64,000 bases of DNA, from positions 496,001 to 560,000 of the forward strand of contig RQJH01000003.1 in assembly GCA_014156375.1 (NCBI GenBank), given 5' to 3'. The notes below the pieces were generated by a model. The model did no database searches and had not been told where the DNA came from. It was given only the letters and a program-made list of their open reading frames with translations. Shown here in pieces: positions 1-64,000 of this stretch (positions are counted from its first letter, which is position 1; each line of letters opens with the position of its first letter). Made by a program: the position numbers and the translations under genes. Origin of the DNA: Enterobacteriaceae bacterium 89 (GTDB taxonomy: Bacteria > Pseudomonadota > Gammaproteobacteria > Enterobacterales > Enterobacteriaceae).

Positions 1-218
1 ACGTAGAAAAAGGCCTGCCGGAGGAAGTTATTCCGGATATTGCCGAACATCTGCAGGCGGGGATTGTGGTGCTGGGCACCATCGGACGCACCGGGCTCTC
101 TGCCGCCTTCCTCGGAAATACCGCCGAGCAGGTTATCGACCATCTGCGCTGCGACCTGCTGGCGCTGAAGCCCGATCAGTACCAGACGCCGGTCGAGATG
201 GATGACGAAGACGACTAA
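1..218 (+). CDS. uspE: Universal stress protein E, C-terminal end (partial)
   Basis: The first 218 bases encode the last 71 residues of a tandem universal stress protein; the frame opens at base 3 and stops with TAA at 216-218. The visible stretch contains [20 protein letters not shown], the G-x9-G-S/N-type nucleotide-binding loop of the second Usp domain, and an acidic tail (EMDDEDD) as in UspE of enterics. UspE is a cytoplasmic stress protein linked to DNA damage resistance and cell aggregation. The 5' part lies outside the window. A strong hairpin terminator follows 21 bases after the stop. Confidence 0.93.
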
Positions 219-239
219 CTTTTCCCTGCTTTCATCATG

Positions 240-268
240 GCCCGGCGCGAAAATCGCCGGGCTTTTTT
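240..268 (+). terminator. Intrinsic terminator of uspE
   Basis: An 8-bp GC stem (GCCCGGCG at 240-247, CGCCGGGC at 255-262) with a 7-base loop is followed directly by six T residues, the classic Rho-independent form, just after the uspE stop codon. Confidence 0.9.
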
Positions 269-403
269 ATTCCCGCCGTTGAGCCCTTCCCGATATGTAA
301 TCAAAACGTTAAATAAACGCACCTCATTGACCATCAATTTATCTTTCTCCGTTTCTGAGCAGGATAGACTCAACTTATTAGCTCCTTTACTGGCACTTTA
401 AGT

Positions 404-1828
404 ATGAGTTTTCGCTTCGTGATCTTGTGGGTCAGTATTTATGCCTTAGCCTGGATAATGGCGACCGTGAATCTTGACCCGACCGTCCCCTATGACGCCG
501 TGGAAGCGCTGAACTGGGCACAAAATGCCGAATGGGGTTCACCGAAAAATCCGTGGCTGGTCGGGCTGGCGATGCGTCCGGCGCTGCTGTTTTCGCCCCA
601 TATTTACTGGTATCTGTGCCATTTTCTGGCTATTGCGGTGGGGATGGCGGGCAGCTGGTTACTGGCACTGCGGCTCAGCAACAGCAACAGGCTTGCCTGG
701 TTTTCTCTGCTGACGCTGAATCTTTCAGGGATCATTAACTTCGACATCATCAGCTACAACGACAACTATCTGCTGGTGATGCTGTGGCCGTGGATGATGC
801 TCTGCTACTGGCTGGCGGTCACCCGTCACGCTAACTGGTGGCTTCCCTTTGCGCTGTTTGCCGGGCTGGCAAGCATGGCAAAATACTCGTCGCTAATCCT
901 GATTGGCTTTATTTTCCTGTCGACGCTGGTCATTCCCTCATTTCGCCGCTTCTATCGTCAGCCGGTGTGGTATGCCTCGCTGCTGCTGGCGTTGATGCTG
1001 ATAGCGCCAAATCTGCTGTGGCTATGGCAGCATGATTTTGCGGCCTTTCGCTGGGTTGGCTCGCAGATGCACTCAGAGATAAATATCGGCGTGCTGACCT
1101 GCGTGCTGTCGGTGTTCTATCCGCTAATTATCTCTGGTGCTCTGCTCTGGTTTGGCGGCATCCGCTTTCAGTGGCCACGGGAGCTGGCGTCTCAGGCTTT
1201 ATTAGCGGTTTATCTGATCCCGCTGGTGCTGATTTCGGCCTGGTTTTTCTTCTTCAGCAGCGGACGATTAACCGAATGGCTCCAGCCGTTCTTTATCCTT
1301 GCTCCGGCCCTGATGTGTGCCTGCATCCGACAGCCGGTGTTTGCGATACCGCGCTCGCGATTTACCCTGTTGTTCAGTTTTGCACTGCTGGTTTTTGTGG
1401 GATATACGGGAGTCATGACCAGCAATGTCGCCAACGCCGGGCAAAAAATGAGTGGGGTAATCCCTTTTGCTGATAAGGTAAACCAGCTTTGGCGTCAGCA
1501 ATACGCCACGCCGCTAAAATATGTCGGCGGCGGCTATTTGTCGGAATGGCTGACGTTTTACGTCCCCTCAAGACCGCAAACTATCACCCGCTGGAATGAA
1601 AAATTTCATCCGAACATTTATAACAGTCGCTTGAATCACGTTCAGCTCCGGCGCTATGGCGCAGTGCTGGTGGGCGATCTTGGGGTGCCGTGCGAAGCGG
1701 AAAAATTTGCGAAGGTTTATAGCGACTGGCCGGATATTACGATAACCGGGAAAACACAGATTCAGTTTCAGTCAGATCCGAGCAATAAACCCCGGGTCCT
1801 GTGTCTCGGGTTTCTTGCACCAGGTTGA
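404..1828 (+). CDS. GT39-type polytopic membrane glycosyltransferase
   Basis: A 474-residue inner-membrane protein with about ten hydrophobic segments and a short soluble C-terminal domain (from about residue 350). The first periplasmic loop has the acidic pattern NLDPTVPYDAVEALNWAQ, and a later loop carries DIISYNDNYLL. This matches the dolichyl-phosphate-mannose mannosyltransferase-like (GT39, PMT_2) group that uses lipid-phosphate sugar donors, like ArnT and its relatives. The acceptor is unknown. The gene stands alone: the upstream uspE is closed by a terminator and the downstream ABC genes converge on it. E. coli K-12 has no gene here. The family assignment is fairly safe; the substrate is not known. 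Confidence 0.75.
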   Translation: MSFRFVILWVSIYALAWIMATVNLDPTVPYDAVEALNWAQNAEWGSPKNPWLVGLAMRPALLFSPHIYWYLCHFLAIAVGMAGSWLLALRLSNSNRLAWFSLLTLNLSGIINFDIISYNDNYLLVMLWPWMMLCYWLAVTRHANWWLPFALFAGLASMAKYSSLILIGFIFLSTLVIPSFRRFYRQPVWYASLLLALMLIAPNLLWLWQHDFAAFRWVGSQMHSEINIGVLTCVLSVFYPLIISGALLWFGGIRFQWPRELASQALLAVYLIPLVLISAWFFFFSSGRLTEWLQPFFILAPALMCACIRQPVFAIPRSRFTLLFSFALLVFVGYTGVMTSNVANAGQKMSGVIPFADKVNQLWRQQYATPLKYVGGGYLSEWLTFYVPSRPQTITRWNEKFHPNIYNSRLNHVQLRRYGAVLVGDLGVPCEAEKFAKVYSDWPDITITGKTQIQFQSDPSNKPRVLCLGFLAPG

Positions 1829-1835
1829 TATCGCG

Positions 1836-1860
1836 CTGGCGTGAGAAAAACTCACGCCAG
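1836..1860. terminator. Hairpin between convergent genes
   Basis: A perfect 10-bp inverted repeat (CTGGCGTGAG at 1836-1845, CTCACGCCAG at 1851-1860) with an AAAAA loop sits between two converging genes. There is no long T-tract on either side, so termination is inferred from structure and position. Confidence 0.6.
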
Positions 1861-1871
1861 ACTTATCCAGG

Positions 1872-3182
1872 TTAAAACTCCACGTCCTCAAGACTGAACA
1901 GCTCCGTCTGGTCGTTATACGAAAAGATCTCCGCATAGCGTCCCCAGTGGATCACGGTATCCAGCGTTTCCCTCGCCACGATGTCTGAAAGCGTATCTTC
2001 CAGCTCCTGTTCGAAACGCACGCGCGGCGCACGGTGATCCACTCGTTCATCAAGCACATTTTTAATCAGCGCCGCCAGCGGAACGTGACGCAGCAGATGT
2101 TCGGCGAACATCACTTTTCTGGGCTGCGTGTCCGCTCGCGCAAAATCCATCCCCGACAGGGTCAGGAAAATATCCCCTTCGCGGACCTCAGCATAGCCAA
2201 GCAGCTGCAGGGCTTCGGCAATCGGGAACAGGTCATCCACTTCCAGATGCAGTGAATGCGCAATTTCTGGCATATCGGCTCGTCCCTGATACGGCGCTGC
2301 CGCCAGCGTTTCGATAAGCCCTGCAATCAGGTTGATGGAAACCTGCGGCAGACGAGCCCCTGGCTTCATCCCTTTGCGAACCGGTTCACTCACCGGACGC
2401 GCGGTCATTCTGGCGTACACGTCATCCACCAGCTGGCGGAAAACCGGGTCAAGCCTGTCTCGCGGGTGCGCAAACGGCACTTTGATTTCGGCCACCACCC
2501 GGCCCGGGTTAGAGGACAGCACCAGAATGCGGTCACACATAAACACCGCTTCTTCGATGTTGTGCGTCACGATCAGAATCGATTTGATCGGCATTTTGCC
2601 GTCGTTCCACAGGTCGAGCAGATCGGTACGCAGGGTTTCAGCGGTCAGTACGTCAAGGGCCGAAAATGGTTCATCCATCAGCAGCAGCGTAGGGTCAACC
2701 ACCAGCGCGCGGGCAAACCCTACCCGCTGACGCATCCCGCCGGAAAGCTCGCGAGGATAGGCGTTTTCGAAGCCATCAAGACCGATAAGATCGATAGCCG
2801 CCAGCGCGCGGGTACGACGTTCGGCAGCGGCAACGCCCAGCGCCTCCAGCCCCGCCTCCACGTTTTGCAGCACTGTCAGCCACGGAAACAGCGCAAAGGT
2901 CTGGAAGACCATCGCAATGCCTTCCGCTGGTCCGTTGAGCGGCGCATCTTTGTAGTTTACCGAGCCGGAGGTGGGCGTAATCAGGCCGGAGATAATCCGC
3001 AGCAGCGTCGATTTACCGGAGCCAGAGCGCCCCAGCAGGCCGACGATTTCCCCTTCCGCCAATGTCAGATTGACCTTATCGAGGATCTGCATTTCACCAT
3101 GGGCTTTGTCAAAGCCGTGGCTTACGTCTTTCACCGTTAACACTTGATGACCGGTTTTCACTGCGCGATATCTTTGCTGCAT
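1872..3182 (-). CDS. Nitrate/sulfonate-type ABC transporter ATPase with AAA-associated C-terminal domain
   Basis: A 436-residue ABC ATPase. Residues 1 to about 260 form the nucleotide-binding domain, with Walker A (GRSGSGKST), the signature LSGGMRQRVGFARAL, Walker B (LLLMDEPFSALD) and the switch histidine in IVTHNIEEAV. This is the pattern of the taurine/nitrate/sulfonate (SsuB/TauB/NrtD) group. The extra 150 or so residues resemble the AAA-associated C-terminal domain found on some of these ATPases. It lies 12 bases downstream of a fused permease and is surely one unit with it. No periplasmic binding protein is encoded nearby, so the substrate cannot be named. Confidence 0.85.
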   Translation of the reverse strand: MQQRYRAVKTGHQVLTVKDVSHGFDKAHGEMQILDKVNLTLAEGEIVGLLGRSGSGKSTLLRIISGLITPTSGSVNYKDAPLNGPAEGIAMVFQTFALFPWLTVLQNVEAGLEALGVAAAERRTRALAAIDLIGLDGFENAYPRELSGGMRQRVGFARALVVDPTLLLMDEPFSALDVLTAETLRTDLLDLWNDGKMPIKSILIVTHNIEEAVFMCDRILVLSSNPGRVVAEIKVPFAHPRDRLDPVFRQLVDDVYARMTARPVSEPVRKGMKPGARLPQVSINLIAGLIETLAAAPYQGRADMPEIAHSLHLEVDDLFPIAEALQLLGYAEVREGDIFLTLSGMDFARADTQPRKVMFAEHLLRHVPLAALIKNVLDERVDHRAPRVRFEQELEDTLSDIVARETLDTVIHWGRYAEIFSYNDQTELFSLEDVEF

Positions 3183-3194
3183 GAGAGCAATCCT

Positions 3195-4934
3195 TTAATC
3201 AATACGATACCGGGATTCGGCATAGGCATACATTGGCCGCCACAGCAGGCGGTTAAACACGGTGACAAACAGCGACATCACCGCCACACCCAGAATAATT
3301 TTTGGAAAGTCTCCGGCCGCCGTGGTCTGCGCCACATAAGCCCCCAGCCCGTGGGCCGTCACCTGGGTATTTCCCCACTGGACGAATTCAGCCACGATGC
3401 TGGCGTTCCAGGCACCGCCCGACGCGGTGATCGCCCCGGTGACGTAGTAAGGAAAAATGCCCGGCAGCATCACCTGACGCCACCACTGCCAGCCGCGAAT
3501 GCGGAAATTGGCAGCGGCTTCGCGGTAGTCATTGGGAAAAGCCGCCGTTCCGGCAATCACGTTAAACAGGATGTACCACTGGGTGCCCAGCACGATTAGC
3601 GGCGATAGCCAGATATCCGGGTTCAGTTTGAAATGGACGATGGTGATGACGAAAATCGGGAACATCAGGTTCGCCGGGAACGCGGCAAGAAACTGCGCGA
3701 TGGGCTGGATTTTCCCGGCCAGCGCCGGGCGCAGACCAATCAGCACGCCCAGCGGCACCCAGACCAGCGACGAGATAAGGATAAGCAAAGTCACGCGCAG
3801 CAGAGTGTACAGCCCAAGCAGCATCACATGACCGACCTCATCCAGCGTGACGCCGGTTTTCACGTAGCTCACCACCCGCCAGCTAATATAAATCGTCAGC
3901 AGGACCAACAGCATCCCCCAGACCACATCTATAGTGCGGGAAATTTGCCGCGACAGCTTCGGAGAAACCGGCCTGGTGTGCAGCGTGGGCACACGAACAG
4001 GAATACGCGCCAGCACTGACAAAAGCAGGCCAAACGGTGCCAGAAGCTTATGAATAAGCCGCGTTCGACGCATCAGGTTCAGCACCCACGAGGCAGGAAC
4101 CTTACCGGACTGGGTCGTTTCCATGCGGAACTTATCGGCCCACGCCACCAGCGGGCGGAACAGCAGCTGATCGTAAGCCAGGATCACCAGCGTCATCGCC
4201 AGCAGTACCCAGCCGACCGCATGCAGATCTTTATGCAGGATCGCCTGCGCAAGATAAGCGCCAATCCCGGGCAGCGTGTAGGTGTTGTTACCCACGGTGA
4301 TGGCTTCTGACGCGACGATAAAGAACCAGCCGCCGGACATCGACATCATCATATTCCAGATGAGCCCAGGCATGGCGAACGGCACATCCAGTTTCCAGAA
4401 GCGCTGCCAGGGCGTCAGATGAAACCCGCGCGACACCTCAACCAAATCACGCGGCACCGTGCGCAGCGACTGATAGAAGCTGAAAGTCATGTTCCAGGCC
4501 TGGCTGGTAAAAATGGCGAAAATAGCGGCCAGCTCCACGCCCAGAACCTGCCCCGGAAACAGCGCAATAAAGAAAGTCACGGTGAAGGCGATATAGCCCA
4601 GTACCGGTACCGATTGCAGAATATCCAGCACCGGGATCAGGATTTTCTCCGCCCTTCTGCTTCTGGCCGCCAGCGTGCCGTACACCAGGGTAAACAGCAG
4701 TGCCGCAACCATCGCCACCAGCATTCGCAGCGTGGTGCGCAGCGCATATTCCGGCAGCATGCCTGGATCCAGCGAGATAACCTGCGTTTTAAGGCTGGCG
4801 ATGGGCTGAAGGGTCTGATGAAAGCCGGTAACAAACAGCGCAATCAGACAGAGAATTAAAGGAAAAGCGACAACGTCCCAGCCGTTGGGTTTGAGCTGTC
4901 GATACGCACTGTTTGCCGAAAGATGCAGGTTCAT
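3195..4934 (-). CDS. Fused two-domain ABC transporter permease
   Basis: A 579-residue inner-membrane protein built of two BPD_transp_1 permease domains in one chain, joined by a linker rich in basic residues and prolines around residues 280-330. Each half carries an EAA-type loop for contact with the ATPase: EVSRGFHLTPWQRFWKLDVP in the first and EAAANFRIRGWQWWRQVMLP in the second. ABC permeases of the nitrate/sulfonate/taurine class usually work as homodimers, so the fusion provides both halves. The start ATG at 4934 has a good ribosome site (AGGGAGC, 6 bases away). It is the first gene of a two-gene operon with the ATPase; substrate unknown. Confidence 0.85.
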   Translation of the reverse strand: MNLHLSANSAYRQLKPNGWDVVAFPLILCLIALFVTGFHQTLQPIASLKTQVISLDPGMLPEYALRTTLRMLVAMVAALLFTLVYGTLAARSRRAEKILIPVLDILQSVPVLGYIAFTVTFFIALFPGQVLGVELAAIFAIFTSQAWNMTFSFYQSLRTVPRDLVEVSRGFHLTPWQRFWKLDVPFAMPGLIWNMMMSMSGGWFFIVASEAITVGNNTYTLPGIGAYLAQAILHKDLHAVGWVLLAMTLVILAYDQLLFRPLVAWADKFRMETTQSGKVPASWVLNLMRRTRLIHKLLAPFGLLLSVLARIPVRVPTLHTRPVSPKLSRQISRTIDVVWGMLLVLLTIYISWRVVSYVKTGVTLDEVGHVMLLGLYTLLRVTLLILISSLVWVPLGVLIGLRPALAGKIQPIAQFLAAFPANLMFPIFVITIVHFKLNPDIWLSPLIVLGTQWYILFNVIAGTAAFPNDYREAAANFRIRGWQWWRQVMLPGIFPYYVTGAITASGGAWNASIVAEFVQWGNTQVTAHGLGAYVAQTTAAGDFPKIILGVAVMSLFVTVFNRLLWRPMYAYAESRYRID

Positions 4935-5024
4935 TGATCTGCTCCCTGAAACGCAAAAGACTGTCTGATTTTGATGAGCTGATAATGCGCTTCGCTTTCT
5001 AAACGCCGGGTATCTTTGCGAAAA

Positions 5025-5030
5025 ATTATA
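5025..5030 (-). promoter_or_regulatory. Possible -10 element for the ABC operon
   Basis: On the minus strand TATAAT occurs about 90 bases before the permease start, in the only upstream non-coding space of that operon. I see no convincing -35 hexamer, so this is a weak call. Confidence 0.3.
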
Positions 5031-5073
5031 GTGTGCTAAATGCAGATACGGGAATGAGGATGAAAGAAGAAAT

Positions 5074-5095
5074 CAGGGGCCCTGAAAGGCCCCTG
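5074..5095 (-). terminator. Terminator of the chemoreceptor gene
   Basis: Inverted repeat CAGGGGCC (5074-5081) and GGCCCCTG (5088-5095). Read on the minus strand it follows the chemoreceptor stop and leads into a T-rich run (ATTTCTTCTTT). Confidence 0.7.
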
Positions 5096-5101
5096 TGAAG
5101 A

Positions 5102-6793
5102 TCAGAACGTTTCCCAGTTATCGCCTTCTGCCAGCGCGGTTCGCTGCGGTGTAAATGTACTGGAAGCCAGCGCTGAAGGCTGACGTACTATGCCACCACC
5201 GTGGTGCAGACGGAATGCGCCCACAGCTTCTGTCAGGCGCGCAGCCTGCTCTTCCAGCGAGCCCGCTGCTGCGGAGGCTTCTTCCACCAGCGAGGCGTTC
5301 TGCTGAGTCACGTTATCCATTTCGGTGATCGCCTGGCTGACCTGCAGAATGCCCCGGCTTTGTTCATCAGAAGCCGCGGCGATTTCCAGCATAATGTCGG
5401 TCACGCGCTTAACGGCTTCGACGATTTCGCTCATGGTGCTGCCTGCCGCAACAACCTCACCAGAACCGCGTTCAATCAGGGTAACGGATTCGCTGATCAG
5501 CCCTTCAATCTCTTTAGCTGCCTGGGCGCTGCGGCTGGCCAGCGTACGGACTTCACTGGCGACGACCGCGAATCCACGCCCTTGTTCACCAGCACGCGCG
5601 GCTTCTACCGCCGCGTTGAGCGCCAGGATATTGGTCTGGAAAGCGATGCTGTTGATGACAGCGGTAATTTCGGAGATTTTCTTCGAGCTGGCGGAAATAT
5701 TCCCCATGGTCGACACCACGCCGGAAACAATCTGCCCGCCGCGAGTCGCTTTGCCTGAAGCATCCTCCGCCAGTTTGGTCGCGTGATGAGCGTTGTCCGC
5801 ATTCTGTTTCACCGTCGCGGTCAGCTGTTCCATGCTGGCGGCAGTCTGTTCGATTGCCGCAGCCTGCTGCTCGGTACGGGAAGAGAGATCGGTATTGCCC
5901 GCAGAAATCTCGCTGGTGCCGCGGTAAATCTCTTCGGTGCCCTGGCGCACGGTACCGACGGTTTCCGCCAGCGCATGCTGCATTTTCTGCAAATCGTAGC
6001 TCAGCTTGCCGATTTCACTGCGGCCGGTGGCTTCGTCCGGCAACGTTAAATTGCCGTCGGCAATCTGTTCGATTCGAACCAGCGCACGCTTAAGCGGATT
6101 AATCACCGTGCGGCGCAGCGTGACGAAGGTGATCAGCGTCAGCACCAGCGCGATGGCAAACGCGCCGACCATAAAGGCCAGGCCGAGTTGGGTGCGATGA
6201 TGCGCCGTTTCACTAAGGTGACGGGCACGCTCGCTGCGGATCTTAATCGCTTTCATCAGCACGCTGTCGTAAGCCGCATCCAGCTGGCGGGCATGCTCGT
6301 TTTCATGATTGATGATCGCTTCAAACATGCCGTTTTTGGCATATTTCAGCATCGGCTTCATGCCTTCGATGTAGTCGCTGTAGCGCTGATTGATTTCTTC
6401 ATCAAGCGCTTCGTCAGCCGGGGTTTTCACGTCGCGATTAACGTAATGCTGGAACCCAACCTGAGACTGCTTAATGCTCGCTTCGGCTTCGGCGATATTG
6501 CGCTTCATGTCGTCCATTTCGGCAATACGGCTGGCGGCACCGGCGTGGATCAGGTTGATACGCGCGGTACGCAGATCGCTTGAGCTGTCGGACAATCCAG
6601 TGCGCACTTCTAACTCTTTGGTAACGTCACCCTGGTCTCTGTCGGCCTGCAACAGAAAATAGCCCGCCAGACCTGAGCTTAAAGCGAACAGCAGCAGGAT
6701 CCCTCCAAGGATGGATGAAAACAAAGGGACCAGACGAATATGATGTAAAAAACTGACAGTTTGCGACTTAAGCCCTGCGGCTGATTTTTCCAT
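5102..6793 (-). CDS. Methyl-accepting chemotaxis protein, Tsr/Tar-like
   Basis: A 563-residue chemoreceptor. It has TM1 at about residues 19-46, a periplasmic four-helix ligand domain to about residue 200, TM2 ([20 protein letters not shown]), a HAMP domain and a long cytoplasmic signalling helix pair. The signalling tip carries the invariant hairpin ([20 protein letters not shown], then [15 protein letters not shown]). The C-terminus is NWETF, the pentapeptide that docks CheR and CheB, so this is a high-abundance, methylation-competent receptor of the Tsr/Tar class. Its ligand is unknown. No flagellar or che gene is nearby. E. coli K-12 has no receptor gene at this place. Confidence 0.92.
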
Positions 6794-6916
6794 GGCTATC
6801 GACTCTCTTATTGTAAGAGGCGTACCAACACGCCCGTAAGATTGTCATCGGCCTGAGCGGCAGATTGCTTACCGGTAAAAGCGCAACATCGGTCACAGTT
6901 TGGGGAATTAGCGGGA

Positions 6917-6945
6917 AAAGCCAGCGGAAGATCTCCGCTGGCTTT
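6917..6945. terminator. Terminator downstream of frmA
   Basis: A perfect 12-bp inverted repeat (AAAGCCAGCGGA at 6917-6928, TCCGCTGGCTTT at 6934-6945) lies right after the frmA stop on the minus strand, ending in TTTT in that direction. It separates frmA from the chemoreceptor gene downstream. Confidence 0.8.
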
Positions 6946-6950
6946 ATCAA

Positions 6951-8096
<1,146 letters not shown>

Positions 8097-8123
8097 TTAT
8101 AAGTCTATGCGATGAAAAATGAA

Positions 8124-8762
8124 TTACGACTGCAAAGAGGCCAGTCTGGCGGCAAAACCGACAAACACCAGGCCAATCAGGCTGTTGCCAAGCTTAACCA
8201 GCTTTTTGCGACTGCCGACAAAGCGCGTGACCAGCGAACCGGAAACGATCAGGAAGCTCAGGTAGACAAAGCTGATGATTTCCAGCGTCACTGCCAGGAT
8301 CAGGAAAGCCAGCCCCGGCGTGGTGGCATTCACGTCGATGAACTGCACAAAGAATGAGACATAAAACAGAATCGCTTTCGGGTTAGTCAGGCTCAGGGTC
8401 AGCGCGCGCTTGAAGATAGTGCTGCGCTGTTCGGTGGAATGGCCGTGCTGTTCGCCTTTCTGTTTGATCACCGCCCAGAGCATTTTCACGCCGAGATACA
8501 GCAGATACATCGCGCCCAGATAGCGGACAATATTAAACAGCACCGGGGTGGTTTTAATTAACGTCGCCACGCCCGCATAGGACAGAAACATTAGCACCGC
8601 GTCGCCGATAAACACCGCCAGCGCCGCCATATAGCCCGTGCGAATACCGTAAGCCGCCCCGGTCTTAAGGACAAAAAACGTATTTGGTCCTGGCACCAGA
8701 ATGATAAAAATTGCCCCGACCAGATAGGTCCAGTAATTCAGCACGCCGAAATCTGCAAACAC
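8124..8762 (-). CDS. leuE: Leucine efflux protein, LysE/RhtB family
   Basis: A 212-residue inner-membrane exporter with about six hydrophobic helices. The sequence follows E. coli LeuE almost from end to end ([20 protein letters not shown] at the N-terminus, [12 protein letters not shown] at the C-terminus), and the GPNT motif typical of RhtB exporters is present. It exports leucine and related amino acids. The start is a GTG at 8762-8760 with GGGAG 8 bases before it; no better in-frame ATG exists. In E. coli K-12 leuE is at another locus, so its place beside pntB is a local rearrangement. Confidence 0.9.
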
Positions 8763-8811
8763 CCTGTACTCCCTTTAACAGTCTGTTTAAAAATGTGAGC
8801 GCCATCATAAC

Positions 8812-8847
8812 AAAAAAGCCGCCTCCCTTTTACCGGGAGACGGCTTT
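8812..8847 (-). terminator. Terminator of pntAB
   Basis: On the minus strand, just after the pntB stop, AAAGCC-GT-CTCCC pairs with GGGAG-GC-GGCTTT and is followed by TTTTTTG. This is a good intrinsic terminator for the pntAB operon. Confidence 0.85.
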
Positions 8848-8867
8848 AATCGCACAATTTTGCAGAA

Positions 8868-10259
<1,392 letters not shown>

Positions 10260-10266
10260 TTACCCC

Positions 10267-12320
<2,054 letters not shown>

Positions 12321-13274
12321 ATGAAGCTTAAGTACACCCTCCTGGCGTCAGCTCTTCTGTCCGCAACGGCGTTCAGCGCTTTTGCCGCCACCGAGTTAAC
12401 GCCGGAGCAAGCGGCAGCTCTCAAGCCGTACGATCGTGTTGTGATCACCGGTCGTTTTAATGCAATTGGTGATGCCGTCAATGCCGTTTCCCGTAAAGCG
12501 GATAAAGAAGGTGCTGCCTCCTTCTATGTTGTCGACACCTCTGATTTTTCCGGCGGCGGCAACTGGCGTGTGACCGCCGATTTCTATAAAGCCGACGCGG
12601 AAAAAGCCGATGCCCCAAAAAATCGCATCATTAACGGCGTAATGGAACTGCCAAAAGACCAAGCCGCTCAGCTTGAACCTTTTGATACCGTGACCGTTCA
12701 GGGCTTTTATCGCAGCCAGCCTGACGTCAACTCCGCCATTGCGAAAGCCGCGAAAGAGAAAGGCGCAGCCTCTTTCTTTATCGTGCGTCAGGTGGATGCT
12801 AACGACGGCGGCAACCAGCGCGTAACGGCCTACATCTATAAAGCCGATGCCAAAAAACGTTTGGTTCAGAGCGCTGATGCAATCCCAGCCAACTCTCAGG
12901 CCGGTAAAGCAGCTCTCGCCGCCGGTGGCGCAGCGGCAGCAGCCGTTGAGATCCCAGGCGTGGCCTCCTCTTCAACCGTCGGAGCATCCGAGCCAGGCAT
13001 CGGTCGTTTCTTCGAAACACAGTCTTCTACCGGTGGTCGTTACAGTGTCACACTGCCTGATGGCACCAAAATTGAAGAGCTGAACAAAGTCGCCGCCGCG
13101 CAGATGGTGCCATTTGACAGCGTGCAGTTCACCGGTAACTACGGCAACATGACCGAGGTGTCTTACCAGGTGGCGAAACGTGCCGCGAAGAAAGGGGCTA
13201 AGTTCTACCACATCACCCGCCAGTGGCAGGAACGTGGTGGCAACATGACCGTCAGCGCTGACCTGTACAAGTAA
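12321..13274 (+). CDS. ydgH: Periplasmic DUF1471 protein YdgH
   Basis: A 317-residue exported protein. Residues 1-22 form a signal peptide (KYTLLASALLSATAFSAFAA with an AFA-A cleavage site). The mature part is three copies of the DUF1471/BhsA-like fold. Each copy repeats the pattern 'L.P.D.V...G.F......A...A..K.GA..F.V......GGN..V.A..YKA', for example GAASFYVVD, GAASFFIVRQ and GAKFYHITRQ. DUF1471 proteins are small enterobacterial envelope proteins tied to stress and biofilm; YdgH itself has been linked to envelope homeostasis but its exact role is uncertain. Followed by a UUCG-loop terminator. Confidence 0.93.
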   Translation: MKLKYTLLASALLSATAFSAFAATELTPEQAAALKPYDRVVITGRFNAIGDAVNAVSRKADKEGAASFYVVDTSDFSGGGNWRVTADFYKADAEKADAPKNRIINGVMELPKDQAAQLEPFDTVTVQGFYRSQPDVNSAIAKAAKEKGAASFFIVRQVDANDGGNQRVTAYIYKADAKKRLVQSADAIPANSQAGKAALAAGGAAAAAVEIPGVASSSTVGASEPGIGRFFETQSSTGGRYSVTLPDGTKIEELNKVAAAQMVPFDSVQFTGNYGNMTEVSYQVAKRAAKKGAKFYHITRQWQERGGNMTVSADLYK

Positions 13275-13291
13275 TCAACTCCCAACGCTTC

Positions 13292-13317
13292 AAAGGCAGC
13301 TTCGGCTGCCTTTTTTT
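13292..13317 (+). terminator. UUCG-tetraloop terminator of ydgH
   Basis: Stem AAAGGCAGC (13292-13300), TTCG loop, GCTGCCTTT (13305-13313), followed by a T run. A textbook intrinsic terminator. Confidence 0.95.
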
Positions 13318-13450
13318 ATTTTTTCAGGAATGGATCATTGCATGCCATCCACTCTCTCCGTAAAATCCCGCGCCTTAGCGTAATCTTCCATGTTTATGCG
13401 TTTTATCGAAATAAATATTCTGCTTTTTACTCCTTAACGACAGGATGCCA

Positions 13451-14833
13451 ATGGAAAAGAAACTCGGCCTCAGTGCCCTGACCGCTCTGGTGCTTAGCTC
13501 AATGCTGGGCGCGGGCGTTTTCAGTTTGCCGCAGAACATGGCCGAAGTGGCCAGCCCTTCTGCGCTGCTTATCGGCTGGGCCATCACCGGCGTAGGCATC
13601 CTGTTCCTGGCCTTTGCGATGCTGCTGTTAACCCGCATCCGCCCGGATCTGGACGGCGGGATCTTCACCTATGCGCGAGAAGGTTTTGGCGAGCTAGTGG
13701 GCTTTTGTTCCGCCTGGGGTTACTGGCTGTGTGCGGTAATCGCTAACGTCTCTTATCTGGTAATTGTTTTTTCCGCGCTGAGCTTCTTTACCGATACGCC
13801 AGAGCTGCGTCTGTTTGGCGATGGCAATACCTGGCAGGCCTTAATTGGCGCTTCCGTGCTGCTGTGGTTCGTGCATTTTCTGGTTCTGCGCGGCGTACAG
13901 ACTGCGGCCAGCATTAACCTTGTGGCAACGCTCGCCAAACTGGTACCGCTGGGTCTATTTGTGGTGCTGGCAGCGATGGCCTTTAAACTCGATACGTTTA
14001 AGCTGGATTTCAGCGGCGTCGCGCTGGGCGTACCGGTGTGGGAGCAGGTAAAAAACACCATGCTGATCACCCTTTGGGTGTTCATTGGCGTGGAAGGCGC
14101 GGTGGTGGTCTCTGCCCGCGCCCGCAATAAAAAAGACGTTGGTCGTGCGACTCTGCTGGCGGTGCTGTCGGCGCTGTGTGTGTATCTGTTGGTGACGTTA
14201 CTGTCGCTGGGCGTTGTGCCTCGCCCTGAGCTGGCGGAGATGCGTAACCCGTCGATGGCAGGCCTGATGGTGCGAATGATGGGCTCCTGGGGAGAGATCG
14301 TTATCGCTGCCGGGCTGATTGTTTCCGTCTGCGGTGCCTATCTGAGCTGGACCATTATGGCCGCAGAAGTGCCGTATCTGGCGGCCACGCATAAAGCCTT
14401 CCCGCGTATTTTTGCCCGTCAGAACAATAACAACGCGCCGTCTTCATCGCTGTGGCTAACCAATATCAGCGTGCAGGTTTGTCTGGTGCTGATCTGGCTG
14501 ACGGGCTCCGATTATAATACTCTGCTGACCATCGCCTCAGAGATGATCCTGGTGCCGTATTTCCTGGTCGGGGCTTTCCTGCTGAAGATGGCAACCCGTC
14601 CGCTACACAAAGCGGTAGGTGTCGGTGCCTGCATTTATGGCTTATGGTTATTGTACGCTTCCGGTCCGATGCACCTGCTGCTGTCGGTTGTGCTTTACGC
14701 GCCGGGGCTGCTGGTGTTTATTTATGCCCGCCGGACGCACGATCTGACCGGCATGCTCAGACGCCGTGAAATGGCGCTGATTGGCTTATTACTGGTTGCC
14801 GCGATCCCGGCCACCTGGATGTTAGTGGGGTAA
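13451..14833 (+). CDS. ydgI: Basic amino acid/polyamine antiporter, APC family (YdgI)
   Basis: A 460-residue inner-membrane transporter with about twelve helices. The N-terminal GLSALTALVLSSMLGAGVFS motif, with the glycine-rich unwound first helix, and GGIFTYAREGFG are those of the arginine:ornithine antiporter (ArcD) branch of the APC superfamily. It is nearly identical in length and sequence to E. coli YdgI, whose substrate is only inferred. I prefer the ATG at 13451 (MEKKLGLS) over that at 13445, because AGGA lies 5 bases before it and it matches the E. coli start. The gene leads into folM after 34 bases. Confidence 0.92.
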   Translation: MEKKLGLSALTALVLSSMLGAGVFSLPQNMAEVASPSALLIGWAITGVGILFLAFAMLLLTRIRPDLDGGIFTYAREGFGELVGFCSAWGYWLCAVIANVSYLVIVFSALSFFTDTPELRLFGDGNTWQALIGASVLLWFVHFLVLRGVQTAASINLVATLAKLVPLGLFVVLAAMAFKLDTFKLDFSGVALGVPVWEQVKNTMLITLWVFIGVEGAVVVSARARNKKDVGRATLLAVLSALCVYLLVTLLSLGVVPRPELAEMRNPSMAGLMVRMMGSWGEIVIAAGLIVSVCGAYLSWTIMAAEVPYLAATHKAFPRIFARQNNNNAPSSSLWLTNISVQVCLVLIWLTGSDYNTLLTIASEMILVPYFLVGAFLLKMATRPLHKAVGVGACIYGLWLLYASGPMHLLLSVVLYAPGLLVFIYARRTHDLTGMLRRREMALIGLLLVAAIPATWMLVG

Positions 14834-14867
14834 AACAGTACCCCATCGCGACCCTAAGGAGAGAACG

Positions 14868-15590
14868 ATGGGAGAAACCCCAACCCGCCCAGTCCTGATC
14901 ACCGGTGGAGGCCGTCGTATCGGCCTCGCCCTTGCCCACCATTTCCTGCAACAGCAGCAGCCGGTGATCGTCAGCTACCGCACCCGTTATGATGCCATCG
15001 GCGTGCTGGAGAAAGCCGGAGCGCTGTGTCTTCAGGCTGATTTCTCCACTGACGAAGGCATTCTGGCTTTTGCCGAAACGGTAAAATCCCATACCAGCGG
15101 CCTGCGTGCGGTGATCCACAATGCCAGCGCCTGGCTGCCGGAATCCCCGGACCGTTCACTTTCAGACATCATGCAGCAGATGATGCAGATCCACGTTAAC
15201 GCCCCTTACCTGCTCAATCATGCGTTTGAGCCGCTGCTGCGCGGTCACGGACACTCTGCCAGCGACATTATTCACTTTACGGATTACGTGGTGGAGCGCG
15301 GCAGCGATAAGCATATCGCCTATGCGGCAAGTAAAGCCGCACTGGATAATATGACCCGCTCTTTTGCGCGCAAACTGGCGCCGGAAGTGAAGGTCAACGC
15401 CATTGCGCCAGCGCTGATCCTGTTTAATGAATCTGATGATGCGGAGTATCGCCAGCAGGCACTGAACAAATCATTGATGAGGATTGAACCGGGCGAGAAA
15501 GAGATTATCGAGCTGGTCGACTATCTGCTGTCCAGCTGTTACGTCACCGGCCGCTCTTTTGCCGTAGACGGTGGCCGCCCACTGCGTTAG
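14868..15590 (+). CDS. folM: Dihydromonapterin reductase
   Basis: A 240-residue short-chain dehydrogenase. It has the NADP-binding TGGGRRIG motif near residue 13 and the catalytic Y-x3-K in YAASKAALDN. It follows E. coli FolM through most of its length (NMTRSFARKLAPEVKVNAIA, FAVDGGRPLR end). FolM reduces dihydromonapterin to tetrahydromonapterin and has weak dihydrofolate reductase activity. The ATG at 14868 has AGGAGAG just upstream. The 3' end overlaps the converging ydgC gene by 4 bases. Confidence 0.93.
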   Translation: MGETPTRPVLITGGGRRIGLALAHHFLQQQQPVIVSYRTRYDAIGVLEKAGALCLQADFSTDEGILAFAETVKSHTSGLRAVIHNASAWLPESPDRSLSDIMQQMMQIHVNAPYLLNHAFEPLLRGHGHSASDIIHFTDYVVERGSDKHIAYAASKAALDNMTRSFARKLAPEVKVNAIAPALILFNESDDAEYRQQALNKSLMRIEPGEKEIIELVDYLLSSCYVTGRSFAVDGGRPLR

Positions 15591-15922
15591 TGGAAACGGC
15601 TCCAGACGGTTATCAGTAACCACGCGCTGAGACTCCAGCAAGCTACTGCGCCTGCCAACGCCCACGGCAGGCGCATAAATCCGGTGAAATACCACAGCGA
15701 CAGCAGATAGAGAAAATAGGGAATGATTGACCACATGCCGAAAACGATAGTGGTGCGCAGCGCTTCGGTGCCGCGCTCACTGGCAACAATGTAGTGGGCT
15801 ATCAGGGCAAACGTCGGGAAAAGCGGGATCAGCCCGGCAATATAATAGTTCTTTGTTTTCGCCAGCACGCCTATCAGCAACACCACCAGCGCTCCCAGCA
15901 GGGCTTTAATCAGTAACGCCAT
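15587..15922 (-). CDS. ydgC: Inner-membrane protein YdgC, GlpM family
   Basis: A 111-residue protein with four predicted membrane helices, matching the YdgC/GlpM family of small inner-membrane proteins of unknown function (GlpM is linked to alginate production in Pseudomonas). It converges on folM with the two stop codons overlapping by 4 bases, and its promoter must lie in the 124-bp space before rstA, which it diverges from. Confidence 0.88.
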   Translation of the reverse strand: MALLIKALLGALVVLLIGVLAKTKNYYIAGLIPLFPTFALIAHYIVASERGTEALRTTIVFGMWSIIPYFLYLLSLWYFTGFMRLPWALAGAVACWSLSAWLLITVWSRFH

Positions 15923-16046
15923 TGTCAGCCTGAAATTGATATGATGAATGAGAGCAGGATAACGGATGTAACAGTATTTATAAAAGAGTATTGGAACCCC
16001 GTATTCTGTCGGTGTATTTTACCTTTTTTCGCTGCGCACTCAGATT

Positions 16047-16766
16047 ATGAATAAGATCGTATTTGTCGAAGACGAACCGGAAGTCGGTTCACTTATTGCT
16101 GCCTATCTCAGCAAGCATGATATGGACGTTATCGTTGAACCTCGTGGCGATCGCGCTGAAGAAGTGGTGCTTCGGGAATGCCCCGATCTGGTGCTGCTGG
16201 ATATCATGCTGCCAGGCAAAGACGGGATGACCATCTGCCGCGATCTGCGCGCTCAGTGGCAGGGCCCGATCGTTTTGCTCACCTCACTCGACAGCGACAT
16301 GAACCACATTTTGTCGCTCGAAATGGGCGCCAGCGATTACATTCTCAAAACCACGCCGCCTGCCGTGCTGCTCGCGCGCCTGCGTCTGCATCTTCGCCAG
16401 CATGTTGCCACCCCGACAGCGGAAAAGCCCGCTTCCGGCCTGACGCCGCACAAAGCCATTCGCTTTGGCACGCTGGCTATCGACCCGGTTAACCGTCAGG
16501 TGCTGCTGAGCGGCGACAATATCGCCCTGTCCACCGCCGATTTCGATCTGCTCTGGGAGCTGGCCACCCACGCAGGGCAAATCATGGACCGCGACGCACT
16601 GCTGAAAAACCTGCGCGGTGTAAGCTATGACGGGATGGACCGCAGCGTGGACGTGGCGATTTCCCGCCTGCGCAAAAAGCTGCTCGACAGCGCCACCGAA
16701 CCCTACCGAATTAAAACCGTGCGCAATAAGGGCTACCTGTTCGCCCCGCACGCGTGGGAAAACTGA
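16047..16766 (+). CDS. rstA: Response regulator RstA
   Basis: A 239-residue OmpR/PhoB-class regulator. The receiver domain (1-120) has the acidic pair in FVEDEPEVG, the phosphorylated aspartate in LVLLDIMLPGKDG and the conserved lysine in ILKTTPP. The winged-helix DNA-binding domain follows (about 135-235: DFDLLWELATHAGQIMDRDA, RSVDVAISRLRKKL, IKTVRNKGYLF). It pairs with RstB, encoded 24 bases downstream. In E. coli this system is induced by PhoPQ and acts on acid tolerance, biofilm and iron genes. Confidence 0.96.
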   Translation: MNKIVFVEDEPEVGSLIAAYLSKHDMDVIVEPRGDRAEEVVLRECPDLVLLDIMLPGKDGMTICRDLRAQWQGPIVLLTSLDSDMNHILSLEMGASDYILKTTPPAVLLARLRLHLRQHVATPTAEKPASGLTPHKAIRFGTLAIDPVNRQVLLSGDNIALSTADFDLLWELATHAGQIMDRDALLKNLRGVSYDGMDRSVDVAISRLRKKLLDSATEPYRIKTVRNKGYLFAPHAWEN

Positions 16767-16790
16767 TTTGCACCACTTCCGGGGCCAGCC

Positions 16791-18092
16791 ATGAAAAAGT
16801 TGTTTGTGCAGTTTTATCTGCTGCTGTTTGTCTGTTTCCTGGTGATGACCATGCTGGTCGGGCTGGTGTACAAATTCACGGCTGAGCGCGCCGGTCGCCA
16901 GTCGCTTGATGATCTGATGAAAAGCTCGCTGTACCTGATGCGCAGCGAGCTGCGTGAAATTCCTCCCAAGGACTGGAGCAAAACGCTCAAAGAGCTGGAT
17001 CTGAACCTTTCCTTCGATTTGCGCATTGAACCACTGAGTAAATTCAATCTGGCTGACAGCTCAATGCAGCACCTGCGAGCAGGCGATATCGTGGCGCTTG
17101 ACGATCAGTACACCTTTATTCAGCGCATTCCGCGCAGCCACTACGTACTGGCAGTCGGCCCAGTGCCGTATCTCTATTACCTGCATGAAATGCGGCTGCT
17201 GGACGTTGCCCTGCTGGCGTTTATCGCCGTGTCGCTGGCCTTCCCGGTGTTTATCTGGATGCGCCCACACTGGCAGGACATGCTAAGGCTGGAGACCGCC
17301 GCTCAACGCTTTGGTGAGGGGCATCTCGAGGAACGCATTCACTTTGACAGCATGTCGAGCTTTGAACGGCTCGGCGTGGTGTTTAACCAGATGGCGGACA
17401 ACATCAACGCGCTGATTGCCAGCAAGAAGCAGCTGACCGACGGCATCGCCCACGAGCTGCGCACGCCGCTGGTGCGCCTGCGCTACCGTCTGGAGATGAG
17501 CGAAAACCTCAGCGAGGCGGAAAATCAGGCGCTGAACCGCGATATCGGCCAGCTGGAAGCGCTGATTGACGAGCTGCTGACCTACGCTCGTCTGGATCGC
17601 CCGCAGAATGAACTGATCCTCACTACACCGGATTTCCCGGCGTGGATTGCCACGCATATCGACGATATTCAGGCCGTGAATCCTGAACGCGATGTGGCTC
17701 TGGTGCACCTCACCCAGGGCAACTACGGTGCGCTGGATATGCGCCTGATGGAGCGCGTACTGGATAATCTCGTCAACAATGCAATGCGCTACTGCCAGCA
17801 GCAAATCCACGTCAGTCTGAGCCAGCAGGCCGGCCGGGCCACTCTGACCGTGGATGATGACGGTCCGGGAATTGCCCCGGACGAGCGCGAACGCGTGTTT
17901 GAACCGTTTGTGCGTCTGGATCCCAGCCGTGACCGCGCCACCGGCGGCTGTGGCCTCGGCCTGGCGATTGTGCATTCTGTCGCCCAGGCGATGTCAGGCG
18001 AAGTTGTCTGTGACGCCAGCCCGCTTGGCGGCGCACGGTTTAGCTTCAGTTGGCCAGTGAATCACCAGTTAGCCCATACCACAGCTGCCTGA
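16791..18092 (+). CDS. rstB: Sensor histidine kinase RstB
   Basis: A 433-residue membrane kinase: TM1 (residues 5-25), a periplasmic sensor region to about 135, TM2 (LLDVALLAFIAVSLAFPVFI), HAMP, then the phospho-acceptor H box GIAHELRTPLVRLRYRL and the ATP-binding domain with LDNLVNNAMRYC (N box), VDDDGPGIAPDERERVFEPF (G1/F) and GCGLGLAIVHSVA (G2). All catalytic motifs are intact. Cognate kinase of RstA. It ends 44 bases before the Ter site of tus. Confidence 0.96.
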   Translation: MKKLFVQFYLLLFVCFLVMTMLVGLVYKFTAERAGRQSLDDLMKSSLYLMRSELREIPPKDWSKTLKELDLNLSFDLRIEPLSKFNLADSSMQHLRAGDIVALDDQYTFIQRIPRSHYVLAVGPVPYLYYLHEMRLLDVALLAFIAVSLAFPVFIWMRPHWQDMLRLETAAQRFGEGHLEERIHFDSMSSFERLGVVFNQMADNINALIASKKQLTDGIAHELRTPLVRLRYRLEMSENLSEAENQALNRDIGQLEALIDELLTYARLDRPQNELILTTPDFPAWIATHIDDIQAVNPERDVALVHLTQGNYGALDMRLMERVLDNLVNNAMRYCQQQIHVSLSQQAGRATLTVDDDGPGIAPDERERVFEPFVRLDPSRDRATGGCGLGLAIVHSVAQAMSGEVVCDASPLGGARFSFSWPVNHQLAHTTAA

Positions 18093-18136
18093 CCGAACAT
18101 TGCACAATGCCGGCTCGTGGCTTATAGTAAAAAGTG

Positions 18137-18158
18137 AATAGTATGTTGTAACTAATGT
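18137..18158 (+). promoter_or_regulatory. Replication terminus (Ter) site upstream of tus, TerB-like
   Basis: The core GTATGTTGTAACTA at 18141-18154 is identical to that of E. coli TerB, with only flanking differences (ATGT rather than AAGT at the 3' side). As in E. coli it lies directly before tus, ending 7 bases before the ATG, so bound Tus would block both a replication fork and its own gene. By the known polarity (the G:C base pair at position 6 at the fork-blocking end), forks moving left to right in this window would be arrested. Confidence 0.93.
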
Positions 18159-18165
18159 GGGTGCT

Positions 18166-19098
18166 ATGGCTGATTACGATCTGATTGAGCGGTTAACCTC
18201 GACCTTTCGCCAGGTGGAGCATGCTCTGCTGGAGCTGCAACAGCAGCTGGCCGACTGTCGCCTGCTGGCCGCACGCGTTTTCGAACTGCCGGAAGTGAGC
18301 AAAGAGGATGAACATGCACCGCTCGCCACCATTCCGGTGATCCAACATCTGGGCGATAAAGCGCGGCTGATGGCGCTCAATCACTACAGCCATCTGTTTA
18401 TCCAGCAGCAGTCAGAGAAGCGCAGCAGCAAAGCCGCAGTGCGTTTACCGGGCGTTATTTGCCTGCAGCCCGAAGCCGGGCAGCTCAAATCACTGGAAAA
18501 GCAGATAACCGCCATTAACAACCTGAAAGCCACGTTCGAGCATATTGTCACCGTCGAATCAGGGCTACCGAGCGGCGCGCGCTTTGAATGGGTACATCAC
18601 CATCTGCCCGGCCTGCTGACGCTGAAGGCCTATCGTTCATTGACCCTGCTGCGCGACCCGGCCACCATCCGCTTTGGCTGGGCCAACAAAAACATCATCA
18701 AGAATCTGACCCGCGACGAAGTGCTGAAGCAGCTGGAAAAAAGCCTCCAGTCGCCCCGCTCCGTGCCGCCGTTTACCCGTGAACAGTGGCAGGCAAAGCT
18801 GGAGCGCGAATATCAGGATATTGCGGCGCTGCCGCAGAAAGCAAAGCTAAAGATTAAACGCCCGGTGAAGGTCCAGCCGATTTCACGCGTGTGGTATGCG
18901 GGCCAGCAAAAGCAGGTGCAGTACGCCTGCCCTGGCCCGATGATTGCGCTGATATCCGGCACCGGCGGAGTCTCGGTGCCGGATATTGGCGAGCTGCTGA
19001 ATTACGATGAGGATAAAGTGCAGTATCGCTATAAGCCCGAGGCGCAGCAGCTACAGCTGATGATCCCGCGGCTGCACCTGTATCTGGCTAGCGACTAA
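18166..19098 (+). CDS. tus: DNA replication terminus site-binding protein
   Basis: A 310-residue Tus protein, the monomeric Ter-binding contrahelicase. It shares long blocks with E. coli Tus ([57 protein letters not shown], the last holding residues that grip the DNA backbone), while the N-terminal 60 residues diverge. I start it at the ATG at 18166 ([10 protein letters not shown]), which aligns with MARYDLVDRL; an upstream GTG at 18157 lies next to the Ter site and is less likely. Its 3' end overlaps the converging fumC gene by 11 bases. Confidence 0.95.
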
Positions 19099-20491
19099 CT
19101 TTCATGCTCCCCACCATCGCCTCCGGGCGCACCCAGGCATCAAACTCGGCTTCCGTCAGGTAACCGAGTTTGAGTGCCGAAGCTTTCAGCGTCAGCCCCT
19201 CTTTATGCGCTTTTTTGGCAATTTCCGCCGCTTTGTCGTAGCCGATATGGGTATTGAGCGCCGTCACCAGCATCAGCGATTCGTTGAGCAGCTGGTCGAT
19301 GCGCGCCCGATTCGGCTCGATGCCCACCGCGCAGTGTTCGTTAAAGCTTTCCATGCCGTCGGCCAGTAAACGCACCGATTGCAGGAAATTATGAATAACC
19401 ATCGGGCGATACACGTTCAGCTCAAAGTTACCCGACGCCCCGCCCATATTGACCGCCACGTCGTTGCCCATCACCTGGCAGCAGAGCATGGTCATGGCTT
19501 CGCACTGGGTCGGATTCACTTTGCCAGGCATGATCGAGCTGCCAGGTTCATTTTCCGGAATTGAGATTTCACCAATCCCACAGCGCGGACCGGATGCCAG
19601 CCAGCGCACGTCGTTGGCGATTTTCATCAGCGAGGCAGCAAGCCCTTTCAGCGCGCCGTGAGCGTGAACCAGCGCGTCGCAGGTTGCCAGCGCTTCAAAT
19701 TTATTCGGCGCCGTGACAAACGGCTGAGTGGTGATGGCCGCCAGCTCATCAGCAACGCGCTTCGCATATTCCGGATGAGTATTGAGCCCCGTACCCACCG
19801 CCGTGCCGCCAAGTGCCAGTTCGCTGAGATGCGGCAAGGTTAAGTCAAGGTGTTTGAGATTGTGCTCCAGCATCGCTACCCAGCCGGAGATCTCCTGCCC
19901 CAGCGTCAGCGGTGTGGCATCCTGCAAATGAGTGCGGCCGATTTTGACGATATCAGCAAAAGCATTGGCTTTGTCATTCAGCGTTTTTTTCAGCTGTTCC
20001 AGCTGCGGCAGAAGATGTTCACGCACGGCAATCACCGCAGCCACGTGCATCGCCGTCGGGAAGACATCGTTGGAGCTCTGGCTTTTGTTCACATCATCGT
20101 TAGGATGAACTTTACGCTCCATCCCGCGCACACCGCCGAGCAGCTCACTGGCGCGGTTCGCCAGCACTTCGTTCATATTCATGTTGCTCTGGGTACCGGA
20201 TCCGGTCTGCCAGATAGCCAGCGGGAACTCGTCGGCGTGTTTGCCTGCCAGCACTTCATCGGCGGCGCTGACGATGGCATTCGCTTTATCATCCGGCAGT
20301 AAGCCCAGATCCTGGTTCACTTTCGCTGCGGCGCGCTTGGTCAGCGCCAGTGCGGCAATCAGCGCCACCGGCATTTTCTCGGTCGAGATGCGGAAATGCT
20401 CCAGCGAGCGCTGGGTTTGCGCGCCCCAGAGTTTATCGGCCGGGACGTCGATAGCGCCCATGGAGTCGCTTTCGCGGCGGTTCGTGGTCAT
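19088..20491 (-). CDS. fumC: Fumarate hydratase class II
   Basis: A 467-residue oxygen-stable, iron-independent fumarase of the citric acid cycle. It carries the superfamily signature [15 protein letters not shown], the substrate-binding [14 protein letters not shown] and the [20 protein letters not shown] loop. I start at the ATG at 20491 ([15 protein letters not shown]), which matches E. coli FumC length and has GGAGAAA upstream; an in-frame extension of 12 codons further upstream is unlikely to be translated. In E. coli fumA is directly upstream of fumC; here about 3 kb of foreign genes lie between them, so fumC must rely on its own promoter (in E. coli SoxRS-controlled). Confidence 0.96.
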
Positions 20492-20640
20492 GACTTTCTC
20501 CTTGTTGACTGAAGTGGATTTGCTCACAGGCTTAAGGAATAAGTATTGATGGCTTCAGGGAAACGGTATGGCGCTTTGTGCGCTCTTGTTGTGTTTGACC
20601 GGGTTGATGATTGCACAGGGTGAAGGGAATGCAAAGCCAC

Positions 20641-20658
20641 GCCGGGGCTAACCCCGGC
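20641..20658. terminator. GC hairpin downstream of the 147-residue unknown gene
   Basis: GCCGGGG-CTAA-CCCCGGC at 20641-20658 lies 12 bases past the stop of the minus-strand gene that follows. The T-run in that direction is poor, so termination is probable but not certain. Confidence 0.55.
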
Positions 20659-20669
20659 ATTTGTTCCCA

Positions 20670-21113
20670 TTAATGCGTCAGGATGCCAAACCGTGGTTCT
20701 TTCAGCTCATAAGTCATAAAGCTAATCAGGTCATGCAGTAAGCCCGTTAACACTTCACGTTCATTGTCGCGATAGTTATTACGCATCAGCAGCAACGTCA
20801 GCGCCTGACAATATTCACATTGCAAGTCGGAGTCTGCAAAGATCCATTGTCTGGATGAGGCCATTACCTTCTCCGTGGTTAATTCAATAATACGAAGTTC
20901 GCTCATATCCTCTTCGAGCGACACGCTCAATTTATGCAGATAGGAAGAAAGGCAGCGTAACACTGGCGCGATAGTTTCGGTCTCATTAGCATCAACAATA
21001 ATCTGTGATAACAGCTCGCAGCGTTCAGCAAGATCGATAAAGTCAGGATTACCGACAGATAATTCGCTGTAGAGCGCTGGATTATAATCATGATAAATAG
21101 TTTGTTCTTTCAT
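20670..21113 (-). CDS. Unknown 147-residue cytoplasmic protein
   Basis: I do not recognise this protein. It is acidic, has no signal peptide or membrane segment, and is predicted to be mostly helical (for example LAERCELLSQIIVDANETE and LRCLSSYLHKLSVSLEED). It contains few cysteines and one CEYC motif (QCEYCQALTLL) but no other metal-binding pattern. The codon and base composition is more AT-rich than the flanking fumC and fumA. It lies divergent to the PAAR effector gene in the insertion between fumC and fumA, so it may be part of the transferred segment. The ATG at 21113 is preceded by a GAGAATGCACT leader with only a weak ribosome site. Confidence 0.7.
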   Translation of the reverse strand: MKEQTIYHDYNPALYSELSVGNPDFIDLAERCELLSQIIVDANETETIAPVLRCLSSYLHKLSVSLEEDMSELRIIELTTEKVMASSRQWIFADSDLQCEYCQALTLLLMRNNYRDNEREVLTGLLHDLISFMTYELKEPRFGILTH

Positions 21114-21678
21114 AGTGCATTCTCGTTTAAAGTAACTTGATTACCTCCATAAATGCCACATTCTGGAGGCGGACTGAACAAGGTTGGCATACCGACCATA
21201 ACGAGAAAAAAACCGGCGCTTCGAAAGAAGCCCTCATCCAGTCCACCATCGCTGCATTATACGCATGATGCAGAAAAGATTGCTAAAAGAGGTTGCATGG
21301 ACAACCGCTTCTGCTCGTTAATGATTCAGGATGCCAATCCTGGAGCCTGTTCTAATGGCTCAATGCGATAATACACCTGTTATTTCATCCAGCCATTTTC
21401 TTTATTCAATTCTGGAAAGCTGCTCGCAAATAATCTTTGGAATAGCACATGCTCAGCTGACAAAAATATTTTCCCATAAACACTGCCAATAGTTCAATCA
21501 TTGTTTATTCACCAGACCTCTTTATGTACACTTCAAATCAGGGATTATGAATACATATACACCTGACTTATTAGTAGAATGATGAACAGCATCATTTCCA
21601 GTCAGTCAATTTCATCTTGTTTTATTTAAGATGCCGTTTGTAAAATCACTGAATACACAAAATAGTCAGGAAGACGCA
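21114..21678. other. AT-rich divergent intergenic region of the effector insertion (565 bp)
   Basis: This stretch separates the unknown minus-strand gene from the PAAR effector gene and is clearly richer in A and T than the surrounding chromosome, as is usual for horizontally gained loci in enterics. It contains two small inverted repeats: ATGATG-AACAG-CATCAT at 21579-21595, and CATCTT / AAGATG at 21613-21633, close to the effector start. No convincing small gene was found in it, and I could not assign a promoter with confidence. Confidence 0.5.
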
Positions 21679-23262
21679 ATGACATATCGTCCCAATATTG
21701 ATGGGCTGGGAATGGCGCTTAGCTGTGACAAAACCACAACGGGAGCAAAACTGATTTCCTCAGTCCCTATAAATCTCGTGAATATCTGTGGCTTCGCAGT
21801 GATCCGGGTCGGCGATACCACAACGCCGTGTCCTGAATGCGGCAAGCCCGGCAGAGTTATCGAAGGAGCGAAAGAATTTATTCGGACTTTCATGGGTGTG
21901 CAGGTTGCTGTCGATCGCTGTCTGGTCCAGTGCGACTGTCCACTGGGAAGCAACCGAATCATTGCTCCCGTAAATAGCTGGCTCGGCAAAGGGCCTTCTC
22001 CGGAACAGGTTGCCGCTGAAAAAAATGTGGTTTCTCTGGCCGCCGCAGCAGCAACTCAGGCCATTGAGCAAAAGCGCAAAGCGGAGGAGCGTGAACGAAA
22101 CCGTGTTTTCGCAAAATCCTGTTTGCGTGGTGAAGGCTGCAATGATGCCGGGAGCGAGCGCGAGCCGCATGCTAACTTCGCGCAGCTGGCTTTCTTTCGG
22201 GCATTGCCAGTGGCAGATCCCACCACTGATTCTGATGCACCACAGCATGCTCAGACGGCAATAAAGAACAAACCAGTCGCACCGGAAGACATCCCCAAAC
22301 CGAAGAAGCGTAGCGCCCTTTATCTCTGGTGGAATGGTCACCACGAAGAAATGGATTATCAGGCTGCCGTTGCTGTAGCAGCCAGTGCAACCCGCGCTGA
22401 AGCTGCAAAGACCGGAGCAAACTTACTGGAAATAGTGGGAGGTCGCGCACTCACTTACGGCACATGGGCGGTGCGGACAGGTGAGATAGCCAGCGCTGGC
22501 GCGGGAGCCTCCGTTGCCGGGCTGCTGATCGGCATGATGCCCGGCAGACTTAACGACGGTGAACAGGATTTTCTTGACCGGATGCGCACCGCACAGCTGC
22601 GCGAAGCCCCCACCCGAGTGCGCTTTTCGTGGGAAGACGATGCGAACGGCAACCCTACCCCGTATGGCTGGCATACTCCGCCCGGTAAGGACATGGTGCG
22701 AGTCCGTAAAATGGCGTGGGACAGTAGCCGTCAGGCTTACACCTTTACCACCGAAGAAGAAAACCCTGTCACCATTATCTGGACTCCCGATCAATCAGAG
22801 AGCAACAAATCCTGGAATACCGGTAACCAGGCTCCGCTGCGCCTTCCGTCATCGGTGATCGTTGATCCGCTCCCGGATAATACTAAAGTCACTACGACCA
22901 ACACTCCGGCAGCGGATGAAACGAGCTTTGCGGATTACATTCTGATCCTGCCCGTGTCGGATCTGCCGCCGATTTATATCTATCTGAATTCGGATCATAA
23001 ATACCATGCTGTCCCCAAAGGAATACCAGCACTGCCCGCGTTTCCTGACGCAAAAATAGCGAAAAAGAGAACTTCAGTTAAAGGCGGAGGTATTTTGCGT
23101 TCCAGATGGAAGGATTCTCAAGGCCGAATTTATGAATGGGACTCACAGCATGGTACTGTTGAAATTTATGACAGGTCTGGCCGTAACCATTTAGGCGAAT
23201 TCAATCATATAACAGGTGAGCAAACCAAACCGGCTAATCCAGCCAGAAAGGTGGAAAAATGA
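21679..23262 (+). CDS. PAAR-domain type VI effector with S-type pyocin region and colicin E3-type ribonuclease tip
   Basis: A 527-residue modular toxin. Residues 1-90 resemble a PAAR spike-tip domain (VIRVGDTTTPCPECGKPGRV, then VAVDRCLVQCDCPLGSNRI). Residues 90-230 are a charged linker, followed by a Gly/Ala-rich hydrophobic stretch (ASAGAGASVAGLLIGMMPGR). About 270-440 resembles the S-type pyocin/colicin translocation domain (RVRFSWEDDANGNPTPYGWH). The last 60 residues match the cytotoxic domain of colicin E3: YEWDSQHG supplies the catalytic aspartate and histidine, and the glutamate four residues on and an arginine near the C-terminus are kept (D488, H491, E495, R523 here). Colicin E3 cuts 16S rRNA in the decoding site. 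The ATG at 21679 has AGGAAG 5 bases upstream and is preferred over one 16 codons earlier. No core type VI genes are nearby. Confidence 0.87.
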   Translation: MTYRPNIDGLGMALSCDKTTTGAKLISSVPINLVNICGFAVIRVGDTTTPCPECGKPGRVIEGAKEFIRTFMGVQVAVDRCLVQCDCPLGSNRIIAPVNSWLGKGPSPEQVAAEKNVVSLAAAAATQAIEQKRKAEERERNRVFAKSCLRGEGCNDAGSEREPHANFAQLAFFRALPVADPTTDSDAPQHAQTAIKNKPVAPEDIPKPKKRSALYLWWNGHHEEMDYQAAVAVAASATRAEAAKTGANLLEIVGGRALTYGTWAVRTGEIASAGAGASVAGLLIGMMPGRLNDGEQDFLDRMRTAQLREAPTRVRFSWEDDANGNPTPYGWHTPPGKDMVRVRKMAWDSSRQAYTFTTEEENPVTIIWTPDQSESNKSWNTGNQAPLRLPSSVIVDPLPDNTKVTTTNTPAADETSFADYILILPVSDLPPIYIYLNSDHKYHAVPKGIPALPAFPDAKIAKKRTSVKGGGILRSRWKDSQGRIYEWDSQHGTVEIYDRSGRNHLGEFNHITGEQTKPANPARKVEK

Positions 23263-23516
23263 CTATTATTTATACAGTTGAAGCTTTTGAGCGTATAAAC
23301 GAAATGCTTGTTTTCGAGGTTGAGATACCCAAGATAAAACTCTCTGAAATAGCAGCAGTTATGGGCTGGACAGATGAAGACTTAAACGATTTCATAGCTG
23401 GAATTGGAGGGTGGAATCTTACGGCTGAACAAGCTCACTCAATTGAGCTAATTTTGCAAAAGGAATTTTATCAAGAGGATTTAGATTTTCAAATTTCTGG
23501 CGGAGAAATTCCCTGA
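23259..23516 (+). CDS. Probable immunity protein for the E3-type effector
   Basis: An 85-residue acidic protein (start MTIIYTVEAFERINEMLVFE) whose ATG overlaps the TGA of the effector by 4 bases (ATGA), the usual arrangement for translational coupling of toxin and immunity. The small size and strongly acidic character suit binding to a basic RNase domain. However, I see no resemblance to the classical colicin E3 immunity protein (start MGLKLDLTWF) beyond length and charge. It looks closer to small proteins annotated with a DUF7683-type domain, a recollection I cannot verify here. It is AT-rich, like the upstream intergenic region. Function is inferred from position. Confidence 0.72.
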   Translation: MTIIYTVEAFERINEMLVFEVEIPKIKLSEIAAVMGWTDEDLNDFIAGIGGWNLTAEQAHSIELILQKEFYQEDLDFQISGGEIP

Positions 23517-23546
23517 AAAAATTGTTTCACAGCTATGCCAGTCGAT

Positions 23547-23570
23547 AAAACCGCCCTCGCAGGCGGTTTT
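23547..23570. terminator. Bidirectional terminator between the immunity gene and fumA
   Basis: AAAACCGCC (23547-23555) and GGCGGTTTT (23562-23570) form a hairpin flanked by A and T runs on the two sides, lying between the converging immunity gene and fumA. Confidence 0.88.
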
Positions 23571-23582
23571 AAATTTGAAAAC

Positions 23583-25229
23583 CTACTTCACACAGCGAGC
23601 ACACTGAGAAGACTGGATCTGCTGGAAGAAGTCATTGCCTTTGTCATCCACGAGGATAAACGCCGGGAAATCTTCCACCTCAATTTTCCAGATAGCTTCC
23701 ATTCCCAGCTCCGGATATTCCACCAGCTCCAGGCTCTTGATACTGCCCTGCGCCAGCACCGCTGCCGGACCGCCGATGCTGCCGAGATAGAAACCACCGT
23801 GCTTGTGGCACGCATCCGTCACCTGCTGGCTGCGGTTGCCTTTCGCCAGCATGATCATGCTGCCGCCTTCAGATTGCAGCTGGTCGACGTAGGAATCCAT
23901 GCGGCCTGCGGTGGTTGGGCCGAGCGAGCCGGAAGCATAGCCCTCTGGCGTTTTCGCCGGGCCTGCGTAATAGATTGGGTGATCTTTCACATACTGCGGC
24001 AGACCTTCGCCTTTATCCATGCGCTCTTTTAGCTTGGCGTGGGCAATATCGCGCGCCACGATGATCGTGCCGTTCAGTGATAAACGCGTGGAGACCGGGA
24101 AATCCGACAGCTGCGCCAGAATCTCTTTCATCGGACGGTTCAGGTCGATGCGCACGGCCTCGCCCTCTCCGGCATTGCGCAGCTCTTCCGGGATGTATTT
24201 GCCTGGGTTGTGCTCCAGTTTTTCGATCCACACCCCTTCGCGGTTGATCTTCGCTTTGATGTTGCGATCCGCCGAGCAGGAAACGCCCATCCCTATCGGG
24301 CAAGAGGCGCCGTGGCGCGGCAAACGGATCACGCGGATGTCGTGGGCAAAGTATTTGCCGCCGAACTGCGCGCCAAGGCCCAGATTCTGCGCTTCGATCA
24401 GCAGCTCTTTTTCCAGCTCAACGTCGCGGAACGCCTGGCCGTGTTCGTTCCCTTCGGTCGGGAGGCCGTCGTAGTATTTGGTTGACGCCAGTTTGACGGT
24501 CTTCAGCGTGGCTTCCGCTGAGGTGCCGCCAATGACGAAGGCGACATGATACGGAGGACAAGCCGCGGTGCCGAGGGTACGCATTTTATCCACCAGATAA
24601 CCCTTCAGTTTCGCCGGGGTGATCAGCGCTTTGGTTTCCTGGTAGAGATAGGTTTTGTTGGCTGAACCGCCGCCTTTGGCGATGCAGAGGAATTTGTACT
24701 CGTCGCCGTCTACGCTATAGAGATCGATTTGTGCTGGCAGGTTGGTGCCGGTGTTGACCTCTTTATACATATCGAGCGGCGCATTCTGCGAGTAGCGCAG
24801 GTTGTCTTCGATATAGGTGTCATACACGCCGCGCGCCAGAGCGGCTTCATCGCCGCCGTTGGTCCAAACATGGTGGCCTTTTTTGCCCATGATGATTGCC
24901 GTGCCGGTGTCCTGGCAGGTTGGCAAAATGCCTTTGGCGGCGATATCAGAGTTACGCAGGAACTGCAGGGCGACGTATTTGTCGTTTTCGCTGGCTTCCG
25001 GGTCGCTCAGAATGTCAGCCACCTGCTGTTGGTGTGCCGGACGGAGCATGAAGGAAGCGTCGTGGAAGGCGTGTTTCGCCAGCAGCGTCAGGGCCTGTGG
25101 ATCCACTTTGAGGATCGACTGGCCTTCGAATTCAGTGACGGTGACGTGATCGGAACTTAGCAGATAGTACTCGGTGTCATCCTTTTTCAGCGGAAAAGGA
25201 TCCTGATAGATAAAAGGTTTGTTCGACAT
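23583..25229 (-). CDS. fumA: Fumarate hydratase class I, aerobic
   Basis: A 548-residue [4Fe-4S] fumarase, the oxygen-sensitive citric acid cycle enzyme. The cluster cysteines lie in [31 protein letters not shown] and GVSCSADRN, and the C-terminal beta domain carries the conserved [11 protein letters not shown]. Sequence and length match E. coli FumA/FumB; the position beside manA and near fumC argues for fumA. Divergent from manA. The gene normally found directly downstream, fumC, is displaced by the effector insertion. Confidence 0.93.
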
Positions 25230-25426
25230 TGTTCTCTCACTTACGACATTGGCTGATTATTTTTCGGGCAACTTTCCGCTCTGCCCTGGAAAAGCGAGTC
25301 CGCTTATCCTACACAATTTTTTAACAAAAACTGAGACAAGGACGACTTTTTCCTGGAGTGGGTTACTTCCGCGCGGATTATTGGTTTAATAAAGGCAGAT
25401 AATTCCTTTGAATACAGGGCTTGATA

Positions 25427-26605
25427 ATGCAAAAACTCATCAACTCAGTGCAGAACTACGCCTGGGGCAGTAAAACTGCGTTAACGGAACTCTACGGAGT
25501 TGCCAATCCGGACAATCTGCCGATGGCAGAGCTGTGGATGGGCGCACACCCCAAGAGCAGCTCAAAAATCACCGACGCCAGCGGCCAGCCAAAAAGCCTG
25601 CGTGATGTGATTGATGCCGATAAGGCCACCCTGCTTGGCAAAGACGTAGCCGCCCGCTTTGGCGAACTGCCGTTCCTGTTCAAGGTGCTGTGCGCCGATA
25701 ACCCCCTTTCCATTCAGGTGCACCCTAACAAGAAAGCGTCCGAAGAAGGCTTTGCCAAAGAGAATGCCGCAGGGATCCCGCTGGATGCCGCTGAGCGTAA
25801 CTACAAAGATCCAAACCATAAGCCGGAGCTGGTTTTCGCCCTCACCCCATTCCTGGCGATGAACGCCTTCCGCGAATTTAACGATATCGTTTCTCTGCTG
25901 CAGCCGGTTTCCGGCGCGCACACCTCCATCGCTCACTTCCTGCAGGAGCCAAACGCTGAGCGCCTGAGCCAGCTGTTTGCCAGCCTGCTGAATATGCAGG
26001 GCGAAGAAAAATCCCGCGCGCTGGGCGTACTGAAAGCCGCACTGAATAGCCAGCAGGGTGAGCCGTGGGAAACCATTCGCTTTATCTCCCAGTTCTACCC
26101 GGACGACAGTGGCCTGTTCTCCCCGCTGCTGCTGAACGTGGTGAAACTGAATCCGGGCGACGCGATGTTCCTGTTCGCCGAAACCCCGCATGCCTATCTT
26201 CAGGGCGTGGCACTGGAAGTCATGGCCAACTCGGACAACGTGCTGCGCGCCGGCCTGACGCCGAAATATATTGATATTCCGGAACTGGTAGCCAACGTGA
26301 AGTTCACGCCGAAGCCAGCCGCGGAACTGCTGACTCAGCCAGCAAAACACGGCGCAGAGCTGGATTTCCCGATCCCGGTGGACGATTTTGCTTTCTCTCT
26401 GCACGACCTCAGCACCCAGGGTGCAGAAGTGGCGCAGCAGAGCGCGGCGATCCTGTTCTGTGTTAAAGGTGAAGCAGTACTCAGCAAAGGCGAACAGCAG
26501 CTGGTACTCAAGCCTGGCGAATCTGCTTTTATCGCCGCCAATGAGTCGCCGGTTAAGCTGAGCGGTGTAGGCCGGGTAGCTCGTGTCTACAATAAACTTA
26601 AGTAA
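25427..26605 (+). CDS. manA: Mannose-6-phosphate isomerase
   Basis: A 392-residue type I zinc isomerase that interconverts fructose 6-phosphate and mannose 6-phosphate, linking mannose use to GDP-mannose supply. Zinc ligands appear in QVHPNK, DPNHKPELVFAL and ETPHAYLQG. I start at the ATG at 25427 (MQKLINSVQNYAWGSK), which is identical to the E. coli N-terminus; a TTG two codons earlier is not needed. Divergent from fumA, followed by a terminator before ydgA. Confidence 0.96.
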   Translation: MQKLINSVQNYAWGSKTALTELYGVANPDNLPMAELWMGAHPKSSSKITDASGQPKSLRDVIDADKATLLGKDVAARFGELPFLFKVLCADNPLSIQVHPNKKASEEGFAKENAAGIPLDAAERNYKDPNHKPELVFALTPFLAMNAFREFNDIVSLLQPVSGAHTSIAHFLQEPNAERLSQLFASLLNMQGEEKSRALGVLKAALNSQQGEPWETIRFISQFYPDDSGLFSPLLLNVVKLNPGDAMFLFAETPHAYLQGVALEVMANSDNVLRAGLTPKYIDIPELVANVKFTPKPAAELLTQPAKHGAELDFPIPVDDFAFSLHDLSTQGAEVAQQSAAILFCVKGEAVLSKGEQQLVLKPGESAFIAANESPVKLSGVGRVARVYNKLK

Positions 26606-26657
26606 ATACTGAAGCTTCGCGCAACTCTTGCTAAGCTTGTTGCAGCCTCACACCCTG

Positions 26658-26686
26658 ACAGGCGGAATATTCCGCCTGTTTTCATT
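26658..26686 (+). terminator. Terminator of manA
   Basis: ACAGGCGGAA (26658-26667) and TTCCGCCTGT (26670-26679) form a long stem followed by TTTTCATTTT, shortly before the ydgA start. Confidence 0.85.
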
Positions 26687-26701
26687 TTATGGACAAACAT
26701 T

Positions 26702-28255
26702 ATGAAAAAATCGCAGATTGCAGTTGGCGTCATTGTGGCTTTAGGCGTGGTATGGACCGGGGGCTCCTGGTACACCGGGAAACAGCTGGAAGGTCGTATT
26801 GCCGATATGGTTACGCAGGCCAATGCTCAGATGGCAAGCACCGCGCCGGAAGCCGGTATTCAGCTGGCGTATCAGGATTATCAACGCGGCGTCTTTAGCA
26901 GCCATTTACAGATGGTGGTGAAGCCCGCTGACGGCGCGAAAAGCAGCTGGCTGAAACCAGGCCAGACGGTGGTTCTGGACGAGAAAGTCTCTCATGGTCC
27001 GTTCCCGTTAGCGTCACTTAAAACGTTTAACCTCGCACCGGCTATGGCCACCGTTGAAACCGTTCTGGTGAACAACGAAGCCAGCAAACCGCTGTTTGAT
27101 TTAGCGAAAGGTCAGTCACCTTTTGATATCAGCACCCGCATCAGCTACTCCGGCGATACCCGTTCCGACATCGCACTGAAGCCGCTTAACTATGAAAAAG
27201 GTGACGAGAAAGTCGCCTTCAGCGGCGGTGAGTTCCAGCTTGATGCCGATCAGCAGGGCAATGTGTTTGCTCTGACGGGCGAAGCCGAAAGCGGCGTGAT
27301 CAATGCCGTCAACGAATACAATCAGAAAGTCCAGCTGACCTTCAACAATCTGAAGACCGAAGGCAACAGCAAGCTGGCGAGCTTTAATGAACGCGTCGGC
27401 AGCCAGAAGCTGACCCTGGATAAACTGGCGATTGCCGTGGAAGGCAAAGAGCTGGCGGTTATGGAAGGCACAACCTTCGACGCGAAAGCCGATTTGTCTA
27501 AAGACGGTAAAACCATCGACAGCAGCCTGGATTACACGCTCAACAGCCTGAAACTGCAGGGTCAGGATCTGGGCAGCGGCAAGCTGGCGCTGAAGGTCGG
27601 CCAGATTGACGGCCAGGCGTGGCACCAGTTCAGCCAGCAGTACAATGGTCAGGTTCAGGCTCTGCTGGCCCAGCCGGACATCATGCAGGATCCTGCGCTG
27701 TATCAGCAAAAAGTGACGGAAGCTTTCCTGGCGGCCGCCCCGCTGCTGCTGAAAGGCGAACCGGTGATCACCGTGGCCCCTCTGAGCTGGAAAAACAGCA
27801 AAGGCGAATCCAGTTTCAATCTTTCTCTGTTCCTGAAAGATCCTGCTGCCGCTTCGGGTGAGCCAAAAACGCTGGCCGATGAAATCGACCGCAGCGTGAA
27901 GTCACTGGACAGCAAGCTGGTGATCCCAATGGATATGGCGACGGAGTTAATGACTCAGGTCGCGCGCCTTGAAGGCTATCAGCAGGCTGATGCAGAGAAG
28001 CTGGCAAGCCAGCAGGTGAAAGGTCTGGCGGCGATGGGACAAATGTTCCGCATTACCACTCAGCAGGACAATAACATTCAGGCCAGCCTGCAGTATTCGA
28101 ACGGTCAGGTGACGCTGAATGGCGATAAGATGCCGCTGGCAGATTTCGCAGGCATGTTTGGCGTGCCTGATATCGCCGTTCCGGTGCCTCAGGGTGAACC
28201 AGCACCAGAGCAGCCGCAGGTTGCTCCGCTACAGCCGGAAGACGCACCAAACTGA
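26702..28255 (+). CDS. ydgA: DUF945 family inner-membrane-anchored protein YdgA
   Basis: A 517-residue protein with one N-terminal signal anchor (IAVGVIVALGVVWTGGSWYT) and a large periplasmic part with repeated beta-rich segments of the DUF945 type. It follows E. coli YdgA closely until the C-terminal Pro/Gln-rich tail (EPAPEQPQVAPLQPEDAPN), which is longer here. Its biochemical role is unknown; it belongs to the AsmA-like group of envelope proteins by general shape only. A bidirectional terminator follows. Confidence 0.9.
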   Translation: MKKSQIAVGVIVALGVVWTGGSWYTGKQLEGRIADMVTQANAQMASTAPEAGIQLAYQDYQRGVFSSHLQMVVKPADGAKSSWLKPGQTVVLDEKVSHGPFPLASLKTFNLAPAMATVETVLVNNEASKPLFDLAKGQSPFDISTRISYSGDTRSDIALKPLNYEKGDEKVAFSGGEFQLDADQQGNVFALTGEAESGVINAVNEYNQKVQLTFNNLKTEGNSKLASFNERVGSQKLTLDKLAIAVEGKELAVMEGTTFDAKADLSKDGKTIDSSLDYTLNSLKLQGQDLGSGKLALKVGQIDGQAWHQFSQQYNGQVQALLAQPDIMQDPALYQQKVTEAFLAAAPLLLKGEPVITVAPLSWKNSKGESSFNLSLFLKDPAAASGEPKTLADEIDRSVKSLDSKLVIPMDMATELMTQVARLEGYQQADAEKLASQQVKGLAAMGQMFRITTQQDNNIQASLQYSNGQVTLNGDKMPLADFAGMFGVPDIAVPVPQGEPAPEQPQVAPLQPEDAPN

Positions 28256-28263
28256 TAAGCCCA

Positions 28264-28286
28264 TTCCGGCAGCCTTGCTGCCGGAA
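28264..28286. terminator. Bidirectional terminator between ydgA and malI
   Basis: TTCCGGCAGC-CTT-GCTGCCGGAA, a perfect 10-bp stem with a 3-base loop, between the converging ydgA and malI genes. Confidence 0.85.
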
Positions 28287-29315
28287 TTATTGCTGCTTTA
28301 CCAGGCGCGGCGGCATAATCTGATTACGCGCCGTGCTCTTACCATCTTCAATACGCTGTAGCACTCGTTCTGCCACGCTTTGCCCCATCTCTCTGGCCGG
28401 TGTGATCACCCAGCTCAGCGGTGCATCATCGAGTTCCTCTTCCGGAACTTCCGCAAAGGCTGCCAGCGCCACCCGCTTGTCGTAGTAGCTTTCCACGCTT
28501 TCTTCACCGCTTTGCCAGCCAGCGCGCATCAGGCCAAACCACGCTCCCATCGCCACCACGCTGTTATAACAGACCACGGCGGTCAGCGTTGGATTATGGC
28601 GCAGCAGCTGGGACATGGCCTGAGAGGCCTGTTTCTGGCTAGCTTCACACTCCACCACCCACTCGCTGTGGAACGGCAGGCCGAACTTCAGCAAGGTGGC
28701 ACAATAGCCGCCAACGCGTTCAGCACGCGTCAGCGAAGCGCTCTGCCCGCCGAGCCAGGCAATGCGCTGATGACCACGGCGGATCAGATGTTCGGTGATC
28801 ATCTGCGCGGCCTGCATGTTATCCGGACGGATTAAATCCACATCTTCCAGGTAGCTGGCTCTGGAGGCGAAAACCAGCGGAACCCGGCTTTCTTCTGCTT
28901 TGGTGCGCAGCTCTGCGCCTTTATCGACCGCTCCGGCAATCACCACGCCGTCCACGCCCTGAGACACCAGGCTCTCAAAGCGTTGCAGCATATGCTCGCC
29001 TTTGCGCCCCCCCTGGGTGAGAAACACAATTTTGCCCTGTGACTCCAGCGCTTCTATTAATCCTGCCGCGAGATCGGCATAAAACGGCGCGGACAGATCG
29101 CCGACAATCAGGCCGATAACTCCGGTTTGGCCGCCTCTCAGCGAGGCTGCCTGACGGTTACGTACAAAGCCGAGTTGTTCAATGGCCTGGCTGACTCTTT
29201 CACCCGTGGCGGCTGAAATTCGCCCCTTACCGCTGAGCACAAGTGAGACTGTGGCGACGGAAACACCTGCCGCATGGGCGACATCGTTGATAGTGACTTT
29301 TTTTGCGATGGCCAT
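28287..29315 (-). CDS. malI: Maltose regulon regulatory protein MalI (LacI family)
   Basis: A 342-residue LacI-family repressor. The N-terminal helix-turn-helix is VTINDVAHAAGVSVATVSLV, and the hinge is followed by the periplasmic-binding-protein-like effector domain (GVIGLIVGDLSAPFYADLAA). It is divergent from malXY, which it represses in E. coli together with itself; the inducer is unknown. Two matching operators lie in the shared promoter region. Sequence and position leave little doubt. Confidence 0.94.
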   Translation of the reverse strand: MAIAKKVTINDVAHAAGVSVATVSLVLSGKGRISAATGERVSQAIEQLGFVRNRQAASLRGGQTGVIGLIVGDLSAPFYADLAAGLIEALESQGKIVFLTQGGRKGEHMLQRFESLVSQGVDGVVIAGAVDKGAELRTKAEESRVPLVFASRASYLEDVDLIRPDNMQAAQMITEHLIRRGHQRIAWLGGQSASLTRAERVGGYCATLLKFGLPFHSEWVVECEASQKQASQAMSQLLRHNPTLTAVVCYNSVVAMGAWFGLMRAGWQSGEESVESYYDKRVALAAFAEVPEEELDDAPLSWVITPAREMGQSVAERVLQRIEDGKSTARNQIMPPRLVKQQ

Positions 29316-29341
29316 GTAGCGGCTGCCACTCCTGTGTGATC

Positions 29342-29357
29342 GATAAAACGTTTAATC
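29342..29357. promoter_or_regulatory. MalI operator, malI side
   Basis: GATAAAACGTTTAATC differs by one base from the perfect palindrome GATAAAACGTTTTATC recognised by MalI in E. coli. It lies 27 bases before the malI start codon. Confidence 0.85.
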
Positions 29358-29420
29358 AATAAGTTATATTTATAGCGCGTATTATCGTTTCATTATGTGA
29401 TTTTGCTCGCACTAAAATTA

Positions 29421-29436
29421 GGTAAAACGTTTTATC
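29421..29436. promoter_or_regulatory. MalI operator, malX side
   Basis: GGTAAAACGTTTTATC again differs at one base from the MalI palindrome and lies 55 bases before malX, so malI and malXY each have one operator, as in E. coli. Confidence 0.85.
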
Positions 29437-29490
29437 TTTCTCGCCACATTCTACAACTACAACAGAAATCTCAGAACAAGGAGTCGTTTT

Positions 29491-31068
29491 ATGACGGCGA
29501 AAGCAGCACAAAAAATAACACTCTGGGAGTTTTTCCAGCAGCTGGGCAAGACCTTCATGCTGCCGGTGGCACTCCTCTCCTTCTGCGGGATCATGCTCGG
29601 CATCGGCAGTTCGCTGAGCAGCCATGATGTCACCACGCTTCTGCCGTGGCTGGACACCCCGTTCCTGCAGGCGATGTTCATCTGGATGAGCAAAATCGGC
29701 TCATTTGCCTTTAGCTTCCTGCCGGTCATGTTCTGTATCGCCATCCCTCTGGGTCTGGCGCGTGACAACAAAGGCGTTGCCGCTTTCGCGGGCTTCGTTG
29801 GCTATGCGGTCATGAACCTGGCGGTTAACTTCTGGCTGACCGCGAAAGGCATTCTGCCAACTACCGACGCGGCTGTTCTGAAAGCTAACAACATTCAGAG
29901 CGTGCTGGGTATTCAGTCCATCGATACCGGGATCCTCGGTGCGGTGATCTGCGGCATCATCGTGTGGAAACTGCATGAGCGTTTCCACACCATCCGTCTG
30001 CCTGATGCGCTGGCGTTCTTTGGTGGTACTCGTTTTGTCGCCATCATCACCGCCGTAGTGATGGGTCTGGTTGGTCTGGCGATCCCGCTGGTATGGCCGG
30101 TCTTTGCGATGGGCATCCGTGGTCTGGGTCACGTCATCAACAGCGCCGGTGATTTTGGTCCGATGATCTTCGGTACCGGCGAACGTCTGCTGCTGCCGTT
30201 TGGTCTGCAACACATTCTGGTAGCGATTATCCGCTTCACCGATGCGGGCGGGACCATGGACGTTTGTGGCCATTCCGTTAGCGGCGCACTGACTATTTTC
30301 CAGGCACAGCTGAGCTGCCCGACCACCCACGGCTTCTCTGAAAGCGCAACCCGCTTCCTGTCTCAGGGTAAAATGCCTGCGTTCCTCGGCGGTTTGCCGG
30401 GTGCCGCACTGGCGATGTACCACTGTGCTCGTCCGGAAAACCGTCATAAAATTAAAGGCCTGCTGATTTCCGGCGTGATCGCCTGTGTCGTCGGCGGCAC
30501 CACTGAACCTCTGGAATTCCTGTTCCTGTTCGTGGCTCCGGTTCTTTACGCCATCCACGCATTGCTGACCGGTCTGGGCTTCACCGTGATGGCGGTTCTG
30601 GGTGTGACCATCGGTAACACCGACGGCAACATCATCGACTTCGTGGTATTCGGCATCCTGCACGGTCTGGCCACCAAGTGGTATCTGGTTCCGGTTGTGG
30701 CGGCTATCTGGTTTGTGACTTACTACGTCATCTTCCGCTTCGCTATCACCCGCTTTAACATCAAAACGCCGGGTCGCGACATTGAAGCAGCAGCCAGCGT
30801 TGAAAAAGCTGTGGTCGGCGCAGTCGGTAAATCTGGCTACAACGTTCCTGCTCTGCTTGCCGCGCTCGGCGGTGCTGAGAACATCAACAGCCTGGATAAC
30901 TGTCTGACTCGTCTGCGCTTGTCCATTGAAGATATGAGCAAAGTCGATGCTGACGCACTGAAAGCCAACCGCGCGATTGGGGTGGTTAAGCTCAACGAGC
31001 ACAGTCTGCAGGTGGTTATCGGTCCTCAGGTTCAGTCTGTTAAAGATGAAATGGCGACTTTGATGTAA
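29491..31068 (+). CDS. malX: PTS glucose/maltose-family EIICB component MalX
   Basis: A 525-residue phosphotransferase permease. The EIIC membrane domain (residues 1-400) has the substrate motif around GGTTEPLEFLFLFVAP, and the EIIB domain follows (residues 440-525) with the phosphorylated cysteine in LDNCLTRLRLS. In E. coli it recognises glucose and maltose. AAGGAG stands 7 bases before the ATG at 29491. It is followed by malY and repressed by MalI. Confidence 0.95.
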   Translation: MTAKAAQKITLWEFFQQLGKTFMLPVALLSFCGIMLGIGSSLSSHDVTTLLPWLDTPFLQAMFIWMSKIGSFAFSFLPVMFCIAIPLGLARDNKGVAAFAGFVGYAVMNLAVNFWLTAKGILPTTDAAVLKANNIQSVLGIQSIDTGILGAVICGIIVWKLHERFHTIRLPDALAFFGGTRFVAIITAVVMGLVGLAIPLVWPVFAMGIRGLGHVINSAGDFGPMIFGTGERLLLPFGLQHILVAIIRFTDAGGTMDVCGHSVSGALTIFQAQLSCPTTHGFSESATRFLSQGKMPAFLGGLPGAALAMYHCARPENRHKIKGLLISGVIACVVGGTTEPLEFLFLFVAPVLYAIHALLTGLGFTVMAVLGVTIGNTDGNIIDFVVFGILHGLATKWYLVPVVAAIWFVTYYVIFRFAITRFNIKTPGRDIEAAASVEKAVVGAVGKSGYNVPALLAALGGAENINSLDNCLTRLRLSIEDMSKVDADALKANRAIGVVKLNEHSLQVVIGPQVQSVKDEMATLM

Positions 31069-31150
31069 ACCGTTGAGACGTAATTCTCCTTTCCCCCTTC
31101 GTTCTGAAGGGGGACAATGCTCCCCCCGAATGACTGAAATGGAGTTTCCG

Positions 31151-32323
31151 ATGTTTGATTTCTCTAAGGTTATCGACCGCCACGGCACCTGGTGCACCCA
31201 GTGGGATTACGTCGCAGACCGCTTTGGCGCAGCCGACCTGCTGCCCTTCACCATCTCAGATATGGATTTTGCGACTGCGCCCTGCGTACTGGAAGCCGTC
31301 AGCCAGCGTTTAAGCCATGGCGTGCTGGGCTACAGCCGCTGGAAGAACGATGAATTTCTTGGCGCTATCAGCCACTGGTTCCAGAAGCGCTTTGCCTCCT
31401 CCATCAACCCGGAACATATCGTCTACGGACCGTCAGTCATTTATATGATTTCGGAAATGATCCGCCAGTGGTCCCACGTGGGTGACGGCGTGGTGGTGCA
31501 TACCCCGGCCTACGATGCGTTTTATAAAGCAATTGAAGGCAATGAACGCAAGGTTGCCGCCGTGCCGCTGCATCAAACTGCCGAAGGCTGGCAGTGCGAT
31601 ATGGCGCTGCTGGAAAGCGTGCTGGCAGAGCCGCGTAATAAAATTTTGCTGCTGTGCAGCCCGCATAACCCGACCGGGAAAGTGTGGACCAAAGCCGAAC
31701 TGACGCAAATGGCTGAGCTGTGTGAAAAACACGGTGTGCGCGTCATCAGCGATGAGATCCACATGGACATGACCTGGAACGGCCATCGTCACACGCCATG
31801 GTGCGAAGTGGCAAAAGGCGACTGGGCGCTGTTCACCTCGGGCTCTAAAAGCTTCAATATTCCGGCGCTGACTGGTGCCTATGGCCTTATTGGCAATGAA
31901 GTTTCACGCAATGCGTACCTTTCTTCGCTGAAAGGCCGCGACGGCCTCTCTTCCCCTTCCGTTCCGGCTCTGGTGGCTCATATTGCGGCCTACGAACAGG
32001 GTGAAGCCTGGCTGGATGCCCTGCGCGATTATTTACAGGGCAATATGCAGTTTATCGCCAGTGAACTCAACGCCGCGTTTCCGGAGCTCAACTGGCAGCC
32101 ACCTCAGTCAACCTATCTGGCGTGGATCGATCTGCGTCCGCTGAACATTGACGACAAACTGCTGCAAAAAGTGCTGATTGAACAACAGAAAGTCGCCATT
32201 ATGCCGGGATATACCTACGGCGAAGAAGGCAACGGATTTGTGCGTCTGAATGCCGGCTGCCCGCGCAGCAAGCTGGAAAAAGGCGTTCAGGGGCTGATCA
32301 ACGCCATCCACGTCGTTCGTTAA
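31151..32323 (+). CDS. malY: Cystathionine beta-lyase / maltose regulon modulator MalY
   Basis: A 390-residue PLP-dependent class I/II aminotransferase-fold enzyme with beta C-S lyase activity. In E. coli it also binds and inhibits the activator MalT. The PLP lysine is in FTSGSKSFNIPAL, and the arginine that holds the substrate carboxylate is in FVRLNAGCP. I start at the ATG at 31151 (MFDFSKVIDRHGTW), which gives the same length as E. coli MalY; an in-frame upstream extension into the intergenic space is not supported. Operon with malX. Confidence 0.94.
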   Translation: MFDFSKVIDRHGTWCTQWDYVADRFGAADLLPFTISDMDFATAPCVLEAVSQRLSHGVLGYSRWKNDEFLGAISHWFQKRFASSINPEHIVYGPSVIYMISEMIRQWSHVGDGVVVHTPAYDAFYKAIEGNERKVAAVPLHQTAEGWQCDMALLESVLAEPRNKILLLCSPHNPTGKVWTKAELTQMAELCEKHGVRVISDEIHMDMTWNGHRHTPWCEVAKGDWALFTSGSKSFNIPALTGAYGLIGNEVSRNAYLSSLKGRDGLSSPSVPALVAHIAAYEQGEAWLDALRDYLQGNMQFIASELNAAFPELNWQPPQSTYLAWIDLRPLNIDDKLLQKVLIEQQKVAIMPGYTYGEEGNGFVRLNAGCPRSKLEKGVQGLINAIHVVR

Positions 32324-32327
32324 TTTG

Positions 32328-32355
32328 TTGCGCAACTCATTTTCCGGTTGCGCAA
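32328..32355. promoter_or_regulatory. Paired TTGCGCAA repeats upstream of add
   Basis: Two copies of the self-complementary octamer TTGCGCAA (32328-32335 and 32348-32355) stand exactly 20 bases apart, that is two helical turns, just upstream of a TATAAT at 32382-32387. The layout suggests an operator for a dimeric regulator of add. I cannot name the regulator. Confidence 0.55.
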
Positions 32356-32381
32356 AATAGCTTTTCCAGGACAATTCCCGT

Positions 32382-32387
32382 TATAAT
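32382..32387 (+). promoter_or_regulatory. -10 element of add
   Basis: A perfect TATAAT lies 32 bases before the add start codon. The -35 region (TAGCTT at 32358-32363, spacing 18) is poor, which suggests an activator-dependent or extended promoter. Confidence 0.6.
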
Positions 32388-32419
32388 GTGTCGCACTTTA
32401 ACTAAAAAAGAGTGCGACC

Positions 32420-33418
32420 ATGATCCATAAAGACCTGCCCCTGACAGACATTCATCGCCACCTTGATGGCAACATTCGCGCACAAACCATTCTTGAACTC
32501 GGTCGCCAGCATAATATCGCTTTGCCTGCTTCCTCTTTAGAAAGCCTGATCCCTCATGTTCAGGTCACCAGCCTTGAGCCTGATTTAGTGAGTTTCCTCA
32601 GCAAACTCGACTGGGGCGTGAAAGTGCTGGCCGATCTGGATGCCTGCCGCCGCGTGGCTTATGAAAATATCGAAGACGCAGCCCGTAACGGTTTGCATTA
32701 CGTCGAGCTGCGTTTTTCTCCGGGCTATATGGCTATGGCCCACAATCTGCCGGTAGCCGGTGTAGTAGAAGCGGTAATTGCCGGCGTGCAGCAAGGCTGC
32801 CGCGACTTCCCGGTGAAAGCGAATCTGATTGGCATTATGAGCCGTACCTTTGGTGAAACCGCCTGTGAACAGGAGCTCAACGCCCTGCTCGCCCATCGTG
32901 ACGCCATTACCGCCGTGGACCTGGCCGGTGACGAACTCGGCTTCCCAGGAAGCCTGTTCCTCAGTCATTTCAACCGCGCACGCGATGCGGGCTGGCATAT
33001 CACCGTGCATGCGGGCGAAGCCGCTGGCCCGGAAAGTATCTGGCAGGCGATCCGCGAACTGGGCGCTGAGCGCATCGGTCACGGCGTGAAAGCGGTTGAA
33101 GATCTGGCGCTGATGGACTTCCTGGCGGAGCAGAAAATTGGTATCGAGTCCTGCCTGACGTCTAACATTCAGACCAGCACCGTACCCACGCTGGCCCGTC
33201 ACCCGCTGAAAGTTTTCCTTGAGCATGGCGTACTGGCAAGCCTGAATACCGATGACCCGGCGGTTCAGGGCGTCGACATTATTCACGAGTATGAAGTGGC
33301 AGCGCAGGCAGCAGGTTTAACCGCAGCGCAAATTCGTCAGGCGCAGATCAACGGCCTGGAGATGGCGTTCCTGTCCGCGGCGGAGAAACAGGCGCTGATC
33401 GCGAGTGTGAAAGGTTAA
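32420..33418 (+). CDS. add: Adenosine deaminase
   Basis: A 332-residue zinc amidohydrolase that deaminates adenosine and deoxyadenosine in purine salvage. Catalytic elements: the metal-binding HxH in [23 protein letters not shown] with the third histidine, the proton-shuttling GHG in ERIGHGVKA, and [11 protein letters not shown] with the final aspartates. Sequence and place between malY and ydgJ match E. coli add. Followed by a pair of REP elements. Confidence 0.96.
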
Positions 33419-33423
33419 AAAAA

Positions 33424-33510
33424 TGCCGGATGCGACGTTTGTCTTATCCGGCCTACAAAACCACAGAATCAGCTGACCCTGTAGGCCCGGTAAGCTTGCG
33501 CCACCGGGCT
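33424..33510. repeat. REP/BIME element between add and the oxidoreductase gene
   Basis: Two imperfect palindromes, GCCGGATGCGACG...CTTATCCGGCCTAC at 33424-33456 and GTAGGCCCGG...CCACCGGGCT at 33481-33510, face each other in inverted order. These are enterobacterial REP units (GCCGGATG.../...CCGGCCTAC) arranged as a BIME between converging genes. Confidence 0.88.
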
Positions 33511-33526
33511 ATTTTCTTTTAAAGAA

Positions 33527-34567
33527 TCAGGTCAGGCTCAGCGTCGAACGATGCTTGGCCGACTCAATCCCCAGCTCAATCAGTTCCATAATCTGGATTG
33601 CCTGGCTCGCCGGTACCGGGTTTTCTGCGTTACCGTTCAGCGCATCGCGAATGCCAGCATAATATGCAGGATAGTTACCCGGAACAGTTAACCAGGTTTC
33701 TTCGATTCGCTCTTCGCCTTCCACACGCGTCACCACGCCATCGCGCATATCGTAGCCCCAGTCTTCCTGCGGCAAACGTTCACCGTTTTTCAGTCGTTCT
33801 TCCTGGGGATCCAGCCCGTATTTCACGTAGCTCGCACGGGTACCGTGGACGATGTAGCGCGCGCTTTCTGCCGCCGCCAGCAGCGTGCCATGCAGAACCA
33901 CACGACGTTGTGGATAGGTCAGCACCGCGTGGAAATAATCCGTGGACTGAGCGCCCGGACGCAGCTGCGCCAGGTCGACGTTCAGGCTGACCGGCAGGCC
34001 AAACAGGTTAATCGCCTGATCGAGCAGATGCGGGCCCAAATCGTACCAGATGCCGCTGCCCGGGCCGCCCTGTTCACGCCAGCGGTTGCGGACTTCGGGA
34101 CGATAGCGGTCGAAATGGGACTCGAAGAACGTCACTTCTCCCAGCGTGCCTTCGGCAATCAGCGCCTTAACGGTCAGAAAATCGCTGTCCCAGCGGCGGT
34201 TGTGGAACACGGAAAGCAAGCGTCCCAGGCTGCGGGCCAGCGCATCAAGCTCGCGCGCTTGTGACAGTGTCACGGTGAAGGGTTTATCCACCACCACATG
34301 TTTACCGGCTTCAAGCGCGGCTTTCGCCAGCGGGAAGTGGGTGTCGTTCGGGGTAGGAATAACAATCAGATCGATAGACGGGTCGTTGAACAGATGCTTT
34401 GGCTCGGAAACAACTTTAACGCCCGGCCAGTCTGCTTTGACTTTTGTTTCATCACTGCTGGAGACTGCCGCCAGCTCCATTCCCGGCGTGCCGCTGATCA
34501 GCGGTGCGTGGAAAGTTTTGCTCGCGTAGCCGTACCCAATTAATCCGACGCGGATAGTGTCGCTCAT
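33527..34567 (-). CDS. ydgJ: Gfo/Idh/MocA-family oxidoreductase YdgJ
   Basis: A 346-residue NAD(P)-dependent oxidoreductase. N-terminal Rossmann motif VGLIGYGYASKTFHAPLI, then the EKP-type catalytic signature in VVVDKPFTVTLSQA. It matches E. coli YdgJ in length and sequence; the substrate is unknown, probably a sugar or polyol derivative. Two ATG codons stand in tandem (34570 and 34567). GAGGG is 7 bases from the second and only 4 from the first, so I choose 34567, which also matches E. coli (MSDNIRVGL). Confidence 0.92.
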   Translation of the reverse strand: MSDTIRVGLIGYGYASKTFHAPLISGTPGMELAAVSSSDETKVKADWPGVKVVSEPKHLFNDPSIDLIVIPTPNDTHFPLAKAALEAGKHVVVDKPFTVTLSQARELDALARSLGRLLSVFHNRRWDSDFLTVKALIAEGTLGEVTFFESHFDRYRPEVRNRWREQGGPGSGIWYDLGPHLLDQAINLFGLPVSLNVDLAQLRPGAQSTDYFHAVLTYPQRRVVLHGTLLAAAESARYIVHGTRASYVKYGLDPQEERLKNGERLPQEDWGYDMRDGVVTRVEGEERIEETWLTVPGNYPAYYAGIRDALNGNAENPVPASQAIQIMELIELGIESAKHRSTLSLT

Positions 34568-34780
34568 CATGTTGCCCTCATCTGTGGATGTCTGCCATTT
34601 CACAACATCTGTAACGTCCTAACAACCCCTACTCAACAATCTCTCTCCTGTCAGCGCTGCAACTGACCTAAGTTTGCGCAAAGGGTTAAAAAAGAGGCGT
34701 TTTGCCCCGTTCACGCCCTGGCATGAAAGCCATGTTCCTGGTAACATTTCGCGCCTGGATCTCTTTGGACATTGATTGTT

Positions 34781-34921
34781 ATGACTATGGTATTTAATCG
34801 CATCGTCGAGTTGGTTGGCTGGATTGTGCTTGGGATTTGCGTTTTGCTGCTGGTTGCAGCGCATCATATCGACAACTACCAGGCGCCTGAAGTGCCTGTC
34901 GCGACGGCTCCACACAAGTAA
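34781..34921 (+). CDS. blr: Divisome-associated small membrane protein Blr
   Basis: A 46-residue single-span membrane protein. The core RIVELVGWIVLGICVLLLVA followed by HHIDNYQAPE lines up with E. coli Blr (41 residues; LIELTGWIVL, then ASHIDNYQPPE), and the C-terminus ends in HK in both. Blr binds several division proteins and its loss alters cell-wall antibiotic sensitivity in E. coli. It sits at the same place, next to ydgJ. A start at the next ATG (34787) is equally possible; the ribosome site is weak. Confidence 0.88.
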   Translation: MTMVFNRIVELVGWIVLGICVLLLVAAHHIDNYQAPEVPVATAPHK

Positions 34922-34938
34922 TTTACCGCAGAAAGTGA

Positions 34939-36435
<1,497 letters not shown>

Positions 36436-36452
36436 ATAAAGACTGTTTTCTG

Positions 36453-36499
36453 CGGCGTCAGTTGCTTATACTTCGTGCCCTGCTTTTAGACTGACGCCG
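36453..36499. repeat. Inverted repeat between the beta-glucosidase gene and ydgK
   Basis: CGGCGTCAGT (36453-36462) and ACTGACGCCG (36490-36499) are perfect complements separated by 27 bases. This could be a weak terminator (TTTC follows) or an operator just before ydgK. Confidence 0.55.
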
Positions 36500-36513
36500 T
36501 TTCAGGAGTTGTA

Positions 36514-36942
36514 ATGACCACAGAATCCGCTGAACGTATTGGTGGCTGGCTGCTTGCCCCGCTGGCCTGGCTGCTGATCGGCATGATCAGTATTACGCTT
36601 GCCCTCTTTAACTTTGTCTGGGTCCTTTTGGCCGCCAATCTGCATGCTTTGAGCACCAATAACCTGGCGATGTTAGGGCTGTCCTTCCTGTTTGCCCTGG
36701 CCATGTGGTGTTACACCCTGTGGCTCACTTCCGCGTTCTTTAAACGCCGTGCGCTGGTCCCTAAACATTACATTATCTGGCTGCTGATCTCCGTGCTGCT
36801 GGCGGTGAAAGCCTTTGCCTTTGCGCCAGTCTCCGACGTCATCGCGGCGCGCCAGCTGATTTTCCCTCTGCTGGCTGCGGCCCTGATTGTGCCCTATCTG
36901 AAGCGCTCAGCGCGCGTCAAACGCACCTTCGTCCAGCCGTAA
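36514..36942 (+). CDS. ydgK: DUF2569 inner-membrane protein YdgK
   Basis: A 142-residue protein with four membrane helices matching E. coli YdgK (DUF2569). The motif IGGWLLAPLAWL near the start is typical for the family. No known function. AGGAG stands 6 bases before the ATG at 36514. It is followed by a terminator, so it is probably not part of the rsx operon. Confidence 0.88.
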   Translation: MTTESAERIGGWLLAPLAWLLIGMISITLALFNFVWVLLAANLHALSTNNLAMLGLSFLFALAMWCYTLWLTSAFFKRRALVPKHYIIWLLISVLLAVKAFAFAPVSDVIAARQLIFPLLAAALIVPYLKRSARVKRTFVQP

Positions 36943-36963
36943 TAACCTTACAGATAATCTGTT

Positions 36964-37004
36964 GTCGCCTGAGTCGGTTTATCCGATAATAGGCGGCTTT
37001 TTTT
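36964..37004 (+). terminator. Terminator between ydgK and rsxA
   Basis: GTCGCCT (36964-36970) pairs with AGGCGGC (36991-36997), with an inner CGG/CCG pair, and a run of seven T residues follows. Confidence 0.8.
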
Positions 37005-37019
37005 CGTTTCAGGTCCAAT

Positions 37020-37601
37020 ATGACTGACTACCTGCTGCTCTTTATCGGCACCGTTCTGGTGAATAACTTCGTTCTCGTGAAGTTCCTTGGACTGTGCCCG
37101 TTTATGGGCGTTTCCAAAAAACTGGAAACGGCTATGGGAATGGGACTCGCCACCACCTTCGTGATGACGCTGGCTTCGGTCTGCGCGTGGCTGATAGATA
37201 CCTGGATCCTGATCCCGCTTAATCTCGTTTATTTACGCACCCTGGCCTTTATTCTGGTCATTGCGGTGGTGGTGCAGTTCACCGAAATGGTGGTGCGCAA
37301 AACCAGCCCGGCGCTGTATCGCCTGCTGGGTATCTTCCTGCCGCTGATCACCACCAACTGCGCGGTGCTCGGCGTGGCGCTGCTGAATATCAACCTCGGG
37401 CATAACTTCCTGCAATCGGCGCTGTACGGTTTCTCTGCCGCGGTCGGCTTCTCGCTGGTGATGGTGCTGTTTGCCGCCATTCGTGAACGTCTGGTGGTGG
37501 CCGATGTGCCCGCGCCTTTCCGTGGTAACGCCATTGCGCTGATTACCGCGGGTCTGATGTCTCTGGCCTTTATGGGCTTTAGTGGTCTGGTGAAGTTGTA
37601 A
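37020..37601 (+). CDS. rsxA: Electron transport complex subunit RsxA
   Basis: A 193-residue membrane subunit with six helices of the RnfA/NqrE type ([20 protein letters not shown] near the start; [14 protein letters not shown]). The conserved cysteines in these two segments hold the intramembrane [2Fe-2S] cluster in Rnf/Nqr complexes. First gene of rsxABCDGE, whose product uses the ion gradient and NADH to reduce the [2Fe-2S] cluster of SoxR. It overlaps rsxB by 1 base. Confidence 0.95.
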
Positions 37602-38176
37602 TGACGTTAGTGTGGATTGCCATTGCCGCACTCAGCCTGCTCGGGCTGGTGTTTGGCGGAATTCTCGGCTACGCCTCGCGCCGCTTTGCGGTGGAAGACG
37701 ATCCGATAGTAGAAAAAATTGATGAAATCCTGCCTCAGAGCCAGTGCGGCCAGTGTGGCTATCCTGGCTGCCGCCCCTATGCGGAAGCCGTAGGCCAGGG
37801 CGAAAAGATTAACCGCTGCGCTCCCGGTGGCGAAGCCGTGATGCTGAAAATTGCCACCCTGCTTAACGTTGAACCGCAGCCAATTGACGGCGACGAAGAG
37901 GCCATTGAGCCCGTGCGGATGCTGGCAGTGATCGACGAAGCGAACTGCATCGGCTGCACCAAATGTATTCAGGCCTGTCCGGTGGACGCCATCGTCGGAG
38001 CCACCCGTGCAATGCACACCGTGGTGAGCGACCTGTGCACCGGCTGCAATCTGTGCGTGGCCCCTTGCCCGACGCAGTGTATCGATTTACGTCCGGTTGC
38101 TGAAACGACCGACAGCTGGAAGTGGGATCTGCAAACCATTCCGGTCCGTATTATTCCTGTGGAACACCATGTTTAA
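37601..38176 (+). CDS. rsxB: Electron transport complex iron-sulfur subunit RsxB
   Basis: A 191-residue protein with one N-terminal membrane anchor, a four-cysteine Fe-S domain (CGQCGYPGC at about 45, plus a later cysteine in INRCAPGG) and two [4Fe-4S] ferredoxin motifs ([12 protein letters not shown] and [12 protein letters not shown]). It is the RnfB homologue that passes electrons inside the complex. It overlaps rsxC by 8 bases. Confidence 0.95.
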
Positions 38177-40484
38177 GTTATTTTCCGCCTTCAGAAAGGA
38201 CAAGATTTGGGATTTCGACGGTGGCATTCACCCGCCGGAAATGAAGACTCAGTCCAACGGCACGCCTCTGCGTCAGGTTCCTCTTGCGCAGCGCTATGTC
38301 ATTCCGCTGAAGCAACATATTGGTGCTGAAGGTGAACTGAGTGTCAGCGTTGGCGATCGCGTGCTGCGCGGCCAGCCGCTGACCCGTGGCTGGGGACGTA
38401 TGCTTCCGGTCCACGCACCCACTTCCGGTACGGTTATCGCCATTGCCCCTCATACCACCGCCCACCCTTCCGCGCTGGCAGAACTGAGCGTCATTATCGA
38501 GCCAGACGGTGAAGACCGCTGGATCGAGCGCGATGGCTGGAACGACTGGCAACAAAAAAGCCGTGAAGCGCTGATCGAACGCATTCACGATTTCGGCGTT
38601 GCCGGGCTTGGCGGCGCGGGTTTCCCAACCGGGACCAAACTGCGCGGCGGCGGAGATAAAATTGAAACGCTAATCATCAACGCCGCCGAGTGTGAGCCTT
38701 ACATCACCGCAGATGACCGTCTGATGCAGGACTGCGCCGCGCAGATCGTCGACGGCATTCGTATCCTCGCGCACATTCTTCAGCCGAAAGAAGTGCTGAT
38801 CGGCATTGAGGACAACAAGCCGCAGGCCATTTCGATGATGCGTGCGGTGCTGGCCGATGCGCACGGCATCAGCCTCAGAGTGATACCAACCAAATATCCG
38901 TCCGGTGGCGCGAAGCAGCTGACGCAGATCTTGACCGGCAAGCAGGTTCCCCACGGCGGTCGCTCTTCGGACATTGGTGTGCTGATGCAAAACGTCGGCA
39001 CCGCTTTTGCCGTCAAACGCGCGGTTGTGGACGGTGAGCCGTTAACCGAGCGCGTCGTGACTTTAACCGGCGAATCCGTTACCCGTCCTGGCAACGTCTG
39101 GGCTCGTCTGGGTACACCGGTTCGTCATCTGCTGGAAAACGCAGGCTTCTGCGCCACGCCGGAGCAGATGGTGATCATGGGTGGCCCGCTGATGGGCTTC
39201 ACCCTGCCCTGGCTGGATGCGCCGGTGGTGAAAATCACCAACTGTCTGCTCGCTCCTTCAGCCAGTGAAATGGGTGAACAACAGGAAGAAAAAGGCTGTA
39301 TCCGCTGCAGCGCCTGCGCAGATTCCTGCCCGGCTGATTTGCTGCCGCAGCAGCTTTACTGGTTCAGCAAAGGCCAGCAGCACGATAAAGCCACCGCGCA
39401 TAATCTCTCTGACTGCATCGAGTGCGGCGCCTGTGCGTGGGTTTGTCCAAGCAACATCCCGTTGGTGCAGTATTTCCGTCAGGAAAAGGCCGAGATTTAC
39501 GCTATCGCCCAGGAAGAAAAACGCGCGGCCGAAGCCAAAGCCCGTTTTGAAGCGCGTCTGGAACGCCTTGAGCGCGAAAAAGCCGCCCGTGCGGAACGCC
39601 ATAAACAGGCCGCCGTTCAGCCTGCCGCACAGGATAAAGATGCCATTAACGCCGCGCTGGAACGCGTGCGCGAGAAGCAACAGCAGGCCACTCAGCCGGT
39701 GGTGATCCAGTCAGGAACCAAACCTGACAACAGCGCCGTTATCGCCGCTCGCGAAGCACGTAAAGCCCAGGCTCGTGCAGCTCAGGCGGAAAAACAACAA
39801 ACTGAGGCTGTGTCCGAAGGAAGCGACCCGCGCAAAACCGCCGTCGAGGCTGCCATTGCCCGAGCTAAAGCACGCAAGGCAGAACAGCAAGTTTCCGCTG
39901 AGCCAACAGCTGAAGCCGTTGACCCGCGTAAAGCTGCCGTTGAGGCCGCGATTGCCCGAGCCAAAGCACGTAAGGCAGAACAGCAGGTTGCCGCTGAGCC
40001 AACCGCTGAAGCCATTGACCCGCGTAAAGCTGCCGTCGAAGCAGCTATCGCCCGTGCCAAAGCGCGTAAAGCTGAACAGCAGGTTGCCGCTGAGCCAACC
40101 GCTGAAGCCGTTGACCCGCGTAAAGCAGCCGTCGAAGCGGCCATTGCCCGTGCCAAAGCGCGTAAAGCTGAACAGCAGGTTTCCGTTGAACCAACTGCTG
40201 AAGCCGTTGACCCGCGTAAAACCGCCGTCGAAGCGGCCATTGCCCGTGCTAAAGCGCGCAAGGCAGAACAGCAGGTTTCCGTTGAACCAACTGCTGAAGC
40301 CGTTGACCCGCGTAAAGCCGCCGTCGAAGCGGCCATTGCCCGTGCCAAAGCGCGTAAAGCAGAACCACAGGCAGCCAACGAGCCAGAAGCTGAAGTTATC
40401 GATCCGCGCAAAGCCGCCGTCGAAGCGGCTATCGCCCGGGCCAAAGCCCGGAAAGCAGAAAAACAGGCAGTGAACGAGGAATAA
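38169..40484 (+). CDS. rsxC: Electron transport complex subunit RsxC with long repeat tail
   Basis: A 771-residue RnfC-type subunit. The N-terminal 430 residues hold the NADH/FMN-binding region ([29 protein letters not shown]) and two [4Fe-4S] motifs ([12 protein letters not shown] and [12 protein letters not shown]). The rest is a helical, Ala/Lys/Glu-rich tail with seven near-identical 32-residue repeats (consensus core [20 protein letters not shown]). I start at the ATG at 38169, inside the end of rsxB, because it gives [14 protein letters not shown], the known N-terminus; longer in-frame starts lie deep inside rsxB. E. coli RsxC is shorter (about 740 residues) because of fewer or different repeats. 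Confidence 0.94.
39820..40478 (+). repeat. Seven 96-bp tandem repeats in rsxC
   Basis: Seven in-frame copies of a 96-bp unit (32 codons), marked by GACCCGCGTAAAGC or close variants about every 96 bases. The inner units are almost identical at DNA level, so the number can change by recombination. They encode the helical tail of RsxC. Confidence 0.92.
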
Positions 40485-41537
40485 ATGGTTTTCAAAATCG
40501 CAAGCTCTCCCTATACCCATAACCATCGCCAGACCTCGCGCATTATGCTGCTGGTGCTGCTGGCTACCGTGCCGGGTATCGCCGTGCAGACCTGGTTTTT
40601 CGGCTGGGGAACGCTCGTTCAGATCCTGCTTGCCGGCATAACTGCCTGCGCGGCAGAAGCGGCCATCGTTCGGTTACGCAAACAGAATATCGCTCAGTCG
40701 CTGGCCGATAACTCCGCCCTGCTGACTGGCCTGCTGCTGGCCGTCAGCCTGCCATCAATGGCGCCGTGGTGGATGATTGTGCTGGGAACCGCGTTCGCGG
40801 TGATCATCGCCAAACAGCTGTACGGTGGCCTTGGACATAACCCATTTAACCCGGCAATGATCGGCTATGTGGTGCTGCTGATTTCCTTCCCGGTGCAGAT
40901 GACCTCCTGGATGCCGCCGCATGAAATCGCGGCCACCACGCCGGGCCTGCTGGAGACAATCCAGATCATTTTCACCGGCCACGCCGCTACGGGCGCAGAC
41001 ATAAACACGCTGCGCATCGGCATTGACGGCATCAGCCAGGCGACACCGCTGGATACCTTTAAGACTTCGCTGCATGCGGGTCATAGCGTGTCTGATGTGC
41101 TGCAATACCCGATTTACCACGGCGCGCTGGCCGGGGTTGGCTGGCAGTGGGTCAACGTGGCGTATCTCGTCGGCGGCCTGTTCCTGCTGTGGCAGAAAAC
41201 CATTCGCTGGCACATTCCGGTCAGTTTCCTGCTGACGCTGGCTGTTTGCTCGACGCTGGGCTGGGTGTTCTCACCCGAATCGCTGGCTTCACCACAGATG
41301 CACATGCTGTCCGGAGCGACAATGCTCGGCGCTTTCTTTATTCTGACCGATCCGGTGACGGCTTCGACCACCAATAAAGGTCGTCTGGTCTACGGTGCGC
41401 TGGCAGGGGTTCTGGTGTGGCTTATCCGCAGTTTCGGCGGCTATCCGGACGGGGTGGCTTTCGCTACCCTGCTGGCTAACATTACCGTTCCCCTGATTGA
41501 TTACTACACGCGCCCACGCGTTTACGGACATCGCTGA
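40485..41537 (+). CDS. rsxD: Electron transport complex subunit RsxD
   Basis: A 350-residue polytopic subunit (RnfD/NqrB type), with [19 protein letters not shown] and a flavin-attachment SGAT in [20 protein letters not shown], where the threonine covalently carries FMN in Rnf complexes. It starts with the base directly after the rsxC stop codon, so translation is coupled. Confidence 0.94.
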
Positions 41538-41545
41538 GACAGACC

Positions 41546-42166
41546 ATGCTGAAGACTATTCGCAAACACGGCGTGACGCTTGCCCTCTTTGCCGCAGGCG
41601 CAACGGGGGCGACCGCCCTCATCAACCAGATGACCAAAAGCACCATCGACGTGCAGTCGGCAAAGCAGCAGATGGCGCTGTTCGATCAGGTGGTGCCGCA
41701 GGATCGCTATAATAACGATCTGCTGAAAAGCTGCTTCGTGGTGAATGCGCCTGAGTTAGGCAAAGGCAGCCATAAGATTTATATCGCCAGCAAAGACGAT
41801 GCGCCGGTTGCCGCCGTGATGGAAGCTACCGCGCCGGATGGCTATTCCGGTGCCATTCAGCTGTTAGTCGGGGCAGATTTTAGCGGCACCGTGCTGGGCT
41901 CCCGCGTGACGGAACATCACGAAACACCGGGCCTCGGCGATAAAATCGAACTACGGCATGGCGACTGGATCACCAGCTTTGCCGGAAAAATCATTCATGG
42001 CAGCAGCGACAGCCACTGGGCGGTGAAGAAAGACGGCGGCGATTTTGACCAGTTCACTGGCGCGACCATTACTCCTCGTGCCGTAGTGAATGCCGTGAAG
42101 CGTGCGGGACTGTTCGCCCAGACCTTGCCAGCCCAGATTAACGAACTTAGCCCCTGTGAAGAGTAA
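41546..42166 (+). CDS. rsxG: Electron transport complex subunit RsxG
   Basis: A 206-residue protein with one N-terminal membrane helix and a periplasmic FMN-binding domain. The covalent flavinylation motif is [14 protein letters not shown], the S/TGAT motif modified by ApbE. Homologue of RnfG/NqrC. It starts 8 bases after rsxD. Confidence 0.94.
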
Positions 42167-42169
42167 ATC

Positions 42170-42874
42170 ATGAGCGAAATAAAAGACGTTATTGTCCAGG
42201 GATTATGGAAAAACAACTCCTCGCTGGTTCAGTTGCTGGGGCTTTGCCCGCTGCTGGCCGTAACCTCTACCGCCACTAACGCCCTGGGACTTGGCCTTGC
42301 GACCACCCTGGTGCTGACGCTGACCAACCTGTTTATTTCACTGCTGCGCCGCTGGACGCCGTCAGAAATCCGTATTCCGATTTACGTGATGATTATCGCG
42401 TCGGTCGTTAGCTGCGTGCAGATGCTGATTAACGCCTATGCCTTCGGCCTGTATCAGTCGCTTGGTATCTTCATCCCGCTGATCGTCACCAACTGTATTG
42501 TGGTTGGCCGTGCGGAAGCCTTTGCCGCGAAAAAAGGCCCGGCGCTCTCTGCGCTGGATGGTTTCTCCATCGGCATGGGCGCAACCTGCGCGATGTTCGT
42601 CCTCGGCTCGCTGCGTGAAATTATTGGTAACGGCACGCTGTTTGACGGCGCGGATGGCCTGCTCGGTGGCTGGGCAAAAGTATTGCGTATCGAAGTATTC
42701 CATACCGATACGCCTTTCCTGCTGGCGATGCTGCCGCCGGGTGCGTTTATTGGCCTCGGCATGCTGTTGGCGTTAAAATACGTGATTGATCAGCGTGCGA
42801 AACAAAAAGCCAGCACCGTTCGTAACCACTGTGAAGTGGCACCGGACGTGAAAACAACCACAGGGAAAGCGTAA
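42170..42874 (+). CDS. rsxE: Electron transport complex subunit RsxE
   Basis: A 234-residue membrane subunit with six helices, related to RsxA (RnfE/NqrD type), with the cysteine-bearing [15 protein letters not shown] and [14 protein letters not shown] segments that share the membrane Fe-S cluster. The final stop overlaps the nth start by 1 base (TAATG). Confidence 0.95.
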
Positions 42875-43509
42875 TGAACAAGGAAAAACGGCAGGAGATC
42901 CTCACCCGATTGCGGGACCATAATCCGCATCCTACAACGGAGCTGAATTTTACTTCGCCGTTTGAGCTGTTGATTGCCGTGCTGCTCTCCGCACAGGCCA
43001 CCGACGTCAGCGTCAATAAAGCCACCGCTAAGCTTTACCCCGTTGCCAATACACCGGAAGCCATGCTCGCACTCGGCGTCGACGGTGTGAAAGAGTACAT
43101 CAAGACCATCGGCTTGTTTAACAGCAAGGCTGAGAACGTCATTAAAACCTGCCGGATCCTGATTGAACAGCACGGCAGCGTGGTACCCGAAGACAGAGCC
43201 GCGCTGGAAGCGTTACCCGGCGTTGGGCGCAAGACTGCCAACGTGGTGCTGAATACCGCCTTTGGCTGGCCGACGATTGCTGTCGACACCCACATCTTCC
43301 GCGTCTGTAACCGCACCAATTTTGCGCCAGGTAAAAACGTTGAGCAGGTGGAAGATAAACTACTGAAAGTGGTTCCTGCGGAGTTTAAAGTTGACTGCCA
43401 TCACTGGCTGATCTTGCATGGCCGCTATACCTGTATTGCCCGTAAACCCCGCTGTGGCTCCTGCCTGATTGAAGATCTCTGTGAATTTAAAGAGAAAGTC
43501 GATATCTAG
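42874..43509 (+). CDS. nth: Endonuclease III
   Basis: A 211-residue DNA glycosylase/AP lyase that removes oxidised pyrimidines. The helix-hairpin-helix LPGVGRKTANVVLN holds the catalytic lysine, and the catalytic aspartate is in IAVDTHIFRV. The C-terminal [4Fe-4S] cluster is C-x6-C-x2-C-x5-C in CIARKPRCGSCLIEDLC. Last gene of the rsx operon, as in E. coli. Confidence 0.97.
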   Translation: MNKEKRQEILTRLRDHNPHPTTELNFTSPFELLIAVLLSAQATDVSVNKATAKLYPVANTPEAMLALGVDGVKEYIKTIGLFNSKAENVIKTCRILIEQHGSVVPEDRAALEALPGVGRKTANVVLNTAFGWPTIAVDTHIFRVCNRTNFAPGKNVEQVEDKLLKVVPAEFKVDCHHWLILHGRYTCIARKPRCGSCLIEDLCEFKEKVDI

Positions 43510-43518
43510 CCCTTCCCC

Positions 43519-43546
43519 ATCGTCGTGTTACCGCACGGCGATTTTG
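43519..43546 (+). terminator. Terminator of rsx-nth
   Basis: ATCGTCGTG (43519-43527) pairs with CACGGCGAT (43534-43542), with one G-T pair, and TTTTGCC follows. Confidence 0.75.
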
Positions 43547-44088
43547 CCTTCTTAATAACCAGCTATCACCCTTAACACTTCCTTATCATTCGGCCACTAA
43601 CCACTCTTACAGGTAAATCTTTTTTTACCCAGTTAAAATTTGACTATAAATGTGACTTAGATCACTTCGATAACACGACGTTAAATAATCGTTGTAAAAC
43701 TGCGCATAAGCCTTTGCCGATACTGTGGTTAACGCTTTTTTAACCAAACATATCACCACTATTTTTAGGAATATTGGCCCATATCACTACTCCAATGGCA
43801 AAACAGCAGAACATATCGCCTTTCGGCGTAATTTTCCGCAGTAAAGCAGTGAAAAAATCTGGAAGAAACGAAACGGCGAAGTTAAACGCTGAATAACATT
43901 TAGATGAACGGTTGATTATAACGCGGTTGTTATGTGTAACAGATTATTACAAAGGCCTTGTGTGAACGCCCCGGATAGTGAACATTACCTGCCGTTTCCC
44001 CCTCCAAATATAACTATAAGGCGGATGACTAAAAGATCGTCACGCCCCAGACCCCCCATTAATATGGGACGTAAAAAAAGAGGTATAT
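43547..44088. other. Long intergenic leader of dtpA (about 540 bp)
   Basis: An AT-rich stretch without a credible gene. It contains a CRP-like site (listed separately) and several T-rich tracts (43618-43627, 43736-43744). The last 60 bases hold GCCCCAGACCCCCCATTAATATGGGACG, whose CCC/GGG parts could fold, then AAAAAAAGAGG before the GTG start of dtpA. The long leader suggests distal regulation of the peptide permease gene. Confidence 0.5.
43651..43666. promoter_or_regulatory. CRP/FNR-like binding site upstream of dtpA
   Basis: TGTGACTTAGATCACT matches the CRP consensus TGTGA-N6-TCACA at nine of its ten fixed positions. It lies about 420 bases before dtpA and 140 after nth, so a target promoter within the leader is likely but not proven. 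Confidence 0.6.
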
Positions 44089-45594
44089 GTGTCTACTGCA
44101 AACAATAAACCAACAGAAAGCGTCAGTCTGAACGCTTTCAAACAGCCAAAAGCGTTCTATCTCATTTTCTCCATTGAACTTTGGGAACGTTTTGGTTTTT
44201 ACGGCCTGCAAGGGATCATGGCCGTTTACCTGGTTAAACAGCTGGGTATGTCAGAAGCGGATTCTATTACGCTCTTCTCCTCATTCAGTGCTCTGGTCTA
44301 TGGTCTGGTTGCCGTTGGCGGCTGGCTGGGCGATAAAGTTCTGGGGACCAAACGCGTTATTATGCTGGGCGCCGTCGTTCTGGCGATCGGTTATGCGCTG
44401 GTGGCCTTCTCTGGTCACGATGCGGCTATCGTTTATATGGGTATGGCGACCATCGCCGTCGGTAACGGCCTGTTTAAAGCCAACCCGTCTTCCCTGCTCT
44501 CTACCTGCTACGACAAAGATGACCCGCGTCTGGACGGTGCATTCACCATGTACTACATGTCCGTGAACATCGGTTCCTTCTTCTCTATGCTGGCAACTCC
44601 GTGGCTGGCCGCGAAATTCGGCTGGAGCGTAGCGTTCGCGCTGAGCGTGGTCGGTATGCTGATCACCGTTATCAACTTCGCATTCTGCCAGAAATGGGTT
44701 AAGCAGTACGGTTCCAAGCCTGACTTCGCACCGGTACACGTTGGCAAACTGCTGGCAACTATCGTCGGCGTAGTGGTTCTGGTGACCATCGCGACCTGGC
44801 TGCTGCACAACCAGGGCATCGCTCGTATGGTTCTGGGCGTTGTGGCTCTGGTCATCGTCTGCCTTTTCGCGAAAGAAACCTTCGCTCAGCAGGGTGCTGC
44901 ACGTCGTAAAATGATCGTGGCCTTCATCCTGATGCTGGAAGCGATTGTGTTCTTCGTTCTGTACAGCCAGATGCCAACCTCTCTGAACTTCTTCGCTATC
45001 CGTAACGTTGAGCACTCCATTCTGGGTATCGCGTTCGAGCCGGAGCAGTTCCAGGCGCTGAACCCGTTCTGGATCATGATTGGTAGCCCAATCCTGGCCG
45101 CTATCTATAACAAGATGGGCGACCGTATGCCGATGCCGCACAAGTTCGCAATCGGTATGGTGCTGTGCTCCGGTGCCTTCCTGGTGCTGCCGCTGGGTAC
45201 TAAGTTCGCTTCCGATGCGGGTATCGTTTCCGTTAACTGGCTGATCCTGAGCTATGGCCTGCAGTCTATCGGTGAGCTGATGATCTCCGGTCTGGGTCTG
45301 GCAATGGTTGCACAGCTGGTTCCACAACGTCTGATGGGCTTCATCATGGGTAGCTGGTTCCTGACTACCGCTGGCGCTGCGATTATCGCAGGTAAAATCG
45401 CCAACCTGATGGCCGTTCCTGAGAACGTGACTGACCCGCTGATGTCTCTGAACGTCTACGGTGATGTGTTCCTGAAAATCGGTATCGCCACGGGTGTGAT
45501 TGCTGTCCTGATGATGCTGACCGCACCGAAGCTGAATCGTATGACCGCTGACGATGACGCCTCCGCTAAAGCACGCGACACCGCGACCGCTTAA
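44089..45594 (+). CDS. dtpA: Dipeptide/tripeptide permease A
   Basis: A 501-residue proton-coupled oligopeptide transporter (POT/PTR2 family, 14 helices). The first helix carries the E-x-x-E-R proton motif ([15 protein letters not shown]), and the PTR2 signatures [16 protein letters not shown] and [15 protein letters not shown] follow. It is nearly identical to E. coli DtpA (TppB). The start is the GTG at 44089 ([11 protein letters not shown]), 5 bases after AGAGG; the ATG two bases earlier is out of frame and closes after seven codons. Confidence 0.96.
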
Positions 45595-45620
45595 TGCCCC
45601 CGGGAAACTGAATAAATTAG

Positions 45621-45650
45621 GCCGCTGACACGTTCAGCGGCTTTTTTTTT
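45621..45650 (+). terminator. Terminator of dtpA
   Basis: GCCGCTGA (45621-45628) and TCAGCGGC (45634-45641) followed by nine T residues. Confidence 0.93.
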
Positions 45651-45701
45651 ATCTGTCAGCACACTAGGATAGAGGCACATCTCTGTCTGAAGGAGTTAGT
45701 C

Positions 45702-46307
45702 ATGAAATTGTTCTACAAACCGGGCGCCTGTTCCCTTGCTTCGCATATTACCCTGCGTGAAAGCGGAATGGACTTTTCACTGGTTGGCGTTGATCTGGCG
45801 AAGAAGCAGCTGGAAAACGGCGAGGATTTTTGGCACGTCAATCCGAAAGGCCAGGTTCCTGCCCTGCAGCTCGATGACAATACCCTGTTGACCGAAGGCG
45901 TGGCGATCATGCAGTACATCGCGGATACCAAAGCCGATCGTCAGCTGCTGGCCCCGGCTGGCAGCATTGCGCGCTATAAGACGCTGGAGTGGCTGAACTA
46001 CATCGCTACCGAGCTGCACAAAGGTTTTACGCCGCTCTTCCGTCCGGATACTCCTGAAGATTACAAACCAACCGTACGCGCGCTGCTGGAGAAGAAACTT
46101 AGCTACGTGAACGATGCGCTGCGCGACGGCGAGTGGATCAGCGGCAACCGCTTTACCATTGCCGATGCGTACCTGTTTACCGTGCTGCGCTGGGCGCGTG
46201 CGGTGAAGCTGGATATCAGCGGCCTGAAGAATATTGAAGCCTATATGGCGCGCGTGGCGGCTCGTCCGGGCGTGACCGCGGCTCTGGCGGCTGAAGGCAT
46301 TAGCTAA
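45702..46307 (+). CDS. gstA: Glutathione S-transferase
   Basis: A 201-residue beta-class GST. The thioredoxin-fold N-terminal domain begins [20 protein letters not shown] with the active-site cysteine (Cys10 class), followed by the GKGQVPAL-like [20 protein letters not shown] glutathione site, and an all-helical C-terminal domain. It matches E. coli GstA. In E. coli pdxY follows; here a REP element and the converging tyrS gene follow directly. Confidence 0.94.
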
Positions 46308-46313
46308 TATAAA

Positions 46314-46346
46314 TGCCCGGTGGCGGCTTCGCCTTACCGGACCTAC
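46314..46346. repeat. REP element downstream of gstA
   Basis: GCCCGGTGGCGGC-TTCG-CCTTACCGGACCTAC, a typical REP palindrome, sits between gstA and the tyrS terminator. Confidence 0.85.
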
Positions 46347-46351
46347 GAAAT

Positions 46352-46376
46352 AAAAAAGGGCGTGCAGTGCACGCCC
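46352..46376 (-). terminator. Terminator of tyrS
   Basis: GGGCGTGCA-G-TGCACGCCC at 46358-46376; on the minus strand it follows tyrS and ends with a run of six T residues. Confidence 0.88.
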
Positions 46377-46403
46377 TTCTCATTTCTGCTGACCGTGAGG
46401 AAA

Positions 46404-47678
46404 TTACTTCCAGCACACCAGGCAGTAGTTCTTCTTGCCGCGACGCAGCAGCGTATAACGACCGAACAGACGGTCGCTGTCGGCGAAGGTGTATTCCGGG
46501 TCAATCTGCTTCTCACCGTTGATGGTGACCGCGTTAGAGGCGATGGTTTTACGCGCCTGGCCACGGGATGGTTGCAGTTCGGAATCGACCAGCGCCTGCA
46601 TCAGATCGGCACCTTTCTCCATTTCGACCATTGGCACACCATCCTGCGCCAGCTGTTCGAAATCGGCTTCGCTGAGATCGCTCAGAGTACCGTTGAACAG
46701 GCTTGCGGTGATGCGTTTTGCCGCTTCCAGACCTTCTTCACCGTGAACCAGACGGGTAACCTGCTCAGCCAGTACATACTGGGCACGCGGGGCTTTGCCG
46801 CTGTTCTTGTCTTCTTCTTCCAGGGCATTGATTTCAGCTATGTCCATGAAGGTGAAGAACTTCAGGAAGCGATACACGTCGGCATCGGCGGTGTTGATCC
46901 AGAACTGGTAGAACTTGTACGGACTGGTTTTCTTCGGATCCAGCCACACTGCGCCGCCTTCGGTTTTACCGAATTTGGTGCCGTCGGCTTTGGTGATCAG
47001 CGGAACGGTCAGACCGAAGACCTGATTCTGGTGCAGACGACGGGTCAGATCGATACCGGAGGTGATGTTACCCCACTGGTCGGAACCGCCAATCTGCAGC
47101 GCCACGCCGTGCAATTTATTCAGGCAGGCGAAATCGTAACCCTGTAGCAGGTTGTAGGAGAATTCGGTGAAAGAGATCCCCTGGTCGTCACGATTCAGAC
47201 GTTGTTTGACCGCTTCCTTGTTGATCATCTGGTTCACGGAGAAGTGTTTACCGATGTCACGCAGGAAGGTCAGCACGTTCATGCCGCCGAACCAGTCATA
47301 GTTGTTGGCCGCAATCGCGGAGTTGTCGCCGCAGTTGAAATCGAGGAATGGCGCAACCTGCTTGCGAATTTTATCCACCCACTCCTGAACGGTATCTTCA
47401 GTATTCAGCTTACGCTCGGCAGCTTTGAAGCTTGGATCGCCGATAAGACCGGTTGCACCGCCCACCAGCGCAACGGGCTTGTGGCCCGCTTCCTGGAAGC
47501 GCTTCAGGCATAACAGGGGAACGAGATGCCCCAAATGCAAGCTGTCAGCGGTCGGATCGAAGCCGCAATAGAGCGCGATCGGGCCCTGCGCCAGTCGCTC
47601 TGCTAACGCTTCCTCGTCCGTCACCTGAGCCACAAGGCCCCGCTCTTGCAATTGTTTAATCAAGTTACTGCTCGCCAT
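46404..47678 (-). CDS. tyrS: Tyrosyl-tRNA synthetase
   Basis: A 424-residue class Ic synthetase that charges tRNA-Tyr. The HIGH-type motif is in [11 protein letters not shown] and the KMSKS-type motif is KFGKTEGG; an S4-like tRNA-binding domain closes the protein ([18 protein letters not shown]). I start at the ATG at 47678 ([14 protein letters not shown]), which equals E. coli TyrS; the in-frame extension of 24 codons upstream lies in the region before pdxH and is not translated in relatives. In the same direction as pdxH. Confidence 0.96.
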
Positions 47679-47804
47679 CAAAGTCTCCATGTATAAAACA
47701 GACTGCACCTTAGCCGGTACACGACGTTTCGCCAGATGCGAAAGGCTCATAGAATAAAACGCCAGCCCGTGATGTGCCAGCGCTTAAAACAACAAAATAC
47801 GCGA

Positions 47805-48461
47805 TTAAGGAGCCAGTCGGTCGATTTTCCAGGCGTCGTTTTCACGCTGGTATAAAAAACGGTCGTGCAGGCGATGTTCACCGCCCTGCCAGAACTCCAT
47901 CGACTCAATGCTGACGCGGAATCCGCCCCAGAAACTTGGCAGCGGCACTTCACCCTGCTGGAATTTCTGTTTCAGCTCGAGGAATTTGCTTTCGAGAATA
48001 CCGCGCGCCGAAATACGGCTGGATTGTTTTGATACCCAGGCACCAATCTGACTGTCGCGCGGGCGACTGTGAAAATACTTCACCACTTCCAGCGTGGACA
48101 GGCGTTCAGCCTTGCCGGTCACCATCACCTGGCGCTCCAGCATATGCCAGGGGAACAGCAGGCTGATGCGAGGGTTCTGCTCAAGCTGATGCGCCTTACG
48201 GCTGCCGAGGTTGGTATAGAACACCAGCCCTTTCTCATCATAGTGCTTCAACAACACGATACGCTGGTACGGCTGACCGTTCTCATCTACCGTCGCGACG
48301 ACCATAGCGGTCGGATCGGCCAGTTTGGCCTCACAGGCCTGTCCCAGCCAGCGTTCAAACAGGGCGAGAGGTTGCTCGGGGAGATCGCGGCGGCGAAGGC
48401 CACCACGGGTGTACTCACGGCGCAAATGCGCGATTTGCTGCAGATCTTCGTTATCAGACAT
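47805..48461 (-). CDS. pdxH: Pyridoxine/pyridoxamine 5'-phosphate oxidase
   Basis: A 218-residue FMN enzyme that makes pyridoxal 5'-phosphate. FMN-binding segments [18 protein letters not shown] and [17 protein letters not shown], and the C-terminal signature [18 protein letters not shown] are intact. It lies upstream of tyrS as in E. coli, but the partner salvage kinase gene pdxY, next to tyrS in E. coli, is absent from this window. Confidence 0.96.
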
Positions 48462-48518
48462 AGCGTTAGATTCGGTTGTCTTCGGGTGGCGCTATTGTGC
48501 GCCGCCCACCGCAAAATC

Positions 48519-48842
48519 TCAACGTTTCGGGTTTTGTAACTGACAGTTGTTCAACACAATATGGTCGCGTTTGTAGACGGTCGCGGTGTCGCCTTTTGAC
48601 CAGAAAACATAGATCCCATCGGTATAGCGTGCGCCAGAGGCAGAAATGCCCTGCTGCAGCTCGACCTGCTGGTTGTCATAGATGAAATCAACCTGCTGGC
48701 GGGTGTTGTTGAGGTGCACGGTTAGCGGTTTTTCATCGCACTGATACTGCAGCGTGTCGGTGTTCATCCGCTCAACAAACTGGTTGTAGTAGCTGCATCC
48801 GGAGAGCATCAGGGGAAGAAGTACGAGGAGGTGTTTTTTCAT
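48519..48842 (-). CDS. mliC: Membrane-bound C-type lysozyme inhibitor
   Basis: A 107-residue lipoprotein with a lipobox (LMLSGC at about residue 16) and a mature MliC/YdhA domain: [14 protein letters not shown], then the active loop [19 protein letters not shown] with the conserved serine and lysine that plug the lysozyme active site, and a C-terminal cysteine (NNCQLQNP) for the disulfide. Located between pdxH and anmK as in E. coli. Confidence 0.93.
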
Positions 48843-48933
48843 TGGCTTACCTTAAGACTGTCCCGGTCCCGGAGGGCAATTGCCCTCCACTAATTCCATG
48901 ATTGTATCGGCTCTGATAGCAAGTCTCTGTCAG

Positions 48934-50058
48934 TTAACTCCGATTCTGGTGCGGATTAGCCGGGAAAATCGCGCCAAGAACGGTTGCTTCGCTGGCACCG
49001 GTGACCGAAGGTAGATTCCCCGGCAGTCCGGCAAGGGTTCGCCAGGCAAGCCAGGCGAAGGCCAGCCCTTCCATATCGTCACCGCTGACGCCCGCTTCAT
49101 CCGTCGTCGCCACTTCAGTGCCCGGCAGCAACGCGGCCAGACGCGCCATTAACAGCGGGTTACGACTGCCGCCGCCACAGACCAGCAGACGTTCGCAGCC
49201 GCCGCTCAGCAACACCTGTTCGGTGATGGTCACCGCAGTCAGCTCCGTCAGCGTCGCCATCACATCCTGAGCTGCCAGGCCGGGATAATGGGCCAGCTGA
49301 CGTTCAAGCCAGCCGTAGTTGAAATATTCACGCCCGGTGCTCTTCGGCGCTGGCAGAGCAAACCACGGATCGCTCAGCATCGCCTGCAACAGTGGCAAAA
49401 TGACTTTGCCGGAGCTCGCCCACTGCGCGTCTTTATCGTACGGTTTGCCGCACTGGCGCCAGATCCACGCATCCATCAGCATATTGCCCGGTCCGGTATC
49501 GTGTCCTCTCACGGGCAAGCCCGGACTCAGCATTGACAGATTGGCAATGCCGCCAATGTTCAGCACGATGCGTCGTTCAAGAGGATCGGCCAGCAGCGCC
49601 TGGTGGAACGCGGGAACCAGCGGAGCACCCTGCCCGCCCAGCGCCATGTCGCGGCGGCGAAAATCGCCAACCACCGTTACGCCCGTTCGTGCAGCCACAA
49701 TGTTGTTATCACCGATTTGCAGCGTATGGGGCGCATCGCTGTCCGGCTCATGCCAGACCGTTTGTCCGTGGCAGCCAATTGCCACCAAATCGCTCGCCGT
49801 CAGATTTTCCTGCGCCATCAGGGCCAGTACCGCGTCGGCAAACAGATGGCCAAGACGCGTATCCAACTGACCATATTGGGATAACGTCAGCTGCTGTCCC
49901 TGACAGATGGCAAGAATGGCTTCTTTAATCGCAATGGGGATCGGATATGAGAGGCTGGCCTGCTGGGCCACCATGCGATCGTCAATTGCCGCAAGAACCA
50001 CATCCACCCCGTCAAGACTGGTGCCTGACATTACGCCGATATAGCGACCTGATTTCAT
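48934..50058 (-). CDS. anmK: Anhydro-N-acetylmuramic acid kinase
   Basis: A 374-residue sugar kinase of the ASKHA fold that phosphorylates and opens 1,6-anhydro-MurNAc in cell-wall recycling. N-terminal ATP loop [36 protein letters not shown], and phosphate motif [16 protein letters not shown]. Length and sequence match E. coli AnmK. Divergent from slyB. Confidence 0.95.
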
Positions 50059-50193
50059 ACGCCTTCCTTAGTTCGTGACTGAGGTTCACACTGAATCATA
50101 AAGTCTTTCTTAATGCCATCACTCGCTCATACAATTTAACAATCGCGCAGAATATTGACCTTTTGATGTCATTCTCGTCGCTGCCGTCACGCT

Positions 50194-50210
50194 TGTTTAG
50201 CGCAGGTTGA
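50194..50210 (+). promoter_or_regulatory. PhoP box of slyB
   Basis: TGTTTA-GCGCA-GGTTGA is a direct repeat matching the PhoP box (T/G)GTTTA-N5-(T/G)GTTTA at 11 of 12 positions. It ends 12 bases before the -10 hexamer, the classical PhoP promoter geometry. Confidence 0.88.
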
Positions 50211-50222
50211 GCGCCTGGCATT

Positions 50223-50228
50223 TATAAT
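50223..50228 (+). promoter_or_regulatory. -10 element of the PhoP-dependent slyB promoter
   Basis: A perfect TATAAT downstream of the PhoP box; the leader to slyB is about 100 bases. Confidence 0.85.
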
Positions 50229-50335
50229 TTTGATCATATCGGCGCGGAAGGTATGACCTCCGTTGAATAAATGCCATATAATGGCGTGGTAAGGATGCTC
50301 TCAAGAGCGTTTCTTGGTGAACAGGAGATTCATAA

Positions 50336-50803
50336 ATGATGTTACGTGTATTGGCCGTTTCAATGATTGGTTTAACGCTTGGTGGTTGTGTCAGCAGCAG
50401 CGGCCTCTCTGGAGACGTTTACTCCGCATCCGAAGCCAAACAGGTTCAGAATGTGACCTACGGGACCATCGTCCATGTTCGTCCGGTACAGATTCAGGGC
50501 GGCGATGACTCCAACGTAGTCGGTGCGATTGGTGGTGCTGTGCTGGGTGGTTTCCTCGGCAACACGATCGGCGGCGGCACTGGCCGTTCTCTGGCGACCG
50601 CAGCGGGCGCAGTAGCCGGTGGTGTGGCGGGCCAGGGTGTCCAGGGTGCAATGAACAAAACCCAGGGTGTCGAGCTGGAAATTCGTAAAGATGACGGTAA
50701 CACCATCATGGTGGTACAGAAACAGGGTGATACCCGCTTCTCTGCAGGCCAGCGCGTCGTGATGGCCAGCAACGGTAGCCAGGTGACCGTTTCTCCACGT
50801 TAA
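50336..50803 (+). CDS. slyB: Outer-membrane lipoprotein SlyB
   Basis: A 155-residue lipoprotein: signal peptide with lipobox LTLGGC (Cys at 17), then a Gly-zipper domain (GAIGGAVLGGFLGNTIGGG, AAGAVAGGVAGQGVQG) and a C-terminal beta domain (VELEIRKDDGNTIMVVQKQG). SlyB is a PhoPQ-induced protein that stabilises outer-membrane proteins under envelope stress; the PhoP box upstream agrees. Adjacent tandem ATGs occur; 50336 aligns with E. coli. Confidence 0.95.
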   Translation: MMLRVLAVSMIGLTLGGCVSSSGLSGDVYSASEAKQVQNVTYGTIVHVRPVQIQGGDDSNVVGAIGGAVLGGFLGNTIGGGTGRSLATAAGAVAGGVAGQGVQGAMNKTQGVELEIRKDDGNTIMVVQKQGDTRFSAGQRVVMASNGSQVTVSPR

Positions 50804-50810
50804 TTCTGAT

Positions 50811-50838
50811 GTGTGGCCTGCGGGCCACACTTCGTTTT
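50811..50838 (+). terminator. Terminator of slyB
   Basis: GTGTGGCC-TGCG-GGCCACAC at 50811-50830 followed by TTCGTTTT. Confidence 0.82.
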
Positions 50839-50970
50839 CGTCTCTTCCCGACCTACCAGACAGTTAATTTCATAGTTTTACAGTTCTAAAGACTCTCACT
50901 CTATTTTCCCCTTTTTTATTTGCGCCTGCGCAATAAATGCCGGGTACTTCCCCTTTAAAATCGCTCATTC

Positions 50971-50986
50971 CAGACCAACCGGTCTA
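50971..50986. promoter_or_regulatory. NemR-type palindrome upstream of the diguanylate cyclase gene
   Basis: CAGACCAACCGGTCTA differs from the nemR operator of this same window (TAGACCAATCGGTCTA) at only two of 16 positions. It ends 44 bases before the cyclase start codon, where an operator would be expected. Confidence 0.7.
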
Positions 50987-51030
50987 TTTTTTGGTGCTGC
51001 TCTTTGCAATACCGTTTTTAGGATCATGAT

Positions 51031-52398
51031 ATGCTTGTAAGAAATACTTTTCCCTACAGCCGACTGCTGATTTTCCTTGGTGGTGCCGTGCTGGCTATTG
51101 CTGTTCTTCATCTTTTTTCAAGCCAAATCGTTTACCGCACGCCGCAAATGTCACCCGTACTTTTTCCGGTGATGACTATTTTCCTGATGATTTTCCACAT
51201 TCTTGTCGCCAGCTTTATGTTTATGAAGTATTTGTGTGACAAACATCGTCTGTATCTGATGGCCATCGCCTGTGCCTTTGGTGGCTCAGCCGTTCTGATG
51301 TTGGGCACGCTCAGCAGCTACTCTGAATGGCTTATGTGTACGTCATTATCCAACATCAACTACAACGATGCGCTGATTTATTATTTCTTCCGCAATATAA
51401 TGATGGCAGTTCTATTCATCTGCTCAATATTTCTTTATACCCTGCGCCATCGGGATATTCATTCTGTTCGCAATCATATTATTGCAATAACCCTGATGGT
51501 TGGATTTACCCTGGGAATTCTGATCCTGTCGTGGTTTTATTCCAGTCATCATCCCCGAATTAACCTTACAATCATCGATAATCTGACCCGAAATTTCACC
51601 CCGCTGTGGCATAACTATTTAATCGGCACATTGATTACTATCTGGTGTTTAACGCTGATAGTGATGCTGGTCATCACCAGAATGCGGAATATCTTCTGGT
51701 TTAGCGGCTATTTCTTTTGCGCATTTTTTATTTTCACTCTGTGCCTTCTGCTGCCCGCAGACTCCATCGCCGGGTACTCCTGGTACAAGTCCAGGCTCTT
51801 CGAGACAACGGCCACCCTGTTTTTGATTTTTGTCCTGCTGTGCGACGTCTTCACCCTGTATCGGGTATCAAATAACAAGTACCAAAGCTCCTATCAGAAC
51901 TCGATTCGCGATCCGATGACCCGCCTTTTCAACCGCAGCTACTTCTACGATGCGCTGACAAAACAGATGGCGAAAGTCTCTTCTGCTTCACCGGTTTCAG
52001 TCATTGTCTGCGACCTCGATCACTTCAAGCGTATCAACGATCGCTACGGCCATCTTCAGGGCGATAAGGTGATTCAGTTTGTCGCTGGAGTCTTGCAGGA
52101 TTCCGTGCGTGCGACGGACGTGGCAGCAAGAATTGGCGGCGAAGAGTTTGCCCTGCTGCTGACAAATACTCACCCCGACGCGGCGGCGGAGATCGCCGAA
52201 CGCATCCGTAAAACGGTCAGTGAGCACGATGAGCAAAGTAGCAATCAATCGTTACCGGAACGCATAACCATCAGCGTGGGGGTCTTTACCGCTACCGCTC
52301 AGGAGAAGGAAATAGAGATTTGCGTACAGCGCGCCGATGAAGCGATGTATCAGGCAAAAGAGAACGGACGTAACAGAGTGGAAATCTGGCAGAATTGA
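51031..52398 (+). CDS. Membrane diguanylate cyclase with eight-helix sensor
   Basis: A 455-residue protein. Residues 1-285 hold eight hydrophobic helices without a clear periplasmic domain, like the MASE4-type sensors. Residues 290-455 form a GGDEF domain with an active GGEEF motif (RIGGEEFALLL), the substrate-binding DLDHFKRINDRYGHLQGD and an intact RxxD inhibitory site five residues before GGEEF (RATD). It should make cyclic di-GMP and be product-inhibited. It is inserted between slyB and slyA, which are neighbours in E. coli, and it carries a NemR-type box upstream. It is somewhat more AT-rich in its membrane half than its neighbours. Confidence 0.92.
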   Translation: MLVRNTFPYSRLLIFLGGAVLAIAVLHLFSSQIVYRTPQMSPVLFPVMTIFLMIFHILVASFMFMKYLCDKHRLYLMAIACAFGGSAVLMLGTLSSYSEWLMCTSLSNINYNDALIYYFFRNIMMAVLFICSIFLYTLRHRDIHSVRNHIIAITLMVGFTLGILILSWFYSSHHPRINLTIIDNLTRNFTPLWHNYLIGTLITIWCLTLIVMLVITRMRNIFWFSGYFFCAFFIFTLCLLLPADSIAGYSWYKSRLFETTATLFLIFVLLCDVFTLYRVSNNKYQSSYQNSIRDPMTRLFNRSYFYDALTKQMAKVSSASPVSVIVCDLDHFKRINDRYGHLQGDKVIQFVAGVLQDSVRATDVAARIGGEEFALLLTNTHPDAAAEIAERIRKTVSEHDEQSSNQSLPERITISVGVFTATAQEKEIEICVQRADEAMYQAKENGRNRVEIWQN

Positions 52399-52400
52399 GG

Positions 52401-52426
52401 TTCAGGCCCTGCTCGCAGGGCCTGAA
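52401..52426. terminator. Bidirectional terminator between the cyclase gene and slyA
   Basis: TTCAGGCCCTG-CTCG-CAGGGCCTGAA, an 11-bp perfect stem between converging genes. Confidence 0.85.
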
Positions 52427-52434
52427 ACCCAGAA

Positions 52435-52869
52435 TTAGTCTCTGGCCTGCAGATCGTTAATGTTCTGCTCCAGCTTGCGGATAAGCCCAAGCAAAATGTC
52501 CAGTTCATCGGCAGAAATGCCAGACAGAATTTCGCCGCGTGTTTTGCGGATCACCGCTTCCATCTCCTCAATCAGAGGTTCTGCTTTTTCCGTAAGTTTA
52601 ATGCGCTTTGCGCGGCGGTCATTGGCGCAGGTCTGACGTGAAATCAGCCCTTTCTCTTCCAGCTGATCCAGTGTACGAACCAGAGAAGGCTGTTCAATAC
52701 CGATGGCCTTAGCCAGTTGAATTTGCGACTGTTCTGGCGGCAACTGATGAATGTTATGCAGCGTAACCCAGTGAGTCTGCGTCAATTCCAGAGGTTTCAG
52801 ACGATGGTCAATCAGAGCACGCCATATGCGCACCAGTCGTGCCAGATCAGAGCCTAATGGCGATTCCAA
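52435..52869 (-). CDS. slyA: Transcriptional regulator SlyA (MarR family), UUG start
   Basis: A 144-residue winged-helix dimer that relieves H-NS silencing and responds to small aromatic ligands. The sequence ([40 protein letters not shown]) is close to that of E. coli and Salmonella SlyA. An ATG at 52875 is in frame but AAGGAG touches it directly, with no spacer. The TTG at 52869 has the ideal 6-base spacing and gives the 144-residue length of the family, so I choose the TTG. A SlyA box lies in the leader, pointing to autoregulation. The two possible starts differ by two residues. Confidence 0.92.
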
Positions 52870-52885
52870 TTTCATCTCCTTATAA

Positions 52886-52897
52886 TTAGCTTGCTAA
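52886..52897. promoter_or_regulatory. SlyA box in the slyA leader
   Basis: TTAGCTTGCTAA is the exact reverse complement of the published SlyA consensus TTAGCAAGCTAA. It lies between a minus-strand TATAAT (52902-52907) and the slyA ribosome site, so bound SlyA would repress its own transcription and could act on the divergent ydhIJK genes. Confidence 0.9.
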
Positions 52898-53059
52898 GTT
52901 ATTATACTGATTTTAGAATAGTGTGCAGCATTTAATTAACCAAAACAATTGTAATGCCTCTTCCCCGCAAGCTGACACAATGATTTACACTTAGAGTTAT
53001 GATGGCCTGTCTCCCCATCCGACAGGTAACGATGTATTTGCAAAGGATTTTTGCTTGTG

Positions 53060-53293
53060 ATGCTGACGTTTAACACCACGGGACTGCCCCTTCCGGATCT
53101 GATCGTTGGGGCCTCTGTTTATTTTCCACCGCTGTTTAAAGCCGTGCTGCTGGGTTTTCTCATCTGGCTGATTGCCCATCGGCAGCTGCGCGACTGGATG
53201 TACGCCGGCGATGTCTGGCACCCCCTGTTAATGGATCTCTCAATTTTCGCGCTGGCCGTGTGCCTCTCTTTGCTTCTGATTGTGGTGTGGTAA
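53060..53293 (+). CDS. ydhI: DUF1656 small membrane protein YdhI
   Basis: A 77-residue protein with two membrane helices and the family pattern [18 protein letters not shown] and [10 protein letters not shown]. It precedes an adaptor and a fusaric-acid-resistance-type pump, as DUF1656 proteins regularly do. The start is either the ATG at 53060 or a GTG one codon earlier; AGGA stands 12 or 9 bases upstream, so the GTG cannot be excluded. First gene of ydhIJK, divergent from slyA. Confidence 0.88.
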
Positions 53294-53303
53294 AACTCAG
53301 ATC

Positions 53304-54239
53304 ATGAAAAAAATCAAATACTTCTCCACTCTTTTAGTCGCCGCGCTGGCGCTGATTGCCGTCTGGCTGGTCTGGAACTACTACATGCAGTCGCCCTGGA
53401 CTCGCGACGGAAAAGTGCGGGCCGAACAGGTAAGCATTACTCCGCAGGTCTCCGGCAGTATCGTGGAGCTGAACGTACGCGATAACCAGCAGGTTAAGGC
53501 TGGCGATATCCTGTTCCGTCTCGACGATACGCCCTTCCATATTGCGGTGATGAACGCGCAGGCTCAGCTGGCTAAAGCCCAGTCCGACAAAGTCAAAGCG
53601 CTTTCCGATCTCAGTAAAGCACAGTCTGATATGACAAAAGCCCGGCACGATGCCGAGCGCCGCCGCGACCTGCCGAAGAATTTTATCTCCGCAGAAGATC
53701 TCGACAGCGTAAACAGCGCTCTGCTGGCGGCAACGGCCAGTGCCGATGCGGCAAAAGCTAACGTTGCGGTGGGCGAAGCCAATATTGAAGCGGCGAAGGC
53801 CGCACTGGCCCACGCCAACTGGCAGCTCAGCCAGACAGCAGTCAAAGCACCGGTAGATGGATTTGTTACCAATTTATCCACCCGTATCGGCGATTACGCC
53901 TCCGTCGGCCGTCCGGTGTTTGCCCTCGTGGACAGTCACTCGTTCTACGTTGTTGGCTACTTTGAAGAGACCAAACTGAAACACATTCAGCCGGGCAATC
54001 AGGCCAGTATTGCTCTCTACAGCAACGGGAAAACGTTACAGGGTCACGTATCCAGTATCGGCCGGGCCATTTCAGATCAAAGCGTTGGCGCAGAAGGCAG
54101 CCTGGTGCCCGACGTCAAACCCACCATCCCCTGGGTTCGTCTGGCACAGCGTGTGCCTGTGCGTATTGAATTCGATAAACTTCCTGATGATGTCATTCTG
54201 GTATCGGGTACCACCTGCACTGTGTCCATTGGCGGCTGA
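53304..54239 (+). CDS. ydhJ: Efflux periplasmic adaptor YdhJ (HlyD/AaeA family)
   Basis: A 311-residue membrane-fusion protein: N-terminal membrane anchor, lipoyl half-motifs ([20 protein letters not shown] and [20 protein letters not shown]), a coiled-coil hairpin rich in Ala/Lys/Asp, and beta-barrel domain. Works with YdhK in export of aromatic-acid-like compounds; exact substrates unknown. I use the ATG at 53304 ([12 protein letters not shown]); upstream in-frame codons lie in the end of ydhI. Its stop codon overlaps the ydhK start. Confidence 0.93.
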
Positions 54240-56266
54240 TGATGAATGTTCAGGCGCTGCACTGGCACTCGCTTCCCTGGGTAAAAGCGACTCGTCCACA
54301 GTGGCGTTATGCGCTGCGCAACGGTATCGCCATGTGTCTGGCGCTGAGTTTTGCCTATTACCTCAATCTGGATGAGCCGTACTGGGCGATGACCTCCGCC
54401 GCGGTGGTCAGTTTTCCTACCGTTGGCGGCGTGATCAGTAAAAGCTTAGGCCGTATTGCCGGTAGCCTGCTCGGCGCCAGTGCGGCGATCCTGATTGCCG
54501 GGCACACTCTTACCGATCCGTGGCTGTTTCTGCTGAGTATGTCGGCGTGGATAGCCCTCTGCACCTGGGCCTGCGCGATGTACATGAACAATGTCGCCTA
54601 CGCCTTCCAGCTTGCAGGCTATACCTGCGCGATTATCGCCTTCCCGCTGGTGAATCTGGTGGATGCCACGCAGCTGTGGGAGATTGCCCAGGCGCGCGTT
54701 TGTGAAGTTATTCTGGGGATCCTTTGCGGTGCGCTGATGATGATGGTCCTGCCCAGCACATCGGATGGGACTGCGCTGCTAACCGCGCTAAAGAACATGC
54801 ACGCACGCATTCTTGAGCACGCTAATCTGCTGTGGCAGCCGGAAAATACCGATGCGGTGCGCACCGCGCATGAAAGCGTTATTGGCCAGATCCTGACTAT
54901 GAATCTGCTTCGCATACAGGCCTTCTGGAGCCACTATCGTTTTCGTCGCCAGAACAGTCTGCTCAACTATCTTCTGCACCAGCAGCTGCGTCTGACCAGC
55001 GTAATTTCCAGCCTGCGCCGAATGCTGGTGAACTGGCCTTCACCTCCGGCCAACACCCGTGAAGTTATCGAAAACTTACTGGCAGAACTGGCAAAACCCA
55101 ACGCCAACGCTTATACCGTCGCGCGGATTATTGCTCCCCTTGCTCCTCAGGATCCACTGGATTTTCGTCATCACGCCTTCTGGAGTCGGCTGCGTTATTT
55201 CTGTCGGCTCTATCTGACCGCCAGCCGCTGGTTGCAGAGACTGGAAAATGCCACCGCGATTACTGAGTTTTCCGTTCCGAAAGCCCCGGCATTAACACGT
55301 CGTACCGACCACGCGGAAGCGCTGCTGAACGGGATCAGGACCTTCTTTGCGCTGGTGATGGTTGGCGCCTGGGCTATCAGCACGCAATGGACTTCCGGCC
55401 CTGCCGCGCTGACCCTGGCCGCTATCTGCTGCGTGCTCTACTCCATTTCGCCGTCGCCATTTAACTCCCTCACGCTGCTACTGCGCACGCTGTTGCTGCT
55501 TACGGTGTTCAGCTTCGTGGTTAAATTTGGCCTGATGGTGCAGATAAGCGATCTCTGGCAGTTCCTGCTGTTTCTGTTCCCGCTGCTGACCACTATGCAG
55601 CTGATGAAACTGCAAATGCCGAAATACGCCGGACTGTGGGGGCAGATGATCGTGTTTATGGGATCGTTCATCGCCGTTTCTAACCAGCCGGTCTTCGATT
55701 TCGGCGGTTTCCTTAACGATAACCTGGCCAAGATCCTCGGTGTCGGTCTGGCCTGGCTGGCCTTTGCGGTGCTGAAACCGGGTTCCGATGCGAGAAAAAG
55801 CCGTCGCCATATTCGGGCGTTACGGCGTCACTTTGTTGACCAGCTCAGCCGTCATCCGCAGCAGAGCGAGCATGAGTTTGAGTCGCTGGTGTATCACTAC
55901 ATCAGTCAGCTCAGTAACAGCCAGGATGCGCTGGCCCGCAGATGGCTGCTGCGCTGGGGCGTGGTACTGCTCAACTGTACTCACGTGGTCTGGCAGCTTC
56001 GCAGCTGGCAAACCCGCTCTGATCCGCTGGTTCAGGTCCGTGATTTGTGCATCTCGCTGTTGCGTAATGTGATGAGTGAACGCGGCGTTCAGCAACGCCC
56101 TCTTGCCTCGGCATTGCAGGAGTTGCAAAGGATTTACGAAGCGCTGGGTCATCACCACCAGCCCGCCGCCAGAGAGCTGGCCGCTATCGTCTGGCGTCTG
56201 CACTGTTCGCTGTCCCAGCTTGAACAGGCTCCGGTGGAAGGTACTATCGTCGAACGCAGCGCATAA
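54239..56266 (+). CDS. ydhK: FUSC-family efflux transporter YdhK
   Basis: A 675-residue inner-membrane protein of the aromatic acid exporter / fusaric acid resistance family. Two membrane blocks (about residues 25-165 and 370-500) each have five to six helices and repeat the motif [17 protein letters not shown]-like, separated by cytoplasmic regions. It matches E. coli YdhK. Translation is coupled to ydhJ (ATG within TGATGATG; the second ATG at 54242 is also possible). In E. coli sodC follows; here ydhF follows directly. Confidence 0.94.
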
Positions 56267-56302
56267 AAAAGCGCCCCTGATATTCAATCCAGGGGCGCTT
56301 TT
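56267..56302. terminator. Bidirectional terminator between ydhK and ydhF
   Basis: AAAAGCGCCCCTG and CAGGGGCGCTTTT flank a 10-base loop and have A/T runs on both sides. Confidence 0.92.
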
Positions 56303-56314
56303 CACAACATCGAA

Positions 56315-57211
56315 TTACGGAACGTCGTAACCCAGTGCGGCTTTACGAATGCGGAACCACTGCTGACGCGTCATTTCCAGCGCTTCTGCGCCAATCGCTG
56401 AACGTACGCGTTCAATTTTCCCGGAGCCGATAATCGGCAGCGGCTGTGAAGGCAGACGCATCACCCACGCATACACCACCTGCTCGATACTTTCTGCATT
56501 GAGCTCCTGAGCCACTTGTTTCAGCTCATCGCGCAGCGGCTGGAAGTTATCGTCATTAAACAAGCTACCGCCGCCCAGGCACGACCACGCCATTGGGCGC
56601 ACGCGCAGCTGCTGAAGCTGATCCAGAGTACCGTCAAGCAGCAGCGGCTGGTGTACCGGGGAAAGTTCAACCTGGTTTGTCGCCAGCGTAAACGGCAGAC
56701 GGGACTGCAGCAGCGAGAACTGCGCCGGGGTAAAGTTGGAGACGCCGAAGTGACGAACCTTGCCGCTCTGGTGCAGCTGGGTAAAGGCTTCCGCCACTTC
56801 GTCAGCGTCCATCAGAGGATCAGGACGGTGGATCAGCAGCAGATCGAGATGGTCGGTGGCCAGATTGGTCAGTGACTGTTCGGCGCTGCGTACGATATGG
56901 TCGCAGTCGGTAATGTAGTGACCGATGGCGTTTTCTGCACGAGCGGTGGTGGCAATCCCGCATTTGCTGACCACTTCCATGCGTGAACGCAGGTGTGGAG
57001 CCAGTTTCATCGCTTCACCGAACGCGGCTTCGCAAAGGTAACCGCCATAAATATCGGCGTGATCAACAGTGGTCACGCCAAGATCGAGGTGTTCTTCGAT
57101 AAAGCTCACCAGCTCCCGTGGGGACATGTTCCAGTCCATCAGGCGCCAGTAGCCCATCACAAAGCGGGAGAATTCCGGGCCATTTGGCGCGAGAGTAATA
57201 CGCTGAACCAT
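56315..57211 (-). CDS. ydhF: Aldo/keto reductase YdhF
   Basis: A 298-residue NADPH-dependent TIM-barrel oxidoreductase. Catalytic tetrad: Asp and Tyr in TTVDHADIYGGY, Lys in MEVVSKCG, His in LLIHRPDPL. NADPH-binding C-terminal segment PIIGSGKIERVRSAI. Same length as E. coli YdhF; physiological substrate unknown. Confidence 0.93.
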   Translation of the reverse strand: MVQRITLAPNGPEFSRFVMGYWRLMDWNMSPRELVSFIEEHLDLGVTTVDHADIYGGYLCEAAFGEAMKLAPHLRSRMEVVSKCGIATTARAENAIGHYITDCDHIVRSAEQSLTNLATDHLDLLLIHRPDPLMDADEVAEAFTQLHQSGKVRHFGVSNFTPAQFSLLQSRLPFTLATNQVELSPVHQPLLLDGTLDQLQQLRVRPMAWSCLGGGSLFNDDNFQPLRDELKQVAQELNAESIEQVVYAWVMRLPSQPLPIIGSGKIERVRSAIGAEALEMTRQQWFRIRKAALGYDVP

Positions 57212-57260
57212 AAAAGCTTCCTCAACTGAAAAATTTCATCGAGTATACGCACATTTGCAC

Positions 57261-57500
57261 TCAAAACAGTGAGGGTTGCTCCGGTTCTTCTGTATCAGAA
57301 AGTTTGTTTGCGCGGATTTTACGCAGCAGACGCTGCCGGCAGAGGCGAAGCACCTCCTGCTTTTGTGCATCCGTCATCGCCTGCCACTGAAAGCGCTCAT
57401 CGCGGCTGCGCATGCAGCCACGGCAGTAGCCGCGTTCGTCAGACTGACAAATCCCCCGGCACGGGCTTTGTACCGGGAAAAACTCCAGTTGTTCTGCCAC
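57261..57500 (-). CDS. ydhL: DUF1289 cysteine-rich protein YdhL
   Basis: A 79-residue protein with a four-cysteine cluster C-x3-C-x8-C-x2-C (CRGICQSDERGYCRGC) likely to bind a metal, and a C-terminal EEPEQPSLF-like tail. It matches E. coli YdhL, encoded next to nemR and divergent from it. Function unknown. Confidence 0.88.
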   Translation of the reverse strand: MAEQLEFFPVQSPCRGICQSDERGYCRGCMRSRDERFQWQAMTDAQKQEVLRLCRQRLLRKIRANKLSDTEEPEQPSLF

Positions 57501-57578
57501 CGTACCCCTCCTGATTACTTACTCTCATTGAAGCCTGAGATTGCTTTTCCTGCAACCGCAATCATATTCCGCTTGCAT

Positions 57579-57594
57579 TAGACCAATCGGTCTA
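57579..57594. promoter_or_regulatory. NemR operator upstream of nemR
   Basis: TAGACCAATCGGTCTA, a near-perfect palindrome with arms TAGACC and GGTCTA, ending 14 bases before the nemR ATG. It has the form of the known NemR binding site that governs nemRA-gloA. Confidence 0.9.
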
Positions 57595-57608
57595 CTACAG
57601 TTAGCGCC

Positions 57609-58208
57609 ATGAACAGACACGCTGAACACGACACCCGCGAACATATCCTCGCCACCGGCGAGCAGCTCTGCATGCAGCGCGGCTTTACCGGAATGGGATT
57701 GAGCGAACTCCTGAAAACGGCTGAAGTGCCGAAGGGCTCGTTTTATCACTATTTCCGCTCTAAAGAAGCGTTCGGCGTGGCGATGCTGGAGCGGCATTAC
57801 GCAGACTACCACTGCCGTCTCAAAGCGTTGTTTGAGACAGGTGAAGGTAACCATCGCGATCGCCTGCTGGCCTATTATCAACACGCTCTGAATCAGTTTT
57901 GTCAGCAGAATGTGATCAGCGGCTGTCTGACGGTCAAGCTCTCAGCAGAGGTCTGCGACCTTTCAGAAGTGATGCGCACCGAGATGAACAAAGGGGCAAG
58001 TCAGATTATCGTCCTGCTGTCCCGTGCGCTGGAAGAAGGCCGTAAAGAGAACAGCCTCACCTTCCAGGGCGATGCGCACACTCAGGCTGAAGTGCTTTAT
58101 TCGCTGTGGCTTGGAGCCAATCTTCAGGCCAAGATTTCCCGCAGCGCAACGCCGCTTGAAAGCGCGCTTGCTCATGCGAAGACTATGATTGCCGTGCCTG
58201 CACGCTGA
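57609..58208 (+). CDS. nemR: TetR-family repressor NemR
   Basis: A 199-residue electrophile- and hypochlorite-sensing repressor. The helix-turn-helix is GMGLSELLKTAEVPKGSFYH, and the redox-active cysteine region ISGCLTVKLSAEVCDL keeps both the sensor cysteine (Cys106 in E. coli) and a second one ten residues on. It controls nemR-nemA-gloA. Its ATG lies directly behind its own operator. Confidence 0.95.
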   Translation: MNRHAEHDTREHILATGEQLCMQRGFTGMGLSELLKTAEVPKGSFYHYFRSKEAFGVAMLERHYADYHCRLKALFETGEGNHRDRLLAYYQHALNQFCQQNVISGCLTVKLSAEVCDLSEVMRTEMNKGASQIIVLLSRALEEGRKENSLTFQGDAHTQAEVLYSLWLGANLQAKISRSATPLESALAHAKTMIAVPAR

Positions 58209-58233
58209 CAGGCATTTTTATTTTACGAATCAC

Positions 58234-58248
58234 TAGACGACCGGTCTA
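58234..58248. promoter_or_regulatory. Second NemR-type half-palindrome between nemR and nemA
   Basis: TAGACGACCGGTCTA keeps both TAGAC and GTCTA arms but the central spacing is 5 rather than 6 bases. It ends 14 bases before the nemA ATG, mirroring the distance at nemR. Confidence 0.65.
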
Positions 58249-58262
58249 CTCAGGAGTTATCG

Positions 58263-59360
58263 ATGTCACAACAGAAACTGTTTACCCCGCTGAAGGTCGG
58301 TGCCGTTACCGTACCAAACCGCGTATTCATGGCCCCGCTGACTCGTCTGCGCAGCATCGAGCCCGCCGATATCCCCACTCCGCTGATGGGCGAATACTAT
58401 CGTCAGCGCGCAAGCTCAGGCCTGATTATCTCTGAAGCCACCCAAATCTCCGCTCAGGCGAAAGGTTATGCTGGCGCACCAGGTCTGCACAGCCCGGAAC
58501 AAATTGCAGCGTGGAAAAAAATCACCGCAGGCGTTCACGCTGAAAACGGTCATATGGCCGTACAGCTGTGGCACACCGGACGTATTTCCCACACCAGCCT
58601 GCAGCCTGGTGGCCTGGCACCTGTGGCCCCTTCTGCGCTGAGCGCGGGTACCCGTACTTCCCTGCGCGATGCTAATGGTAATGCCACCCGTGAAGATACT
58701 TCTATGCCTCGTGCGCTGGAGCTCGAAGAGATCCCAGGTATCGTCAACGATTTCCGTCAGGCCGTTGCCAACGCCCGTGAAGCCGGTTTTGATCTGGTTG
58801 AACTGCACTCTGCGCACGGTTACCTGCTGCATCAGTTCCTTTCACCTTCTGCTAACCAGCGTACCGACCAGTACGGCGGCAGCATCGAAAACCGCGCCCG
58901 TCTGGTACTGGAAGTGGTTGATGCCGTCAGCAAAGAGTGGAGCGCAGACCGTATCGGTATCCGCGTATCGCCAATCGGTTCTTTCCAGAACACCGACAAC
59001 GGCCCGAACGAAGAAGCCGATGCGCTGTATCTGATCGAAGAGCTGGGCAAACGCGGTATCGCTTACCTGCACATGTCTGAACCAGACTGGGCTGGCGGCC
59101 AGCCGTACAGCGAAGAGTTCCGCCGTAAAGTGCGTGAACGCTTCCACGGACCAATCATCGGTGCCGGTGCCTATACGCCAGAAAAAGCGGAAGATCTGAT
59201 TGAAAAAGGTCTGATTGATGCCGTGGCGTTTGGCCGCGCCTATATTGCCAACCCGGACCTGGTAGCACGTCTGGAGCGTAAAGCCGAACTGAACCCACAG
59301 CGTCCGGAAAGCTTCTACGGCGGCGGTGCTGAAGGCTATACGGATTATCCGACTCTCTGA
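58263..59360 (+). CDS. nemA: N-ethylmaleimide reductase, FMN-dependent (old yellow enzyme family)
   Basis: A 365-residue flavin reductase of electrophilic alkenes, quinones and nitrate esters. The pattern [36 protein letters not shown] (with the H-x-x-H substrate pair region) and [16 protein letters not shown] are those of NemA. It lies in the nemR-nemA-gloA operon, which detoxifies reactive electrophiles. Confidence 0.96.
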
Positions 59361-59437
59361 CCCGAGATTGATAGCGGCGGTCTTCCGCCGCTATACTGAC
59401 TATTCTGCTTGAACATGAATATCTTAAGGGGAAGAAA

Positions 59438-59845
59438 ATGCGCCTACTTCACACCATGCTGCGCGTTGGCGATCTGCAACGCTCCATCGAGTTTTACACC
59501 AACGTGCTGGGCATGAAGCTGCTGCGCACCAGCGAAAACCCGGAATACAAATACTCCCTCGCTTTTGTCGGCTATGGCCCGGAAACCTCCGAAGCCGTTA
59601 TTGAGCTGACCTATAACTGGGGCGTCGACAGCTACGAGCTGGGTACAGCTTACGGCCACATCGCGCTCAGCGTCGATAACGCGGCAGAAGCCTGCGAGCG
59701 TATTCGCAACAACGGTGGCAACGTCACTCGTGAAGCTGGCCCGGTAAAAGGCGGAACCACCGTTATCGCCTTTGTTGAAGATCCGGATGGCTATAAAATC
59801 GAGCTGATCGAAGAGAAAGACGCAGGCAAAGGTCTGGGTCACTAA
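59438..59845 (+). CDS. gloA: Lactoylglutathione lyase (glyoxalase I)
   Basis: A 135-residue metalloenzyme that turns the methylglyoxal-glutathione adduct into S-lactoylglutathione. Metal ligands: His5 ([11 protein letters not shown]), Glu56 (VIELTYNWG), His74 (YGHIALSV) and Glu122 (KIELIEEKD). Co-transcribed with nemRA in E. coli; the same order here. Confidence 0.96.
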
Positions 59846-59950
59846 GTATCAGGGGGCTGCGGCCCTCTTTTTCCTCCCGCCTTTCTGGTGCACCCTGCGG
59901 CAAAATTTGCCATAATGCGCGCTCATTTTTTTCAAGTCTATGAGATCCTG

Positions 59951-60604
59951 ATGTCCGAAAACGCTCAACGTAACGCACTTTGCGACCGCTTCCGTGGTTT
60001 TTATCCTGTGGTCATTGATGTAGAAACAGCGGGCTTTAACGCCAAAACGGACGCATTACTCGAAGTAGCCGCCGTGACGTTAAAAATGGACGAGGAAGGC
60101 TGGCTGATGCCAGACACTACGCTGCACTTTCACGTTGAACCTTTTGAAGGTGCCAACCTGGTACCTGAAGCACTGGCGTTTAACGGCATTAACCCGAACG
60201 ATCCGGAACGTGGCGCAGTCAGCGAATACGACGCGCTGCACGCGATTTTCAAAGAAGTGCGTAAGGGTATGAAAGACCAGGACTGTAACCGCGCCATTAT
60301 GGTCGCACATAACGCCACTTTCGATCACAGCTTTATGATGGCCGCCGCTGAACGTGCGGGGCTGAAGCGTAACCCTTTCCACCCTTTCGTGACCTTTGAC
60401 ACCGCCGCGCTTAGCGGGCTGGCGCTGGGGCAAACCGTATTGTCAAAAGCCTGTCTCGCCGCCGGAATGGAGTTCGACGGGACCAAAGCGCACTCTGCTT
60501 TGTATGACACCGAACAAACGGCCGAGCTGTTTTGCGAAATCGTCAACCGCTGGAAACGACTTGGCGGCTGGCCATTACCGCTCGCCGAAGATCAGCAGGC
60601 ATAA
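59951..60604 (+). CDS. rnt: Ribonuclease T
   Basis: A 217-residue DEDDh 3'-5' exoribonuclease that trims tRNA and other RNA ends. Acidic motifs: [11 protein letters not shown] (DxE), [12 protein letters not shown] and [11 protein letters not shown] (final H...D). I start at the ATG at 59951 ([16 protein letters not shown]), equal in length to E. coli RNase T; the longer in-frame frame reaching upstream lacks support. The lhr helicase gene that follows rnt in E. coli is missing. Confidence 0.95.
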
Positions 60605-60631
60605 AAAAAGCGACCAGACGGTCGCTTTTTT
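60603..60631. terminator. Bidirectional terminator between rnt and grxD
   Basis: AAAAAAA-GCGACC-AGAC-GGTCGC-TTTTTT at 60603-60631, overlapping the rnt stop region, between converging genes. Confidence 0.93.
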
Positions 60632-60644
60632 ATTGGCAGAAGGC

Positions 60645-60992
60645 TTACTCCGCCGCCTGCTCGTCGTCTTTGTACTTAGCAGCGGTCTCTTTGATGAGCT
60701 GCTGCAGCTCGCCGCGCTGGTACATTTCGATCAGGATGTCGCAACCGCCTACCAGCTCGCCGTCAACCCACAGCTGTGGGAAGGTTGGCCAGTTAGCATA
60801 TTTTGGCAGCTCGGCACGAATGTCCGGGTTTTGCAGGATATCAACATAAGCAAAGCGCTCGCCGCAGGCAGACAGCGCCTGAACCGCCTGAGCTGAAAAG
60901 CCGCAGCTAGGCAGCTTCGGGGAACCCTTCATATACAGAAGGATTGGGTTTTCAGCGATCTGGCGTTGGATTTTCTCAAGAGTTGTACTCAT
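60645..60992 (-). CDS. grxD: Monothiol glutaredoxin 4
   Basis: A 115-residue monothiol glutaredoxin with the CGFS active site (KLPSCGFSAQAVQ) and the WPTFPQLWVDGELVGGCD glutathione-binding part. It binds and transfers [2Fe-2S] clusters. Sequence is near identical to E. coli GrxD. Divergent from mepH. Confidence 0.96.
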   Translation of the reverse strand: MSTTLEKIQRQIAENPILLYMKGSPKLPSCGFSAQAVQALSACGERFAYVDILQNPDIRAELPKYANWPTFPQLWVDGELVGGCDILIEMYQRGELQQLIKETAAKYKDDEQAAE

Positions 60993-61335
60993 GGTCTTGC
61001 TTCCTTAAACATCTTTTTTATGACTGTAGTCAGCCAGTGTAACGCCAACTGCACCTGTCAGAAAATAACATTTTGTTCACTCCCCCGTATTTTAACCAGG
61101 GGGCGATAAAGTTGCCTTAAAAATATGTGTTTATCGGCATCCCACGAGTAATCTTGAGCATTTAACGCGCACCTTGTGTCTGAATTGACGCATTTTTTTG
61201 CAGTCGCTAACGATTCAGGCACATCAATGCAAAAAGTCTATTAACAACGATGGTTTTTATGCATTAGAATCGATGCGTTTTGTCAATCATACCCAGGCAT
61301 GATGACTTTTTGCCTGACTAACAGAGGAATGCTCA
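60993..61335. other. Divergent intergenic region grxD-mepH (343 bp)
   Basis: AT-rich space holding the promoters of grxD and mepH. CCCCC at 61082-61086 and GGGGG at 61099-61103 could form a short hairpin. I see no gene or recognised operator in it. Confidence 0.45.
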
Positions 61336-62151
61336 GTGGCGCGGATAAACAAAGTCTCGATCACGCTCTGTGCTTTACTGTTTACATCGCTTTCTATCAC
61401 GCCTTTGGCCCACGCGTCAGAGCAGGCGCGCTCGTCTGCCTCACACAAATCACATCAGGCCAAAGATCGTAAAAAGAAAACCACTACCAGCAAAACCAAA
61501 GCACCAGCTAAAACCAGCAGTAAAAAGAAAACCAGCACCCTCAAGAGCAAAACTGCCGCGCAAACTAAGCGCTCAGCCACAGCCAGCAAGACCGCCCTGA
61601 CCCGCCGTACCCATAGCCCCGCACTCAAAACTGCCTCCGCGAAAATGGTTAAGAAATGCACCATTCATAAAGGGCATAAAAAGTGCGTGAACGTGAATGA
61701 GGAAGCGAAACCGCTGACCATCGCTGATGCGCACAAAGTACGGGTACAAAAAGCGCAGAAAACCGCGATGAATAAACTGATGGGCCAGCTCGGTAAACCT
61801 TACCGCTGGGGCGGTACTTCTCCGCGTACGGGCTTCGACTGCAGCGGTCTGGTTTATTTTGCCTATAAAGATCTGGTGAAAATCCGCATTCCTCGCACGG
61901 CAAATGAAATGTATCACCTGCGTGATGCTCGCGCCGTCGATCGCGGCGAGCTGGAAAGTGGCGATCTGGTGTTCTTCCGCACCCGCGGACGCGGCACTGC
62001 CGATCACGTTGGCGTTTATGTCGGTAACGGCAAATTTATCCAGTCGCCTCGCACCGGCCGCGATATTCAGATCACTTCTTTAAGCGAAGACTACTGGGCT
62101 AACCACTACGTAGGCGCTCGCCGGGTGATGACACCTAAAACCATTCGCTGA
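61336..62151 (+). CDS. mepH: Peptidoglycan DD-endopeptidase MepH (NlpC/P60)
   Basis: A 271-residue periplasmic hydrolase. Signal peptide to about residue 27 (SITPLAHASEQ), a low-complexity Lys/Thr/Ser-rich linker (residues 35-110), then an NlpC/P60 domain with catalytic cysteine in RTGFDCSGLVYFAYK and histidine in GTADHVGVYVGNGKFI. Cuts DD-crosslinks with MepS and MepM functions. The start is GTG at 61336 with AGAGGA upstream; length equals E. coli MepH. Confidence 0.94.
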   Translation: MARINKVSITLCALLFTSLSITPLAHASEQARSSASHKSHQAKDRKKKTTTSKTKAPAKTSSKKKTSTLKSKTAAQTKRSATASKTALTRRTHSPALKTASAKMVKKCTIHKGHKKCVNVNEEAKPLTIADAHKVRVQKAQKTAMNKLMGQLGKPYRWGGTSPRTGFDCSGLVYFAYKDLVKIRIPRTANEMYHLRDARAVDRGELESGDLVFFRTRGRGTADHVGVYVGNGKFIQSPRTGRDIQITSLSEDYWANHYVGARRVMTPKTIR

Positions 62152-62157
62152 TCCCTG

Positions 62158-62178
62158 CCCTGTCAGAAGCTGACAGGG
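62158..62178 (+). terminator. Terminator of mepH
   Basis: CCCTGTCAG-AAG-CTGACAGGG, a perfect 9-bp stem, followed after a few bases by TTCCTCTTTTG. Confidence 0.75.
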
Positions 62179-62270
62179 TAAGTTCCTCTTTTGTCTCATC
62201 TTTCAATTTGCTACCCTATCCCTGCTCAATACAAGGTTATTGAGAACTAAAACAATAGGGAGAATAAGCA

Positions 62271-62852
62271 ATGTCATTTGAATTACCTGCATTACCATAT
62301 GCCAAAGACGCCCTGGCGCCACATATCTCCGCTGAAACGCTGGAATACCATTACGGCAAACACCATCAGACCTACGTCACTAACCTGAACAACCTGATCA
62401 AAGGCACGGCTTTTGAAGGAAAAACGCTGGAAGAGATCGTTCGCACTTCCGAAGCGGGTGTGTTCAACAACGCCGCTCAGGTCTGGAACCACACTTTCTA
62501 CTGGCACTGCCTGGCCCCGAAAGCCGGCGGCGAGCCTGCGGGTGAAGTGGCTGCGGCCATTAACGCAAGCTTCGGCAGCTTTGCTGACTTTAAAGCGCAG
62601 TTCACCGATGCCGCTATCAAGAACTTCGGCTCTGGCTGGACCTGGCTTGTGAAGAAGGCCGACGGCAAACTGGCGATTGTTTCAACTTCTAACGCCGGAA
62701 CCCCGCTGACTACCGACGCGAAGCCACTGCTGACCGTGGACGTGTGGGAACACGCTTACTACATTGATTACCGTAACGCCCGCCCGAACTACCTCGAGCA
62801 TTTCTGGGCGCTGGTGAACTGGGAGTTTGTGGCTAAGAATCTGGCTGCATAA
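62271..62852 (+). CDS. sodB: Iron superoxide dismutase
   Basis: A 193-residue Fe-SOD. Metal ligands: His27 ([15 protein letters not shown]), His74 (NHTFYWHCL), Asp157 and His161 ([20 protein letters not shown]). AGGGAGAATAAGC stands before the ATG. In E. coli the message is a target of the iron-responsive RNA RyhB around the start codon. In this window it is the only superoxide dismutase gene; sodC is not at its E. coli place. Confidence 0.97.
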
Positions 62853-62858
62853 CGCTCT

Positions 62859-62883
62859 GCCCGGTAGCTCCACGCCGCCGGGC
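62859..62883. repeat. REP-like hairpin between sodB and ydhP
   Basis: GCCCGG (62859-62864) and CCGGGC (62878-62883) flank a GC-rich loop, between the converging sodB and ydhP. It could be a short REP unit or a terminator. Confidence 0.55.
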
Positions 62884-62890
62884 AATTTAC

Positions 62891-64000
62891 TTAATTGCTG
62901 GCCCGAGCCCCTTCCGGCTGGCTACGAACGCTGAATAGCACCACCAGCAGCGCAGCACCCGCGATAATCGCCCCCATCACCGGCACAAAGCTGTAGCCCA
63001 ATCCACCAGAAATCACCGCCCCGCCCGCCGCGGCACCCAGCGCATTGCCAAGGTTAAACGCGCCGATATTGACGGAAGACGAAAGGCCCGGCGCCTCATG
63101 AGCCACGCGCATCACCCGCATCTGCAGCGGAGGCACCACGGCAAAGGTCGCCGTTCCCCAGACCACCATGCTGATGGCAGCGCCAATTTCATTCTGTGCC
63201 AGCCACGGGATCGCCACCATGATGGCGATCAGCAGCACCAGGAAGCCTTTCAGCGTTCCGGTCACTGAACGATCGGCAAATTTCCCGCCCAGATAGTTAC
63301 CCAGAGAGAAACCTACCCCAATCAGCACCAGCATCGCGGTGACAAACAGCGGTGAGGCATCGGTGATGCTATGCAGCACTGGCGCGATGTAGGTATAAAG
63401 CGTGAACATCGCCCCTGCTCCCAGCACAGTGGTCAGCAGAGCCGTTAACACCTGCGGACGCACCAGTACGGAGAGCTCTTTTTTCACTTCCGGACGTTCG
63501 CCGCTGCTGCCCTTCGGCAACGAGAGCCACAGGCTCAGCATCGCCACCACGCCCAGACCCGCCGTCGCGAGGAAGGACATCCGCCAGCCGATGGTTTCGC
63601 CCAGCCACGTCGCCGCAGGCACACCGCCGATATTGGCGATCGTCAGGCCCATAAACATGGTTGCCACCGCGCTGGCCTGGTTCTCTTTTGCCACCAGGCT
63701 TGCCGCCACCACTGAACCCAGGCCGAAGAATGCGCCGTGGTTAAGGCTGGTGATAATGCGGGACAGCAGCAGCGTGGTGTAATCCGGCGCAATGGCCGAC
63801 AGCACATTGCCGAGCGTAAAGATAGCCATCAGGAAGATCAGCGCATTGCGACGCGCGCGGTGCGACAGCAGCAGCGTCATCAGTGGCGCGCCCACCATCA
63901 CGCCAATCGCATAGGCGCTGATCAGCATCCCCGCTGCGGGAATGGAGACATCCACCCCTTTGGCGATCACCGGCAGCAGGCCCATCGGCGAGAACTCCGT
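62891..64000 (-). CDS. ydhP: MFS transporter YdhP (partial)
   Basis: 370 residues of a drug:proton antiporter-1 family transporter, with the N-terminal 20 or so residues beyond the window end; the frame continues through base 64000 ([20 protein letters not shown]). About eleven membrane helices are visible, and the MFS motif between helices 2 and 3 ([19 protein letters not shown]) is present. It matches E. coli YdhP, related to arabinose exporters; substrate unknown. Confidence 0.92.

Follow-up and report, generated by a model that had tools for sequence, protein, structure and literature searches.

The locus described here, an effector gene followed by a small overlapping gene on the forward strand of the window (the whole stretch of 64,000 nucleotides that was analysed), is an intact effector-immunity pair of an already published architecture. 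With a probability of roughly 85%, it serves as an antibacterial pair of the type VI secretion system (T6SS), acting by the mechanism proposed below. What is new concerns DUF7683, the family of the small protein, whose function had been unknown and for which a likely role and a likely ancestry can now be suggested.

Domain organisation of the effector

The effector gene (21679..23262, + strand) encodes a protein of 527 aa that, according to its open reading frame and Pfam, consists of a PAAR tip, a linker, a Pyocin_S domain and an E3-type nuclease. The frame, which stops at 23262, is already open from an ATG at 21631; AGGAAG lies directly 5' of the ATG at 21679, and a start there gives the 527-aa product. 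The combination of these domains in one protein had been proposed in a first-pass annotation of this DNA, and it is borne out by Pfam searches, in which all three lie above the curated cut-offs. These are PAAR_motif (aa 17-90, 21727..21948, +; 31.3 bits versus a cut-off of 27), whose place at the N-terminus was recovered by a second search, Pyocin_S, for inner membrane translocation (aa 305-435, 22591..22983, +; 107.1 bits), and Cytotoxic, the colicin E3-type 16S rRNase domain (aa 452-526, 23032..23256, +; 103.7 bits). The effector also matches the solved colicin E3 (phmmer, 2.7e-13) and, over the Pyocin_S stretch, the structure 3mfb (phmmer, 7.7e-21).

The protein belongs to the E3 rRNase family (PF09000), having both the domain match and the D, H, E and R catalytic residues. 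D488, H491, E495 and R523 are all in place, as had been read from the sequence at first, and the Cytotoxic domain also contains H504. In an alignment of 81 toxins (the window toxin and 80 related ones, some of them partial), no variation is seen at D488, E495 and H504, and conservation at H491 and R523 is 90% or higher. A colicin has receptor and translocation domains. No receptor-domain family is seen in the effector, because Pfam gave nothing beyond the three domains at E<=1, which agrees with the earlier remark that a colicin receptor domain is missing; the N-terminus is occupied by PAAR.

Genomic setting and route of delivery

The effector had been called an orphan, and the window was said to lack core type VI genes. 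By position this stands, and the second statement holds for TssC, whose single match in the host genome (4.72 Mb, 7 contigs) is on a contig other than that of the window. For the genome as a whole the term does not fit, and a host devoid of a T6SS was rejected: another contig (C2) carries, in one region, TssF, TssA, IcmF/TssM, VgrG, a ClpV-type AAA+ protein and TssK. Seven kinds of T6SS proteins, including TssC, were found in the genome, which also has PAAR in three short open frames. Nor is a similar pair an orphan in E. coli O158:H23 (L144 4867-6518), where a gene for PAAR, Pyocin_S and Cytotoxic, followed by a DUF7683 gene, is located between tssA and tssF of a T6SS cluster. DUF6392 genes come after this toxin-DUF7683 pair. 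Among 5426 E. coli genomes, two gave a match to a 581-base query from the window, covering 51% of the query.

Delivery of the effector by a T6SS, as originally suggested for this E3-type 16S rRNase, is well supported because of the precedent of Ppp2 (described below), the partners of Pyocin_S reported in PMC9040868 and the E. coli O158:H23 pair within its T6SS cluster. The protein might instead be released as a pyocin-like bacteriocin, given that its Pyocin_S and Cytotoxic half is like that of pyocin S6 in the part of that report available (PMC4905994), and that, of the 81 related toxins (some of them partial), 56 have a Pyocin_S match and just 11 a PAAR match. The PAAR domain at the N-terminus, the lack of a receptor-domain family, the T6SS of the host and the E. 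coli pair nevertheless make release very improbable.

Relatives of the first 440 residues of the effector (E<=1e-20) occur in 44 of 295 genomes of the family. Nine carrier proteins, hand-picked for differing tails and six of them taken from this 440-residue search, were scanned with Pfam, and all nine have Pyocin_S and PAAR (one PAAR match being 0.4 bits under the cut-off). Their tips are Cytotoxic in four, Col-Pyo_DNase in one and Ntox21 in one, with no Pfam tip in the remaining three. At least three kinds of tips lacking a Pfam match (E<=0.01) are seen at the C-termini of L035, L042 and L050, and similar-looking tails appear again in L047, L053 and L059, and in L049 and L051.

The pair lies in a segment of approximately 3 kb (about 20590..23600; flank matches break off at 20504-20589 and start again at 23585-23617) that is missing in all five comparable genus relatives, namely those showing both flanks together. 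In these, the two flanking genes, which from a reading of their translations we take to be fumC and fumA, adjoin. A sixth relative (G001) gave one match only, and its identity was that seen for the second fumarase copy in other genomes. Gain of the segment here is a simpler reading than its loss elsewhere. The segment also contains an ORF of 147 aa on the minus strand (20670-21113), with no Pfam match, and the GC content drops to 34% at 21400-21699, directly upstream of the toxin. Compared with E. coli, positions 20590-21690 gave matches of only about 87 bases among the matches listed. The position between housekeeping genes and the absence from genus relatives would also suit an accessory segment that is silent or in decay and has no function at present. 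This seems highly unlikely in view of the intact frames, the conserved catalytic residues and the ribosome sites, judged plausible by eye, of both genes.

The immunity gene and its family

The putative immunity gene (23259..23516, +) overlaps the stop of the toxin gene through an ATGA and encodes an acidic protein of 85 aa (17 D+E, 4 K+R, pI 4.05), so that the coupled, acidic gene of the first reading is found as described. The protein is a member of DUF7683 (PF24731), with 60.8 bits versus a cut-off of 27. It is not a member of NF040643, the 'pyocin S6 family toxin immunity protein' of NCBI, by NCBI's rule, though it comes close, because its 29.0 bits fall below the cut-off of 30. As for the known E3 immunity family in sequence (PF03513, Colicin E3/cloacin immunity, or Cloacin_immun), its dissimilarity was correctly recognised from the start: PF03513 has no match anywhere in the host genome.

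When named genomes were scanned for the E3 domain, 169 loci were confirmed, and the best 80 of these were used. In all 80, a frame of 60-120 aa begins between -20 and +50 bases from the toxin stop; the tips are net basic in 80/80 and the partner proteins net acidic in 79/80. When the window protein is added to these partners (81 immunity proteins), matches at E<=0.01 are obtained for 65 with PF24731, for 31 with NF040643 and for none with Cloacin_immun. Within the order, PF09000 is present in 9 of 394 genomes, where the directly adjoining gene is DUF7683 in six (in one of which, G180, the toxin match is split in two pieces), the neighbour is Cloacin_immun in two, and neither is found in one (G046, whose PF09000 match is partial). 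G391, a genome with Cloacin_immun as the neighbour, has a DUF7683 gene as well, some 800 bases downstream. The stack in this genome (L014/L030) comprises an E3 toxin, Cloacin_immun, a likely remnant of an HNH nuclease and a gene resembling those for colicin immunity (both judged by eye) and the lone DUF7683 gene.

The immunity role of the 85-aa protein, proposed from the outset, is well supported by its gene association, as a usual neighbour of such nucleases. What has to be given up is its description as unusual, since a DUF7683-class gene is the usual partner here and the protein nearly matches NF040643.

DUF7683 is not limited to E3 toxins, a possibility ruled out by the 8 of 15 DUF7683 genomes that have no PF09000 match. 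In two genomes with no PF09000 (G240, L022, and G298, L023), the domain is within open frames of 258 and 266 aa, respectively, possibly another use of it. A plasmid of Vibrio coralliilyticus (L160 3989-4231) has a gene like the DUF7683 gene of the window beside a drt3a/drt3b antiviral reverse transcriptase pair, and in the same region an SMI1/KNR4 gene lies 4 kb from it.

Pairing of nuclease tips with immunity classes

From the perspective of the nuclease, the first recognised neighbour is a DUF7683-class gene in 82 of 94 distinct tips, these having been collected by a search motif (tips lacking it are uncounted), and the immunity classes being two profiles built in this analysis, that of the DUF7683-class from the 81 proteins of alignment A2, whose recognition is therefore by construction. 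The other 12 tips are of the colicin E3 type, as set by a motif picked after a colicin-type tip had been seen, and are followed by a Cloacin_immun-class gene in nine cases and by no recognised gene in three; in one of the nine (L044), a DUF7683-class gene follows as well, at a distance of 433 bases. A tree of 92 tips (76 columns, built without labels, with two of the 94 left out as duplicate or short, and with colicin E3 itself absent from its rows) parts 80 DUF7683-partnered tips from the 12 others by one branch with a support of 100/99. Of the two halves into which the E3 nucleases of the examined loci fall, one usually has a DUF7683-class gene as its partner. This half takes in loci from Actinomycetota, Myxococcota and Verrucomicrobiota, assigned by the tip tree and not by Pfam for each member.

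Both kinds of tips ride PAAR-Pyocin_S carriers (L030, L044 and L163 versus the window and L144), which suggests that the immunity class goes with the nuclease tip and not with the carrier that delivers it. L163 is a plasmid of Chimaeribacter arupi (1407-3258) on which a colicin E3-type immunity gene accompanies a toxin of the PAAR-Pyocin_S-E3 design.

Relationship of DUF7683 with the colicin E3 immunity protein

The first reading had suggested that the same nuclease fold might here be inhibited by a protein from another family. Structure and profile comparisons speak against this, suggesting instead that the small protein and the colicin E3 immunity protein (ImE3) are remotely related. When the model of the DUF7683 protein was compared with known structures, ImE3 was the top row among 893 aligned PDB chains. 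Comparison of the DUF7683-class profile with Cloacin_immun gave a match with Prob 91.9 (200 shuffles reached at most 5.7) that is collinear over 77 columns, and that is weak or absent when subsets are used. A subgroup of 17 members, chosen by a motif, aligns with the other 64 (Prob 98.0) and not, on its own, with Cloacin_immun. From the modelled structure and the profiles, DUF7683 and ImE3 are probably remote kin, and a new inhibitor fold for the 85-aa protein is less likely, given the top structural row and the profile match.

An unrelated inhibitor could share only a common small alpha+beta arrangement with ImE3 and block the nuclease at another site, as CdiI of Enterobacter cloacae does with its own nuclease. 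We regard this as unlikely, as ImE3 heads all 893 aligned chains and the collinear 77-column match stands far above the shuffles. There is a good chance that the colicin E3 immunity proteins have an unrecognised sister lineage, perhaps larger than their own, in DUF7683 and the genes aligning with it. An early split would then have given rise to two lineages of E3-type 16S rRNases, each inherited together with its inhibitors (DUF7683-class or Cloacin_immun-class) and with no swapping of partners, though both are found on the same PAAR-Pyocin_S carriers.

Proposed mechanism and significance

In the mechanism that we propose, the PAAR domain would cap a spike of VgrG in the host's T6SS, the genes of which lie elsewhere in the genome, and bring the protein into a neighbouring cell. 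There, the Pyocin_S domain may aid the C-terminal domain in crossing the inner membrane, by analogy with pyocin G, and the latter, judging from its intact catalytic set, would cut 16S rRNA in the decoding centre, near A1493, like colicin E3. In the producer and its kin, the DUF7683 protein would bind the basic nuclease domain via an acidic surface on a predicted ImE3-like fold, and the bound protein would keep the nuclease off the ribosomes. Tip and immunity gene may travel jointly between carriers, the pair here lying in a segment that relatives do not have.

The claim of a new inhibitor family is tempered accordingly: among the E3 nucleases examined, one of the two halves usually has DUF7683, probably a relative of ImE3, as its partner. 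Nothing in these results overturns the present understanding of T6SS effectors or E3 nucleases. If true, the two sister lineages would represent a natural system in which inhibitor and nuclease have diverged past sequence recognition with one binding mode kept.

Comparison with known systems

The word DUF7683 was not found in the literature searched, and a search by title and start of abstract, covering few subscription papers, found no experimental test of a PAAR-E3 effector. For Tox-ColE3, a survey from 2012 lists Imm-Cloacin and Imm45 and, in the part available, gives no T6SS route (PMC3482391). The closest design is Ppp2 of Enterobacter bugandensis E104107, named in 2023 as a possible new antibacterial effector (PMC10763514). 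According to the section that describes it, with which the likeness is drawn, Ppp2 is also encoded by a lone PAAR gene of similar size with Pyocin_S and PF09000, outside the T6SS clusters; unlike for the window pair, no immunity gene is named in that section.

Regarding the Pyocin_S domain, a paper from 2022 counts, in its accessible part, PAAR and Cytotoxic among the domains that co-occur with this IMT domain in T6SS effectors and bacteriocins, and reports that pyocin G needs it to reach the cytoplasm (PMC9040868); the experiments described there are on pyocin G, not on a PAAR-E3 protein. Pyocin S6, whose Pyocin_S and E3-type rRNase half resembles that of the window effector, also has a small immunity gene that overlaps its own and encodes 77 aa of borderline similarity to ImE3, and there protection was shown experimentally; unlike the window effector, it is a released pyocin with a receptor domain (all from the available part of PMC4905994). 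From the name of the NF040643 model, which carries S6, we infer that its immunity protein has a place in NF040643 or DUF7683.

Colicin E3 (PDB 1e44, 3eip) shares the nuclease domain family and the catalytic set with the window effector, and its ImE3 may also have a fold like that modelled for the DUF7683 protein; ImE3-class genes (PF03513), for which the host genome gives no match, pair with the other half of the tip tree. Finally, the CdiA-CT/CdiI pair from Enterobacter cloacae ECL likewise joins an E3-like 16S rRNase with its own immunity protein, but it belongs to contact-dependent inhibition, and its nuclease is 17% identical to ColE3, according to the part of the report available (PMC9086364).
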